DNA of 44,740 nucleotides from Halorubrum coriense DSM 10284 (GTDB lineage: Archaea > Halobacteriota > Halobacteria > Halobacteriales > Haloferacaceae), in assembly GCF_000337035.1 (NCBI RefSeq), contig NZ_AOJL01000042.1, forward strand, positions 29,820-74,559, written 5' to 3'. Position numbers and translations under genes: made by a program. Positions 1 through 44,740 of this stretch are shown here, piece by piece (position 1 is the first letter of the stretch; the number at the start of each line of letters is the position of its first letter). The notes below the pieces were generated by a model, which worked only from the letters and a program-made list of their open reading frames with translations, searched no databases and was not told the DNA's origin.

Positions 1-35
1 CTCCCTCGCGCCATAGAGATGTGTATAAGAGACAG
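1..35 (+). other. Sequencing adapter contamination (454 primer A plus Tn5 mosaic end)
   Basis: Positions 17-35 read AGATGTGTATAAGAGACAG, the exact 19-bp hyperactive-Tn5 mosaic end used in tagmentation library kits. Positions 1-16 (CTCCCTCGCGCCATAG) match the 3' part of the 454 primer-A sequence with one base missing. The two blocks lie in the order expected of a 454 tagmentation adapter. The stretch is therefore read as library-derived and not genomic, and position 36 is likely the true contig end. Confidence 0.93.
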
Positions 36-36
36 G

Positions 37-108
37 TATAAGTACGAGAACGACGATCCCGACGGCGAACGCCGCGAGATCGGCGGTTTCGAAGGCGAAA
101 CGGAGTGA
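37..108 (+). CDS. C-terminal tail of an unidentified protein (5' end missing)
   Basis: An open frame runs out of the adapter junction and ends at a TGA at 106-108. It encodes 23 residues starting [10 protein letters not shown] and ending GGFEGETE, acidic like other haloarchaeal proteins. The rest of the gene lies beyond the contig edge. I do not recognise the family from so short a tail. Codon third positions are mostly G or C, which supports real coding. The next gene begins about 145 bases downstream on the same strand behind its own AT-rich promoter-like element, so the two are probably not one operon. Confidence 0.5.
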
Positions 109-208
109 ACGGCGGGCCCGACTCGTAGCCGACCCGCCGTCGGCGACGCGTCGACCGCCCCGAGAGACTCCGGGGCGTGCTCGACCGGGGACTGGGGGGC
201 TCTCCGAG

Positions 209-216
209 TTTATTGT
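209..216 (+). promoter_or_regulatory. Candidate TATA element upstream of the GCS-like gene
   Basis: TTTATTGT is an isolated AT-rich patch in a very GC-rich region, about 40 bases before the chosen ATG. That position would allow a short leader. It is suggestive only. Confidence 0.4.
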
Positions 217-253
217 TACCAAGTATCATGTTTGTCGCGTTCGAACGGTGCGT

Positions 254-1729
254 ATGGAGTGGGACGAAACCGTTCGACGGAGCCGGAGGGCCGCGACGAG
301 GGAGGTGTACCGACGTCGTGTCGAAGACCAGGCGGTGTCGCTCCGGGCGGCGCTCGACTCCGGCGAGTTCGAGGGGGGATTTCGGCTCGGGCTCGAACTC
401 GAGGGGTACGCCGTGGACGGCGACGGCCGGCTCTCCCCCGCCCCGGAAGCGGCGATGTCGTCGGTCTGCGAGCCCGAACTGGGGCGACACAACGCCGAGA
501 TCAACACCGCCGTGACGGGGTTCGACCCGGCGGGCGTCACCCGGCAGACCAACGACTTGGCCGAGCGCGCCAGCGCCGTTCGGGAGGCGTTCGCGGCCCG
601 CGACAGGCGGTTCGTCACCGACGGGATCTGGACTATCGGTCCGCCGGAGGGAGCGCTGTCGTACCTCTCGGCCACCGAGACGAAGCGCGGGATGGAAGTC
701 CCGTCGAACCTCACGCCGGAGGCGCGGTACTACGCGTTGGACGCGGACATCACCGCGAACGAGCCGGTGACGTTAGACGTCGACGGCTGTCACCGGACGT
801 TCCGAACCATCCTCGTCGAGTCGCTGGCGACCTCGATACAGGTCCACCTTCAGCCCCCGACCGACGAGTTCGCGCGGTACTTCAACGCGGCGCTCCGGAC
901 GGTCGGGCCGGTGGTCGCGCTGGCCGCGAACGCCCCGTTTCTCCCGCCGGAACTGTACACCGACGCCGACGCGGAGACGGTCATGACCGCCGGGCACGAG
1001 CTCAGGATACCCGTGTTCGAGTCGATGAACGTCCGTAGCCCGGGGAAAGTTCGATTCCCCCGCGACATTCAGACGGCGACCGACGCGATCGATCGGATCC
1101 TCGACGACCGTCCGTGTGCCCCCCACCTCCGCGAGTGGCTCTCGGACGCCCCTCGCGACGGGTTCGAGGCCGACCACTGGGAGTTCCTCCACAAGCAGGG
1201 GACCTGCTGGCGGTGGGTCCGCCCCGTGTTCGGTGCCGAGGGACCGCGGATCGAGTATCGGCCGCTCGCCGCCCAGCCGACCACGGCCGACGTGATCGGA
1301 TTCCAACTGTTGGTCGCCGGGCTGATACACGGGGTCGTCAGCACCGATCACCCGCTCTGCGACCTGCCGTGGCGTGCCGCTCGCGAATCGCTATACGCCG
1401 CGAGCCGCGACGGGTTCGACGCGGACCTCCCGTGGCTGACCGGCGACGGCGAACGAACCGACGACCCGACCGTCGTCTATCCGGAGCTGTTCGCGCTCGC
1501 TCGCGCCGGGCTCCGCGACCGCGAACTGGCCGAGGGCCGGATCGATAGCCTCCTCGCGCCCGTCGAGCGGCGCTGGACGGCGCGGACGACTCCGGCGACG
1601 TGGAAGCGGGAGCGGGTCAGAGAGCGGCTCGACGCCGGTGCGGACCTCTCGGAGGCCGTCACCGGAACGCAGCGCGAGTACATTCGGCGGGCCGAGACGG
1701 GGAGTCCCTTCGCGGACTGGATCGCGTGA
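254..1729 (+). CDS. Glutamate-cysteine ligase-like protein (GCS2-related ATP-dependent ligase)
   Basis: A 491-residue protein. Its N-terminal third contains [25 protein letters not shown] and later METKRG-type and [12 protein letters not shown] segments. These resemble the GCS2 / carboxylate-amine ligase fold, in which glutamates bind Mg-ATP and glutamate. Known haloarchaeal GshA makes gamma-glutamylcysteine, the main thiol of these organisms, but that protein is nearer 360 residues. This longer form may be a paralogue with another amine substrate. Start: an ATG at 254 is preceded two codons earlier by an in-frame GTG at 248, and either could be used. It stands alone, with 67 bases to the convergent end of top6A. 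The family assignment is moderate and the substrate is unknown. Confidence 0.6.
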
Positions 1730-1796
1730 ACCCGTCCGGCGGTTCGGGTCCGGAACGCTCCGGCGAAGCGGACGACCGCCGGCGGCCCGCAGTCGC

Positions 1797-2882
1797 CTAC
1801 AGGACCCCCATCTCCCCGAGCCGCTCGGGGAGGTAGGTGTCCGTGACGAAGTCGAGCCCGCGGCTCGCGAGCGACTGCTGCTCGGACTTCTTGCCGATGT
1901 CGAGCTGGAGCTCGATCTGCTCTTCCCAGTAGTCGGTCTGGAACCGCGGGTCCTCAAGCTCGGATTCGAGGGCGTTGATGTCCGAGTCGGAGAGGGGGTC
2001 GGACGGCAGGTCGTACTCGACGATGTCCTCCGGCTGGATCCCGATGAACCGCGCCTCGGGCGTCGCGAGGTACTTCGAGAGGTGCGCGGACTTGATCGAG
2101 CCGTACGCGACGGAGCCGTAGATCCGGTAGGACCACGGGTCGCCGTCGGTGAACACCACGACCGGGAGGTCGAGCTCGTCGCGGAAGCGCTTCGTCAGCC
2201 GGCGGGTGGCGCGGGCGGGCTGGCCGCCGAGGTGGACCACGAGGGCGTCGTGCTCCTCGTCGAAGCCGTTCTCGACGAGCCGGTCGCGCATCCCGCCGGT
2301 CTCGACGCAGAGGACGAACTCCGCGTCGTTGTCGAGGAACTCGATGGTGTCCGGGTTGTTCGGGATCTGGTAGCCGCCCTGCCCGACGTCGAGCTGGCAG
2401 TGGATCTCGCGGTCGCCGCGGTTGGTCTGCTCGCGGAGCTCCAGCGGGCCCATCACCTTCGCGCCCGACTCCTCCGGGCGCATGTGGAAGTCCTCGCGGG
2501 TGACGCCCGTGACGATCTCGAGGTCCTCCACGAGGTCGTTCGACTCGTCCTGCGAGCTGAACTGCGCCTCGTCGTTGTTCCACGACTCCGAGAGGTAGTA
2601 CAGCTCGCGCAGCGTCGACGAGCGGTCGTCGTCGAGCTGGTTCGCGAGGAACTCGATGGTGTAGGCCGCCTTGAGCAGCTTGCGCGCGCCCCGCACCGAG
2701 TTGGCGCTGCGCGTGGAGGTGCGGTCGCCGTACGTCCAGACGCCGCTCTCCTCGTCGTACTCGATGTTGCTCTTCGTCCGCGTGGGGAGCGTCATCTCCG
2801 GGATCGACCCCGCCGCGAACTGGTCGTAGAAGTCGGCGGCCAGGTCGATCAGCTCGTCTCGTGCGTCGCTTTCGGTCGTCAT
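1797..2882 (-). CDS. top6A: DNA topoisomerase VI subunit A
   Basis: This is the 361-residue cleavage subunit of the type IIB topoisomerase, related to Spo11. It makes the double-strand break through a tyrosine and works with subunit B to relax and decatenate DNA. The winged-helix part holds LRELYYLSE (Tyr95/Tyr96), the expected catalytic tyrosine region. The Toprim part has the acidic CVETGG segment and FTDGDPWSY, which bind Mg. Length is normal for the family. The ATG directly abuts the TAA of top6B with no spacer, so the two subunits are almost certainly cotranscribed and translationally coupled, B first. The DNA gyrase genes that follow topoisomerase VI in some haloarchaea are not next to it here. 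Confidence 0.96.
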
Positions 2883-5330
2883 TTAGTCGTTCACCGTGAG
2901 TTTCTCCGTCTCGACGCCGCCGACGCTGACCTCGAACTCGGGGTCGCCGCCGACCGCGTACGTCAGTTCCCGCTCGTCGCCCGAGGGGACCTCGGGCTTC
3001 CACTGGACGAACCACTCGCCGTCCATGTCCACCACCGTCCCGTCGGAGAGGTCGGTCGGCTCCGTCGAGACGATGTCGGTGATGTCCAGCTGCTCGTTCA
3101 CGTCGGAGTGGTTCTCGACGACGAGCGTCACCGTCTCGCCGTCCACCTCGCGCTCGACGCTGACGTTGTTCATGATCCGCGCCAAGGCCCCGTCGATGTC
3201 GGGGCGCGGGCGGCCCGTCACCTCGGAGACCTTGTCGGCCATCTCCGGGAGGATCCGGCCGAGCACGTCCTGCTTCTCCCGGCGCTGTTGCATCGAGCGC
3301 CGCTTGTTGAGGTACGACTTCAGCTCGCGGGCGGCCTCCCGGACCGCGAGCTCGATCTCGTCTTCGATCGCCGGCACGTTCGCGAGCGCGTCCTTCGACT
3401 CGCTCGTGAACGGCACGTTCGTGGAGGCCACGTGGATGCTGATGACGGCCGGCCCGTTCGGCATCCCCGACCCCCCGGGCTGGTCGAGACCGTAGTTCCG
3501 CCAGCCGATGTGCTTGATGACGTCCGTCGTCGCGCACGCGCCGCGCTGGTAGACGAGCGGGACGCGGTTCGCGAACCGGAGCAGCTCGACCGACCCCTCG
3601 GCCGGGATCTCGCCGCCGTACGCGATCCCGGCCTCGACGATGAACGGGTCGCCGCCGTGGACCTCGGCGTCACGGGTCGCCGCCGCGTAGAAGTCGGCGT
3701 CGTACTCCTTCCGCAGGCCGGCCTCCACCAGCTCCGCCGTGATCGGCGCGAGGCAGCCGGTCGGCGGCGCGAGGATGTCGGTCGTCCGCATCGCTTCGAG
3801 CAGGTCGGCGGCGGCGTCGCGGTCGCCCGCGATCGACTTCACCTTCGGCGGGTCGTCCGGAACCGTCCGCGCCCGCGACCAGAACGCCTCGACGACGTTC
3901 TCGCGGGCGGTCTCGCCGAAGGTCGCGTCGCGCTGCTCGGCGACGAACGAGGCGGCGTCAGCGACGAGGCGTTCGAGGTCGTCGCGGGTGATCCGGTACG
4001 CGTCCCCGTCGAGGTTCTCGAACCGGCGCGCGAGCGCCTCGGCCATCGCCCGGACCGCGGCGTCGTCCTTCCGCGTCGACGTGGCCTCGTCGACCAGCGC
4101 GTAGACGTCGGGGACGAGCGGCGACTCCTCGGGACCGCCGTCGTCGGACTCCGCGCTCTCGTCGGCCTCGTCACCGCCCGTGACCGCCCGCCACCCTGCG
4201 TCGACCGCGTTCTCGCGGACGGTCCCGCCGAACGTCTTGCCCGTGTCGCCCTCGACCGTCTCCGCGACGGTGTCGACGATGTCGGCCAGTTCGGAGCGGG
4301 AGATCCGGTCGTTGTTCCCCACCGTCTCGGCGACGCCCTCCGCGAAGGCCGTCGTCGCCTCCGCGCCCTTGTTGGCGACGGCGTCGGAGACCGCGCTCGC
4401 GACGTCGCGGTCGTCGTGCGCGCGCGGCGGCGACCACGACAGCTCGCGGCCGTAGTACACGTCGCGGAAGTTGTCGATCACGCCGTCGGCGGTCTTCTTG
4501 CCGACCCGGGTGAACTCCTCTTGGAGGAACCCGGAGACGGAGTACGACTCGGTCGCCTCGAGCATCTTGATCAGCGTGCCGAGCTCGACGCCGTGCGGGT
4601 GCGGGCGGATCTCCTCCGTCTCCGCCGGCAGCTCGTCGGTCGCGCGCTCGAACTTCATCGGCTCGTCGAGCCCGGGCTCGCGCAGTTCCAGCCGCGCGTG
4701 TGGGTTGACGACCGCGGTGTGTTTCACGTAGTCGTGGAGCTGCTGGCGGGCGCGCATGTTCGCCTCCATCTCCAGCTCGATCCGGGTCCCGTGCGGCCGG
4801 TCCCACGTCGTCTCCTCGTCGGCCTGGATCTCCGGCTCGTTCGTGTCCGTGTCGATGATGAGCTCGAAGTACTGCGCCCGCGACTGCCCCTTCGGGCGCG
4901 AGGTGATCTTCGCCGGCTGGCCCGAGGTCAACTGAGAGTACAGCACAGCCGCTGAAATACCGATTCCCTGTTGACCGCGAGACTGCTCGCGGGCGTGGAA
5001 CCGGCTGCCGTACAGGAGCTTCCCGAACACTTTCGGAAGCTGTTCTTTCGTGATCCCCGGCCCGTTGTCCTCGATGACGAGCCGGTAGTAGTCGCCCACC
5101 TCCTCGATCTCGATGTAGATGTCGGGGAGGACGCCGGCCTCCTCGGTCGCGTCAAGGGCGTTGTCGACCGCCTCCTTGACGGCGGTGACGAGCCCGCGGG
5201 CGCCCGAGTCGAACCCGAGCATGTGTTTGTTCTTCTCGAAGAACTCGGCGATGGAGATCTCGCGCTGGCCCTCGGCCAGCTCCTCCGCGATCCCCTCCTC
5301 GTCGCCGATCGTCGACTGGAAGGACGTCAT
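2883..5330 (-). CDS. top6B: DNA topoisomerase VI subunit B, long haloarchaeal form with duplicated insert
   Basis: This is the 815-residue ATPase and transducer subunit of topoisomerase VI. The GHKL fold is clear: EAVDNALDA with Asn57, DNGPG at about 88-92, and the lid motif GQQGIGISA at 119-127. The transducer domain follows in the last 300 residues ([21 protein letters not shown]). Short forms in other archaea are around 530 residues. The extra length is mainly an acidic insert at about 300-495. Within it a helical module appears twice, at about 318-384 and 421-488, each ending in a TFGxTxRENxVxAxW signature. The insert falls between the ATPase core and the transducer, near the H2TH region. 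The stop codon touches the top6A start. ATG at 5330 with a TATA-like element about 30 bases upstream. Confidence 0.96.
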
Positions 5331-5357
5331 TCGGTACTCACTCCTTTCCCCGAGGCA

Positions 5358-5367
5358 CCTAAAAACG
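5358..5367 (-). promoter_or_regulatory. Candidate TATA box of top6BA
   Basis: On the minus strand the sequence reads CGTTTTTAGG, centred about 32 bases upstream of the top6B ATG, in otherwise GC-rich DNA. Spacing fits a short-leader haloarchaeal promoter. Confidence 0.5.
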
Positions 5368-5499
5368 CACCGGCGGCGCAGTGAAAGTGTATCTCCGCGG
5401 CAGAGGCCCTCACGTCGGCCCGTTCGTGAGCGCGTCGCACGGCGCTCGACCGTCCGACCCGCCGACAGGTTTCTCCCCGTGACGCCCCTTCGTCCGATT

Positions 5500-6459
5500 A
5501 TGGCAGCATGGACGGCCGACGAGATGCCGCGGCTGGACGGGAAGACGGTGGTCGTGACCGGGGCGAACAGCGGGCTCGGCTTCGAGGGGACCCGCGCGTT
5601 CGCCGCGAGGGGCGCGACCGTCGTGATGGCGTGCCGGAGCGTCGAGCGCGCCGAGGAGGCGGCCGGCGAGATCCGCGCAGACGCGGGCGGCGCGGTCGAC
5701 GGCGACCTCGACGTCCGGGAGTGCGACCTCGCGTCGCTCGACTCGGTGGCGTCGTTCGCCGACGGCCTCGCCGCCGACTACGACGCGGTCGACGTCCTCT
5801 GTAACAACGCCGGCGTGATGGCGATCCCGCGAAGCGAGACCGAGGACGGCTTCGAGACGCAGTTCGGCGTCAACCACCTCGGCCACTTCGCGCTCACCGG
5901 ACGGCTGTTCGACCTGCTCGACGCCGCGGAGGGCGTCGGCGGCGACGCGCGCGTCGTCACCCAGTCGTCGGGGGCCCACGAGCAGGGGGAGATGGACTTC
6001 TCCGACCTCAACTGGGAGCGGTCGTACGGCAAGTGGAAGGCGTACGGGCGCAGCAAGCTCTCGAACCTGCTGTTCGCCTACGAGCTCCAGCGCCGGCTCG
6101 ACGCGGCGAGCGACGGGGACGGCGACGTGGGAATCCGCAGCGTCGCCTGCCACCCCGGCTACACCGACACGAACCTCCAGATGCGGACCGCGGCGGAGAG
6201 CGGCAACCCCCTGATGAAGGTCGGGATGAAGGCCGCCAACGCCGTCCTCGGACAGGAGCCCGACATCGGCGTCGAACCGATGCTGTACGCGGCCACCGTC
6301 GACGTCGACGGCGGCGCGTACGTCGAGCCCGGCGGCCTGATGAACATGCGCGGCCACCCGACCGTCGGGCGGTCGAACGACGCCTCCTACGACCGCGGGG
6401 ACGCCCGCAGGCTCTGGGAGTACTCGACCGAGGCGACCGGCGTCGAGTACCCCCTGTAG
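5500..6459 (+). CDS. Short-chain dehydrogenase/reductase, retinol-dehydrogenase-like
   Basis: A 319-residue classical SDR. Visible motifs are the cofactor loop TGANSGLG at 20-27, NNAG at 102-105 and the active-site Tyr182-x3-Lys186 (YGRSK), followed by HPGYTDTNL. The Asn-Ser-Gly-Leu-Gly loop and the post-catalytic HPG segment resemble retinol dehydrogenase/WW-domain-oxidoreductase-type SDRs, which reduce or oxidise lipophilic carbonyls with NADP(H). The substrate cannot be read from sequence. The ATG at 5500 gives the cofactor fold its usual spacing. The gene is divergent from top6B and shares no visible operon. Confidence 0.88.
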
Positions 6460-6501
6460 CGTGTCCGCGCGCCGGGGGCGCGAGCGCGCCGAACCGCTCC
6501 G

Positions 6502-7056
6502 TCAGTGGAGGGTGCCCTCTCGGACGTGCGCGTCGTGCGCGAACAGCGCGTACCCCACGTCCACCGGCCGGTAGTCGGTCTCGTCGGCGATCGCTCGGAT
6601 CGGTTCGATCATCGCCACGTAGTCGGCGGCGTCGAACGACTCCTTGCGCCCGTCGAGGTAGCCAAGTCGCTCCAGGGAGGCCCAGACCCGCGTGTCGACG
6701 ACGGCGTGTCGGTCGCCGTCGAGCGCGGCGATCACGCACGACGCGGTCGCCGCTTTGAACCCGGCGAGTCCGGTGACGAGGTGGATCGCCGAGAAGTCGC
6801 CGTCGACCGCGCGGGCGTTCCGCGTCACCTCCCGGCAGCGCGCCTCGGGATTCTTCTCGACGTGGTACGCGCTCCGGGTGGACGACTCGTAGGCGATCTC
6901 GTACAGCTGCTCGCGCGTCAGGTGCCCCTGCGACCGGTACCGCTCGCCGAACTCGTCGAGCCGCTCGGGGAGGACGCCCCGCGTGTCGGCGTAGCGGTCG
7001 AGGTTCTCGGCGACGAACGCGTCGAGGTCGTCGGGAGGGGAGCCGTCGGTCTTCAT
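6502..7056 (-). CDS. HhH/DNA-glycosylase-like hypothetical protein
   Basis: A 184-residue protein without a confident family name. Residues 91-112 (IHLVTGLAGFKAATASCVIA) look like a helix-hairpin-helix, and AVVDTRVW follows with Asp121 where HhH-GPD glycosylases place the catalytic aspartate. There is no Fe-S cysteine set and no obvious catalytic lysine. It could be a minimal base-excision glycosylase, or a protein that keeps the DNA-binding fold for another use. A TTTTACTC promoter-like element lies about 25 bases upstream. Two short hairpins and a palindrome precede it. It is read away from, and probably independently of, the cold-shock gene. Confidence 0.6.
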   Translation of the reverse strand: MKTDGSPPDDLDAFVAENLDRYADTRGVLPERLDEFGERYRSQGHLTREQLYEIAYESSTRSAYHVEKNPEARCREVTRNARAVDGDFSAIHLVTGLAGFKAATASCVIAALDGDRHAVVDTRVWASLERLGYLDGRKESFDAADYVAMIEPIRAIADETDYRPVDVGYALFAHDAHVREGTLH

Positions 7057-7076
7057 AGGAGGGGCTCGTCGCTCGG

Positions 7077-7147
7077 CGAGTAAAACGGCGACGCCGTCGG
7101 TCGGCGAACGAGACGGCGATGCCGTCGCTCGCGGGCGTAATATACGC
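7077..7147 (-). promoter_or_regulatory. Upstream region of the HhH-like gene: TATA element, two small hairpins, AT-rich palindrome
   Basis: Minus-strand GTTTTACTCG at 7078-7087 fits a TATA box about 25-30 bases before the start at 7056. Farther out are hairpins at 7085-7097 (ACGGC-GAC-GCCGT) and 7112-7126 (GACGGC-GAT-GCCGTC), 27 bases apart. A palindrome GCGTA-ATA-TACGC lies at 7135-7147 and could be a second promoter or an operator. Confidence 0.4.
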
Positions 7148-7202
7148 GGAACGCGTTTCGAGAGCTGTCCGAGTTCGCCGGTAGCGGATGCCGCCGGACG
7201 AG

Positions 7203-7397
7203 TTACAGCCGAGTGAGGTTCGTCGCGCGCGGACCCTTGTCCGCCTCCTCGATCTCGAACTCTACCTCCTGTCCCTCCTCGAGGTCCGGGCCGCCGACGT
7301 CTTCCATGTGGAAGAACACGTCCTCGTCAGCGTCGTCAGTCTCGATGAATCCGTAGCCGCCGGTGTCGTTGAAGAAGTCGACCTTACCTGTCGCCAT
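7203..7397 (-). CDS. cspA: Cold-shock domain protein
   Basis: A 64-residue single cold-shock domain that binds single-stranded nucleic acid and acts as an RNA chaperone. RNP1-like GGYGFIE (13-19) and RNP2-like DVFFHM (26-31) are both intact, and the ending GPRATNLTRL is typical. The acidic stretch ETDDADED is a usual haloarchaeal adaptation. The ATG at 7397 was chosen because the domain starts at its first residue; an upstream GTG/ATG extension would run into the promoter. The TATA-like ACTTATG at 7424-7430 would place transcription start close to the ATG. Confidence 0.95.
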   Translation of the reverse strand: MATGKVDFFNDTGGYGFIETDDADEDVFFHMEDVGGPDLEEGQEVEFEIEEADKGPRATNLTRL

Positions 7398-7423
7398 CGC
7401 ACCTAGTGCGTCTCCCGACGCGG

Positions 7424-7431
7424 ACATAAGT
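7424..7431 (-). promoter_or_regulatory. Candidate TATA box of cspA
   Basis: Minus-strand ACTTATGT lies 27-34 bases before the cspA ATG, a spacing expected for a leaderless haloarchaeal transcript. Confidence 0.5.
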
Positions 7432-7550
7432 GTTGTGTGCCGCATTCGCGGCGGTTCGATCGAACTGATTTAGATCTCTATCCCGGATCGCTTTCGATTC
7501 TAAAATTCGGTGTCGCTCTGGCTTTGCTTTCGAATGGGAAAACGCACTAA

Positions 7551-7561
7551 GGGAGTATCCC
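7551..7561. promoter_or_regulatory. Short palindrome just upstream of copA
   Basis: GGGA-GTA-TCCC is a perfect 4+3+4 inverted repeat, 16-26 bases before the copA ATG. Its position overlaps the likely core promoter or start site, so it could be an operator for metal control. No regulator gene is adjacent. Confidence 0.3.
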
Positions 7562-7576
7562 GTAGTACGAAGTAAG

Positions 7577-10237
7577 ATGAGTACCAGATCCACCCGCCTC
7601 GACATCACGGGGATGAGCTGCGCCAACTGCTCGGCGAGCGTCGGCGACGCCGTGGCGTCCCTCGACGGGGTCGTCGAGGCCGACGCGAACTACGCCACCG
7701 ACGAGGCGACCGTCGAGTACGACCCGGAGACGACCTCGATCGCCGATATCTACGACGCGATCGAGCGCGCCGGCTACGGAGCGGTCTCGGAGACGGCGAC
7801 CGTCGCGATCACCGACATGTCGTGCGCGAACTGCGCCGACGCCAACCGCGACGCGCTCGAATCCGTGCCCGGCGTCGTCGAGGCCGACGTGAACTACGCG
7901 ACCGACGAGGCGCAGGTGCGGTACAACCCCGCGGAGACCTCGCGGGCGGCGCTGTACGACGCCGTCGAGGACGCCGGCTACTCCCCGGTCCGCGAGGGCG
8001 AGGGCGGCGACGGCGAGGGGGCCGGTGGGGAGGGCGGCGACGCCGGCGAGAGCGCGCGCGACGCGGCCCGGAACGCGGAGATCCGCAAGCAGCTCCGGTT
8101 GACGCTGTTCGGCGCGGTGCTGTCGGCCCCGCTCATCTTCATGCTCGTCGACACCTTCCTGCTCGGGGGGTCGGTCGTGCCGGACCGGCTCTTCGGCGTC
8201 GGGAGCCACTGGTTCGCGTTCGCGTTCGCGACACCGGTCCAGGTCGTGCTCGGCCGGCCGTTCTACGTGAACTCCTACAAGGCGCTCGTCACGAACGGGC
8301 GCGCCAACATGGACGTGCTGATCGCCCTCGGCTCGACGACCGCGTACGTCTACTCCGTCGCCGTCCTCCTCGATCTGGTCGCCGGGAGCGTCTACTTCGA
8401 CACGGCCGCGCTCATCCTCGTCTTCATCACGCTCGGGAACTACCTCGAGGCGCGCTCGAAGGGACAGGCCGGCGACGCGCTCCGGAAACTGTTGGAGATG
8501 GAGGCCGACACCGCCACCCTCGTCGACGACGGGACCGAGCGCGAGGTCCCGATCGAGGACGTCGCGGTCGGCGACCGGATGAAGGTCCGGCCGGGCGAAC
8601 AGATCCCGACCGACGGCGTCGTCGCGGAGGGGCAGTCGGCGGTCGACGAGTCGATGGTGACCGGCGAGTCCGTCCCGGTCGAGAAAGAGGTTGGCGACGA
8701 GGTCGTCGGCTCCACGATCAACGAGAACGGGCTCCTCGTCGTCGAGGCGACGAAGGTCGGCGCGGACACCGCGCTCCAGCAGATCGTCCAGACCGTGAAG
8801 GAGGCGCAGTCCCGCCAGCCCGACATCCAGAACCTCGCGGACCGCATCTCCGCGTACTTCGTGCCGGCGGTGATCGCGAACGCCCTGCTGTGGGGCGCCG
8901 TCTGGTTCCTCTTCCCCGAGACGCTCGCGGCGTTCGTCGACCGGCTCCCGCTGTGGGGGCAGGTCGCGGGCGGGCCCGCGCCGGTCGGCGGCACCGTCTC
9001 GGTGTTCGAGTTCGCGGTCGTCGTCTTCGCGTCCGCGGTCCTGATCGCGTGCCCCTGCGCGCTCGGGCTCGCGACCCCGGCCGCGACGATGGTCGGGACC
9101 ACCATCGGTGCGCAGAACGGCGTCCTGTTCAAGGGCGGCGACGTCCTCGAACGCGCGAAGGACGTCGACACGGTCGTCTTCGACAAGACGGGGACGCTCA
9201 CGCGGGGCGAGATGGAGCTCACCGACGTGGTGGCCGTCGGCGAGGTCCCCGACGGCGGCGCCGTCGCGGAGCGCGGCGACGCGGCGACGGACGATTCGGC
9301 GACGGCGGACGGCTCGACGACGACGGCCGAAGACGAGGTCCTCCGCCTCGCCGCGAGCGCGGAGCGCGGTAGCGAACACCCCCTCGCCCGGGCGATCGTC
9401 GACGGGGCCGAGGCGCGCGGGCTCGCGCTCGCCGACCCCGAGGCGTTCGAGAACGTCCCGGGCCACGGGGTCCGCGCGACCGTCGAGGGCGACGAGGTAC
9501 TCGTCGGGAACCGGAAGCTGCTGCGCGACGCGGGCGTCGATCCCGCGCCCGCCGCGGAGACGATGGAGCGGCTCGAACGCGAGGGGAAGACGGCGATGCT
9601 CGTCGCCCGGATCCCCGCCGGCGCGGACGACGGGGAGCTCCTCGGCGTCGTCGCGGACGCGGACACGGTGAAGCCGAGCGCGAAGGACGCGGTGAGCCAG
9701 CTCCGCGACCGCGGCGTCGACGTGATGATGATCACGGGCGACAACGAGCGCACCGCCCGCGCGGTCGCCGAGCGGGTCGGCATCGACCCCGAGAACGTCC
9801 GGGCCGGCGTCCTCCCGGAGGACAAGTCCGACGCGGTCGAGGCGATCCAGCGCGACGGCCGCCGCGCGATGATGGTCGGGGACGGCGTCAACGACGCGCC
9901 GGCGCTCGCGGTCGCGTACGTCGGGACCGCCATCGGCTCCGGGACCGACGTCGCCATCGAGGCCGCGGACGTGACGCTGATGCGCGACGACCCGCTCGAC
10001 GTCGTGAAGGCGATCCGCGTCTCGGACGCGACGCTCCAGAAGATCAAACAGAACCTCGTGTGGGCGCTCGGCTACAACACGGCGATGATCCCGCTCGCGT
10101 CGCTCGGGCTCCTCCAGCCGGCCCTCGCGGCCGGGGCGATGGCGGTCTCGTCCGTCTCGGTGCTGACGAACAGCCTGCTCTTCCGGCGGTACGACCCCGA
10201 CCGCGACTACGCGCTCTTGGGGTTCCTGCGGCGCTGA
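7577..10237 (+). CDS. copA: Copper-translocating P1B-type ATPase
   Basis: An 886-residue heavy-metal ATPase of the cytoplasmic membrane. Two N-terminal metal-binding domains carry GMSCANC (Cys15, Cys18) and DMSCANC (Cys83, Cys86). A Gly/Glu-rich linker at about 140-157 leads to the membrane part. The transport motif is Cys492-Pro-Cys494 ([12 protein letters not shown]), the phosphorylated aspartate is Asp536 in [16 protein letters not shown] supplies the HP motif, and [10 protein letters not shown] is the hinge. CPC with paired CxxC domains indicates the Cu(I)-exporting P1B-1 class. An insert of about 25 residues rich in Asp, Ala and Thr lies between the phosphorylation site and the nucleotide-binding domain. 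Neither a CopZ chaperone nor a regulator gene is next to it. Confidence 0.95.
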
Positions 10238-10322
10238 GCGACGACCGCTTTCCGACCGTCGGTTTCCAGTTTCGCACTCGCCGTCCCGAAACCACAAGAC
10301 GGGGCGGCGCGTACGGCGTCGC

Positions 10323-10979
10323 ATGTCGACCCTCCTCGTCGTCGGCGGCAGCGGCTTCATCGGACGCGGCGTCTGCCGGTTCGCGGTCCGCGACGACCAC
10401 GAGGTTCGCAGCGTCTCGCGGAGCGGCCGCCCGGACGTCGACGACGCGTGGGTAGACGCCGTCTCGTGGACGAGCGCCGACCTCTTCAGCCCGAACGCCT
10501 GGCGCGACCGCCTCGACGGCGTCGACGCCGTGGTCCACGCGGTGGGAGCGATCACCGAGACGCCGACGGAGGGCGTCACCTTCGAGCGCGTCAACGGCGA
10601 CGCGGCCGTCCTCACGGCGCTGGAGGCCGAGCGCGCCGGCGCGGACGCGTTCGTCTTCCTGTCGGCGGCGGCGAAGCCCCCGGGCGTCCGGAACGCCTAC
10701 CTGACCGCCAAGCGCCGCGCCGAGGCGGCCATCGTCGACCTCGACCTCGACACCGTCAGCCTCCGGCCGGGGCCGGTGTACGGCGAGGGACAGCCGCACA
10801 TCCCGGACGTCGCCGACCGCGTCCTCCGGTTCGCCGCGAGCGCGCCGCCCATCGCGTCGCGGCTCGGCGAGTCGCGGCCGCTCTCCGTCGACACCGTCGC
10901 GCGGGCGACGTACCGCGCCGCGCTGAACCCGGACGAGCGGCTGCTCGACGTCTCGGACATTCGCGACCTCGCCGGGTGA
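10323..10979 (+). CDS. NAD(P)-binding epimerase-like protein (NDUFA9/atypical SDR group)
   Basis: A 218-residue Rossmann protein. It starts with the dinucleotide loop VVGGSGFIGRG (residues 6-16), contains HAVGAITETPTEGVTFERVN, and later SLRPGPVYGEG. This layout resembles the atypical SDRs related to the NDUFA9 complex I subunit and NmrA-like epimerases, which often bind NADP(H) without a strict Tyr-Lys active site. The usual YxxxK is only loosely met by AYLTAK. The protein is shorter than most relatives (about 290-300), mainly at the C-terminal substrate lobe. The function is unknown. It is 85 bases after copA on the same strand but likely independent. Confidence 0.75.
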   Translation: MSTLLVVGGSGFIGRGVCRFAVRDDHEVRSVSRSGRPDVDDAWVDAVSWTSADLFSPNAWRDRLDGVDAVVHAVGAITETPTEGVTFERVNGDAAVLTALEAERAGADAFVFLSAAAKPPGVRNAYLTAKRRAEAAIVDLDLDTVSLRPGPVYGEGQPHIPDVADRVLRFAASAPPIASRLGESRPLSVDTVARATYRAALNPDERLLDVSDIRDLAG

Positions 10980-11030
10980 CCGGCGACCCGGTTCACCGGC
11001 TCGCCACCGCCGCCGCACGCGGACGGCCCG

Positions 11031-11306
11031 TCAGCGCGCGCTACGCTCTCTGGCGATGTCCAGCGAGATGAAGAAGCCGAAGTACGCCGGGATCCCCGCG
11101 AGCATGAACATGTACAGCACCCACTGCGGGGCCGTCGGGAAGGCGAACTCGTACAGCAGCGAGGCGAGCCCCACCCACGCGAACGCGAACAGGAGGTCCT
11201 GAAGCATGCCGGTCCCGTTCTCGCTGAGCACGGTCCGGGCGCGGTCGGCGACGCTCGGGTCGGTCGACTGGTCGTCCGGCGTCTCCGCGGCGTCCGAGTC
11301 GGGCAT
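11031..11306 (-). CDS. Small two-helix membrane protein
   Basis: A 91-residue protein with a charged, Asp/Ser/Thr-rich N-terminal third, then two hydrophobic stretches (DLLFAFAWVGLASLLYEFAF and WVLYMFMLAGIPAYFGFFIS) and a short basic tail ARERSAR. It is probably a cytoplasmic-membrane hairpin. No family is recognised. It lies downstream of, and in the same direction as, the symporter-Usp operon, but a 130-base gap separates them. A link to acetate transport is possible by location only. Confidence 0.7.
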   Translation of the reverse strand: MPDSDAAETPDDQSTDPSVADRARTVLSENGTGMLQDLLFAFAWVGLASLLYEFAFPTAPQWVLYMFMLAGIPAYFGFFISLDIARERSAR

Positions 11307-11436
11307 GGCGTGAGTGGGTGTAGGGGGTACGTCTGCGTTGCGGAATCGTGCGGCCGCGCCGCACGCCGTGGCGGTTCGTCGGTCTGGGGCGGCTCGGTCT
11401 CGTCGGAGCCGGAATCGTCCGCTCCGGGCGGGGAGC

Positions 11437-11901
11437 TCAGTCCGCTTCGAGGTAGTCGACGACGAGGACCGGGACGTGCGTCGAGCGCAGCGTGCGCTCG
11501 GTGACGCTGCCGAGCAGCGCGCGCCGGACGCCGGCGCGACCGTGGCTCCCCATCACGATCAGGCTGACGTCGTTGTCCTCGGCGTAGTCGGCGATGACCT
11601 TGTGCGGTCGCCCGCCGGAGACGTGCTCGACGACGTCGACGCCGCGTTCGCCGCCGCGGTCGGCGACCACGCCGGTCGCCTCGTCCGCCTGCTCTTTCAG
11701 CTCCCCCATCTCGTCGAACCGACCCTGCTTGAGCCGGTCGACCTGTTCGGTTCCGAGGCTGAAGTTCACGGAGTCGATGTCGACCACGTACAGCGCGTGG
11801 ACCTCGGCGTCGTACTTCTCCGCGAGGTCGAGCGCGTGGTCGACGGCGGCCTCCGCGACGTCGCTGCCGTCAGTGGGGACGAGGATGCGGTCGTACATCA
11901 T
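11437..11901 (-). CDS. UspA-family universal stress protein
   Basis: A 154-residue single-domain Usp fold (RILVPTDGSDVAEAAVDHAL at the start). The ATP-binding signature G-x2-G-x9-G-S is complete at Gly118, Gly121, Gly131 and Ser132, so it is probably the ATP-binding type. The first ATG overlaps the symporter stop by four bases (ATGA), making it the third gene of the DUF4212-symporter-Usp operon. Usp domains commonly accompany transporters in haloarchaea and may act as cytoplasmic regulatory partners; for this pair that is inference. Confidence 0.93.
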   Translation of the reverse strand: MMYDRILVPTDGSDVAEAAVDHALDLAEKYDAEVHALYVVDIDSVNFSLGTEQVDRLKQGRFDEMGELKEQADEATGVVADRGGERGVDVVEHVSGGRPHKVIADYAEDNDVSLIVMGSHGRAGVRRALLGSVTERTLRSTHVPVLVVDYLEAD

Positions 11902-13694
11902 CGCTCCTCCGTGATTTCGTCGTCGTCCACTGCGCGGTCACCCTCGGCGGCCGCGTCGTCCACTGCGCGGTCACCCTCGGCGGCCGCGTCGTCCACTGCG
12001 CGGCCGCCGTCCGTCACCACGTCCTCGCCGCCGTCGGCGACGACGTCCTCCGCGGTCTGCTGTTGCCCCATCGGCTCGGGGCTGTGACACTGCCGGACGA
12101 TCCGCTTCGTCTCCAGCGACGGCTCGTCGGTCGCCATCGAGACGACGATGGTGACGACGAACACGACCGGGAGCGTGATGAGCGCCGAACCGATGGCGGG
12201 CATCCACGTCGCGAGGCCCGTCGACAGCGGCGCGTCGAGCGAGCCGATGTACGTCGGCACGATCTGGTTGATCATCGGGATCGACCAGAGCGTCAGCCCG
12301 GTCGTCATCCCGGCGAGCGCGCCCTGCCGGTTGGCGTTCTCCCACCACATGCCGAGGAAGAACATCGGGAACAGCACGGAGCCGGCGAGCGAGAACGCGT
12401 AGCCGACGAGCGCCGCGATGGAGGACGCGGGGTTGAGCGCTGCCAGCGTGGTCAGCGCGCCCAGTGCGACGATCGAGAGGCGGCCGACGAGGATCTGCTG
12501 GCGCTGCGTCGCGTCCTCGTTGATGATGTTCGTGTAGATGTCGTGGCTGATCGCCGACGAGCCGGCGATGAACAGCCCGGCGACCGTCGCGATGGCCGCG
12601 GCGATACCGCCCGCCGCGACGATGCCGACGAACCAGTCCGGGAGCCCGGACAGCTGCGCCGCCAGCACGACGATGACCTCGCTGGCCGCGCTCGTCATCC
12701 CGGGATCGCCGTACGTCGCGCCGACGTTCTGCGTGTAGAGGTCGGTCCCGAACGCCGCGAACGCGGGCGCGCTCCAGTAGAGGATACAGATGAAGAACAG
12801 CCCCCACACCGTCGACCAGCGGGCCGTCCGCTCGCTCTCGACGGTGTAGAACCGGACGAGCACGTGCGGGAGCCCGCAGGTACCGACGATCAGCGAGAAC
12901 GTCGTGGCGACCCAGAGGTAGTAGCTCGACCCGGCGAACGGCTCGGAGAACTCGCTGCCGAGCTGGCTGATCAGCGCGCCGTACTCCAGCTGCGGCAGCA
13001 CCGTGGAGTAGCCGTTCGTGTAGCCGACGACGAACAGCCCGACGACGAACGCCAGGATCAGGATGACGTACTGGACCGCCTGGTTCTTCGTCGCGCCCAG
13101 CATGCCGGACAGCGTCAGGTAGCCGACGGTGACGACCATCATGGCGACGACCATCACCTGATACCCGTCGAGACCGGGGACGAGGGCCCCGTAGTTACCG
13201 AAGATGTACAGCCCGACGAGCGCCATCCCCTTCGCCTGTCCGATGGCGTAGACGAAGCCGATGAGGAACGTCGTCACCGCCGCGATGGCGCGCGCGGTGT
13301 CGGAGTTGAACCGGTCGCCGACGAAGTCGGGTGCGGTGTACTTCCCGAACCGACGCAGCTGCGCGGCGAGGAAGATGAGCAGGATGAAGTAGCCGGTCGT
13401 CCAGCCGACGACGAACACGAGGCCGTAGAACCCGGCCAGCGCGATGGACGCCGCCATCCCGAGATACGACGCCGCGGACATCCAGTTCGCGCCGATCGCC
13501 ATCCCGTTCTCGACGTTCCCGATGGACCGGCCGGCGACCCACATGTCGTCGGTGTCGGCCACGCGGAAGACGAAGCCGATGGTGAGGAACAGCCCCAGCA
13601 TTCCGATCACGAGGAGCGCCGGACCGATCTTGAACGAGATGTCGAGCGCCTCCGGCAGGAGCTCGCTCTGGAGGAGCAGCGAACCCCCCGTCAT
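11898..13694 (-). CDS. Sodium:solute symporter, large subunit (acetate-permease-like, VC_2705 type)
   Basis: A 598-residue SSS-family transporter with about 13 hydrophobic helices, for example GPALLVIGMLGLFLTIGFVF, MAIGANWMSAASYLGMAAS and GIAAAIATVAGLFIAGSSAISHD. It belongs to the subgroup that pairs with a DUF4212 small subunit, encoded just upstream with a 4-base ATGA overlap. Two acetyl-CoA synthetase genes follow this region, so acetate or another small monocarboxylate is the likely substrate; that is contextual inference. The cytoplasmic C-terminal tail (last ~55 residues) is unusual. It is acidic and built from an 11-residue repeat, VDDAAAEGDRA, encoded by 33-bp DNA repeats. The stop overlaps the Usp start. 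Confidence 0.92.
   Translation of the reverse strand: MTGGSLLLQSELLPEALDISFKIGPALLVIGMLGLFLTIGFVFRVADTDDMWVAGRSIGNVENGMAIGANWMSAASYLGMAASIALAGFYGLVFVVGWTTGYFILLIFLAAQLRRFGKYTAPDFVGDRFNSDTARAIAAVTTFLIGFVYAIGQAKGMALVGLYIFGNYGALVPGLDGYQVMVVAMMVVTVGYLTLSGMLGATKNQAVQYVILILAFVVGLFVVGYTNGYSTVLPQLEYGALISQLGSEFSEPFAGSSYYLWVATTFSLIVGTCGLPHVLVRFYTVESERTARWSTVWGLFFICILYWSAPAFAAFGTDLYTQNVGATYGDPGMTSAASEVIVVLAAQLSGLPDWFVGIVAAGGIAAAIATVAGLFIAGSSAISHDIYTNIINEDATQRQQILVGRLSIVALGALTTLAALNPASSIAALVGYAFSLAGSVLFPMFFLGMWWENANRQGALAGMTTGLTLWSIPMINQIVPTYIGSLDAPLSTGLATWMPAIGSALITLPVVFVVTIVVSMATDEPSLETKRIVRQCHSPEPMGQQQTAEDVVADGGEDVVTDGGRAVDDAAAEGDRAVDDAAAEGDRAVDDDEITEER
11922..12020 (-). repeat. 33-bp tandem repeat in the symporter C-terminal tail
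   Basis: Units start at 11922, 11955 and 11988 on the plus strand, each beginning GTCGTCCACTGCGCGG. The first two are identical over 33 bases and the third diverges after about half. They keep frame and encode an acidic 11-residue peptide repeat. Related units with the same period occur at 14099-14164 in the partner gene. Confidence 0.9.
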
Positions 13695-14197
13695 TCGTCG
13701 ACCCCCCCGTCGGCCGCCGCGACGTCAGCGCCGCTCGCGGTCTCCGTGACGGTCCCGTGTTCGATCCCGTACTTCTCGTCGAGCGCGTCCCGCTTGCGCG
13801 AGTACCAGAACGCGAGGATGAGCGCGCTGGTCGGCGCGCCGAAGGCGACGAGGAAGTAGTGGAGCGGGAAGCCGAGGATCGGCATCGTCTGGGTCATCAC
13901 GCCCGGCGCGAGCCGCGTCAACGTCACGGGGCCCCACACCGCGAGCACCCAGATCGCGAACCCGGTCCAGACGATCCGGAGGTGGTCGCGCATGTACGCC
14001 GTGCTCGGATTCAGGATGTTCACTTCCGCTCCGAGGTAGTCGGTGTCCCTGTGCGTCTGTGCGGCTCCGGTGGACGCGACGCCGCCGTCGGTGGCCGCGT
14101 CGTCAGTTGCGCGTCCACCGTCGGTGACCGCGTCGTCGGTTGCGCGGTCCCCGTCGCCGGCCGCGTCGTCTCGTTCGCGCGAGGTATTCTCTGTCAT
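13691..14197 (-). CDS. DUF4212-family symporter small subunit
   Basis: A 168-residue protein. The conserved part, about residues 55-150, has NPSTAYMRDHLRIVWTGFAIW and two hydrophobic helices (WTGFAIWVLAVWGPVTL and FPLHYFLVAFGAPTSALILAF), ending in FWYSRKRDALDEKYGI. This is the accessory subunit that accompanies a subset of SSS transporters. The N-terminal 50 residues are a repeat-rich acidic extension (DRATDDAVTDGG units) absent from the core family and matching the tail of the large subunit. It is first in the operon. A GTTTATCC element 24-32 bases before the ATG is a good TATA box. Confidence 0.9.
   Translation of the reverse strand: MTENTSRERDDAAGDGDRATDDAVTDGGRATDDAATDGGVASTGAAQTHRDTDYLGAEVNILNPSTAYMRDHLRIVWTGFAIWVLAVWGPVTLTRLAPGVMTQTMPILGFPLHYFLVAFGAPTSALILAFWYSRKRDALDEKYGIEHGTVTETASGADVAAADGGVDE
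14099..14164 (-). repeat. 33-bp repeat units in the DUF4212 N-terminal tail
   Basis: Two diverged 33-bp units (14099-14131 and 14132-14164) begin GTCGTCAGTTGCGCG and GTCGTCGGTTGCGCGG; a third partial unit follows at 14165. They align in frame and period with the units in the symporter tail 2.1 kb away, and the second is about three-quarters identical to those. Confidence 0.8.
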
Positions 14198-14220
14198 GTT
14201 TTGGCGTATGTCATCCGTTT

Positions 14221-14229
14221 GTTTATCCG
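14221..14229 (-). promoter_or_regulatory. Candidate TATA box of the DUF4212-symporter-Usp operon
   Basis: Minus-strand CGGATAAAC lies 24-32 bases before the ATG at 14197. A second AT-rich patch (GAATAAATC) lies 6 bases farther upstream and may contribute. Confidence 0.55.
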
Positions 14230-14305
14230 ATTTATTCGTGATAGTTGTCGTCGTGCGGACCGTCGTGGTCGCGCGTGGAGGGGATCGAAAACGGCTCGCC
14301 GAGCG

Positions 14306-16300
14306 CTACTCGGCGTCGGCCTTCCGCTGGATCTCCTCGACGATCTCGGGGTTCCGAAGCGTGCTCGTGTTCCCGAGCTCGTCGCCGTCGGCGATGTTCT
14401 CCAGCAGGCGACGCATGATCTTCCCGGACCGGGTCTTCGGCAGGTCGGGCGTGAACACGACCTGCTCCGGCCGGGCGATCGGGCCGATGGCGTCCTCGAC
14501 GCCCGCGACGATCGCGTCGCGAAGCTCGTCGGTGCCCTCGTAGTCGTCCTCGGTCGTCACGTAGGCGTACACCGCCTCGCCCTTGATGTCGTGGTCACCG
14601 CCCACGACGGCGGCCTCCGCGACCCCCTCGACGCCGACGATGGCGGACTCGATCTCCATCGTCCCCAGCCGGTGGCCGGAGACGTTGAGCACGTCGTCCA
14701 CGCGGCCGAGGACGGTGATGTAGCCGTCGTCGTCGATCTTCGCCCCGTCCTCCGGGAAGTACACCCAGTCGTCGGGGTCGTCGCTGTCGGTGTCGGAGTA
14801 CTCCGCCCAGTACTCCTCGACGTAGCGCTCGTCGTTGTTGTACAGCGTCCGGAGCATGCCGGGCCACGGCTTCTGAACCGTGAGGTAGCCGGCCTTCCCG
14901 GGCTCCACCTCCTCCCCGAGCGTGTCGAGGATCTGGACGTCGAGCCCCGGCAGCGGCGGGCCCGCCGCGCCGGGCTTCATGTCCTTGACGCCGGGGAGCG
15001 TGGTCACCATCATCCCGCCGGTCTCGGTCTGCCACCACGTGTCGACGATGGGGCACTCCTCGTCGCCGATGTGCGTGTAGTACCACTTCCAGGCGCGCGG
15101 GTTGATCGGCTCGCCGACCGTCCCGAGCAGCCGCAGCGAGGAGAGGTCGTGGCGGTCCGGGAACTCCGGTCCCCACTTCATGAACGCGCGGATCGCCGTC
15201 GGGGCCGTGTACAGCTGCGTCGCCTCGTACTCCTCGACGATCTCCCAGAGCCGGTCGCGCTCCGGGTGGTCCGGCGTCCCCTCGTACATCATCGTCGTCG
15301 TCCCGAGCGCGAGCGGGCCGTAGACGATGTACGAGTGCCCGGTGATCCAGCCGATGTCGGCCGAGCAGAAGTACGTGTCATCCGGCTCGATGTCGAGGAC
15401 CGACTGCGAGGTCCACGACACCCACGAGAGGTAGCCCCCGGTCGTGTGTTTCACCCCCTTCGGCTTCCCCGTCGTCCCCGAGGTGTACATCAGGAACAGC
15501 ATGTCCTCGGCGTCGCGGGTGACCGGCTCGACAGCCGCGCCCTCGTGTTCCGCGACGAGGTCGTCGTAGTCGACCTGGTCGTCGGCGAGGTCGTGGCCGA
15601 AGTCGTCGCCGTTCGGCCCGAGCCGGTCGACGACGACCGTCGTGGTGTCGTGGTCGACGCCCGCGAGCCCCTCGTTCGCCTTGTCGAGGTGGTCGAGCGG
15701 GTCGCCGCGGCGGTAGTAGCCGTCGCAGGTGACGAGGTACTCCGACTCCGCGGCGTTCATCCGCGTCGCAAGCGCGTCGGCCGAGAACCCGGCGAACACG
15801 ACGCTGTGGGGCGCGCCGATGCGGGCGCACGCCAGCATCGCGACCGGCAGCTCCGGGATCATCGGCATGTACATCGTGACGACGTCGTCCTCCTCGACGC
15901 CCTGCTCCCGAAGGGCGGCGGCGAACTCGTTCACCTCGCGGTGGAGTTCCTCGTAGGTGTACGAGCGGTCGTCCTCGTCGACGGGCTCGCCGACCCACTC
16001 GATCGCGACCTCGTCGCCGCGCTCGTCGAGGTGTCGGTCGAGGCAGTTCGCCGACGCGTTCAGCTCGCCGCCCGTGAACCACTCGTAGAAGGGCGGGTCG
16101 TCGTCGTCGAGCACCCGGTCGTAGTCGGTTTCCCACTCCAGCAGGTCGGCGGCCGCCTCCCAACACTCCGGCCAGTTCTCCTCGAACTCCTCGTATATCT
16201 CCGGGTCGGAGACGTTCGCCTGTTCGACGAACGACTCCGACGGCTCGAATACCTCCTGTTCCGCGAGTCTCGCTTCCAGTTGGCCGTCTCCCTCTGTCAT
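14306..16300 (-). CDS. acs: Acetyl-CoA synthetase (AMP-forming), paralogue 1
   Basis: A 664-residue enzyme that converts acetate, ATP and CoA to acetyl-CoA, AMP and PPi. All family signatures are present: the P-loop-like YTSGTTGKPKG at about 270-280, TWWQTETGG in the acyl pocket with the tryptophan that limits chain length to acetate, NVSGHRLGTMEIE in the hinge region, and SGKIMRR with the adenylation lysine Lys627, the residue usually acetylated in bacterial control. The ATG at 16300 was preferred over a GTG farther up because it follows a clear TATA box by about 28 bases. It reads in the same direction as the symporter operon downstream and the Bat-type regulator gene upstream, so acetate uptake and activation are adjacent. 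Confidence 0.96.
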   Translation of the reverse strand: MTEGDGQLEARLAEQEVFEPSESFVEQANVSDPEIYEEFEENWPECWEAAADLLEWETDYDRVLDDDDPPFYEWFTGGELNASANCLDRHLDERGDEVAIEWVGEPVDEDDRSYTYEELHREVNEFAAALREQGVEEDDVVTMYMPMIPELPVAMLACARIGAPHSVVFAGFSADALATRMNAAESEYLVTCDGYYRRGDPLDHLDKANEGLAGVDHDTTTVVVDRLGPNGDDFGHDLADDQVDYDDLVAEHEGAAVEPVTRDAEDMLFLMYTSGTTGKPKGVKHTTGGYLSWVSWTSQSVLDIEPDDTYFCSADIGWITGHSYIVYGPLALGTTTMMYEGTPDHPERDRLWEIVEEYEATQLYTAPTAIRAFMKWGPEFPDRHDLSSLRLLGTVGEPINPRAWKWYYTHIGDEECPIVDTWWQTETGGMMVTTLPGVKDMKPGAAGPPLPGLDVQILDTLGEEVEPGKAGYLTVQKPWPGMLRTLYNNDERYVEEYWAEYSDTDSDDPDDWVYFPEDGAKIDDDGYITVLGRVDDVLNVSGHRLGTMEIESAIVGVEGVAEAAVVGGDHDIKGEAVYAYVTTEDDYEGTDELRDAIVAGVEDAIGPIARPEQVVFTPDLPKTRSGKIMRRLLENIADGDELGNTSTLRNPEIVEEIQRKADAE

Positions 16301-16327
16301 GGTACGGTCGTATCCAACCAATATCAC

Positions 16328-16346
16328 CATATAAACGCTAACGCTA
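16328..16346 (-). promoter_or_regulatory. acs promoter with TATA box and ACGCTA direct repeat
   Basis: Minus-strand GTTTATATG at 16328-16336 lies 28-36 bases before the acs ATG. Immediately upstream, plus-strand ACGCTA is present twice in tandem (16335-16340, 16341-16346). This is where BRE and activator sites sit in archaeal promoters. The whole region is the 75-base gap after the Bat-type regulator gene. Confidence 0.55.
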
Positions 16347-16375
16347 ATTACGAAAAACCGTGATAGATACCCCGG

Positions 16376-18139
16376 TCAGCGCGTCGCCTCCGACGAGTCG
16401 GCGTCGGCGGCCCCGGCGTCGCCGCGGATCGACCGCCCCGCGTCGTCCTCGAAGACTCCGTCGAGGAGCGCGCGCTGGGCCTTCCGGAGGTGGTTGTGGA
16501 ACGTCGGCGACGAGACGCCCATCGCGTCGGCCACCTCCTCGGCCGTGCTCCCGCGCGGCCAGTCGAAGTAGCCGCCGTGGTACGCCGCCGACAGCGCGGC
16601 CCACTGGCGGTCGGTGAACCGGTCGGCGACGCCCTCCCGCAGCGACGACTCCGTGCGGGGCGAGCGGGCGACCGACTCCTTGCTCGCGAGTCGCACGTCG
16701 GCGAACCGATCGCGGAGGCCGTCGGCCACGGGTCGGACGTTCGTCCCCTCGGGGAAGTCCGCGACCACGCGGACCCGGCCGTCGGCGGCCGACGCGTCGC
16801 GCACGGTCGCGCCGTGGTCGATCAGCGCCCTGACGAGCGAGCCGCCGTCGAGGCGGAGCGACGCCGAGCAGCCGTCCTCGCGGGTCTCTATGACGCGGAA
16901 GTCGGACGCACCCGTCGCCGAGGTGACCGTCGACGCGAAGTCCTGCGGGCGAGCGCCGTCGACGGAGAGGTACGCGCGGGAGGCGTCGTCGTCGACTTCG
17001 ACGGTCGACGCCAGCTCGATCCGGCAGTCCAGCCGGTCGCTCGCGCGGGCGAGGAACGCCCCGTCGTCGCTCGTCCGGAACTCCACTTCGGTCACCGCGT
17101 CGGAGTGGAGTAGCTCCCGCCACCGGTCCGCGGTGATCGCCCTCCCGAGACACCGCCCGAGCGCCGCGAGCGCCCGCCGCTCCGCCGGCTCGACCGGGTC
17201 GCCGTCGGCCGCGACGACGCAGAGCGAGCCGTGGATCACGCCCTCGTAGGCCGCCGGCACCGCGACCGCCGGCCGGCCGTCGGTCTCCCGTCGACCGTCG
17301 GTCTCGGCGGGTGCGCCGTCGGCTATCGCCTCCAGCCACGGCCCACCTGCCGTCACCCCACGGTCCGCGAGCGACGCCGGATCGACGCCCGCCGCCGCGG
17401 TCACGTCGGCCCGCTCGCCGCCGACCGCCCGGCGAACGAGCCACGCCTCCGCCCACCGGTCGGCCTCGATCAGTCCCGCGGCGACGGCCGCGGGAGGCTC
17501 CGCTCCCGCGGGGTCACCGAGCGCCTCGAATCCCGGCAGGACCGTCATCTCGGCCCGCTCCGCCGGCTGGTCGTCAGACGCCTCGTCCCCGGCGAACGCG
17601 GCCGCGAGCGCCTCCCCGTCGAGCGGTTCGAGGTACGGGTCCAGCGTGCCGAGCGACTCCCAGCCGCCCGCGTCGCGGACCGCTCGGGGATCGACGTCGC
17701 GGTCGACGAGCTGCCGCCTGGCGAACGTCTTCCGCAGGGCGCTCGGCGTGACCCGCCCGTCGGGCGCGGCGTCGGTGAGGCTCGACGCCCGCGCCGCGGT
17801 CTCGCTCACGATCATCTGGACGCGACGAGGGGAGACGCCGACGTACGGCTCGTCGTCGTCGAGTCCCTCGCTCGTCGCGTACCGGTCGAGGTCGGCCGCC
17901 AGCGACGCCGGTACTGCGGTCTCCCTATCGACGTCCCCCTCGCCGTCGACGGCCGGGACCGCGAGGAGACGCGCGCCGGCGACCGATTCGGGTTCCCGCA
18001 GGTGTCGCGGAGCGACGCGGGTTATCTCCTCGGTGCGAAGCCCGGCCTCGCCGGCCAGCCTGACGACGAGCGCCGCGCGATACGTCTCCGCGGCGGTGAC
18101 GAGCGCGTCGTACGCGTCCGCGTCGAGGCCGTCGACCAT
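16376..18139 (-). CDS. Bat-type transcriptional regulator fused to a tyrosine-recombinase-like domain
   Basis: A 587-residue multidomain protein. Residues 10-180 look like the catalytic half of a tyrosine recombinase: GLR35TEE (box I), then Ser133-x2-Arg136, Trp160 and Tyr169. The spacings (3, 24 and 9) match the canonical H-x2-R...[H/W]...Y box II, but the first histidine is Ser and the beta-hairpin lysine is not visible. A GAF-like domain follows (about 210-345), then a Bat domain (about 350-515), and finally the HTH_10 DNA-binding domain (FTDRQWAALSAAY...PTFHNHLRKAQRALLD). Bat proteins activate haloarchaeal genes in response to redox or light. It sits between two acs genes on the same strand, so it is a candidate local regulator of acetate use. 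The ATG at 18139 has a TATA-like AGTTATCT 29-36 bases upstream. Confidence 0.88.
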   Translation of the reverse strand: MVDGLDADAYDALVTAAETYRAALVVRLAGEAGLRTEEITRVAPRHLREPESVAGARLLAVPAVDGEGDVDRETAVPASLAADLDRYATSEGLDDDEPYVGVSPRRVQMIVSETAARASSLTDAAPDGRVTPSALRKTFARRQLVDRDVDPRAVRDAGGWESLGTLDPYLEPLDGEALAAAFAGDEASDDQPAERAEMTVLPGFEALGDPAGAEPPAAVAAGLIEADRWAEAWLVRRAVGGERADVTAAAGVDPASLADRGVTAGGPWLEAIADGAPAETDGRRETDGRPAVAVPAAYEGVIHGSLCVVAADGDPVEPAERRALAALGRCLGRAITADRWRELLHSDAVTEVEFRTSDDGAFLARASDRLDCRIELASTVEVDDDASRAYLSVDGARPQDFASTVTSATGASDFRVIETREDGCSASLRLDGGSLVRALIDHGATVRDASAADGRVRVVADFPEGTNVRPVADGLRDRFADVRLASKESVARSPRTESSLREGVADRFTDRQWAALSAAYHGGYFDWPRGSTAEEVADAMGVSSPTFHNHLRKAQRALLDGVFEDDAGRSIRGDAGAADADSSEATR

Positions 18140-18167
18140 CCGTTTCGGAATCCAACAGTCAGCCGAA

Positions 18168-18175
18168 AGATAACT
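18168..18175 (-). promoter_or_regulatory. Candidate TATA box of the Bat-type regulator
   Basis: Minus-strand AGTTATCT lies 29-36 bases before the ATG, which supports that start over upstream extensions of the frame. Confidence 0.45.
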
Positions 18176-18381
18176 GTTCCGGACGTTCGCTTCTCCGTTC
18201 CGAGAGCTACCGCGTCGCCGCGATTCTCTCCTGTTCGCGGCGGAATCCCGGTAGGTATGTTTCGCATCTGCGGTCGCGTCCGAAACGGTCGTCGTCGACC
18301 GCCGCGACGGCCGAGCATCGCCCGTGTTCAGAGGCGGAACCAGGTCGCGAGAGGGCGACCGTCCGCGCGACCGGAGCGCGC

Positions 18382-20343
18382 CTACAGCTGAGCGCCGTCG
18401 TCTCTGACGGTCGACTCGATCTCGCCCACCACCTCGGGGTTCCGGAGCGCGCTCACGTCGCCGAACTCCTCGCCGCGGGCGATGTCCTCCAGCAGCCGGC
18501 GCATGATCTTCCCCGAGCGCGTCTTCGGGAGCTCCGGCGTGAACACGATCCGGCCGGGGCGCGCCACGTCGCCGACGGCGCTCGTCAGCCGGTCCGCGAT
18601 GGCGTCGCGGAGCGCCTCGTCCGGCTCGACGACGCTCTTCGTCGTCACGTACGCGACGATGCGCCCGTCGTCGTCCCCGACGACGGCGGCCTCGGTCACG
18701 CCGTCGGCGTCGACGATGGCCGCCTCCAACTCCGCGGTGTTGAACCGCTGGGCCCGGACGTTGATCACGTCGTCGACGCGGCCGAGGATCGTGACGTAGC
18801 CGTCCTCGTCGACGGTCGCGCCGTCGCCGGTCCGGTAGCGCCACCCGTCCTCCCCCCTGAGCCAGTACTCCCGGAGGTAGCGCTCGTCGCCCTCGCGGAG
18901 CCCGCGGAGCATCCCTGGCCACGGGGAGCCCAGCGTGAGGTACCCCGACTCGCCCGGGTCGACCGGCTCGCCCTCCTCGTCGACGACGCGGGCGTCGATC
19001 CCCGGTAGCGGCGGGCCGACCTTCCCCGGCTTCATCGGGGTGATCCCGGGGAGCGTGGCGAGCGCGATGGCCCCGGTCTCGGTCTGCCACCACGTGTCGA
19101 CGACGGGCGCGTCCCCGCCGCCGACGTGGTCGCGGTACCAGCGCCACGCCTTCGGCGTGATCGACTCGCCGACCGTCCCGAGCAGGCGGATCGACGAGAG
19201 GTCGTGCGACTCGGGGTACTCCGCGCCCCACTTCATGAACGAGCGGATCGCCGTCGGCGAGGTGTAGAAGACGCTCACCGCGTTGCGCTCGATCAGGTCC
19301 CAGACGCGGTCGCGGTCCGGGTAGTCGGGTGACCCCTCGTACAGCACGGTGGTCGTCCCGGTGGCGAGCGGGCCGTACACGCCGTAGGAGTGGCCGGTGA
19401 TCCAGCCGATGTCGGCGGCGCACCAGTAGGTGTCGTCGGGGCGCACGTCCAAGACCTTCCGCGTCGTCCACGCGACGTGCGCGAGGTAGCCGCCCGTCGC
19501 GTGCTCGACGCCCTTCGGCCGCCCGGTCGTGCCCGAGGTGTACATCACGAACAGCAGGTCCGTCGCGTCGCGGGCGACGGGCTCGACCGTCTCCCCGTCG
19601 TGCGCGTCGACGAGCGCGTCGTACTCGTGCTCGTCGTCGCCGAGCGAGACGGCCAGCTCGTCGCCGAGGCGGTCGACGACGACCGCGGCTGACAGCTCCT
19701 GTTCGGCGCGGATCCGGGCGTTGTCGGCCTTCGACTTCTGATTGAACGCGTCCTCGCGGCGGTAGTAGCCGTCGCAGGTGATCAGGTACTCGGAGTCGGC
19801 CGCGTCGATCCGGGTCGCGAGCGCCTCAGCGGACAGCCCCGCGAAGACGACGTTGTGCGGCGCGCCGATGCGGGCGCACGCCAGCATCGCGATCGGCAGC
19901 TCCGGGACCATCGGCAGGTACAGCGTGACCACGTCGTCCTCCTCGACGCCGAGGTCGCGCAGCCCCGCCGCGAGCGCGTTCACCTCGCGGTGGAGGTCGA
20001 GATAGGTGTACGACCGGCGCTCTCCCCGCTTCCCGAACCACCGGATCGCGAGCTGGTTCCGCCGGTCGTCGAGGTGGCGGTCGACGCAGTTCGCCGCGGC
20101 GTTGAGCCGCCCGCCCGTGAACCACTCGTAGAAGGGCGGCTCGGAGTCGTCGAGGACGGCGTCGTACTCGCGGTCCCACGTCAGGAGGTCGGCCGCCGCG
20201 CGCCACGCCGCCGGCCCCTCGCGGTCGAACCGCTCGTACACCGCGGAGTCGCTCGCGGCGGCGCGCTCCCGAAAGTCGGCCGGCGGCGGCACGACGTCCC
20301 CGTCGCCGTCGACGGTCCGACCGCGGTTCCCGGAGTCGTCCAT
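18382..20343 (-). CDS. acs: Acyl-/acetyl-CoA synthetase (AMP-forming), diverged paralogue 2
   Basis: A 653-residue Acs-family enzyme, clearly homologous to the paralogue 2 kb downstream along its whole length. YTSGTTGRPKG, TWWQTETGA, GWITGHSY and SGKIMRR (Lys612) are kept. The hinge segment differs: where true Acs has NVSGHRLGTMEIE, this one reads NVRAQRFNTAELE, and the residues after TWWQTETG change from GMMVTT to AIALAT. It could be an acetate isozyme or could favour propionate or another short acid; sequence alone does not decide. The ATG at 20343 follows a TATA-like element by about 25-32 bases. The gene is 242 bases upstream of the Bat-type regulator. Confidence 0.88.
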   Translation of the reverse strand: MDDSGNRGRTVDGDGDVVPPPADFRERAAASDSAVYERFDREGPAAWRAAADLLTWDREYDAVLDDSEPPFYEWFTGGRLNAAANCVDRHLDDRRNQLAIRWFGKRGERRSYTYLDLHREVNALAAGLRDLGVEEDDVVTLYLPMVPELPIAMLACARIGAPHNVVFAGLSAEALATRIDAADSEYLITCDGYYRREDAFNQKSKADNARIRAEQELSAAVVVDRLGDELAVSLGDDEHEYDALVDAHDGETVEPVARDATDLLFVMYTSGTTGRPKGVEHATGGYLAHVAWTTRKVLDVRPDDTYWCAADIGWITGHSYGVYGPLATGTTTVLYEGSPDYPDRDRVWDLIERNAVSVFYTSPTAIRSFMKWGAEYPESHDLSSIRLLGTVGESITPKAWRWYRDHVGGGDAPVVDTWWQTETGAIALATLPGITPMKPGKVGPPLPGIDARVVDEEGEPVDPGESGYLTLGSPWPGMLRGLREGDERYLREYWLRGEDGWRYRTGDGATVDEDGYVTILGRVDDVINVRAQRFNTAELEAAIVDADGVTEAAVVGDDDGRIVAYVTTKSVVEPDEALRDAIADRLTSAVGDVARPGRIVFTPELPKTRSGKIMRRLLEDIARGEEFGDVSALRNPEVVGEIESTVRDDGAQL

Positions 20344-20367
20344 GGCATCCAATGGCCGGCGCAGAAA

Positions 20368-20375
20368 GGTATACT
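20368..20375 (-). promoter_or_regulatory. Candidate TATA box of acs paralogue 2
   Basis: Minus-strand AGTATACC is centred about 28 bases before the ATG at 20343. It lacks the ACGCTA repeat seen at the first acs promoter. Confidence 0.5.
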
Positions 20376-20442
20376 TTGTCCGGTCACCCGCCGACCGCGC
20401 GTCCCCCGTTCACGGACGCCGCTTCCCGTGTAGTTCCGGGCG

Positions 20443-21795
20443 TCAGACCGACTCTTCCGGCGGCGTCGAGACGTCGGCCGCCTTCGCGCGGGCGCGGGCC
20501 ACGATCGACGGCTTGGCTTCGAAGTCGACCGTCACCTGGTCGCCGGCGTACGTCTCTTCAGCGACGTACCCGTGGTCGTGGACCCACGAGACGAGGCTCA
20601 TCGCCTCGTCAGAGACCGGGAGGACGAGGCGCTCGCGCTCCCAGTCGGGGAGCTCCGCTTCGACCCGGTCGCGGAGCTCGGCCACGCCGGCGCCCGTCTT
20701 CGCGGAGACGGCGATCGGGTCGGGCGCGACGCCGGAGAGCGCGGCGCGCTTGTCCGCGAGCGAGCCCGGTTCGAGCCGGTCGATCTTGTTGAACACGGTG
20801 ACGACCGGCGCCTCGTTGCGCTCGTAGAGGGTGTCGTGGCTCGTCACGAGCTTCTCGCGCATCGCCTCCACCGACTCGCTGGCGTCGACGACGAGGAGGA
20901 CGAGGTCGGCGCGGTACACCGAGTCGAGCGTCGACTCGAACGACTCCACGAGCCAGTGGGGGAGGTCCGCGATGAACCCGACGGTGTCCGTCAGCAGGAC
21001 GTCGCGCTTCTCCATCTCGGCCCGGCGCGTGGTGGTCCCGAGCGTCGTGAACAGCATGTCCTGCGACTCCGCGGTGGTGTCGAGGTCGCGGTGGCGCTCG
21101 GCGTTCTCGTCGACCGCCAGCTCGTCCGCGAGCCGGCGCATCAGCGTCGACTTCCCGGCGTTGGTGTAGCCCGCGAGCGCGACGAGGTCGAAGCCGGAGT
21201 CGCGGCGCTGCTCGCGGCGCGCCTCCTCCTTCTCCGCGATCGACGCCAGCTCGTCGCGGATCTCGGAGATCTGTCGTTTGATGTCGCGCTCGACGCTCTC
21301 GTCGTACTCGCCGAGCCCCATGAACCCGGGGCGCTCGTCGCGCTTCGCGAGGCTCGCCTTCGCCTCCGCCCGAGGGAGCTCGTAGCGCAGCTCCGCGAGC
21401 TCGACCTGGAGCTGCGCCTTGCGGGTGTTGGCGCGCTGGCCGAAGATCTCGAGGATGAGCGTGAACCGGTCGACCACCTCGACGCCCTCGGGGAGCTTCC
21501 CGCCGACGTTGAACGTCTGGTACGGCCCGACGTCGTTGTCGATGATCACCGCCTCGGCGTCGGCGCGCCGGACGAGGTCGCGCAGCTCCGCGACCTTCCC
21601 CTCGCCGAACATGAACGCGGCGTCCTCGGTGCGGGTCTGAGTGAGCTCGCCGACCACCTCGTAGCCCGCCGCCGCCGCTAACTGGCCGATCTCGGAGAGG
21701 TCCGCCTCGCCGGAGTCGACGCGCTTGGCGACGACCGCGCGGCGTCCCTCGCCGGTCGGTTCGGCGTCGACGTGGAGCTCGACGCCGTCGCTCAT
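20443..21795 (-). CDS. hflX: Ribosome-associated GTPase HflX
   Basis: A 450-residue GTPase. The N-terminal HflX domain (about 1-160) carries the typical DNDVGPYQTFNVGGKLP and VVDRFTLILEIFGQRA. A helical linker rich in Glu, Lys and Arg follows. The G domain has G1 GYTNAGKST at 209-217, DTVGFIADLPH for switch II and FNKIDRL for G4. HflX binds the large ribosomal subunit and helps split or rescue stalled ribosomes. The ATG overlaps the last four bases of the upstream DUF2209-like gene, so the two are translationally coupled. Its size is usual for archaeal HflX. Confidence 0.95.
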   Translation of the reverse strand: MSDGVELHVDAEPTGEGRRAVVAKRVDSGEADLSEIGQLAAAAGYEVVGELTQTRTEDAAFMFGEGKVAELRDLVRRADAEAVIIDNDVGPYQTFNVGGKLPEGVEVVDRFTLILEIFGQRANTRKAQLQVELAELRYELPRAEAKASLAKRDERPGFMGLGEYDESVERDIKRQISEIRDELASIAEKEEARREQRRDSGFDLVALAGYTNAGKSTLMRRLADELAVDENAERHRDLDTTAESQDMLFTTLGTTTRRAEMEKRDVLLTDTVGFIADLPHWLVESFESTLDSVYRADLVLLVVDASESVEAMREKLVTSHDTLYERNEAPVVTVFNKIDRLEPGSLADKRAALSGVAPDPIAVSAKTGAGVAELRDRVEAELPDWERERLVLPVSDEAMSLVSWVHDHGYVAEETYAGDQVTVDFEAKPSIVARARAKAADVSTPPEESV

Positions 21796-22148
21796 CGGAG
21801 GAGGTCCCGAGCGGCGTACGCGGCGTGGTGTGCTGCCTGCACTGTCTCGCGCTCGCCTATGCTCTCGACGTATTTAAAATCGGGCTGGAAGCTCAGTCCG
21901 ACTCGGTTCGCCGGCTCCTCGTAGAACTCGCCGCCCTCCGCGACGATCGGTCCGTCGGGCGGGGTCGGGAGGTCGCTAACCGCGTCCGTGGCGAGCGCGA
22001 CGGTCGCCTCCAGCGTCGGCCCCTCGCGCGCGGCGGCGAACCCGATCCCCTCCACCGAGCGGATCCGCGCGGAGTCGATCCGCGCGTGGACCGCGGCCGC
22101 GACCATCAGGTACTCGCCGTCCTCCTCGTGGCGGCCGCTGATGTCCAC
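21792..22148 (-). CDS. DUF2209-like conserved archaeal protein
   Basis: A 118-residue protein starting (V)DISGRHEEDGEYLMVAAAV and containing VGLSFQPDFKYVES. This resembles the archaeal DUF2209 group, whose function is unknown. The only possible start in frame is the GTG at 22148. The codons before it (GTC-GTC-GGC) would extend the strand as VVG, as in an intact N terminus, but no ATG, GTG or TTG is found in the roughly 40 codons above it. The true start may therefore be atypical, or an upstream piece may have been lost. It is coupled to hflX by a 4-base overlap, which hints at a translation-related role. Confidence 0.65.
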   Translation of the reverse strand: MDISGRHEEDGEYLMVAAAVHARIDSARIRSVEGIGFAAAREGPTLEATVALATDAVSDLPTPPDGPIVAEGGEFYEEPANRVGLSFQPDFKYVESIGERETVQAAHHAAYAARDLLR

Positions 22149-22326
22149 GCCGACGACCTCAGGGGCGGGAGCCGTCCACCACCGTTCTGCCGGTCCGCGC
22201 TGCTCCGACTGCTCGACTGTCCATGTGCGGTCGTAGGTCGCCCGCCGAATTGAACGTTTCCGTGTCGGGGTCGGCCGACTCGCGTCGGCGGGCGTCGGCG
22301 ACTCTCGGCCGACGGAACCGTCGCCC

Positions 22327-23373
22327 TCAGTCCCGCAGGTCGTCGACCACGGCCGCGACGCGGTCGACCGCCTCGTCGACGTCGCTCTCGTCGACGTCGA
22401 GGTGCGTGGTGAACCGCGTCGCGTAGTCGTCGAACTCGACGCAGCCGACGCCGGCGTCCTTACAGGCGGCGTAGAGCGACGCGGCCTCGACGCCGGCCGC
22501 CTCGGTGTCCACGACGACGATGTTGGTGTCCGGCGCGGGCGCGTCGACCCCGTCGAGCGCGTCGAGGCCGGCCGCGAGCCGCTCCGCGTTGGCGTGGTCC
22601 TCCGCGAGGCGGTCGACGTTGTCGAGGGCGCGGAGCGCCGGCGCGGCGATCATCCCGGCCTGTCGCATCCCGCCGCCGAACAGCTTCCGGACCCGGCGGG
22701 CGTCCTCGACGAACGCCTCGTCGCCCGCGAGGATCGAGCCGACCGGCGCGCCGAGCCCCTTCGAGAGGCAGAACGTGACGCTGTCGGCGGGGTCGACGAT
22801 CTCGCTCGCGTCGACCCCGAGCGCGACCGCGGCGTTGAACACGCGCGCACCGTCGAGGTGGACCGGCACGTCGGCGTCGCGGGCGACCTCGGCCGCGGCC
22901 GCGATCCGGTCGACCGGAACCGCGACCCCGCCGCGGTAGTTGTGGGTGTTCTCCACGGCGAGGAGGCCGGTCCCGGGGCGGTGGAGGTCCTCGTCGACGA
23001 GCCCCTCGCGGACCGCCTTGGGGGTCGGGACGCAGCGCTCACCGGCGTCTATCGTCCGCGTCTGGACGCCCGAGAGCTTCGCCGCGCCCGCGAGCTCCCA
23101 GCGGTAGATGTGGGACTCGCGCTCCAAGAGGAGCTCCTGGCCCGGCTCCGTGTGCGCGTGGATCGCGATCTGGTTTGCCATCGTCCCCGAGGGGACGTAC
23201 AGCGCCGCCTCGGTGCCGACCGCCTCGGCGGCCCGCCGCTCCAACTCGTTGACCGTCGGGTCGTCGCGGTACACGTCGTCGCCGACCTCGGCGGTCGCGG
23301 CCGCGTCGCGCATCTCCTCGGAGGGCCTCGTGACGGTGTCGGACCGCAGGTCGATGAAGTCGTCGTCGGACAT
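22327..23373 (-). CDS. ltaE: Low-specificity threonine aldolase (PLP-dependent)
   Basis: A 348-residue fold-type I PLP enzyme that cleaves L-threonine or L-allo-threonine to glycine and acetaldehyde. It starts with DLRSDTVTRPSEEM and AEVGDDVYRDDPTVNELE, both hallmarks of the family. Then come VHLDGAR with Asp174 for the pyridine nitrogen, and FCLSKGLGAPVGS with Lys205 as the Schiff-base lysine. Length is normal. It stands alone, divergent from the carboxypeptidase gene, with 145 bases between the two starts. The acetaldehyde and glycine products do not link directly to the neighbouring genes. Confidence 0.93.
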   Translation of the reverse strand: MSDDDFIDLRSDTVTRPSEEMRDAAATAEVGDDVYRDDPTVNELERRAAEAVGTEAALYVPSGTMANQIAIHAHTEPGQELLLERESHIYRWELAGAAKLSGVQTRTIDAGERCVPTPKAVREGLVDEDLHRPGTGLLAVENTHNYRGGVAVPVDRIAAAAEVARDADVPVHLDGARVFNAAVALGVDASEIVDPADSVTFCLSKGLGAPVGSILAGDEAFVEDARRVRKLFGGGMRQAGMIAAPALRALDNVDRLAEDHANAERLAAGLDALDGVDAPAPDTNIVVVDTEAAGVEAASLYAACKDAGVGCVEFDDYATRFTTHLDVDESDVDEAVDRVAAVVDDLRD

Positions 23374-23487
23374 CTGTTGTAGGCCCTTCCGCGGCGGCGG
23401 GCATATATCCCGCGCTCGGCGAACAGCGGACGCGACGAGCGCGGATCCGCGGATCGCGTCTCTGACGCTCGGTTCCGCGTCCGGTCC

Positions 23488-23497
23488 CTTCTTAACG
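23488..23497 (+). promoter_or_regulatory. Candidate TATA box of the carboxypeptidase gene
   Basis: CTTCTTAACG lies 22-31 bases before the ATG at 23519, in GC-rich surroundings, and fits a leaderless or short-leader transcript. Confidence 0.45.
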
Positions 23498-23518
23498 ACC
23501 GGGAGCGATCCGTGACGT

Positions 23519-25045
23519 ATGGCAACGGAAGCCGCGCCAGACGAGTCAGCGAGCGCACCGGACGCCTACGAGGCCCTTCTCGACCGCGTCCAGCGGTGGA
23601 ACGCGGTCGGCAGCGCCTCCGGGGTCCTCGGGTGGGACCAGCAGGTGATGATGCCCGAGGGCGGCACCCCCGCGCGGTCGAAGCAGCTCTCGGCGCTCTC
23701 CTCGGTCCACCACGACATGGTCACCGCCGACGAGACGGGCGAACTGCTCGACGAGCTCGACGACGCCGACCTCACCGAGGAGCAGGCGGCGGTCGTCCGC
23801 GAGGTCCGCCGCGAGTACGAGCGCGCCGACGCCGTCCCGGTCGAACTCGTCGAAGAGATCTCCGAGACCGGCTCCGAGGCGCTTCAGGCGTGGGAGGAGG
23901 CGAAGGCCGAGGACGACTTCGACGAGTTCGCGCCGTACCTCGAGAAGCACGTCGAACTGAAACGGGAGTACGCCGAGCACATCGACCCCGACCGCGACCC
24001 CTACGAGGTCCTCTTCGAGGAGTTCGAGCCGTGCCTGTCGATGGAGCGCGCCGAGTCGATCCTCACCGAGCTCCGCGAGGCCCTCGTCCCGATGATCGAG
24101 GACATCCGCGAGTCGGACGTCGACCTCGCGGTCGACACCTTCGACGGGACGTTCCCCGAGGACGACCAGGAGACGCTGTCGCGCGACGCGCTCGAACTCG
24201 TCGGCTACGACTTCGACCGCGGTCGCCTCGACGTCTCCTCGCACCCGTTCACCTCCGGGAACCAGTTCGACTGTCGGGTGACGACCCGGTTCGACGAGAC
24301 CGACCCGCTCGGTGCGGTCGGATCGACGGTCCACGAGTTCGGTCACGCGCAGTACAACCTCGGCCTGCCGCAGGAGCACTTCGGCACGCCGCTGGGCACG
24401 TCGCGCGACCTCTCCGTCCACGAGTCGCAGTCGCGGCTCTGGGAGAACCACGTCGGGCGCAGCGAGGCGTTCTGGGAGGAGTTCCTCCCCGTCTTCCAAG
24501 ACCACTTCCCGCAGACGGAAGAGGCGACGGTCCGGGACGCCTACGAGGCGTTCAACCAGGTGTACGAGGACAACTTCATCCGGGTCGAGGCCGACGAGCT
24601 CACCTACCACCTCCACATCGTCATCCGGTTCGAGATCGAGCGCGACCTCGTCCGCGGCGACCTCGACGTCGAGGACGTGCCCGAGGTCTGGAACGACAAG
24701 TACGAGGAGTACCTCGGCATCCGCCCCGACACCGACAGCGAGGGCTGCCTCCAAGACATCCACTGGAGCCACGGCAACTTCGGCTACTTCCCGACCTACT
24801 CGCTCGGCTCCGTGATGGCCGCCCAGTTGTTCGAGGCCGCCGAGGCGGAGATCGACGACCTCAACGCGAAGATCGCCGACGGCGAGTTCGACGACCTCCA
24901 CGACTGGCTCGGCGAGAACGTCCACCAGCACGGCTCCCGCTACGAGACGAACGAGCTGGTCAAGCGCGCGACCGGCGAGGACTTTTCCGCGGACGCGTTC
25001 CTCGACTACGTCGACGAGAAGTACGGCGAGCTGTACGGGATCTGA
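23519..25045 (+). CDS. M32-family carboxypeptidase (Taq-type)
   Basis: A 508-residue metallocarboxypeptidase that trims residues from the C terminus of peptides in the cytoplasm. The zinc site is HEFGH, with His272, Glu273 and His276, and Glu302 downstream in ESQSRLWENHVGRS completes it. Other M32 hallmarks are the N-terminal ASGVLGWDQQVMMPEGG, STVHEFGHAQYNLGLP, SSHPFTSGNQFDCRVTTRF and the C-terminal GCLQDIHWSHGNFGYFPTYSLG. Length matches the family (about 500). There is no signal peptide. It could complement the peptide importer encoded 0.7 kb downstream by digesting imported peptides, but that is inference from location. Confidence 0.95.
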   Translation: MATEAAPDESASAPDAYEALLDRVQRWNAVGSASGVLGWDQQVMMPEGGTPARSKQLSALSSVHHDMVTADETGELLDELDDADLTEEQAAVVREVRREYERADAVPVELVEEISETGSEALQAWEEAKAEDDFDEFAPYLEKHVELKREYAEHIDPDRDPYEVLFEEFEPCLSMERAESILTELREALVPMIEDIRESDVDLAVDTFDGTFPEDDQETLSRDALELVGYDFDRGRLDVSSHPFTSGNQFDCRVTTRFDETDPLGAVGSTVHEFGHAQYNLGLPQEHFGTPLGTSRDLSVHESQSRLWENHVGRSEAFWEEFLPVFQDHFPQTEEATVRDAYEAFNQVYEDNFIRVEADELTYHLHIVIRFEIERDLVRGDLDVEDVPEVWNDKYEEYLGIRPDTDSEGCLQDIHWSHGNFGYFPTYSLGSVMAAQLFEAAEAEIDDLNAKIADGEFDDLHDWLGENVHQHGSRYETNELVKRATGEDFSADAFLDYVDEKYGELYGI

Positions 25046-25147
25046 GGCGGTCCGGGTCCCGCGATCCGGCCCGGGGTCCAAATCGCGTTCCGGTCCGCCG
25101 CGTGTCTGATCGGACGCCTTTTCGCGCCACGCGCCACAGTGTCCGGC

Positions 25148-25609
25148 ATGCCAGACGACGACCCCGACCCGTGGACGCGGACCCTCCGGGAGATGAAGGC
25201 GCTGTCCGCGGAGCTCTCGGAGGACGGATGGGACACGCTCGCGTCGCCCGCGGGCGACACCGCTGCGATCCCGCCGGACGACGACCGGAGGCTGGACCCC
25301 GGCTTCGCACACGTCGTCCCCGACGACGACGCGGACACGTTTGTCGAGTGGTTCGATCCGGACGGGTTCGAGCGGACGCGGGTGTTCCGCGCCGCGACGC
25401 CCGATCGGCTGTTCCTGTTGACCGTGATGCTGGACGAACCGAGTGCGCGGGCGATCCTCATCACTGGCGCGATCGACAGGTCGTCTCTCCCCCCGGTCCG
25501 AGCCACGGCCGAGGAGACGGGAGTCACGCGCTCGCACGTGCTCCGCGTCGACGGGACGCACCTCGGGTCGTTCCGGCACGCGGACCCGGACCCGTTCTTC
25601 CCGGAGTGA
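25148..25609 (+). CDS. Haloarchaeal hypothetical protein
   Basis: A 153-residue acidic soluble protein. It starts MPDDDPDPWTRTLREMKALSAEL and contains the repeated-looking pattern FVEWFDPDGFERTRVFRAATPDRLFLLTVMLDEPSAR. No catalytic motif or transmembrane helix is visible. The ATG at 25148 is chosen; a GTG three codons earlier is also in frame. It lies between the carboxypeptidase and the peptide importer but has no overlap with either. I do not recognise a family name. Confidence 0.7.
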   Translation: MPDDDPDPWTRTLREMKALSAELSEDGWDTLASPAGDTAAIPPDDDRRLDPGFAHVVPDDDADTFVEWFDPDGFERTRVFRAATPDRLFLLTVMLDEPSARAILITGAIDRSSLPPVRATAEETGVTRSHVLRVDGTHLGSFRHADPDPFFPE

Positions 25610-25768
25610 CGCGGCGACCGCGACCCGTGCCCTGAAGCCACTTCCGGCCGGCGGTCCCGGTTGCGGACTCCGAAGCCGATTTACGTGTCTACGCGGACTG
25701 ATAGCTGTAACAACAGTGCCCGCGCACGCAGCGAACTCGACTGATCGGACGGCAGCCTCGACCGCTGT

Positions 25769-26788
25769 ATGAGCCGGGTACAGTACTTTCTCAAGCGGGT
25801 CGCGCTGTCCGTGCCGGTACTCGTCCTTGGCGCGACGCTCACGTTCGTGATCTTCCGGTTCGGACCGATCGACCCGGCGGCCGCCATCGTCGGCGAAGCG
25901 GCGACCGAGGAGGGGGTCGCCGAGTACGAGCGGATCCGCGTGGAGTTGGGGCTCGAACAGCCGCCCCTCCAACACTACTGGAGCTACATGACCGATCTGC
26001 TGACGTTGGACTTGGGACAGTCGTGGGTGTTGGCCCCGCAGACGGACGTGGTCTCGCTGCTCGTCGTGTACGCGCCGCGGACGCTGTGGCTGGCGTTCTG
26101 GGCGGTCCTCATCCCCATATTCGTCGGGATCCCGATGGGAGTGTACGCGGGGATCAACTCCGACACGCCCCTCGACTACCTGTTGTCGCTGTTCGGGATC
26201 GTCTGGCGGGGGATGCCCAACTTCTGGCTGGGAATCATCCTCCTCGCCGTGCTCTCCCAGTCGGACGCCCTGCTCGGATTCAGCTGGAACGACCTCTTCG
26301 TCGAGACGTCCGTGACCGGGACGCCCGACCTGTCGCGGCTGCTGTCGCCGACCGGCTTCGTCGCGGCGGTGAAACAGGTCCTCCCGGCCGCCGTGGTGCT
26401 GGGATCGGCCTCCATGGGGAGCGAGCTTCGGATCGCCCGGACGGCGGTGCTCGAAACGATCAACGACGGATACGTCGAGGCCGCCGAGGCGAACGGCGTC
26501 CCGCGGCGTTCGGTCGTCTGGAAACACGTCCTCCGGAACGCGCTGATCCCGTTGGTCCCGACGATCACCAACGAGGCGTTCCTGCTGATCGGCGGTTCCG
26601 TCATCGTCGAGGTCGTGTTCGGGATCAACGGGCTCGGCTGGCTGTTCTTCCAGTCCGTCCTCAACGCCGACATGCCCCTAGTGACCGCACTCGTCTTCGT
26701 CTTCATCCTCGTCGTCGTGCTCATCAACCTGCTTCAGGACCTGCTGTACGTCCTGATCGACCCGCGCGTCGGGTACGGGGGGCGGTAG
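25769..26788 (+). CDS. dppB: Peptide ABC transporter permease, DppB type
   Basis: A 339-residue inner-membrane permease with about six helices. It starts with the typical N-terminal RVALSVPVLVLGATLTFVIFRFGPIDPA. The EAA loop that contacts the ATPases is visible as DGYVEAAEANGVPRRSVVWKHVLRNALIPLV. Length is usual for DppB. It is the first gene of the + strand dppBCDF cluster, with a 2-base gap to dppC. A GATTTACGT patch at 25678-25686 could be the TATA box, which would give a leader of about 60 bases; there is no better candidate nearer the ATG. Confidence 0.94.
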   Translation: MSRVQYFLKRVALSVPVLVLGATLTFVIFRFGPIDPAAAIVGEAATEEGVAEYERIRVELGLEQPPLQHYWSYMTDLLTLDLGQSWVLAPQTDVVSLLVVYAPRTLWLAFWAVLIPIFVGIPMGVYAGINSDTPLDYLLSLFGIVWRGMPNFWLGIILLAVLSQSDALLGFSWNDLFVETSVTGTPDLSRLLSPTGFVAAVKQVLPAAVVLGSASMGSELRIARTAVLETINDGYVEAAEANGVPRRSVVWKHVLRNALIPLVPTITNEAFLLIGGSVIVEVVFGINGLGWLFFQSVLNADMPLVTALVFVFILVVVLINLLQDLLYVLIDPRVGYGGR

Positions 26789-26790
26789 CC

Positions 26791-28479
26791 GTGGCGCCGG
26801 ACTCACCGTCGGCGCGGTTCCGCAGTCGACCGCTTCCGGCCCTCGGCTGGTTCACGGGCGTCGCCGTCCTGATCGCCGCGGAGTTGGGGCGAATGGCGGC
26901 CGGCGCGGTCTCGGTCGGGACGGCCGTCGCGGCCGCGACAGGGCCGACCGCGACGTGGGTGCGGGGAGCTCTCGCCTCCCGCGGACCGGCGGGGGTCGCG
27001 GTCGTCGGTCTCTCCGTCCTTCTGGCGTGGCTGGTCGGGGTGGTGGTCGCCGCTCGTGTCGGGTCCGAACGCGTCGAAGCGGCGACCGCGGCGCTACCCC
27101 CGCGGCTCCGTCGGCCGGCGGAGCGGGTCGGCCTCGGGGGGGTGGTCCTCGTCGGATGTTGGCTCGCCGTCCGGTTCGGTGCCGCCGACGCCGTCCACGC
27201 GGTCGGCGAGACGGCGCTAGCAGCGGTCCGGCCGATCGCCGACCTCCCGACGCTGACCGCCCGAGAGACGGTCCCGAACCGCGGGTATCAGCTCCCCGAC
27301 GGCACGTGGCGGGGAACGTTCCTCGGGCTGTCTCCCGCCGTCGCGTGGGGCGTCCGGGTACTCTTGATCCACCTGTACGTGCTCGCGTGGGCGGCGTGGG
27401 TCTGGGTCGGATATCTGCTGTTCCGGGCCCACTACCGCCGGGCCGACTGGACGCCCCGCGACGACGCAGTCCGGCGGCTCCGCGGCCACCGCTGGGGCCA
27501 GTTCGGGCTCGTCGTGGTCGGACTGTTCCTGACGATGGCGTTGTTCGCCCCGTCGCTCGGGACGACCACCGCCGAACAGAACCTGTACTCGCCGTTCTCG
27601 CACACGATCCAGTACTACGACCCCGATCTCGGGCGCGTCACGGAGATCCTCGTCGGCAACGCCAACTCGCAGACGCGGTCGGTGGGGTACGCCGCCGAGA
27701 ACCTCGGCCCGGGTAGCTACGACCGGTTCGGTCGGTTCCATCCGTTCGGCACGCTCACCAATGGGAAGGACCTCTTCACCTTCCTCGTTCACGGCGCGCG
27801 GGTGTCGCTGGTCGTCGGGCTGTTGAGCGTGGGAGCGAGCACCGTCGTCGCTACCGCGTTCGCGCTGCTGTCGGCGTACTACCGCGGCGTCGCCGACCTC
27901 ATCCTCGTGGTGACGAGCGACACCGTGATGGGGGTCCCCCGGCTGCTGCTCCTGATACTCCTCACGGTGCTTCTGGCCGACACGCCGCTCGCGGGGCTGT
28001 ACGACGGCGGCGTGCTGCTGGCGCTCGTGCTCGCCGCGACGGGGTGGCCGTTCCTCTGGCGCGCCTTCCGCGGCCCGTCGCTCCAGATCGCCGAACGCGA
28101 CTGGGTCGACGCCGCGCGCAACTACGGCCAGTCGCCGCTCGGGATCATGCGGCTCCACATGCTCCCGTACCTCGTCGGCTACCTGCTCATCTACAGTTCG
28201 CTGGTGTTGGGCGGCGTGATACTCGCCATCGCCGGGCTGTCGTTCCTCGGGCTCGGCGTCACCCCGCCCACGCCGGAGTGGGGCCGCGCCGTCGACATGG
28301 GGCGGGAGTACGTGGCGACCGAGTCCTGGCACATCTCGCTGATCCCCGGGGCGATGGTGACGCTCGTAGTCATCGGGTTTAATGCCGTCGGCGACGCTCT
28401 CAGAGACGTTGTTGATCCGCAAAGCGACAGCGGGGCGACCGACCCCAGCGAGACGGAATCCCGGGGTGGCGGCGTGTGA
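26791..28479 (+). CDS. dppC: Peptide ABC transporter permease, DppC type with N-terminal membrane extension
   Basis: A 562-residue permease, nearly twice the usual 300. The C-terminal half, from about residue 230, is a normal DppC: GQFGLVVVGLFLTMALFAPSLG, GARVSLVVGLLSVG, and the EAA loop DWVDAARNYGQSPLGIMRLHMLP. Ahead of it are about four extra hydrophobic segments (WFTGVAVLIAAELGRMAAGA, GVAVVGLSVLLAWLVGVVVA, VGLGGVVLVGCWLAVRFGAA, VRVLLIHLYVLAWAAWVWVG) and a soluble loop. The GTG at 26791 follows the dppB stop by 2 bases and is the natural start; no upstream ATG in this frame would fit. The extension may stiffen or regulate the translocation complex. Confidence 0.92.
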   Translation: MAPDSPSARFRSRPLPALGWFTGVAVLIAAELGRMAAGAVSVGTAVAAATGPTATWVRGALASRGPAGVAVVGLSVLLAWLVGVVVAARVGSERVEAATAALPPRLRRPAERVGLGGVVLVGCWLAVRFGAADAVHAVGETALAAVRPIADLPTLTARETVPNRGYQLPDGTWRGTFLGLSPAVAWGVRVLLIHLYVLAWAAWVWVGYLLFRAHYRRADWTPRDDAVRRLRGHRWGQFGLVVVGLFLTMALFAPSLGTTTAEQNLYSPFSHTIQYYDPDLGRVTEILVGNANSQTRSVGYAAENLGPGSYDRFGRFHPFGTLTNGKDLFTFLVHGARVSLVVGLLSVGASTVVATAFALLSAYYRGVADLILVVTSDTVMGVPRLLLLILLTVLLADTPLAGLYDGGVLLALVLAATGWPFLWRAFRGPSLQIAERDWVDAARNYGQSPLGIMRLHMLPYLVGYLLIYSSLVLGGVILAIAGLSFLGLGVTPPTPEWGRAVDMGREYVATESWHISLIPGAMVTLVVIGFNAVGDALRDVVDPQSDSGATDPSETESRGGGV

Positions 28480-29813
28480 CTGACGGACCGATCCTCTCCG
28501 TCGAGGGACTGAAGACGACGTTCCACACCGACCGCGAGACCGTTAGGGCCGTTGACGGCGTCTCGTTCGCCGTTCCGCCCGGACGGACGCTCGGGCTCGT
28601 CGGCGAGAGCGGCTCCGGCAAGAGCGTGACGGCGCGATCGATCCTCGGCCTCGTCGACGATCCGGGCCGGGTCGACCCGAGCGGGTCCGTCAGATACCAC
28701 GGGCCGTCGTTCGTCCGCCGGATCGCCGAGCGGTATCCGGACGCGGTCCGGTGGGCGACCGACGAGACGGACGGTCCGGACTCCCAGGCCACGGCCGATC
28801 CCCAGCCGCGCGGCGACTCGTCGCCCGACCCCGAGGAGCGGTTCGTGACAGTGACGGAGGTCCGCTCGGCCGGCGAGGCGGCCGCGATCGAGACCGGATG
28901 GGTCGATCTGGTCGCCGCGCCGAGGGCTGTCGTCGAGCGGGCCCGCGGCGGCGAGATCGCGATGGTGTTTCAGGACGCCGCGAGCAGCCTCAACCCGGTT
29001 TACACCGTCGGCAACCAGATCCGGGAACTACTCGGGATCCACCGGGACGTCGACGGCGCGGAGGCGACGGAGACCGCGGCGGCGCTGCTGGAAAGCGTCG
29101 GTATCTCGGACCCGGAGCGGCGGCTCGACGAGTACCCCCACCAGTTCTCCGGCGGGATGCAACAGCGTGCGGCGATCGCGCTCGCGCTGGCGTGCGACCC
29201 CGAGGTGCTGCTCTGCGACGAGCCCACGACCGGCCTCGACGTCACGATCCAGGCGCAGATACTCGACCTGCTGGAGGAGCTTCAGCGGGAGCGCGACCTC
29301 GCGGTCGTGTTCATCACGCACGACATGGGCGTCGTCTCGCGGATCGCCGACGCGGTGGCCGTTATGTACGCCGGGGAGGTAGTCGAGCGGGCGTCGGTCG
29401 GACGGCTGTTCGCAGACCCCAAACACCCCTACACGCGAGGGCTGCTGGAGAGCATCCCCGGGCTCGCTGGCACCGCTGACCGCCTGCCGACCATCGAGGG
29501 GAGCGTGCCGACGCCGAACGAGCCGGCCACGAGCTGCCGGTTCGCGCCGCGCTGTCCCGAGGCCATGCCGGAGTGCGAGACGGTCCATCCAGCCCACGTG
29601 GACGTGAGCGCCCCCTCGGATGCCGTCGCGGCCGGCGACCCCGCGGGGACCGATGAACACACGGCCGCCTGTCTGCTCTACCCGGAGGCGGAACCGCACC
29701 GCCGGCGGATCGCGGCACACGACGAGGACCTCGAACTGAACGCCGACGGGTCGACGGGCGCAGGCGGTACCGGCGAGGGGCCGGGGGCCGCCGATCGCGG
29801 GGGTCCGTCGTGA
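28476..29813 (+). CDS. dppD: Peptide ABC transporter ATPase, DppD type
   Basis: A 445-residue ATPase. Walker A is GESGSGKS (43-50), the Q-loop Gln166 is in VFQDAASSLNP, the signature is FSGGM (224-228) and Walker B is VLLCDEP (244-250). Between Walker A and the Q-loop, about residues 75-155, sits an acidic insert of some 70-80 residues not found in the basic family. The C-terminal oligopeptide-type domain has Cys354, Cys360, Cys367 and Cys399, the set that can hold an Fe-S cluster in related proteins. The GTG start overlaps the dppC stop (4 bases), and the 3' end overlaps dppF in the same way. Confidence 0.93.
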   Translation: MTDGPILSVEGLKTTFHTDRETVRAVDGVSFAVPPGRTLGLVGESGSGKSVTARSILGLVDDPGRVDPSGSVRYHGPSFVRRIAERYPDAVRWATDETDGPDSQATADPQPRGDSSPDPEERFVTVTEVRSAGEAAAIETGWVDLVAAPRAVVERARGGEIAMVFQDAASSLNPVYTVGNQIRELLGIHRDVDGAEATETAAALLESVGISDPERRLDEYPHQFSGGMQQRAAIALALACDPEVLLCDEPTTGLDVTIQAQILDLLEELQRERDLAVVFITHDMGVVSRIADAVAVMYAGEVVERASVGRLFADPKHPYTRGLLESIPGLAGTADRLPTIEGSVPTPNEPATSCRFAPRCPEAMPECETVHPAHVDVSAPSDAVAAGDPAGTDEHTAACLLYPEAEPHRRRIAAHDEDLELNADGSTGAGGTGEGPGAADRGGPS

Positions 29814-31123
29814 GCGATTCGGAGCGTTCTGGCGCGGACCGGGACCCACTCGTCAGCGTCGAGGGACTACGGACCTACTACGCGAGCGAGCGACTGATCG
29901 GCGGAAAGCCGGTCAAGGCGGTCGACGGCGTCTCGTTCGAGATCGGTCGCGGCGAGACCGTGGGGATAGTCGGGGAATCCGGCTGCGGGAAGACCACCCT
30001 CGGTCGCAGTGTCCTCAGACTGGAGGACGTCGACGCCGGACGAGTCTACTTCGACGGACGGGACGTGACGGAACTGGGACGCCGGGAGCTGAAGTCGTGG
30101 CGGCAGGACGCGCAAATGGTGTACCAGAACCCGAACACGGCGGTCAACGAGCGGATGACCGTCGGACAGATCGTCCGCGAGCCGCTCGACGTACACGGGT
30201 GGGGGACCGACTCGGACCGGCGCGACCGCGTCGCGGAGCTCCTCGAAACGGTCGGGCTCGAAGCGGAACACTACCACCGGTATCCGCATCAGTTCTCGGG
30301 CGGCCAGCGGCAGCGGATCGGCATCGCCCGGGCGTTGGCCCCCGAACCGGAGTTCATCGTCCTCGACGAACCGGTGTCGGCGCTCGACGTCTCGGTCCAA
30401 GCGAAGATCCTCAACCTGCTCACCGACCTCCAAGAGGAGCTGAACCTCACGTACATGCTGATCGCACACGACCTGAGCGTAGTCAGGCACGTCTGCGATC
30501 GGGTCGGCGTCATGTACCTGGGGAAGCTCATGGAACTGGGACCCACCGAGGAGCTGTTCCGGTCGCCGTCGAACCCCTACACGCGGGCGCTCCTCTCCGC
30601 GATTCCGCACGCCGACCCGACGGTCTCGCAGGACCGGATCACGCTCCGCGGCTCTCCACCCAGCCCCCGCGATCCGCCGACGGGGTGCGGCTTCTCTACC
30701 CGGTGTCCGTTCAAAATCCGACCGACGGAACACGATGCGGTGGACGAGGAGGGGTGGACTCGGATCGAGGAGTTCCGGGCGGTGCTCCGCGACCGCGCCC
30801 GCAACGCTGACGGCTTCGTTGACGGGCTGAAGCGCCGACTCGGGGTCGACGACCGAGCGACGCCGATCCGCGAGGTGCGCGACGACCTCTTCGGCGACGT
30901 GAGCCTTCCGGAGGCCGCCCGCGAGCGGATCGATCGGGCGGTCGCGACCGCGGCGGAGGAGGGAGTCACAGAGGCGACGGAGCTTCTCGACGATGCCTTC
31001 GGGTCGGTCTGCGAGACGGAGGTCCCGGACGACCACCCGACCGCGGCCGGCCGGCTGAGCCGGTGTCATCGTCACCGAGACGAGTACGAGGAGCCGGACG
31101 AATATCGCACCGACACGCGGTGA
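29810..31123 (+). CDS. dppF: Peptide ABC transporter ATPase, DppF type, with interrupted cysteine domain
   Basis: A 437-residue ATPase. Walker A is GESGCGKT (55-62), the signature is FSGGQ (162-166) and Walker B is FIVLDEP (182-188). The C-terminal cysteine domain has Cys293 and Cys299 together (GCGFSTRC), but the other two, Cys401 and Cys419, come only after about 100 extra residues of charged helix (VDEEGW...ELLDDAFGSV). In ordinary DppF the four lie within about 30-40 residues. The cluster domain could still fold with the insert looped out. It is the last gene of the + operon. The GTG start overlaps dppD by four bases. Confidence 0.92.
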   Translation: MSDSERSGADRDPLVSVEGLRTYYASERLIGGKPVKAVDGVSFEIGRGETVGIVGESGCGKTTLGRSVLRLEDVDAGRVYFDGRDVTELGRRELKSWRQDAQMVYQNPNTAVNERMTVGQIVREPLDVHGWGTDSDRRDRVAELLETVGLEAEHYHRYPHQFSGGQRQRIGIARALAPEPEFIVLDEPVSALDVSVQAKILNLLTDLQEELNLTYMLIAHDLSVVRHVCDRVGVMYLGKLMELGPTEELFRSPSNPYTRALLSAIPHADPTVSQDRITLRGSPPSPRDPPTGCGFSTRCPFKIRPTEHDAVDEEGWTRIEEFRAVLRDRARNADGFVDGLKRRLGVDDRATPIREVRDDLFGDVSLPEAARERIDRAVATAAEEGVTEATELLDDAFGSVCETEVPDDHPTAAGRLSRCHRHRDEYEEPDEYRTDTR

Positions 31124-31202
31124 CGGTTCCCCCGGTCCGACCGGGGACCCGCTGACGCCGCGTCGCCAGAGAGGAGGGCTCTGCCCCGGTCCGGGCCGGC
31201 AG

Positions 31203-33020
31203 TTAGCGGTTCAGCGATATCCCGTTCAGCTGCGGGCGGCGCTGCGAGCCGTGCATCTCTAGATCCTCGACCCAGTCGTACCAGTACAGGTCCTCGATCG
31301 GGTGCCACAGCGGAAGCATCGTCATGTCCTCCCAGTTGGCCCGCTCGATTTCGAGGTACGCCTCGTTGCGGGCCTCCTGTGCCGACTCGGAGGACACCCG
31401 GTTCTCCTCGTAACGGTCCCACGCGTCCGCGGCCCGCTGTGCGGCGTCGGACAGTTGGTCGTACTCGTAGTCCGCCTCGGCACCCCACCGCGACCAGGCG
31501 AACTGGTTGGGGTACGCGAACCGGAGCATCGCGTCGGCCTCGAGCCAGCTGAGTTCGTTCCAGACGGCGTAGATCGTGATGTCGCCGTCGATAGCTCGGT
31601 CGGTCAGCGTGGAGATCGGCGCCTGCTCGATCTCGATGTCGATGTGGGCGGCCGCCGCTTGATCGCGCAGCAGGCTCGCGATCTCGCTCCACTCGGACGC
31701 CTGCCTGTCCGAGGGGAACTGGAGCGTCGTCTCGTACGGATTGTCCTCGCTGTAGCCGGCCGCCTCCATGACCTCTCGAGCGGCCTCCAAGTCGGACCGG
31801 GCGTAGCCGTACGGGTACTCCTCCTCGGCCAGTTCGCGGTAGTCGCTCGCCCCGCCGGGGAAGCCGCTGGGCGGCGTCAGGAGATAGGCGGGCTCGCCCT
31901 GGCCCCGCACCGCCGTCTCGGTGATCCGCTCTTGGTTCACGATGTACGCGATTGCCTTCCGCGCCGGCTCCTCGACGCGGAGCGTGTTGAAGATCAGGTA
32001 CTGGGTCCGCGGCAGGCTCGTCTCGCCGTAGTTGAGCGTCTCACCGCCCACCAGTCCGTACGTGCCCTCTCTGCGGTCCTCGTCGACCTCCCCCGAGATG
32101 TCCAACAGCGAGGGGTCGAACTGGGACCGGGGCAGATTGAAGATGTCGACGTTCTGTTCGTTGACCGCGCGGGTGTACCGCGCGTTCGGGTCCTCCAGGA
32201 TCTGCCACCGAATCCCCTCGATGTTCGCCACGGACCCGCGGTACTCGTCGAACCGATCGACGACGATCTCGTTGCCGGGGTCCCACGTGCGGAACTCGAA
32301 GGGTCCCGTTCCGGTGAGCCGTTCCGTCGCCCACTCGTCGTACGGGTACTCGCCCTCGTACCCCTCGATGTCACCGACGATCCCCTCCGGGATCACGGTG
32401 AACCGGAGGTCGGCGAGGTTCCCGAGCGTGTTCTGGAACGGCGTCTCCAAGGTCATCTCGACGGTGTACTCGTCGACGGCTTCCAGCGCCAGCGAGCCGG
32501 GTACGGTGTCGCCGCTCTCGTCGGTCTCGTGGGCGACGGACATCGGACCTCGGACGATGCGGTCCTGGTTGTTGCGGTTGTTCTCCGACTCCGCGAGTCG
32601 CCGCCACGAGAACACCACGTCGGCGGCGGTCAGCTCCTCACCGTTGTGGAACGTGACCCCCTCCTTGAACTTGAACGTGTACGTCAGGAAGTCCTCGGAG
32701 ACCGTGTACTCCTCCACCAACATGGCGGAGACCGGGGCGGTACCGTTCTCGTAGCTGAACGGCTGCTCGTGGACCTGCGAACTCATCCACGCGTTGATCC
32801 CGCCCGAGATACCGATTGGATCCAGCGTCGACCGGGGGTTCTGAATTAGTTGGAGCCGTCCGGCGTCGGGCTGCCCCTCCGAGTCGCCAGCGTCCGAGCT
32901 ACCGTCCGTCCCGTCGGACCCCTCTTCGACCGGGTCTTCTCCGGAGCATCCCGCCACCGCGACGCTCGACACAGTTCCTACGCCAGCGAGGAACTTTCGA
33001 CGATTAAGATCTACTGCCAC
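31203..33020 (-). CDS. dppA: Peptide-binding lipoprotein, SBP family 5 (DppA type)
   Basis: A 605-residue extracellular binding protein for peptides or similar solutes. The N terminus has a Tat motif (NRRKFLAGVG) and a lipobox VAGC with Cys25, so it is exported folded and lipid-anchored, the haloarchaeal norm. A Ser/Asp/Gly-rich linker follows. The SBP_5 core includes TYTFKFKEGVTFHNGEELTAADVVFSWRR, the family signature. The gene is convergent with dppBCDF on the opposite strand, with 79 bases between ends, so it has its own promoter. Start: GTG at 33020, with the TATA-like GTTTATCC about 21-29 bases upstream. Genes for importer and binding protein are thus under separate control. Confidence 0.94.
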   Translation of the reverse strand: MAVDLNRRKFLAGVGTVSSVAVAGCSGEDPVEEGSDGTDGSSDAGDSEGQPDAGRLQLIQNPRSTLDPIGISGGINAWMSSQVHEQPFSYENGTAPVSAMLVEEYTVSEDFLTYTFKFKEGVTFHNGEELTAADVVFSWRRLAESENNRNNQDRIVRGPMSVAHETDESGDTVPGSLALEAVDEYTVEMTLETPFQNTLGNLADLRFTVIPEGIVGDIEGYEGEYPYDEWATERLTGTGPFEFRTWDPGNEIVVDRFDEYRGSVANIEGIRWQILEDPNARYTRAVNEQNVDIFNLPRSQFDPSLLDISGEVDEDRREGTYGLVGGETLNYGETSLPRTQYLIFNTLRVEEPARKAIAYIVNQERITETAVRGQGEPAYLLTPPSGFPGGASDYRELAEEEYPYGYARSDLEAAREVMEAAGYSEDNPYETTLQFPSDRQASEWSEIASLLRDQAAAAHIDIEIEQAPISTLTDRAIDGDITIYAVWNELSWLEADAMLRFAYPNQFAWSRWGAEADYEYDQLSDAAQRAADAWDRYEENRVSSESAQEARNEAYLEIERANWEDMTMLPLWHPIEDLYWYDWVEDLEMHGSQRRPQLNGISLNR

Positions 33021-33040
33021 ACGTCGTTATACGAAAGCGT

Positions 33041-33049
33041 GGATAAACC
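33041..33049 (-). promoter_or_regulatory. Candidate TATA box of dppA
   Basis: Minus-strand GGTTTATCC lies 21-29 bases before the GTG at 33020 and would give an almost leaderless transcript. Confidence 0.5.
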
Positions 33050-33067
33050 ACTTGTCATACACCGAGA

Positions 33068-33262
33068 TTCCGCCAGTATCTTGTACAGCGGATTCGCCAC
33101 ACGCTCGACGGGCTCGCGGCCCGAAAGGCCCTCGAAGAAGCGGTTCGCGAGGTGAGAGAAGTGTGGGCCGGGTCGAACTCGGGTTCGAGCGCCGGCGCGT
33201 CGCAGCTCGGGCGGGCGGCAAGGGCTTCTCGGACCGGCCGACTCTTCTCGTTCGGACCGTAG
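33068..33262 (+). pseudogene. Possible decayed reading frame in a gene-poor interval (33021-33419)
   Basis: No full gene is supported in the 399 bases between dppA and the PfkB gene. On the plus strand one frame stays open for 64 codons up to TAG at 33260-33262. It reads LDGLAARKALEEAVREVREVWAG and then a Ser/Gly/Ala-rich stretch, with G or C at most third positions, but it has no sensible start. It could be the 3' remnant of a lost gene, or chance. Inside lies a hairpin TCGAAC-TCGG-GTTCGA at 33173-33188. A 10-base direct repeat CGGACGAAGC occurs at 33312 and 33351. Nothing else was seen here. Confidence 0.3.
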
Positions 33263-33419
33263 TGCGCGCAGTGCGACGGCGAGTATTCGTCCGTCGTTCG
33301 TTCAGGTGTCTCGGACGAAGCCGGATCCACGCACGTGTGAACTCATCCGACGGACGAAGCACAACCGGATAGAACCCGGCTCGGAACACCCGTCGGTTGG
33401 GATCGGACGCCTCCGCGGT

Positions 33420-34358
33420 TCAGAACGACCGGTTTATTCCCTCGGTGTCCGCGTCGAACGCACCGACCGTCTCGACGGCGGCCGCGCCGGCCGCGTTGCC
33501 GATCGTCGCCAGTCGGCGGAGACCTGACACACCGCCGTGCCGTGCGGCAAGGACCGCGCCCGCGAACGCGTCGCCGGCGCCGGCCGTGGTCGCGACGCTC
33601 GCCGACGGGGGCGCGACGCTCACGCGCTCCGCGATCGCTCCGTCGTCGATCCGCAGCGCCCGCGTCGCCTCGCCGCCGTCGGTGACGAACGCCGTCGCGG
33701 AGTGGTCCGCCGGGAGGAGTTCGAGCAGCCCCGCCGGTGTCGGTTCGACGCCGGCCACCGCGAGGTCGTCCGTCCCGGCGAACAGCAGCTCGCAGCGCGG
33801 GAGCACCTCTCGCAGCGCGTCTCGGTACTCGTCCGGGCCCGACCACTGGTTCGGACGCCCGTTGAGGTCGAACGCGACGCGGGTCCCGCACTCCGTGGCC
33901 GCCGCGGCGAGGCGACGGACCGCCGTCCGGTTCACCGCGGACGGTAGCGTCACTCCCTCGAGGAGGATCCAGTCGTACGGCTCCACGAACGCCGCCGGAT
34001 CCTCCGGCGGGGTGAACCCGTAACAGCTCCCGGCCACCCACGCGTTCCACGCCTCCTCCCCCGCTCCTCCGGTGTACAGCGTCAGCGGCGACGGCGCGTC
34101 GACCCGCGCGACGCGCCCCGTGTCGACCGCCCCTCTCGCGAGGTGTCGAGCGGCCGCCGCGCCGAGCACGTCGCTCCCGACGTTCGTGACGAGGTCGACC
34201 TCGCAGCCGAGCGCGGCGGCCCACCGGGCGGCGTTCGTCGCCGTGCCGCCGACGTGCCACTCGAAGCCGCTTCCCGGCGCGATCGATCCGTCGTCCGTCG
34301 GGTAGAGGTCGACCGTCGTGTCGCCGACGACCGCTACCCCTGGGTCGCTGTCACTCAC
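33420..34358 (-). CDS. PfkB-family carbohydrate kinase
   Basis: A 312-residue ribokinase-fold kinase. The substrate side shows GGTATNAARWAAALG, and the C-terminal anion-hole and catalytic-base motif is TTAGAGDAFAGAV, with the aspartate of GAGD as the base. PfkB members phosphorylate sugars or nucleosides with ATP. Fructose, 2-keto-3-deoxygluconate or ribose are all possible, and sequence alone does not decide. The GTG at 34358 is the start that leaves the usual short lead before GVAVVGDTTVDLYP; a longer version would add 17 residues reading out of the promoter. It is divergent from the SDR gene, with about 150 bases shared upstream. Confidence 0.88.
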   Translation of the reverse strand: MSDSDPGVAVVGDTTVDLYPTDDGSIAPGSGFEWHVGGTATNAARWAAALGCEVDLVTNVGSDVLGAAAARHLARGAVDTGRVARVDAPSPLTLYTGGAGEEAWNAWVAGSCYGFTPPEDPAAFVEPYDWILLEGVTLPSAVNRTAVRRLAAAATECGTRVAFDLNGRPNQWSGPDEYRDALREVLPRCELLFAGTDDLAVAGVEPTPAGLLELLPADHSATAFVTDGGEATRALRIDDGAIAERVSVAPPSASVATTAGAGDAFAGAVLAARHGGVSGLRRLATIGNAAGAAAVETVGAFDADTEGINRSF

Positions 34359-34508
34359 TGTTGCTCCGTGGGTAATACGCTGTGGCGGTACCGGAATGAA
34401 TCTACCCACTCGATCCCGCCCTCAACCGGCGGCTACGGGCCGGTCGCCCGTGGGTCGAGCGCGCGTCCGGCTGTGGGATATTTCCGACCGGAGGGCGTCG
34501 TGATCGAC

Positions 34509-35225
34509 ATGCCACAGACGCATCCCGACGTCGACCTCAAGTCGGACCTGACCGACGACGTCGCCCTCGTCACGGGGGCGACCCGAGGTATCGGAGCCGA
34601 GATCGCCGCCGGTCTCGCGGATCTGGGCGCGACCGTGTACGCCGGGGCCAGAGACCCGGCCGACGTCACCGCGGCGGACCAGCGTCCCGTCGAGTTGGAC
34701 GTGACCGACGACGGGCAGATCCGAGCGGCGGTCGACCGCATCGAACGGGAGCGGGGGTCGCTGGACGTCTTGGTGAACAACGCCGGGATCTTCCCTCGAT
34801 CGGGACCGCTCCACGAGATGGACCCGGCGGACTTCGACCGGACGATGGCCGTGAACCTCCGCGGGCCGGTCCTGTTGACGAAGGCGGCGCTGCCGCTGCT
34901 GTTGGACGGTCCCGGCGGGCGCGTGATCTCCATGTCGTCGGGGCTCGGGCAGTTCACCGGGGGACAGATGGACGGCGGATATCCGCCGTATCGCCTGTCG
35001 AAGGTGGGACTCGGTGGGCTGACGGCCTACCTCGACGGCGAATACGGCGACCGCGGGCTCGTCGCCAACGCCGTCTCCCCCGGCTGGGTCCGGACGGACA
35101 TGGGCGGGGACGGCGCGCCGCGCCCGCCGTCGAAGGGGGCCGAGACCCCGGTGTGGCTCGCCCGGTTCGCCCCGGGGAGTCCGGGGGGACTGCTCTGGAA
35201 GGACCGCGAGCGGGTTTCCTGGTGA
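34509..35225 (+). CDS. Short-chain dehydrogenase/reductase
   Basis: A 238-residue classical SDR. The cofactor loop is TGATRGIG (22-29), the structural motif NNAGIFPRSG follows in mid-protein, and the active site is Tyr161-x3-Lys165 (YRLSK) before GWVRTDMGG. The layout is close to carbonyl-reductase-type SDRs that use NADP(H). The C-terminal tail LLWKDRERVSW is typical of that group. The substrate is unknown. ATG at 34509; a GTG three codons earlier is possible. It does not overlap its neighbours. Confidence 0.9.
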   Translation: MPQTHPDVDLKSDLTDDVALVTGATRGIGAEIAAGLADLGATVYAGARDPADVTAADQRPVELDVTDDGQIRAAVDRIERERGSLDVLVNNAGIFPRSGPLHEMDPADFDRTMAVNLRGPVLLTKAALPLLLDGPGGRVISMSSGLGQFTGGQMDGGYPPYRLSKVGLGGLTAYLDGEYGDRGLVANAVSPGWVRTDMGGDGAPRPPSKGAETPVWLARFAPGSPGGLLWKDRERVSW

Positions 35226-35273
35226 GAGCGACGGGGCCCTCCCGGGAATCCGCGTCCCGCCCTCGTTTCACGC

Positions 35274-35888
35274 TCACCCCAGCCGGAACCCGGTCATCAT
35301 GACGATGATCGCCAGCATCATCGCCCCCTCGAACAGGCCGACGACGAGGTTCTTCTTCTCGATCGATTCGAGCCGCGAGGCGTCCGGGTCCGGCGACAGC
35401 GTCTCGTAGTACGCGCTGAGGTGAAGCCGGTGGGGCACCGCCAGTCCGAACGCGAACAGCCCCCAACCGAGCGCGAGCGCGGCCCCCGACCACGCGCCGC
35501 CGAAGCCGTAGCCGAGGCCGAGGTCGGTCGTGAGCAACACCGTTCCGGACAGCACCGTCGTCAGCGAGAAGCCGACGAGGAAGAAGACGGCCTTCGGCAC
35601 CAGCGTCGTCGTCACCGCGGCCGACGCCTCCTCGTCGAGGCTCCCGAGCGTCGGACCGACGATCGCCGGGAAGATCAGCGCGAACCCGAACCAGACCGCC
35701 CCCGCCGCCACGTGCGTGTAAAAGAGGAGTTCGGTGCTCGCGAGCGCGAGGCTCGCCCCGAGGAACGCCAGCGGGACGAGGAGGCTCCCCGCCGCGAACG
35801 CCGGGTTCGCGGCCTCGGCGAGGTGCTGGACCCGATCGACGAACCCCTGTTCGACGACGCGACGGTCGGACTCGTTAGCGAATGCCAT
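35274..35888 (-). CDS. Multi-pass membrane protein of unknown function
   Basis: A 204-residue protein with about five hydrophobic segments (FAAGSLLVPLAFLGASLALA, FYTHVAAGAVWFGFALIFPA, AVFFLVGFSLTTVLSGTVLL, SGAALALGWGLFAFGLAV, VVGLFEGAMMLAIIVMM). YTHVAAGAVWFG recalls the helix pattern of CopD/DUF2269-type membrane proteins, which have conserved histidines, but the match is too weak to name it. ATG at 35888 is chosen over an ATG five codons upstream, because the shorter form is preceded by more AT-rich DNA and starts just before the soluble lead AFANESDRR. Confidence 0.7.
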   Translation of the reverse strand: MAFANESDRRVVEQGFVDRVQHLAEAANPAFAAGSLLVPLAFLGASLALASTELLFYTHVAAGAVWFGFALIFPAIVGPTLGSLDEEASAAVTTTLVPKAVFFLVGFSLTTVLSGTVLLTTDLGLGYGFGGAWSGAALALGWGLFAFGLAVPHRLHLSAYYETLSPDPDASRLESIEKKNLVVGLFEGAMMLAIIVMMTGFRLG

Positions 35889-35975
35889 GTCATTTGATCG
35901 CAATCAAGCACAAAATTCGTTCTGGTCGACACGAACACGGCCGGTTTCCGCAGCGAACGCCGCTGCGCCGCGGGG

Positions 35976-37148
35976 TTACTTCTCGATGATGCTCTCCTCG
36001 ACGGCCTCGCCGAAGTGGCGCGCGACGTCCTCGTAGTAGACGAGCGCCTCGTCGCCCGGCTCGACCTCGGTGACGGCCTTTCGCCCCTCGCTCGTCGCGA
36101 TCTTCACGGTCTCGGCGTTCTGGATGAGCGTCTCGATGCGGTCGGTCCCCTCCTCCGTCTCGACCTCCGCCTGGATCCGGAACATCGGGCGCTTCTCGAT
36201 CTTCACCCGGCCCACGACCGCCTCGCGGGTGTGGCCGTCGGTGTCGACGACCTGGACCTCGTCGCCGCTCGACAGCTCGGCGAGGTAGTTGGTGCCCCCC
36301 TCGGCGTTGCGGGCGTAGGCGTGGACCGCCCCGGCGTTCACGCGGAACGGACGCGAGGCGACGTACGGCGACTCCGCGGTCTCGGCGTGGACGAAGAAGA
36401 GCCCGCGCGACATCGACCCGACGAGCATGCCCTCGCTGTCGTCCATCAGCGACCCCGTGTCGATACAGACGCGGTCGGCCATCCCGGTCTGCTCGATCTC
36501 GGTCACCTCGGCGTGCCGGAGGTCGAGCGTCTCGCGGTCCGCGGCGTCGCGGGCCTCGACCGCGCCGCGGATCTCGTCCGGCGAGTCCGCGTCGAGGAGG
36601 ACGCCGTCGGCACCGATCTCCAGCGTCTCGAAGGCAGTCCGGGCCTCCGCGGCCGTCGTCGCGCCCGCGACGAGGTGGGTCTCCTCGCCGACGCGAGCGA
36701 TCAAATTCTCCAGCGGGATGATCGACCAGTCCTCGCCGACGATCACGGTGAAGTCGGCGTCGTCGGCCGCGGCCTCCGCGAACGCCTCGTACTCGGTGCC
36801 GAGGACGCGCACGTACGCCCCCTGCGCGCGGTCGTCTCGGCGGCGCAGGGTGGTCAGGTCCGCGGAGCCGGTGAAGTCCTCGGGCATCGAGATCGTTCCG
36901 TCGCCCTCCCCGCCCTTGCCGACGAAGTAGGCGTCGGCCTCGGCGTCGCTCTCGGCGTCGTCGATCACGTCGGCGTCGGAGCGGAACGCCGCGACGTTCA
37001 CGTCGCCCAGCTTCCGGACGCGGCCGACATCGTCCTCGTCGACGAGCACCCAGTCCGCACCGGCCTCGATGGCGGCCGTGACCCGTCGCTTGCGCGCCTC
37101 CCAGTCCCCGACGTCGGCGTCGGCCTTGACCCAGACCGTGCGTGTCAT
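35976..37148 (-). CDS. aroB': 3-dehydroquinate synthase II
   Basis: A 390-residue enzyme of the archaeal shikimate route. It converts 2-amino-3,7-dideoxy-D-threo-hept-6-ulosonate to 3-dehydroquinate with NAD, replacing the bacterial DAHP-based steps. It starts VWVKADADVGDWEARKRRV and has FFVHAETAESPYVASRPFRVNAGAVHAY, the most conserved block of the family. Length is normal. ATG at 37148 is chosen because the frame above it has no family homology and reads through the promoter. The partner enzyme ADH synthase lies 1.7 kb away on the same strand, separated by an HTTM protein gene on the opposite strand. Confidence 0.95.
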   Translation of the reverse strand: MTRTVWVKADADVGDWEARKRRVTAAIEAGADWVLVDEDDVGRVRKLGDVNVAAFRSDADVIDDAESDAEADAYFVGKGGEGDGTISMPEDFTGSADLTTLRRRDDRAQGAYVRVLGTEYEAFAEAAADDADFTVIVGEDWSIIPLENLIARVGEETHLVAGATTAAEARTAFETLEIGADGVLLDADSPDEIRGAVEARDAADRETLDLRHAEVTEIEQTGMADRVCIDTGSLMDDSEGMLVGSMSRGLFFVHAETAESPYVASRPFRVNAGAVHAYARNAEGGTNYLAELSSGDEVQVVDTDGHTREAVVGRVKIEKRPMFRIQAEVETEEGTDRIETLIQNAETVKIATSEGRKAVTEVEPGDEALVYYEDVARHFGEAVEESIIEK

Positions 37149-37261
37149 TATCGGGACCTCGCGGCGGGGCGGCTTGAAAACTGCGGAAGGGTCGCGTACT
37201 GCGGCCGGCCGGGGCCCGAAGACGACAAAGCACTTACCGTCTATTCGCAATTGTCACTTGA

Positions 37262-38815
37262 ATGTCGTCGCCCGCGGAGCGCCGCTCCGAAGCCGGGACC
37301 CGCTACGCCGCCGTCCGCGAGTCCGTCCGCGAGCGTGCCGCGCCCCATCTCGGTGTCGACCCGCGGGCGCTCGGCGCGTTCCGCGTCGCGGTGGCGCTCT
37401 TCGTCCTCGCCGACCTGCTGGTCTATCGGCTCCCGGCGGTCGGCGCGTTCTACACGGACGGCGGCGTCCTCCCCCGCTCGACGCTGGCCGAGGCCTTTCC
37501 ATTGTTGGCGGAGGCGTCGCTGTACGCGATCTCCGGCTCCGCGCGGGTACAGACGGCCCTGCTGGCGGTCGGAGTCCTCGCCGCCGGCTCCCTACTGGTC
37601 GGCTATCGCACGCGGGCGGCGACGGGTCTCACTCTGGTCCTGCTCGCGTCGCTGTACGCTCGGAACCCGTACGTGATCAACGGCGGCAACACCATCTTGG
37701 TCGTGTTCCTCTTTCTGAGTCTGTTCCTCCCGCTCGACGCCCGCTGGTCGCTCGGTGCAGACCAGCGGAGCGGTCGGGACGCTCGGGGGGACGCCGACGG
37801 ACGCGGGGGTGACGACCCGGAGAGTCCCCTCGACTCGCGGGTCTGTTCGGTCGGGACGGCGGTCACGCTCCTGACGCTCGTGTCGATATACGCGGCGAAC
37901 GCGGTCTCGAAGTACCGGAGCGACGCGTGGATGTCGGGCGTCGCCGTCCCGCGGATCTTTCAGTTGGGCGAGTTCACGGTGGGGCTCGGACCGCTCCTCT
38001 CGGAGCAGACCGCGGTGCTGGCGGCGGTAAACTGGTCGTGGATCGCCCTCCTCGCGGCGTCTCCCGCGCTGGTCGCCGCGACCGGGCGGCGCAGGACCGG
38101 CGTCGCCCTCGCGTTCGTCGCCGCGCACATCGGCATGGCCGCGACGATGCGGCTCGCCGTGTTCCCGTTCGTCATGGTCGCGATCCTCCTGCTGTTCTTC
38201 CCGCCCGGCGCGTGGGACCGCGTCGAGGCCGCCGCGTCGAGGCTCCCCGGGTCCACGGGGGTCACGGGACCAGACCGTGCGCACCGGAGCGACGGCGGAA
38301 CGGGAGCCCGCGCCGCGGATCCGACTCCGTCACGCGCTCGCCGCGGGATAAAGGTCGGAACCGCCGCGCTGCTCGCGGGGTTCTTCGTCGCGCTCGTCTG
38401 GTGGCAGGCGGCGGGCGTCGGGCTCGTCGACCTCCCCGCGTCGGAGACGACCGGCGAGCTGTCGGAGGTGAGCTGGTCGTTCTTCGCGCCCAACCCGCCG
38501 GACGCCTCGAACTGGTACGTCGTCCGGGGAACGCCGAAGTCCGGCGATCCGGTCGACCTGCGCGACGGCGGGGCGGTCACCTACGACCGACCGCCCGACG
38601 CGGCGGAGACGTATCCGACGACCCTCTGGCACCAGTACGGGTTCAGGATGAAGACTGCCGGCGAGTCCCGGTACCGGCCGCTCGCGTCGTACGTCTGTGA
38701 GCGCACGGACCGCGACGTGGCGTCCGTGACGGTGTTCCACGTCGAGCAGCCCGTCGACGCGGACGGGCCGGTCGGCGACCCCGAAGCCCGGAAACAGATC
38801 CGCGTCGCCTGCTGA
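37262..38815 (+). CDS. HTTM-domain membrane protein
   Basis: A 517-residue membrane protein. It begins with the HTTM hallmark of a large amphipathic start, LGAFRVAVALFVLADLLVYRLPAVGAFYTDGGVLPR, followed by several helices such as ALLAVGVLAAGSLLVGYRTRAATGLTLVLLASLYA. HTTM domains are shared with vitamin K-dependent gamma-glutamyl carboxylase and with many bacterial proteins of unknown role. The C-terminal 100 residues are soluble (ETTGELSEVSWSFFAPNPPD) and would lie outside if the last helix spans outward. It sits between the two archaeal shikimate-entry genes, on the opposite strand. ATG at 37262, with an AT-rich AAAGCACTTACC about 25-35 bases upstream. Confidence 0.82.
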   Translation: MSSPAERRSEAGTRYAAVRESVRERAAPHLGVDPRALGAFRVAVALFVLADLLVYRLPAVGAFYTDGGVLPRSTLAEAFPLLAEASLYAISGSARVQTALLAVGVLAAGSLLVGYRTRAATGLTLVLLASLYARNPYVINGGNTILVVFLFLSLFLPLDARWSLGADQRSGRDARGDADGRGGDDPESPLDSRVCSVGTAVTLLTLVSIYAANAVSKYRSDAWMSGVAVPRIFQLGEFTVGLGPLLSEQTAVLAAVNWSWIALLAASPALVAATGRRRTGVALAFVAAHIGMAATMRLAVFPFVMVAILLLFFPPGAWDRVEAAASRLPGSTGVTGPDRAHRSDGGTGARAADPTPSRARRGIKVGTAALLAGFFVALVWWQAAGVGLVDLPASETTGELSEVSWSFFAPNPPDASNWYVVRGTPKSGDPVDLRDGGAVTYDRPPDAAETYPTTLWHQYGFRMKTAGESRYRPLASYVCERTDRDVASVTVFHVEQPVDADGPVGDPEARKQIRVAC

Positions 38816-38838
38816 CCCGAGGCGAGAACGGTCCGCGT

Positions 38839-39630
38839 TCAGGCCTCGACGAACCCGCCCGCCCGCAGCGCCTCCTCGACGGTCGCGTCGTCGTGGACGA
38901 CCGCCGACACCGCCCGGGCGATCCCCTCGGGGTCGTCGTGCTGGAAGATCGACCGCCCCATCGACACGCCGGCGGCGTCGCCGTCCATCGCGCCGCGGAC
39001 CATCTCGACCGTCTCCCGGTCCGTGCCCTTCGACCCGCCCGCGATGACGACCGGGAGCCGCGTCGACTCCGTGACGCGGGCGAACGAGTCGCCGTCGCCG
39101 GAGTAGCCCGTCTTCACCACGTCTGCGCCGAGCTCCTCGGCGAGCCGGACCGCGTGACCGAGCGACTCGGGGTCCGCGCTGTCGACGCCCGGGCCGCGCG
39201 CGTACGCCATCGCGAGGACGGGCAGCCCGAGGCGCTCGGCGTCCGCGGTCAGCTCGGCGAGCTCCTCGATCTGCTCCGGCTCGTGCTCCGAGCCGACGTT
39301 GATGTGGAACGAGACGGCGTCGGCACCGGCGCGGACCGCGTCCTCGGCGGTGCCGGTGACGCGCTTGTCGCGCTCGTCGGGGCCGATCGTCGTCGACCCG
39401 TTGAGGTGGACGATGTAGCCCGCGCCGTTCTTATTACCGTGGACGCGCTCCGCGACGCCGCGCTGCGTGAGTACCGCGTCCGCGCCGCCCCGCGTGACGC
39501 CGTCGATCGTCGACTCGATGTCGACGAGCCCCTCGACGGCCCCCATCGTGATCCCGTGGTCCATGGGGACGACGAGGTAGCGGTCGTTCGTGGAGATGCG
39601 GTCGAGTCGTGCCGAGAGTCCTGCTGTCAT
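38839..39630 (-). CDS. aroA': 2-amino-3,7-dideoxy-D-threo-hept-6-ulosonate synthase (ADH synthase)
   Basis: A 263-residue class I aldolase-fold enzyme. It joins L-aspartate semialdehyde to a C6 sugar-derived donor, giving the precursor that DHQ synthase II converts to 3-dehydroquinate. Visible active-site residues are Asp24 in VPMDHGITMG, Tyr143 in MAYARG and Lys173 in VVKTGYSGDGDSF, spaced as in the characterised archaeal enzyme. The phosphate site AGGSKGTDRE and VSMGRSIFQ complete the barrel. ATG at 39630 starts MTAGLSARLDRI, a better start than the ATG 11 codons up. It is in line with trpCBA, 80 bases downstream of trpA on the same strand, and may be co-regulated. Confidence 0.94.
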   Translation of the reverse strand: MTAGLSARLDRISTNDRYLVVPMDHGITMGAVEGLVDIESTIDGVTRGGADAVLTQRGVAERVHGNKNGAGYIVHLNGSTTIGPDERDKRVTGTAEDAVRAGADAVSFHINVGSEHEPEQIEELAELTADAERLGLPVLAMAYARGPGVDSADPESLGHAVRLAEELGADVVKTGYSGDGDSFARVTESTRLPVVIAGGSKGTDRETVEMVRGAMDGDAAGVSMGRSIFQHDDPEGIARAVSAVVHDDATVEEALRAGGFVEA

Positions 39631-39710
39631 AGTGGGGTGGGTCGTTGTGTGAGAGTGTGGCAATCGGAGGTAAGTCGGTTTCGTTCGGGGACGTATTGGA
39701 TCGTTTCGGC

Positions 39711-40556
39711 TCAGGCGGACTCCACGGGCTCGGTCCGCGAGCGGTGGCCGCGCTCCGCGCCCTCCTTCAGTTCGCGGGAGAGCGCCTCCAGCCGGTCCGC
39801 GACCGCCGCGGTCGAAAGGTCTTCGGCGACCCCCTCGGCGACGATGTCGACGAGCGCCGAGCCGACGATGATCCCGTCGGCACCGCCCGCGACGATGTGC
39901 TCGGCCTGCTCGCCGGTCGAGATGCCGAACCCGACCGCCTTCGGCACGTCGTACTCGCGGAGCCGGTCGAGGCTCTCCGTGGTCTGGTCCGAGACGTCGT
40001 CGCGCGCGCCGGTCGTCCCCAGCCGGGCCTGAACGTACACGTACCCCGACACGCGCTCCATGAGCCGGTCGAGGCGGTCCGCGCGCGTCGTCGGCGCGAC
40101 GATGAAGACGAGGTCGAGCCCGAACTCGTCGCAGGCCTCGCGCAGCGGGCCCGCCTCCTCGCCCGGCAGGTCGGGGACGACGAGCCCCTGGATGCCGGTC
40201 GCGGCGGCGCGCTCGACGAAGGGCCGCGGGCCCTCCCCCTCGCCGTACTGGTAGATGAGGTTGTAGTACGTCATACAGACCAACGCGGCGTCGACGTCGA
40301 GCTCCTCCGCGAACGCGAAGAAGCGGTCGGGCGTCATCCCCGCGTCGAGCGACCGGACGAGCGCCTCCTGTATCGTCGAGCCCTCGGCGATCGGCTCGGA
40401 GAACGGGAGCCCGAGCTCTATCACGTCCGCGCCGCCCCGGTCGAGCGCCTCGACGTACGCCTTCGAGGACTCGTAGTCGGGGTCGCCGACGACGAGGTAC
40501 GGCACGTAGGCGGGCCCGTTGGCGAACGCGGCGGCGACGGCGTCGGAGTTCGCCAT
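39711..40556 (-). CDS. trpA: Tryptophan synthase alpha chain
   Basis: A 281-residue TIM-barrel subunit that cleaves indole-3-glycerol phosphate to indole, which is channelled to TrpB. Glu47 (in [10 protein letters not shown]) matches the catalytic Glu49 of the bacterial enzyme. The second acidic residue, normally Asp60 in PFSDPxADG, is Glu58 here (PFSEPIAEG), and the neighbouring Asp is Glu as well. The phosphate loop GFGISTGEQ and VGSALVD are intact. The gene is joined to trpB with no gap, its ATG abutting the trpB stop. It is the last gene of the trpCBA operon. Confidence 0.95.
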
Positions 40557-41855
40557 CTACATTCCCCCCGTAAACATCGACATGTCGGGCGCGTTCGCCA
40601 CGTCGCGCTGGTCGGTCTCCTCGATGGCGGCGTCGAGGTCCTTGTCGCCGCGTCCGGAGACGTTCACGACCACGCGCTCGCCCAGCTCCTCGTGGTGCTC
40701 TTCGAGGTAGCCGAACGCGTGGGCCGTCTCCAGCGCCGGGATGATCCCCTCGGTGTTCGAGAGCCTGTGGAACCCCTCCAAGGCGGCGTCGTCGTCGACG
40801 GCGACCGGGTCCACGCGCCCCTCGTCGACGAGGTATGCGAGCTCCGGGCCGACGCCGGCGTAGTCGAGGCCGGAGGAGATGGAGTGGCTCTCCATGATCT
40901 GGCCGTCCGAATCCTGGAGCAGCTTCGTCCGCGCGCCGTGGAGGACGCCCTCGTCGCCGGTGTACAGCGACGCGGAGTTGGGCGCGACGCCCTCCTCCTC
41001 GTCGACCTCGAGGGTGGAGCCGCCGGCCTCGACCGCGTGGAGCGCGACCGACTCGTCGTCGACGAAGTCGGCGAACGTGCCCATGGTGTTCGACCCGCCG
41101 CCCGCGCAGGCGACCACGTCGGTCGGGAGCCCGCCCGTCTTCTCGATCGCCTGCTCGCGGGCCTCCTCGGAGATGACCGCCTGGAAGTCGCGGACCATCA
41201 CCGGGAACGGGTGCGGGCCGACGATCGACCCGATGACGTAGTGGGTGTCCTCGACCGTCTCGGCCCAGTCGCGCATCGTCTCGGAGATGGCCTCCTTGAG
41301 AGTGCCTCGGCCGGTCGTGACCGGCTTCACCTCGGAGCCGTTCAGCTTCATCCGGAACACGTTGGGCCGCTGGCGGTTGATGTCGCGCTCGCCCATGTAG
41401 ATCGTACAGGGCATGTCGAGGTGCGCCGCCGCCATCGCGGTCGCGGTGCCGTGCTGGCCCGCGCCGGTCTCCGCGATGATGCGCTCTTTGCCCATGTACT
41501 TCGCCAAGAGGACCTGCCCGAGCGCGTTGTTCAGCTTGTGCGCGCCGCCGTGGAGCAGGTCCTCGCGCTTCAGGTACACCTCCGTGTCGTAGCGCTCCGA
41601 GAGCCGGTCGGCGCGCTGGAGCGGCGTCGGCCGCCCGCCGAAGTCGGCGAGGCGCTCCCGGAACTCGTCCATGAACCCGTCCTCGTTGTTCAACACGTAG
41701 CGCTCGTACGCGTCGGCCAGCTCCTCGATCGCGGGCATCAGCGCCTCCGGGACGTACTGGCCGCCGTAGCGGCCGAACTTCCCGTCGTCGCGGCCGCGCT
41801 CGCGGCCGGGCCGTCGACTCATCTCCTCCGTCGTCCGCGTGTCGGTCTCGCTCAT
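40557..41855 (-). CDS. trpB: Tryptophan synthase beta chain
   Basis: A 432-residue PLP enzyme that condenses indole with serine to give tryptophan. The PLP lysine is Lys107 in [13 protein letters not shown], and the phosphate loop is [28 protein letters not shown] and [13 protein letters not shown] mark the TrpB1 class, which pairs with TrpA. ATG at 41855 gives an N terminus with a charged lead before [15 protein letters not shown]. It overlaps the end of trpC by four bases (ATGA) and abuts trpA, a compact operon in the order C-B-A. Confidence 0.96.
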
Positions 41856-42676
41856 GTGGGTGTCTCCGTCGCGTCGCTGGTATCGCTTTCGCCGCTCGCG
41901 CCGCCGTCTCCCGCCTCCGCCCGCACCAGCTCGCGGGTGTTCGCCTCGACGTCGCCGTCCATGATCGCGCTGCCGACGAGCAGGGCGTCGGCGCCCGCCG
42001 CCAGCATCCGGCGGACGTCGGCGGGCGATCCGATACCGCTCTCGGCGACCAGCGTCACGTCGTCCGGAGCGTGGGGCGCGACCGACTCGAAGGTTCCGAG
42101 GTCGACGACGAGCTCCGCGAGGTCGCGGTTGTTCACGCCGATCGTCGTCGCGCCCGCCGCGAGCGCGCGCTCCAGCTCCGCCCGGTCGTGGACCTCCACG
42201 AGGACCTGGAAGCCGCGCTCGCGGGCGGCCGCGACCAGATCGGGGAGGTCGTCGCCGGCGAACCGCGCGATGAGCAGGACGACGTCGCTCTCGGCGGCGT
42301 CCAACTGCGCCTCCTCGACGACGAAGTCCTTGCGGAGCACCGGGACGTCGACGGCGTCGCGCACGCGTTCGAGAGTCTCGATGCTCCCGCCGAAGTGCTC
42401 CGGCTCGGTGAGCACGCTCAGGGCGGCCGCCCCGCCGGCGACCATCCCCTCGGCGAGCGCGACCGGGTCGTCGTCGCGGGCCCCGTCGGTGGTCGGACTC
42501 GTCGGCTTCACCTCGGCGATCACCGGGACGCGCCCGTCGGCCTCGGCCCGCTCGAACGCGGCCGAGAGGTCGCGAGGGGCGACCGAGACGGTCGCTCCCG
42601 CCCTCGCGTCCGCGCGGTCCCGGGCGGCGGACAGGATCGACCTGACCGCCGGAGCCAGCTCGTCTGGATCGTCCAT
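41852..42676 (-). CDS. trpC: Indole-3-glycerol phosphate synthase
   Basis: A 274-residue TIM-barrel enzyme that closes the indole ring, giving the substrate for Trp[15 protein letters not shown] holds the first catalytic lysine, [12 protein letters not shown] the second, then [19 protein letters not shown] and LLVGSAIM, all as in the family. It is the first gene of the trpCBA operon, transcribed from a promoter at about 42680-42711. ATG at 42676 follows a TATA element by about 28-35 bases, so the transcript is nearly leaderless. The C-terminal 30 residues are an acidic, Ser/Gly-rich tail. Confidence 0.95.
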
Positions 42677-42681
42677 TACTA

Positions 42682-42711
42682 TACACTAATGTACTTATCT
42701 GTTCATAAGGC
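42682..42711 (-). promoter_or_regulatory. trpCBA promoter region with inverted repeat
   Basis: Minus-strand CCTTATGA at 42704-42711 is a good TATA box 28-35 bases before the trpC ATG. At the expected start site lies TACA-CTAA-TGTA (42682-42693), an inverted repeat that overlaps the transcription start and could be an operator. The stretch is AT-rich over 30 bases, in contrast to the genes either side. Confidence 0.55.
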
Positions 42712-42774
42712 TTGCGGGGATCGGGGCGACCCGCTCGCCTTCGGCCGGCGACGTGAGCGCGGCTCGCGGGAGAC

Positions 42775-42784
42775 CTTTTAAGTG
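42775..42784 (+). promoter_or_regulatory. Candidate TATA box of the alkyltransferase-like gene
   Basis: CTTTTAAGTG lies 23-32 bases before the ATG at 42807, which implies a leaderless transcript starting at or near the ATG. Confidence 0.5.
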
Positions 42785-42806
42785 AACGACCCGCCCAGTG
42801 AAGGGT

Positions 42807-43271
42807 ATGAGCATGGCCGGTACGTCCGGCGTCTTCGCCCGGGAGTTCGACGAGATCGGCCGGACCGTTCAGGTGGGGTTCGCCGGCGGTCGCGTCATCT
42901 CGGTGTCGTTTCCCGCCGAGCCGCCGGACGACGCCGACGGCGACCACGACCTGTTGGACAGGATCGACGCGTACCTCGACGGCGAGCGCGACGAGTTCGC
43001 CGAGGTGGCGCTCGGCCTCACGGTGCCGACGGACCAGCGGGAAGTGCTGGAGGCGCTCCGGAGCGTCCCCTACGGCGAGGAGGTCTCCGTGAGCCGGCTC
43101 GCGCGGCTCGCCGGGTTCGACCCCGACGACGCGGCCGACCTGGAGACCGTCACCGGCGCGCTCGCCGACAACCCGGTCCCCGTCCTGCTCCCCGACCACC
43201 GGGTGAGCGGCGGCCCGTACGCGACGCCGAGCGGCGTGCGGGGCGAGCTGCGCCGCGTCGAGGGACTGTAG
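42807..43271 (+). CDS. Alkyltransferase-fold protein lacking the acceptor cysteine
   Basis: A 154-residue protein with the C-terminal domain of O6-methylguanine-DNA methyltransferases (AGT). [27 protein letters not shown] aligns with their helix-turn-helix region, and [12 protein letters not shown] with the active site. The acceptor Cys of PCHR is Asp130. The base-flipping Tyr is Val95 (GEEVSV where GExxSY is expected), and the Arg finger of RAVG is Glu113. Alkyltransferase-like (ATL) proteins also lack the Cys but keep Tyr and Arg, so this seems to have lost both repair and standard ATL recognition. It cannot be a normal repair enzyme. The start is ATG at 42807, fitting the TATA element; an ATG two codons on is also possible. 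Confidence 0.75.
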
Positions 43272-43281
43272 CCGCGGCCGC

Positions 43282-43896
43282 TCAGATCTCGAAGTCGGGC
43301 GTGTCGAACGCGCCCTCGTCCTCGTCGACGTCGTAGCGCTCGATCCCGGTGAGCGCGAGGTCGAGCGTCGCGTCGGCGTCCCAGCGCCCCGTGTTGACGA
43401 CGAGGTCGTAGATGGACCGGTCCGACAGGTCGATGCCGTAGTAGGACTTGTACCGCTGCTCTTCGATCACCTCGCGGACCTGCATCTCGGAGGTCATCTC
43501 CTCGCGGTCGGCCGTGCGGTCCGCGCGGACCTCGTCGGGCGCGTCGAGCCAGATCCGGATGTCGGCGCGGTTGCCGGCGATCCAGCCGGCCAGCCGCGAC
43601 TCCAGCACGAACGCCTTGTTCGCGGCTCCCCACTTCTCGGCGATGCGGCGGAGCCGCTCGTCGAGCGCGCGGTCGATCTCCTCGGACTCGCCGGTCTCGG
43701 CGATGAGCTGCGAGAGGCTCATGTCGCGCTCGGCGGCGATCTCGCGGAACAGCTCGCCCCCGGAGACGTAGCCGCAGTCGAGCGATTCGGCGATCCCTTC
43801 GACGAGGGTCGTGGCCCCGCAGCCCGGCGGCCCGGAGACGGTGACGAACAGGTTGCGGTCGATCCCTCTGGCGGGCTCCGGCGAGGTGCCGCTCAT
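43282..43896 (-). CDS. cmk: Cytidylate kinase, archaeal type
   Basis: A 204-residue P-loop kinase that phosphorylates CMP and dCMP to the diphosphates. The loop is [17 protein letters not shown] (21-37), with Ala where most kinases have Lys. Archaeal Cmk commonly has a non-Lys residue here (GSGTT), so this is a family trait and not decay. [17 protein letters not shown] and [18 protein letters not shown] match the substrate-binding and lid regions. The ATG at 43896 avoids an N-terminal extension that would be translated from the hairpin repeats upstream. It is convergent with the alkyltransferase-like gene (10 bases between ends). Confidence 0.9.
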
Positions 43897-43931
43897 GTGT
43901 GTGGCGACACGAAACCACGGGGCATAAACGG

Positions 43932-44002
43932 GTCGGTCGCGCGAATTTCCGCGGGGCCGACGGACGCACGAGTCGGTCGCGCGAATTTCCGCGGGGCCGA
44001 CG
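43932..44002. repeat. Tandem 31-bp hairpin repeat, 40-bp period
   Basis: Two identical 31-bp copies at 43932-43962 and 43972-44002, separated by 9 bases. Each begins GTCGGTCGCGCGAATTTCC and ends GGGGCCGACG. Within a copy GTCGG pairs with CCGAC at the far end and CGCG pairs inside, so each can form a stem-loop with an AATTT-containing loop. They fill the gap between the divergent starts of cmk and the Lhr-type helicase. Confidence 0.9.
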
Positions 44003-44037
44003 CAACCGATTTCCCTGCCCGAACCCTCGTGTGGTCC

Positions 44038-44740
44038 GTGAGCGAGACCACGGACCGCGGCGACGAGGCGGCCGCGCGTGCGCTCCTCCGCGACGCGATC
44101 GACCGGGGCGCGGTCGCCGCCCCCGAGTTCGATCCGGAGACGGTCCCGATCGCGGACGCTGACGTCCTCGCCCGACTCTCGCCCCCGGTCCGGCGCTGGT
44201 GGGTCGAGCGCTTCGGCGAGTACGTCGGCGAGAACGGCGGCTTCTTCACGCCGCCGCAGCGCGAGGCGATCCCGCACGTCGACGCCGGCCGGAACTGTCT
44301 CGTCGCCGCGCCGACGGGCAGCGGGAAGACGCTCGCCTCCTTCCTCGCGGTCCTCGACGACCTCTTCGCCCGCGACCGCGCCGGCGAACTGGAGAACTCG
44401 GTCTACTGTCTCTACGTCTCGCCGCTGAAGTCGCTCGCGAACGACATCGAGCGTAACCTCGAGACCCCGCTGGACGGGATCGGCGAGGCGGTCGCCGCCG
44501 CGGAAGCGAGCGCCGAGACGGACGGCGGCGACGAACCCGACGGCTACGACCCCGGCGTCAGGCAGGCGATCCGCCACGGCGACACCTCGAAGGCGGACCG
44601 GCAGGCGATGCTCTCGGAGACGCCGCACGTCCTCAACACCACGCCGGAGACGCTGGCGATCCTGCTCAACTCGCCGAAGTTCAAGGAGAAGCTCCGCACC
44701 GTCGAGTACGTGATCGTCGACGAGATCCACTCGCTGGCGG
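44038..44740 (+). CDS. Lhr-type DEAD/DEAH-box helicase, N-terminal part (cut by window edge)
   Basis: The first 234 residues of a superfamily 2 helicase. Walker A is APTGSGKT (91-98) with Lys97. Motif Ia is VSPLKSLANDIERNL, TTPETLAILL follows, and motif II is DEIH starting at Asp228. These features match the large Lhr family, which unwinds DNA or RNA-DNA hybrids and is usually well over 800 residues. The GTG at 44038 opens the frame with a charged lead before the helicase core. The acidic insert AEASAETDGGDEPDGYD is typical of haloarchaea. The remaining motifs lie beyond the window. Confidence 0.9.
   Translation, partial: MSETTDRGDEAAARALLRDAIDRGAVAAPEFDPETVPIADADVLARLSPPVRRWWVERFGEYVGENGGFFTPPQREAIPHVDAGRNCLVAAPTGSGKTLASFLAVLDDLFARDRAGELENSVYCLYVSPLKSLANDIERNLETPLDGIGEAVAAAEASAETDGGDEPDGYDPGVRQAIRHGDTSKADRQAMLSETPHVLNTTPETLAILLNSPKFKEKLRTVEYVIVDEIHSLA

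Follow-up and report, generated by a model that had tools for sequence, protein, structure and literature searches.

Halorubrum coriense DSM 10284 carries a gene whose product joins a tyrosine-recombinase fold to a Bat-type sensor and a C-terminal HTH_10 domain. This raises the question whether such a protein, here called int-Bat, still breaks DNA or has put the recombinase fold to another use, and which genes it serves. We analysed a window of 44,740 nucleotides around this gene. The explanation that we favour overall, at a probability of roughly 0.6, is that int-Bat is a dedicated regulator of an acetate operon with a domesticated, catalytically dead recombinase domain that would be used for DNA binding; the DNA binding, the ligand and the direction of regulation are what we infer. 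The gene and its domains lie as follows.

16376–18139, minus strand: int-Bat coding sequence, 587 aa plus stop codon, with the order recombinase fold, GAF-like, BAT, HTH_10
17588–18139, minus strand: N-terminal tyrosine-recombinase catalytic-fold domain (N-domain), aa 1–184, with a degenerate active site (Pfam, phmmer, AlphaFold2, alignment)
17105–17494, minus strand: GAF-like domain, about aa 216–345 (structural match to GAF chains; marginal in Pfam)
16637–17101, minus strand: BAT domain, aa 347–501 (Pfam PF15915, 6e-41)
16463–16618, minus strand: HTH_10 DNA-binding domain, aa 508–559 (Pfam PF04967, 1.2e-19; dN/dS 0.02)

Pfam recognised a Phage_integrase domain at residues 5–172 (E = 5e-7, 30.1 bits against a cut-off of 27.1), and phmmer matched int-Bat to the archaeal recombinase XerA (4a8e, 2.4e-7). 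Modelled alone with AlphaFold2 from 66 sequences (pLDDT 92.9, pTM 0.90), the N-domain had XerA 5hxy as its best PDB match (3.6e-6, TM 0.66–0.68), followed by Cre, XerH and lambda Int. A full-length model from 22 sequences (mean pLDDT 81, about 90 over most of the N-domain) had XerA, Cre and GAF chains among its best PDB matches. The N-domain thus possesses the catalytic-domain fold of tyrosine recombinases. As in Bat-type regulators, HTH_10 adjoins the BAT domain at the C-terminus, and a GAF sensor is present that is marginal by sequence (GAF_2, 0.22) and matched by GAF structures in the model; in another member of the family, L121, PAS and GAF both exceed the Pfam cut-off. These results bear out the original prediction of a recombinase fold joined to Bat and HTH_10, including the positions that it gave for R35, S133-x2-R136, W160 and Y169, the Ser in place of the box II His and the missing hairpin Lys.

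The architecture as such is already catalogued. With Phage_integrase, BAT and HTH_10 in a single protein, int-Bat belongs by domain make-up to fam30-04 of the archaeal tyrosine recombinases, larger proteins of identical architecture of which some also contain GAF_2 (Badel et al. 2021, PMC8371274). What the family description in that source gives for fam30-04 is the domain make-up; unlike the present analysis, this part neither analyses the active site nor names an operon, DNA sites or a function.

With XerA and Cre, int-Bat shares the catalytic-domain fold and the positions of R35, E38, R136 and W160, but it has no N-terminal core-binding domain, lacks the Lys, the His and often the Tyr, and is fused to a regulator. 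The closest homologues of the N-domain that we found (E = 1e-30 to 1e-64) are site-specific integrases of about 200 aa from haloarchaeal plasmids (e.g. NC_001869, Halobacterium NRC-34001), which differ from int-Bat in being stand-alone and in having a complete active site and variable recognition-helix residues. The standalone homologues collected here, mostly of about 200 aa, resemble such annotated plasmid integrases. Those designated L139–L152 are of this plasmid type: their active sites are complete and they lack a core-binding domain. In some species several of them occur per genome.

We aligned 154 distinct int-Bat N-domains together with 19 standalone homologues. The latter kept R, K, H, R and W in 19/19 sequences and an aligned Tyr in 17, the Tyr of the other two (L156, L157) being apparently one column off. 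The catalytic set R-K-H-R-H/W-Y is incomplete in int-Bat: the Lys is absent, the His is replaced by Ser and the Tyr is not conserved among the relatives. The hairpin Lys has gone from the whole family (a Lys lies in the hairpin stretch of 7/154 members, always within a long variable insert), the box II His persists in only 6/154, and the Tyr occurs in 108/154, replaced in the other 46 by F, H, L and others; species of the same genus have Phe or His at the position of Tyr169. The least decayed members (L031, L071–L073, L077, L242) keep R, H, R and Tyr and have no hairpin Lys. R136 is found in 153/154, R35 in 140/154 and W160 in 144/154 (Y or F in the remainder), so that of the four residues named in the original prediction as a conserved signature three are conserved and Y169 is not. 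Its further suggestion that the retained Tyr might hint at residual DNA cleavage does not stand: such cleavage is unlikely because Lys and box II His were lost family-wide and the Tyr was replaced in 46/154 members, congeners included. Judged from these residues, int-Bat is almost certainly catalytically dead.

The N-domain is nevertheless under purifying selection, with a dN/dS of 0.22 compared to 0.45 for the linker that follows it; HTH_10 is the most constrained part of the protein. E38, R105 and R106 are invariant in all 154 N-domains, and M109 (153/154) and R72 (152/154) nearly so, while the standalone homologues have an Arg equivalent to position 106 in 1/19 and a Met equivalent to position 109 in none. 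The most conserved stretch, V[ST]xRR[VLI]QM, is presumably the DNA-reading helix of the fold (helix J of Cre), as taken from its position relative to box II; this assignment is structure-inferred, and the phmmer placement differs from it by eight residues. The frozen residues E38, R72, R105, R106, M109 and R136 look DNA-facing, and a reading helix that is frozen in int-Bat and variable in active homologues fits a single frozen DNA site. In a midpoint-rooted FastTree tree comprising int-Bat (n = 77) and standalone domains (n = 20), without other recombinase families, the two groups split cleanly with a support of 1.0. That the int-Bat domains form a single clade, distinct from the active relatives sampled, agrees with the earlier proposal that a recombinase fold was domesticated into a Bat/HTH_10 regulator. 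Retention of a recombinase domain for non-catalytic use is known from Crypton-derived vertebrate proteins and other domesticated recombinases. The Crypton-derived proteins differ from int-Bat in being eukaryotic and in having unrelated partners.

Which genes int-Bat may serve is suggested by its neighbours, none of which, like the minus strand, figured in the original prediction.

18382–20352, minus strand: acs2, second acetyl-CoA synthetase paralogue, upstream of int-Bat (Pfam; synteny)
14306–16330, minus strand: acs1, acetyl-CoA synthetase (Pfam ACAS_N, AMP-binding)
13691–14197, minus strand: DUF4212 protein (PF13937, 3e-20)
11898–13694, minus strand: SSF sodium:solute symporter, ActP-type acetate transporter (PF00474, 2e-54; synteny)
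11437–11901, minus strand: universal stress protein, Usp (PF00582, 8.5e-38)

The order acs2-intBat-acs1-DUF4212-SSF-Usp is the usual one among 56 loci under about ten family labels, all but one of these loci lying outside the close species group. An acetyl-CoA synthetase (ACS) gene is adjacent and co-directional to int-Bat in 54 of them, and SSF, Usp and DUF4212 genes are nearby in 49, 44 and 40, respectively. At the two loci without a called adjacent ACS, tblastn placed an ACS1 match 306 and 86 bp downstream. The same operon accompanies int-Bat with an INT-PAS-GAF-BAT-HTH_10 architecture in 10/10 loci checked. An apparent absence of the N-domain in one family was rejected as an alignment artefact, as a PAS domain is inserted there. 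The proteins of one set of families (L120–L129) are about 150 aa longer; in L121, the one that was scanned, PAS lies between the recombinase fold and GAF. In this set the acs1 element reads TACACCTAG or similar; sensor and site have possibly changed together. At G219:C15:49477-50016, an int-Bat N-domain lies in a 245-aa open frame and the locus still has the acs1 element, perhaps the remains of an int-Bat gene that was disrupted or split.

A profile of the N-domain matched 242/292 haloarchaeal genomes, standalone integrases included, and a search for full-length int-Bat listed at least about 115 matches, the PAS-containing form not counted. Several tallies, those of profile and full-length matches and of the acs1 element across genomes, were made by eye, and the counts overstate independence because the genomes are related.

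The annotation of a Haloferax lucentense plasmid shows the same operon order. In H. volcanii, acs7-HVO_A0155-ssf-uspA28 form one transcript seen only on acetate, and acs8 is HVO_A0158 (PMC7746861). HVO_A0157 is therefore the presumptive int-Bat orthologue of this species, as judged by its locus number and by the gene order in H. lucentense. HVO_0895, located between H. volcanii acs1 and acs2, was considered as the orthologue and dropped, since acs7 and acs8 flank the operon genes. A literature search on HVO_0895, HVO_A0157 and acetate with opsin activator returned nothing relevant. Taken from gene order and cis elements, int-Bat is very probably a regulator of the acetate operon acs1-DUF4212-ssf-usp.

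Three conserved cis elements accompany the operon, and they too are new relative to the original prediction.

16332–16356, minus strand: conserved element upstream of acs1, TTNNNNTANYTAG-N8-YTTA, running into the TATA box (conservation across loci)
18144–18167, unstranded: dyad O1, TTCG-N16-CGAA, ending 4 bp before the int-Bat start codon (motif search, conservation)
18261–18284, unstranded: dyad O2, same motif as O1, its centre 117 bp upstream of that of O1, i.e. 11.1 helical turns (motif search, conservation)

Upstream of acs1, the pattern TT-N4-[TC]A-N-[TC]TAG-N8-[TC]TTA, ending in the TATA box, was found in 67/70 loci by a search that imposed the TAG and TTTA anchors, a preference for a spacing of 8 and a mild preference for ATAA; the two TT columns, conserved in 64/67 each, were not imposed. 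A slightly looser pattern occurred in 71/76 loci of a second, partly overlapping set and in 61/1600 random windows. The strict pattern has one exact match in the 3.65-Mb genome, at acs1. It is present in 104/292 genomes, by eye mostly just downstream of int-Bat, and matches elsewhere were no more frequent than those of a reversed-pattern control. As the acs1 ATG called at 16330 overlaps the TATA box (region 16298–16335), translation more likely starts from the ATG at 16300 (codon 11), which would render the transcript nearly leaderless.

Dyads O1 and O2 flank the int-Bat promoter. O1 (TTCG-N15/16-CGAA, ending a few bases upstream of the start of int-Bat) was present in 82/94 loci compared to a shuffled mean of 0.16, and a second copy, mostly 100–176 bp upstream, in 76/83; a second set of loci gave 74/79 for O1 and 72/79 for O2. 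Summed over 66 loci, two promoter bins of 100 bp held 34 and 38 dyads against a background of 0.47 per bin, and the motif was nearly absent elsewhere in the 10-kb span except for a bin of 8 near +400. The extended form TTTCG-N16-CGAAA exists at four places only in the genome, of which O1 and O2 are two; the others, G000:C5:90954-90979 and G000:C26:2619-2644, are candidate further targets. The distances between O1 and O2 cluster at 77, 96–98, 107, 117 and 128 bp and are helically phased (R = 0.69 at 10.5 bp, best period 10.4; R = 0.72 in the second set), also when unique distances are used (R = 0.49, jitter p about 2e-4). Such same-face spacing suggests that the two sites act together. Their consistent place before int-Bat and their rarity in the genome make autoregulation the simplest reason for the dyads, and int-Bat probably regulates itself at O1 and O2.

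In the mechanism that we propose, an ancestor related to the small single-domain plasmid integrases of haloarchaea would have been fused to a GAF-BAT-HTH_10 regulator, with catalysis lost and the DNA-contacting residues of the recombinase domain kept and frozen. The GAF region, or PAS-GAF in some families, would sense a signal of carbon or acetate status, and HTH_10 would recognise the YTAG-type element that lies one helical turn before the TATA box of acs1 and would activate transcription. Dimers would bind O1 and O2, probably via the recombinase domain, and hold both on one helix face; int-Bat would control itself cooperatively or by a loop, like a recombinase synapse without cleavage. Two DNA motifs that differ in sequence and symmetry fit two DNA-binding domains, and we see even odds that the recombinase domain is the one that binds the dyads. 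A dead recombinase domain with two matching, helically phased sites before its own gene may be a DNA clamp or loop-maker. Looping between O1 and O2 is a tentative proposal, the reading nearest to recombinase behaviour; the plainer alternative is cooperative binding of the ordinary kind. Rather doubtful is the specific version that reuses synapsis, the bridging of two core-like sites by two recombinase dimers, without cleavage to form a regulatory loop around the regulator's own promoter. Several observations speak against the proposed mechanism: O1 and O2 could be bound by HTH_10 or another regulator, helical phasing arises with ordinary cooperative repressors too, genes of active standalone homologues have no systematic dyad (3/20 have one within 600 bp upstream), and among the 8 complete Bat paralogues of this genome there is one with a dyad close to an in-frame ATG.

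The recombinase domain might instead be a pure protein–protein module for dimerisation or scaffolding, with HTH_10 reading both the acs1 element and the dyads. The extreme constraint on HTH_10 (dN/dS 0.02) is consistent with this, as are Bat-type proteins without a recombinase domain, which are known regulators of promoters (PMC1447603). We consider it unlikely, as most invariant N-domain residues are basic and occupy positions where this fold contacts DNA (R72, R105, R106, R136), dyads and acs1 element are unrelated in sequence, which suits two DNA-binding domains, and the majority of the 8 complete paralogues of Bat that we checked have no dyad. Quite unlikely is a scenario in which a different transcription factor uses the dyads as operators and acs1 is all that int-Bat controls. 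Sites of the TTCG/CGAA dyad type are generic, and position is the sole direct link between the dyads and int-Bat; against this, across families roughly nine in ten loci have them before int-Bat, and the extended dyad is as rare as described above.

It is improbable that acs genes simply have an unusual core-promoter signature (BRE/TATA) in the acs1 element, which would then not be an activator site. The element lies directly against the TATA box with a constant spacing of 8 bp, as such a signature might, but it is longer and more specific than a BRE and unique in the genome, and the Bat-controlled bop promoter also has an upstream activating sequence (UAS) 5′ of the gene (PMC1447603). Int-Bat resembles Bat, the bacterio-opsin activator of Halobacterium, and DmsR-type HTH_10 regulators, which combine a GAF/PAS sensor with a C-terminal HTH, are encoded beside their targets and have a UAS 5′ of the regulated gene; int-Bat differs from them in the recombinase domain before the sensor, the linked acetate genes and the two dyads before its own gene. 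That the domain still breaks DNA (nicking, topoisomerase activity or rare O1–O2 recombination), the dyads serving as recombination sites for deletion or inversion of the int-Bat promoter, is highly improbable despite the two similar flanking dyads, the R35, R136, W160 and Y169 of the H. coriense copy and the six relatives with R, H, R and Y, since the hairpin Lys is lost family-wide, the His in 148/154 and the Tyr in 46/154 including congeners, and the dyads persist in genomes where the Tyr is replaced.

The favoured reading, a regulator with a disarmed recombinase domain, links a recombinase family that, in the family description mentioned above, was only catalogued to an operon, to candidate DNA sites and to a probable function. 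A matched set of intact homologues shows that the enzyme was disarmed, and haloarchaeal acetate metabolism gains a candidate regulator. If the dead recombinase does bridge the phased dyads, int-Bat would be a direct test case for the conversion of a recombinase synapse into a gene-control loop.
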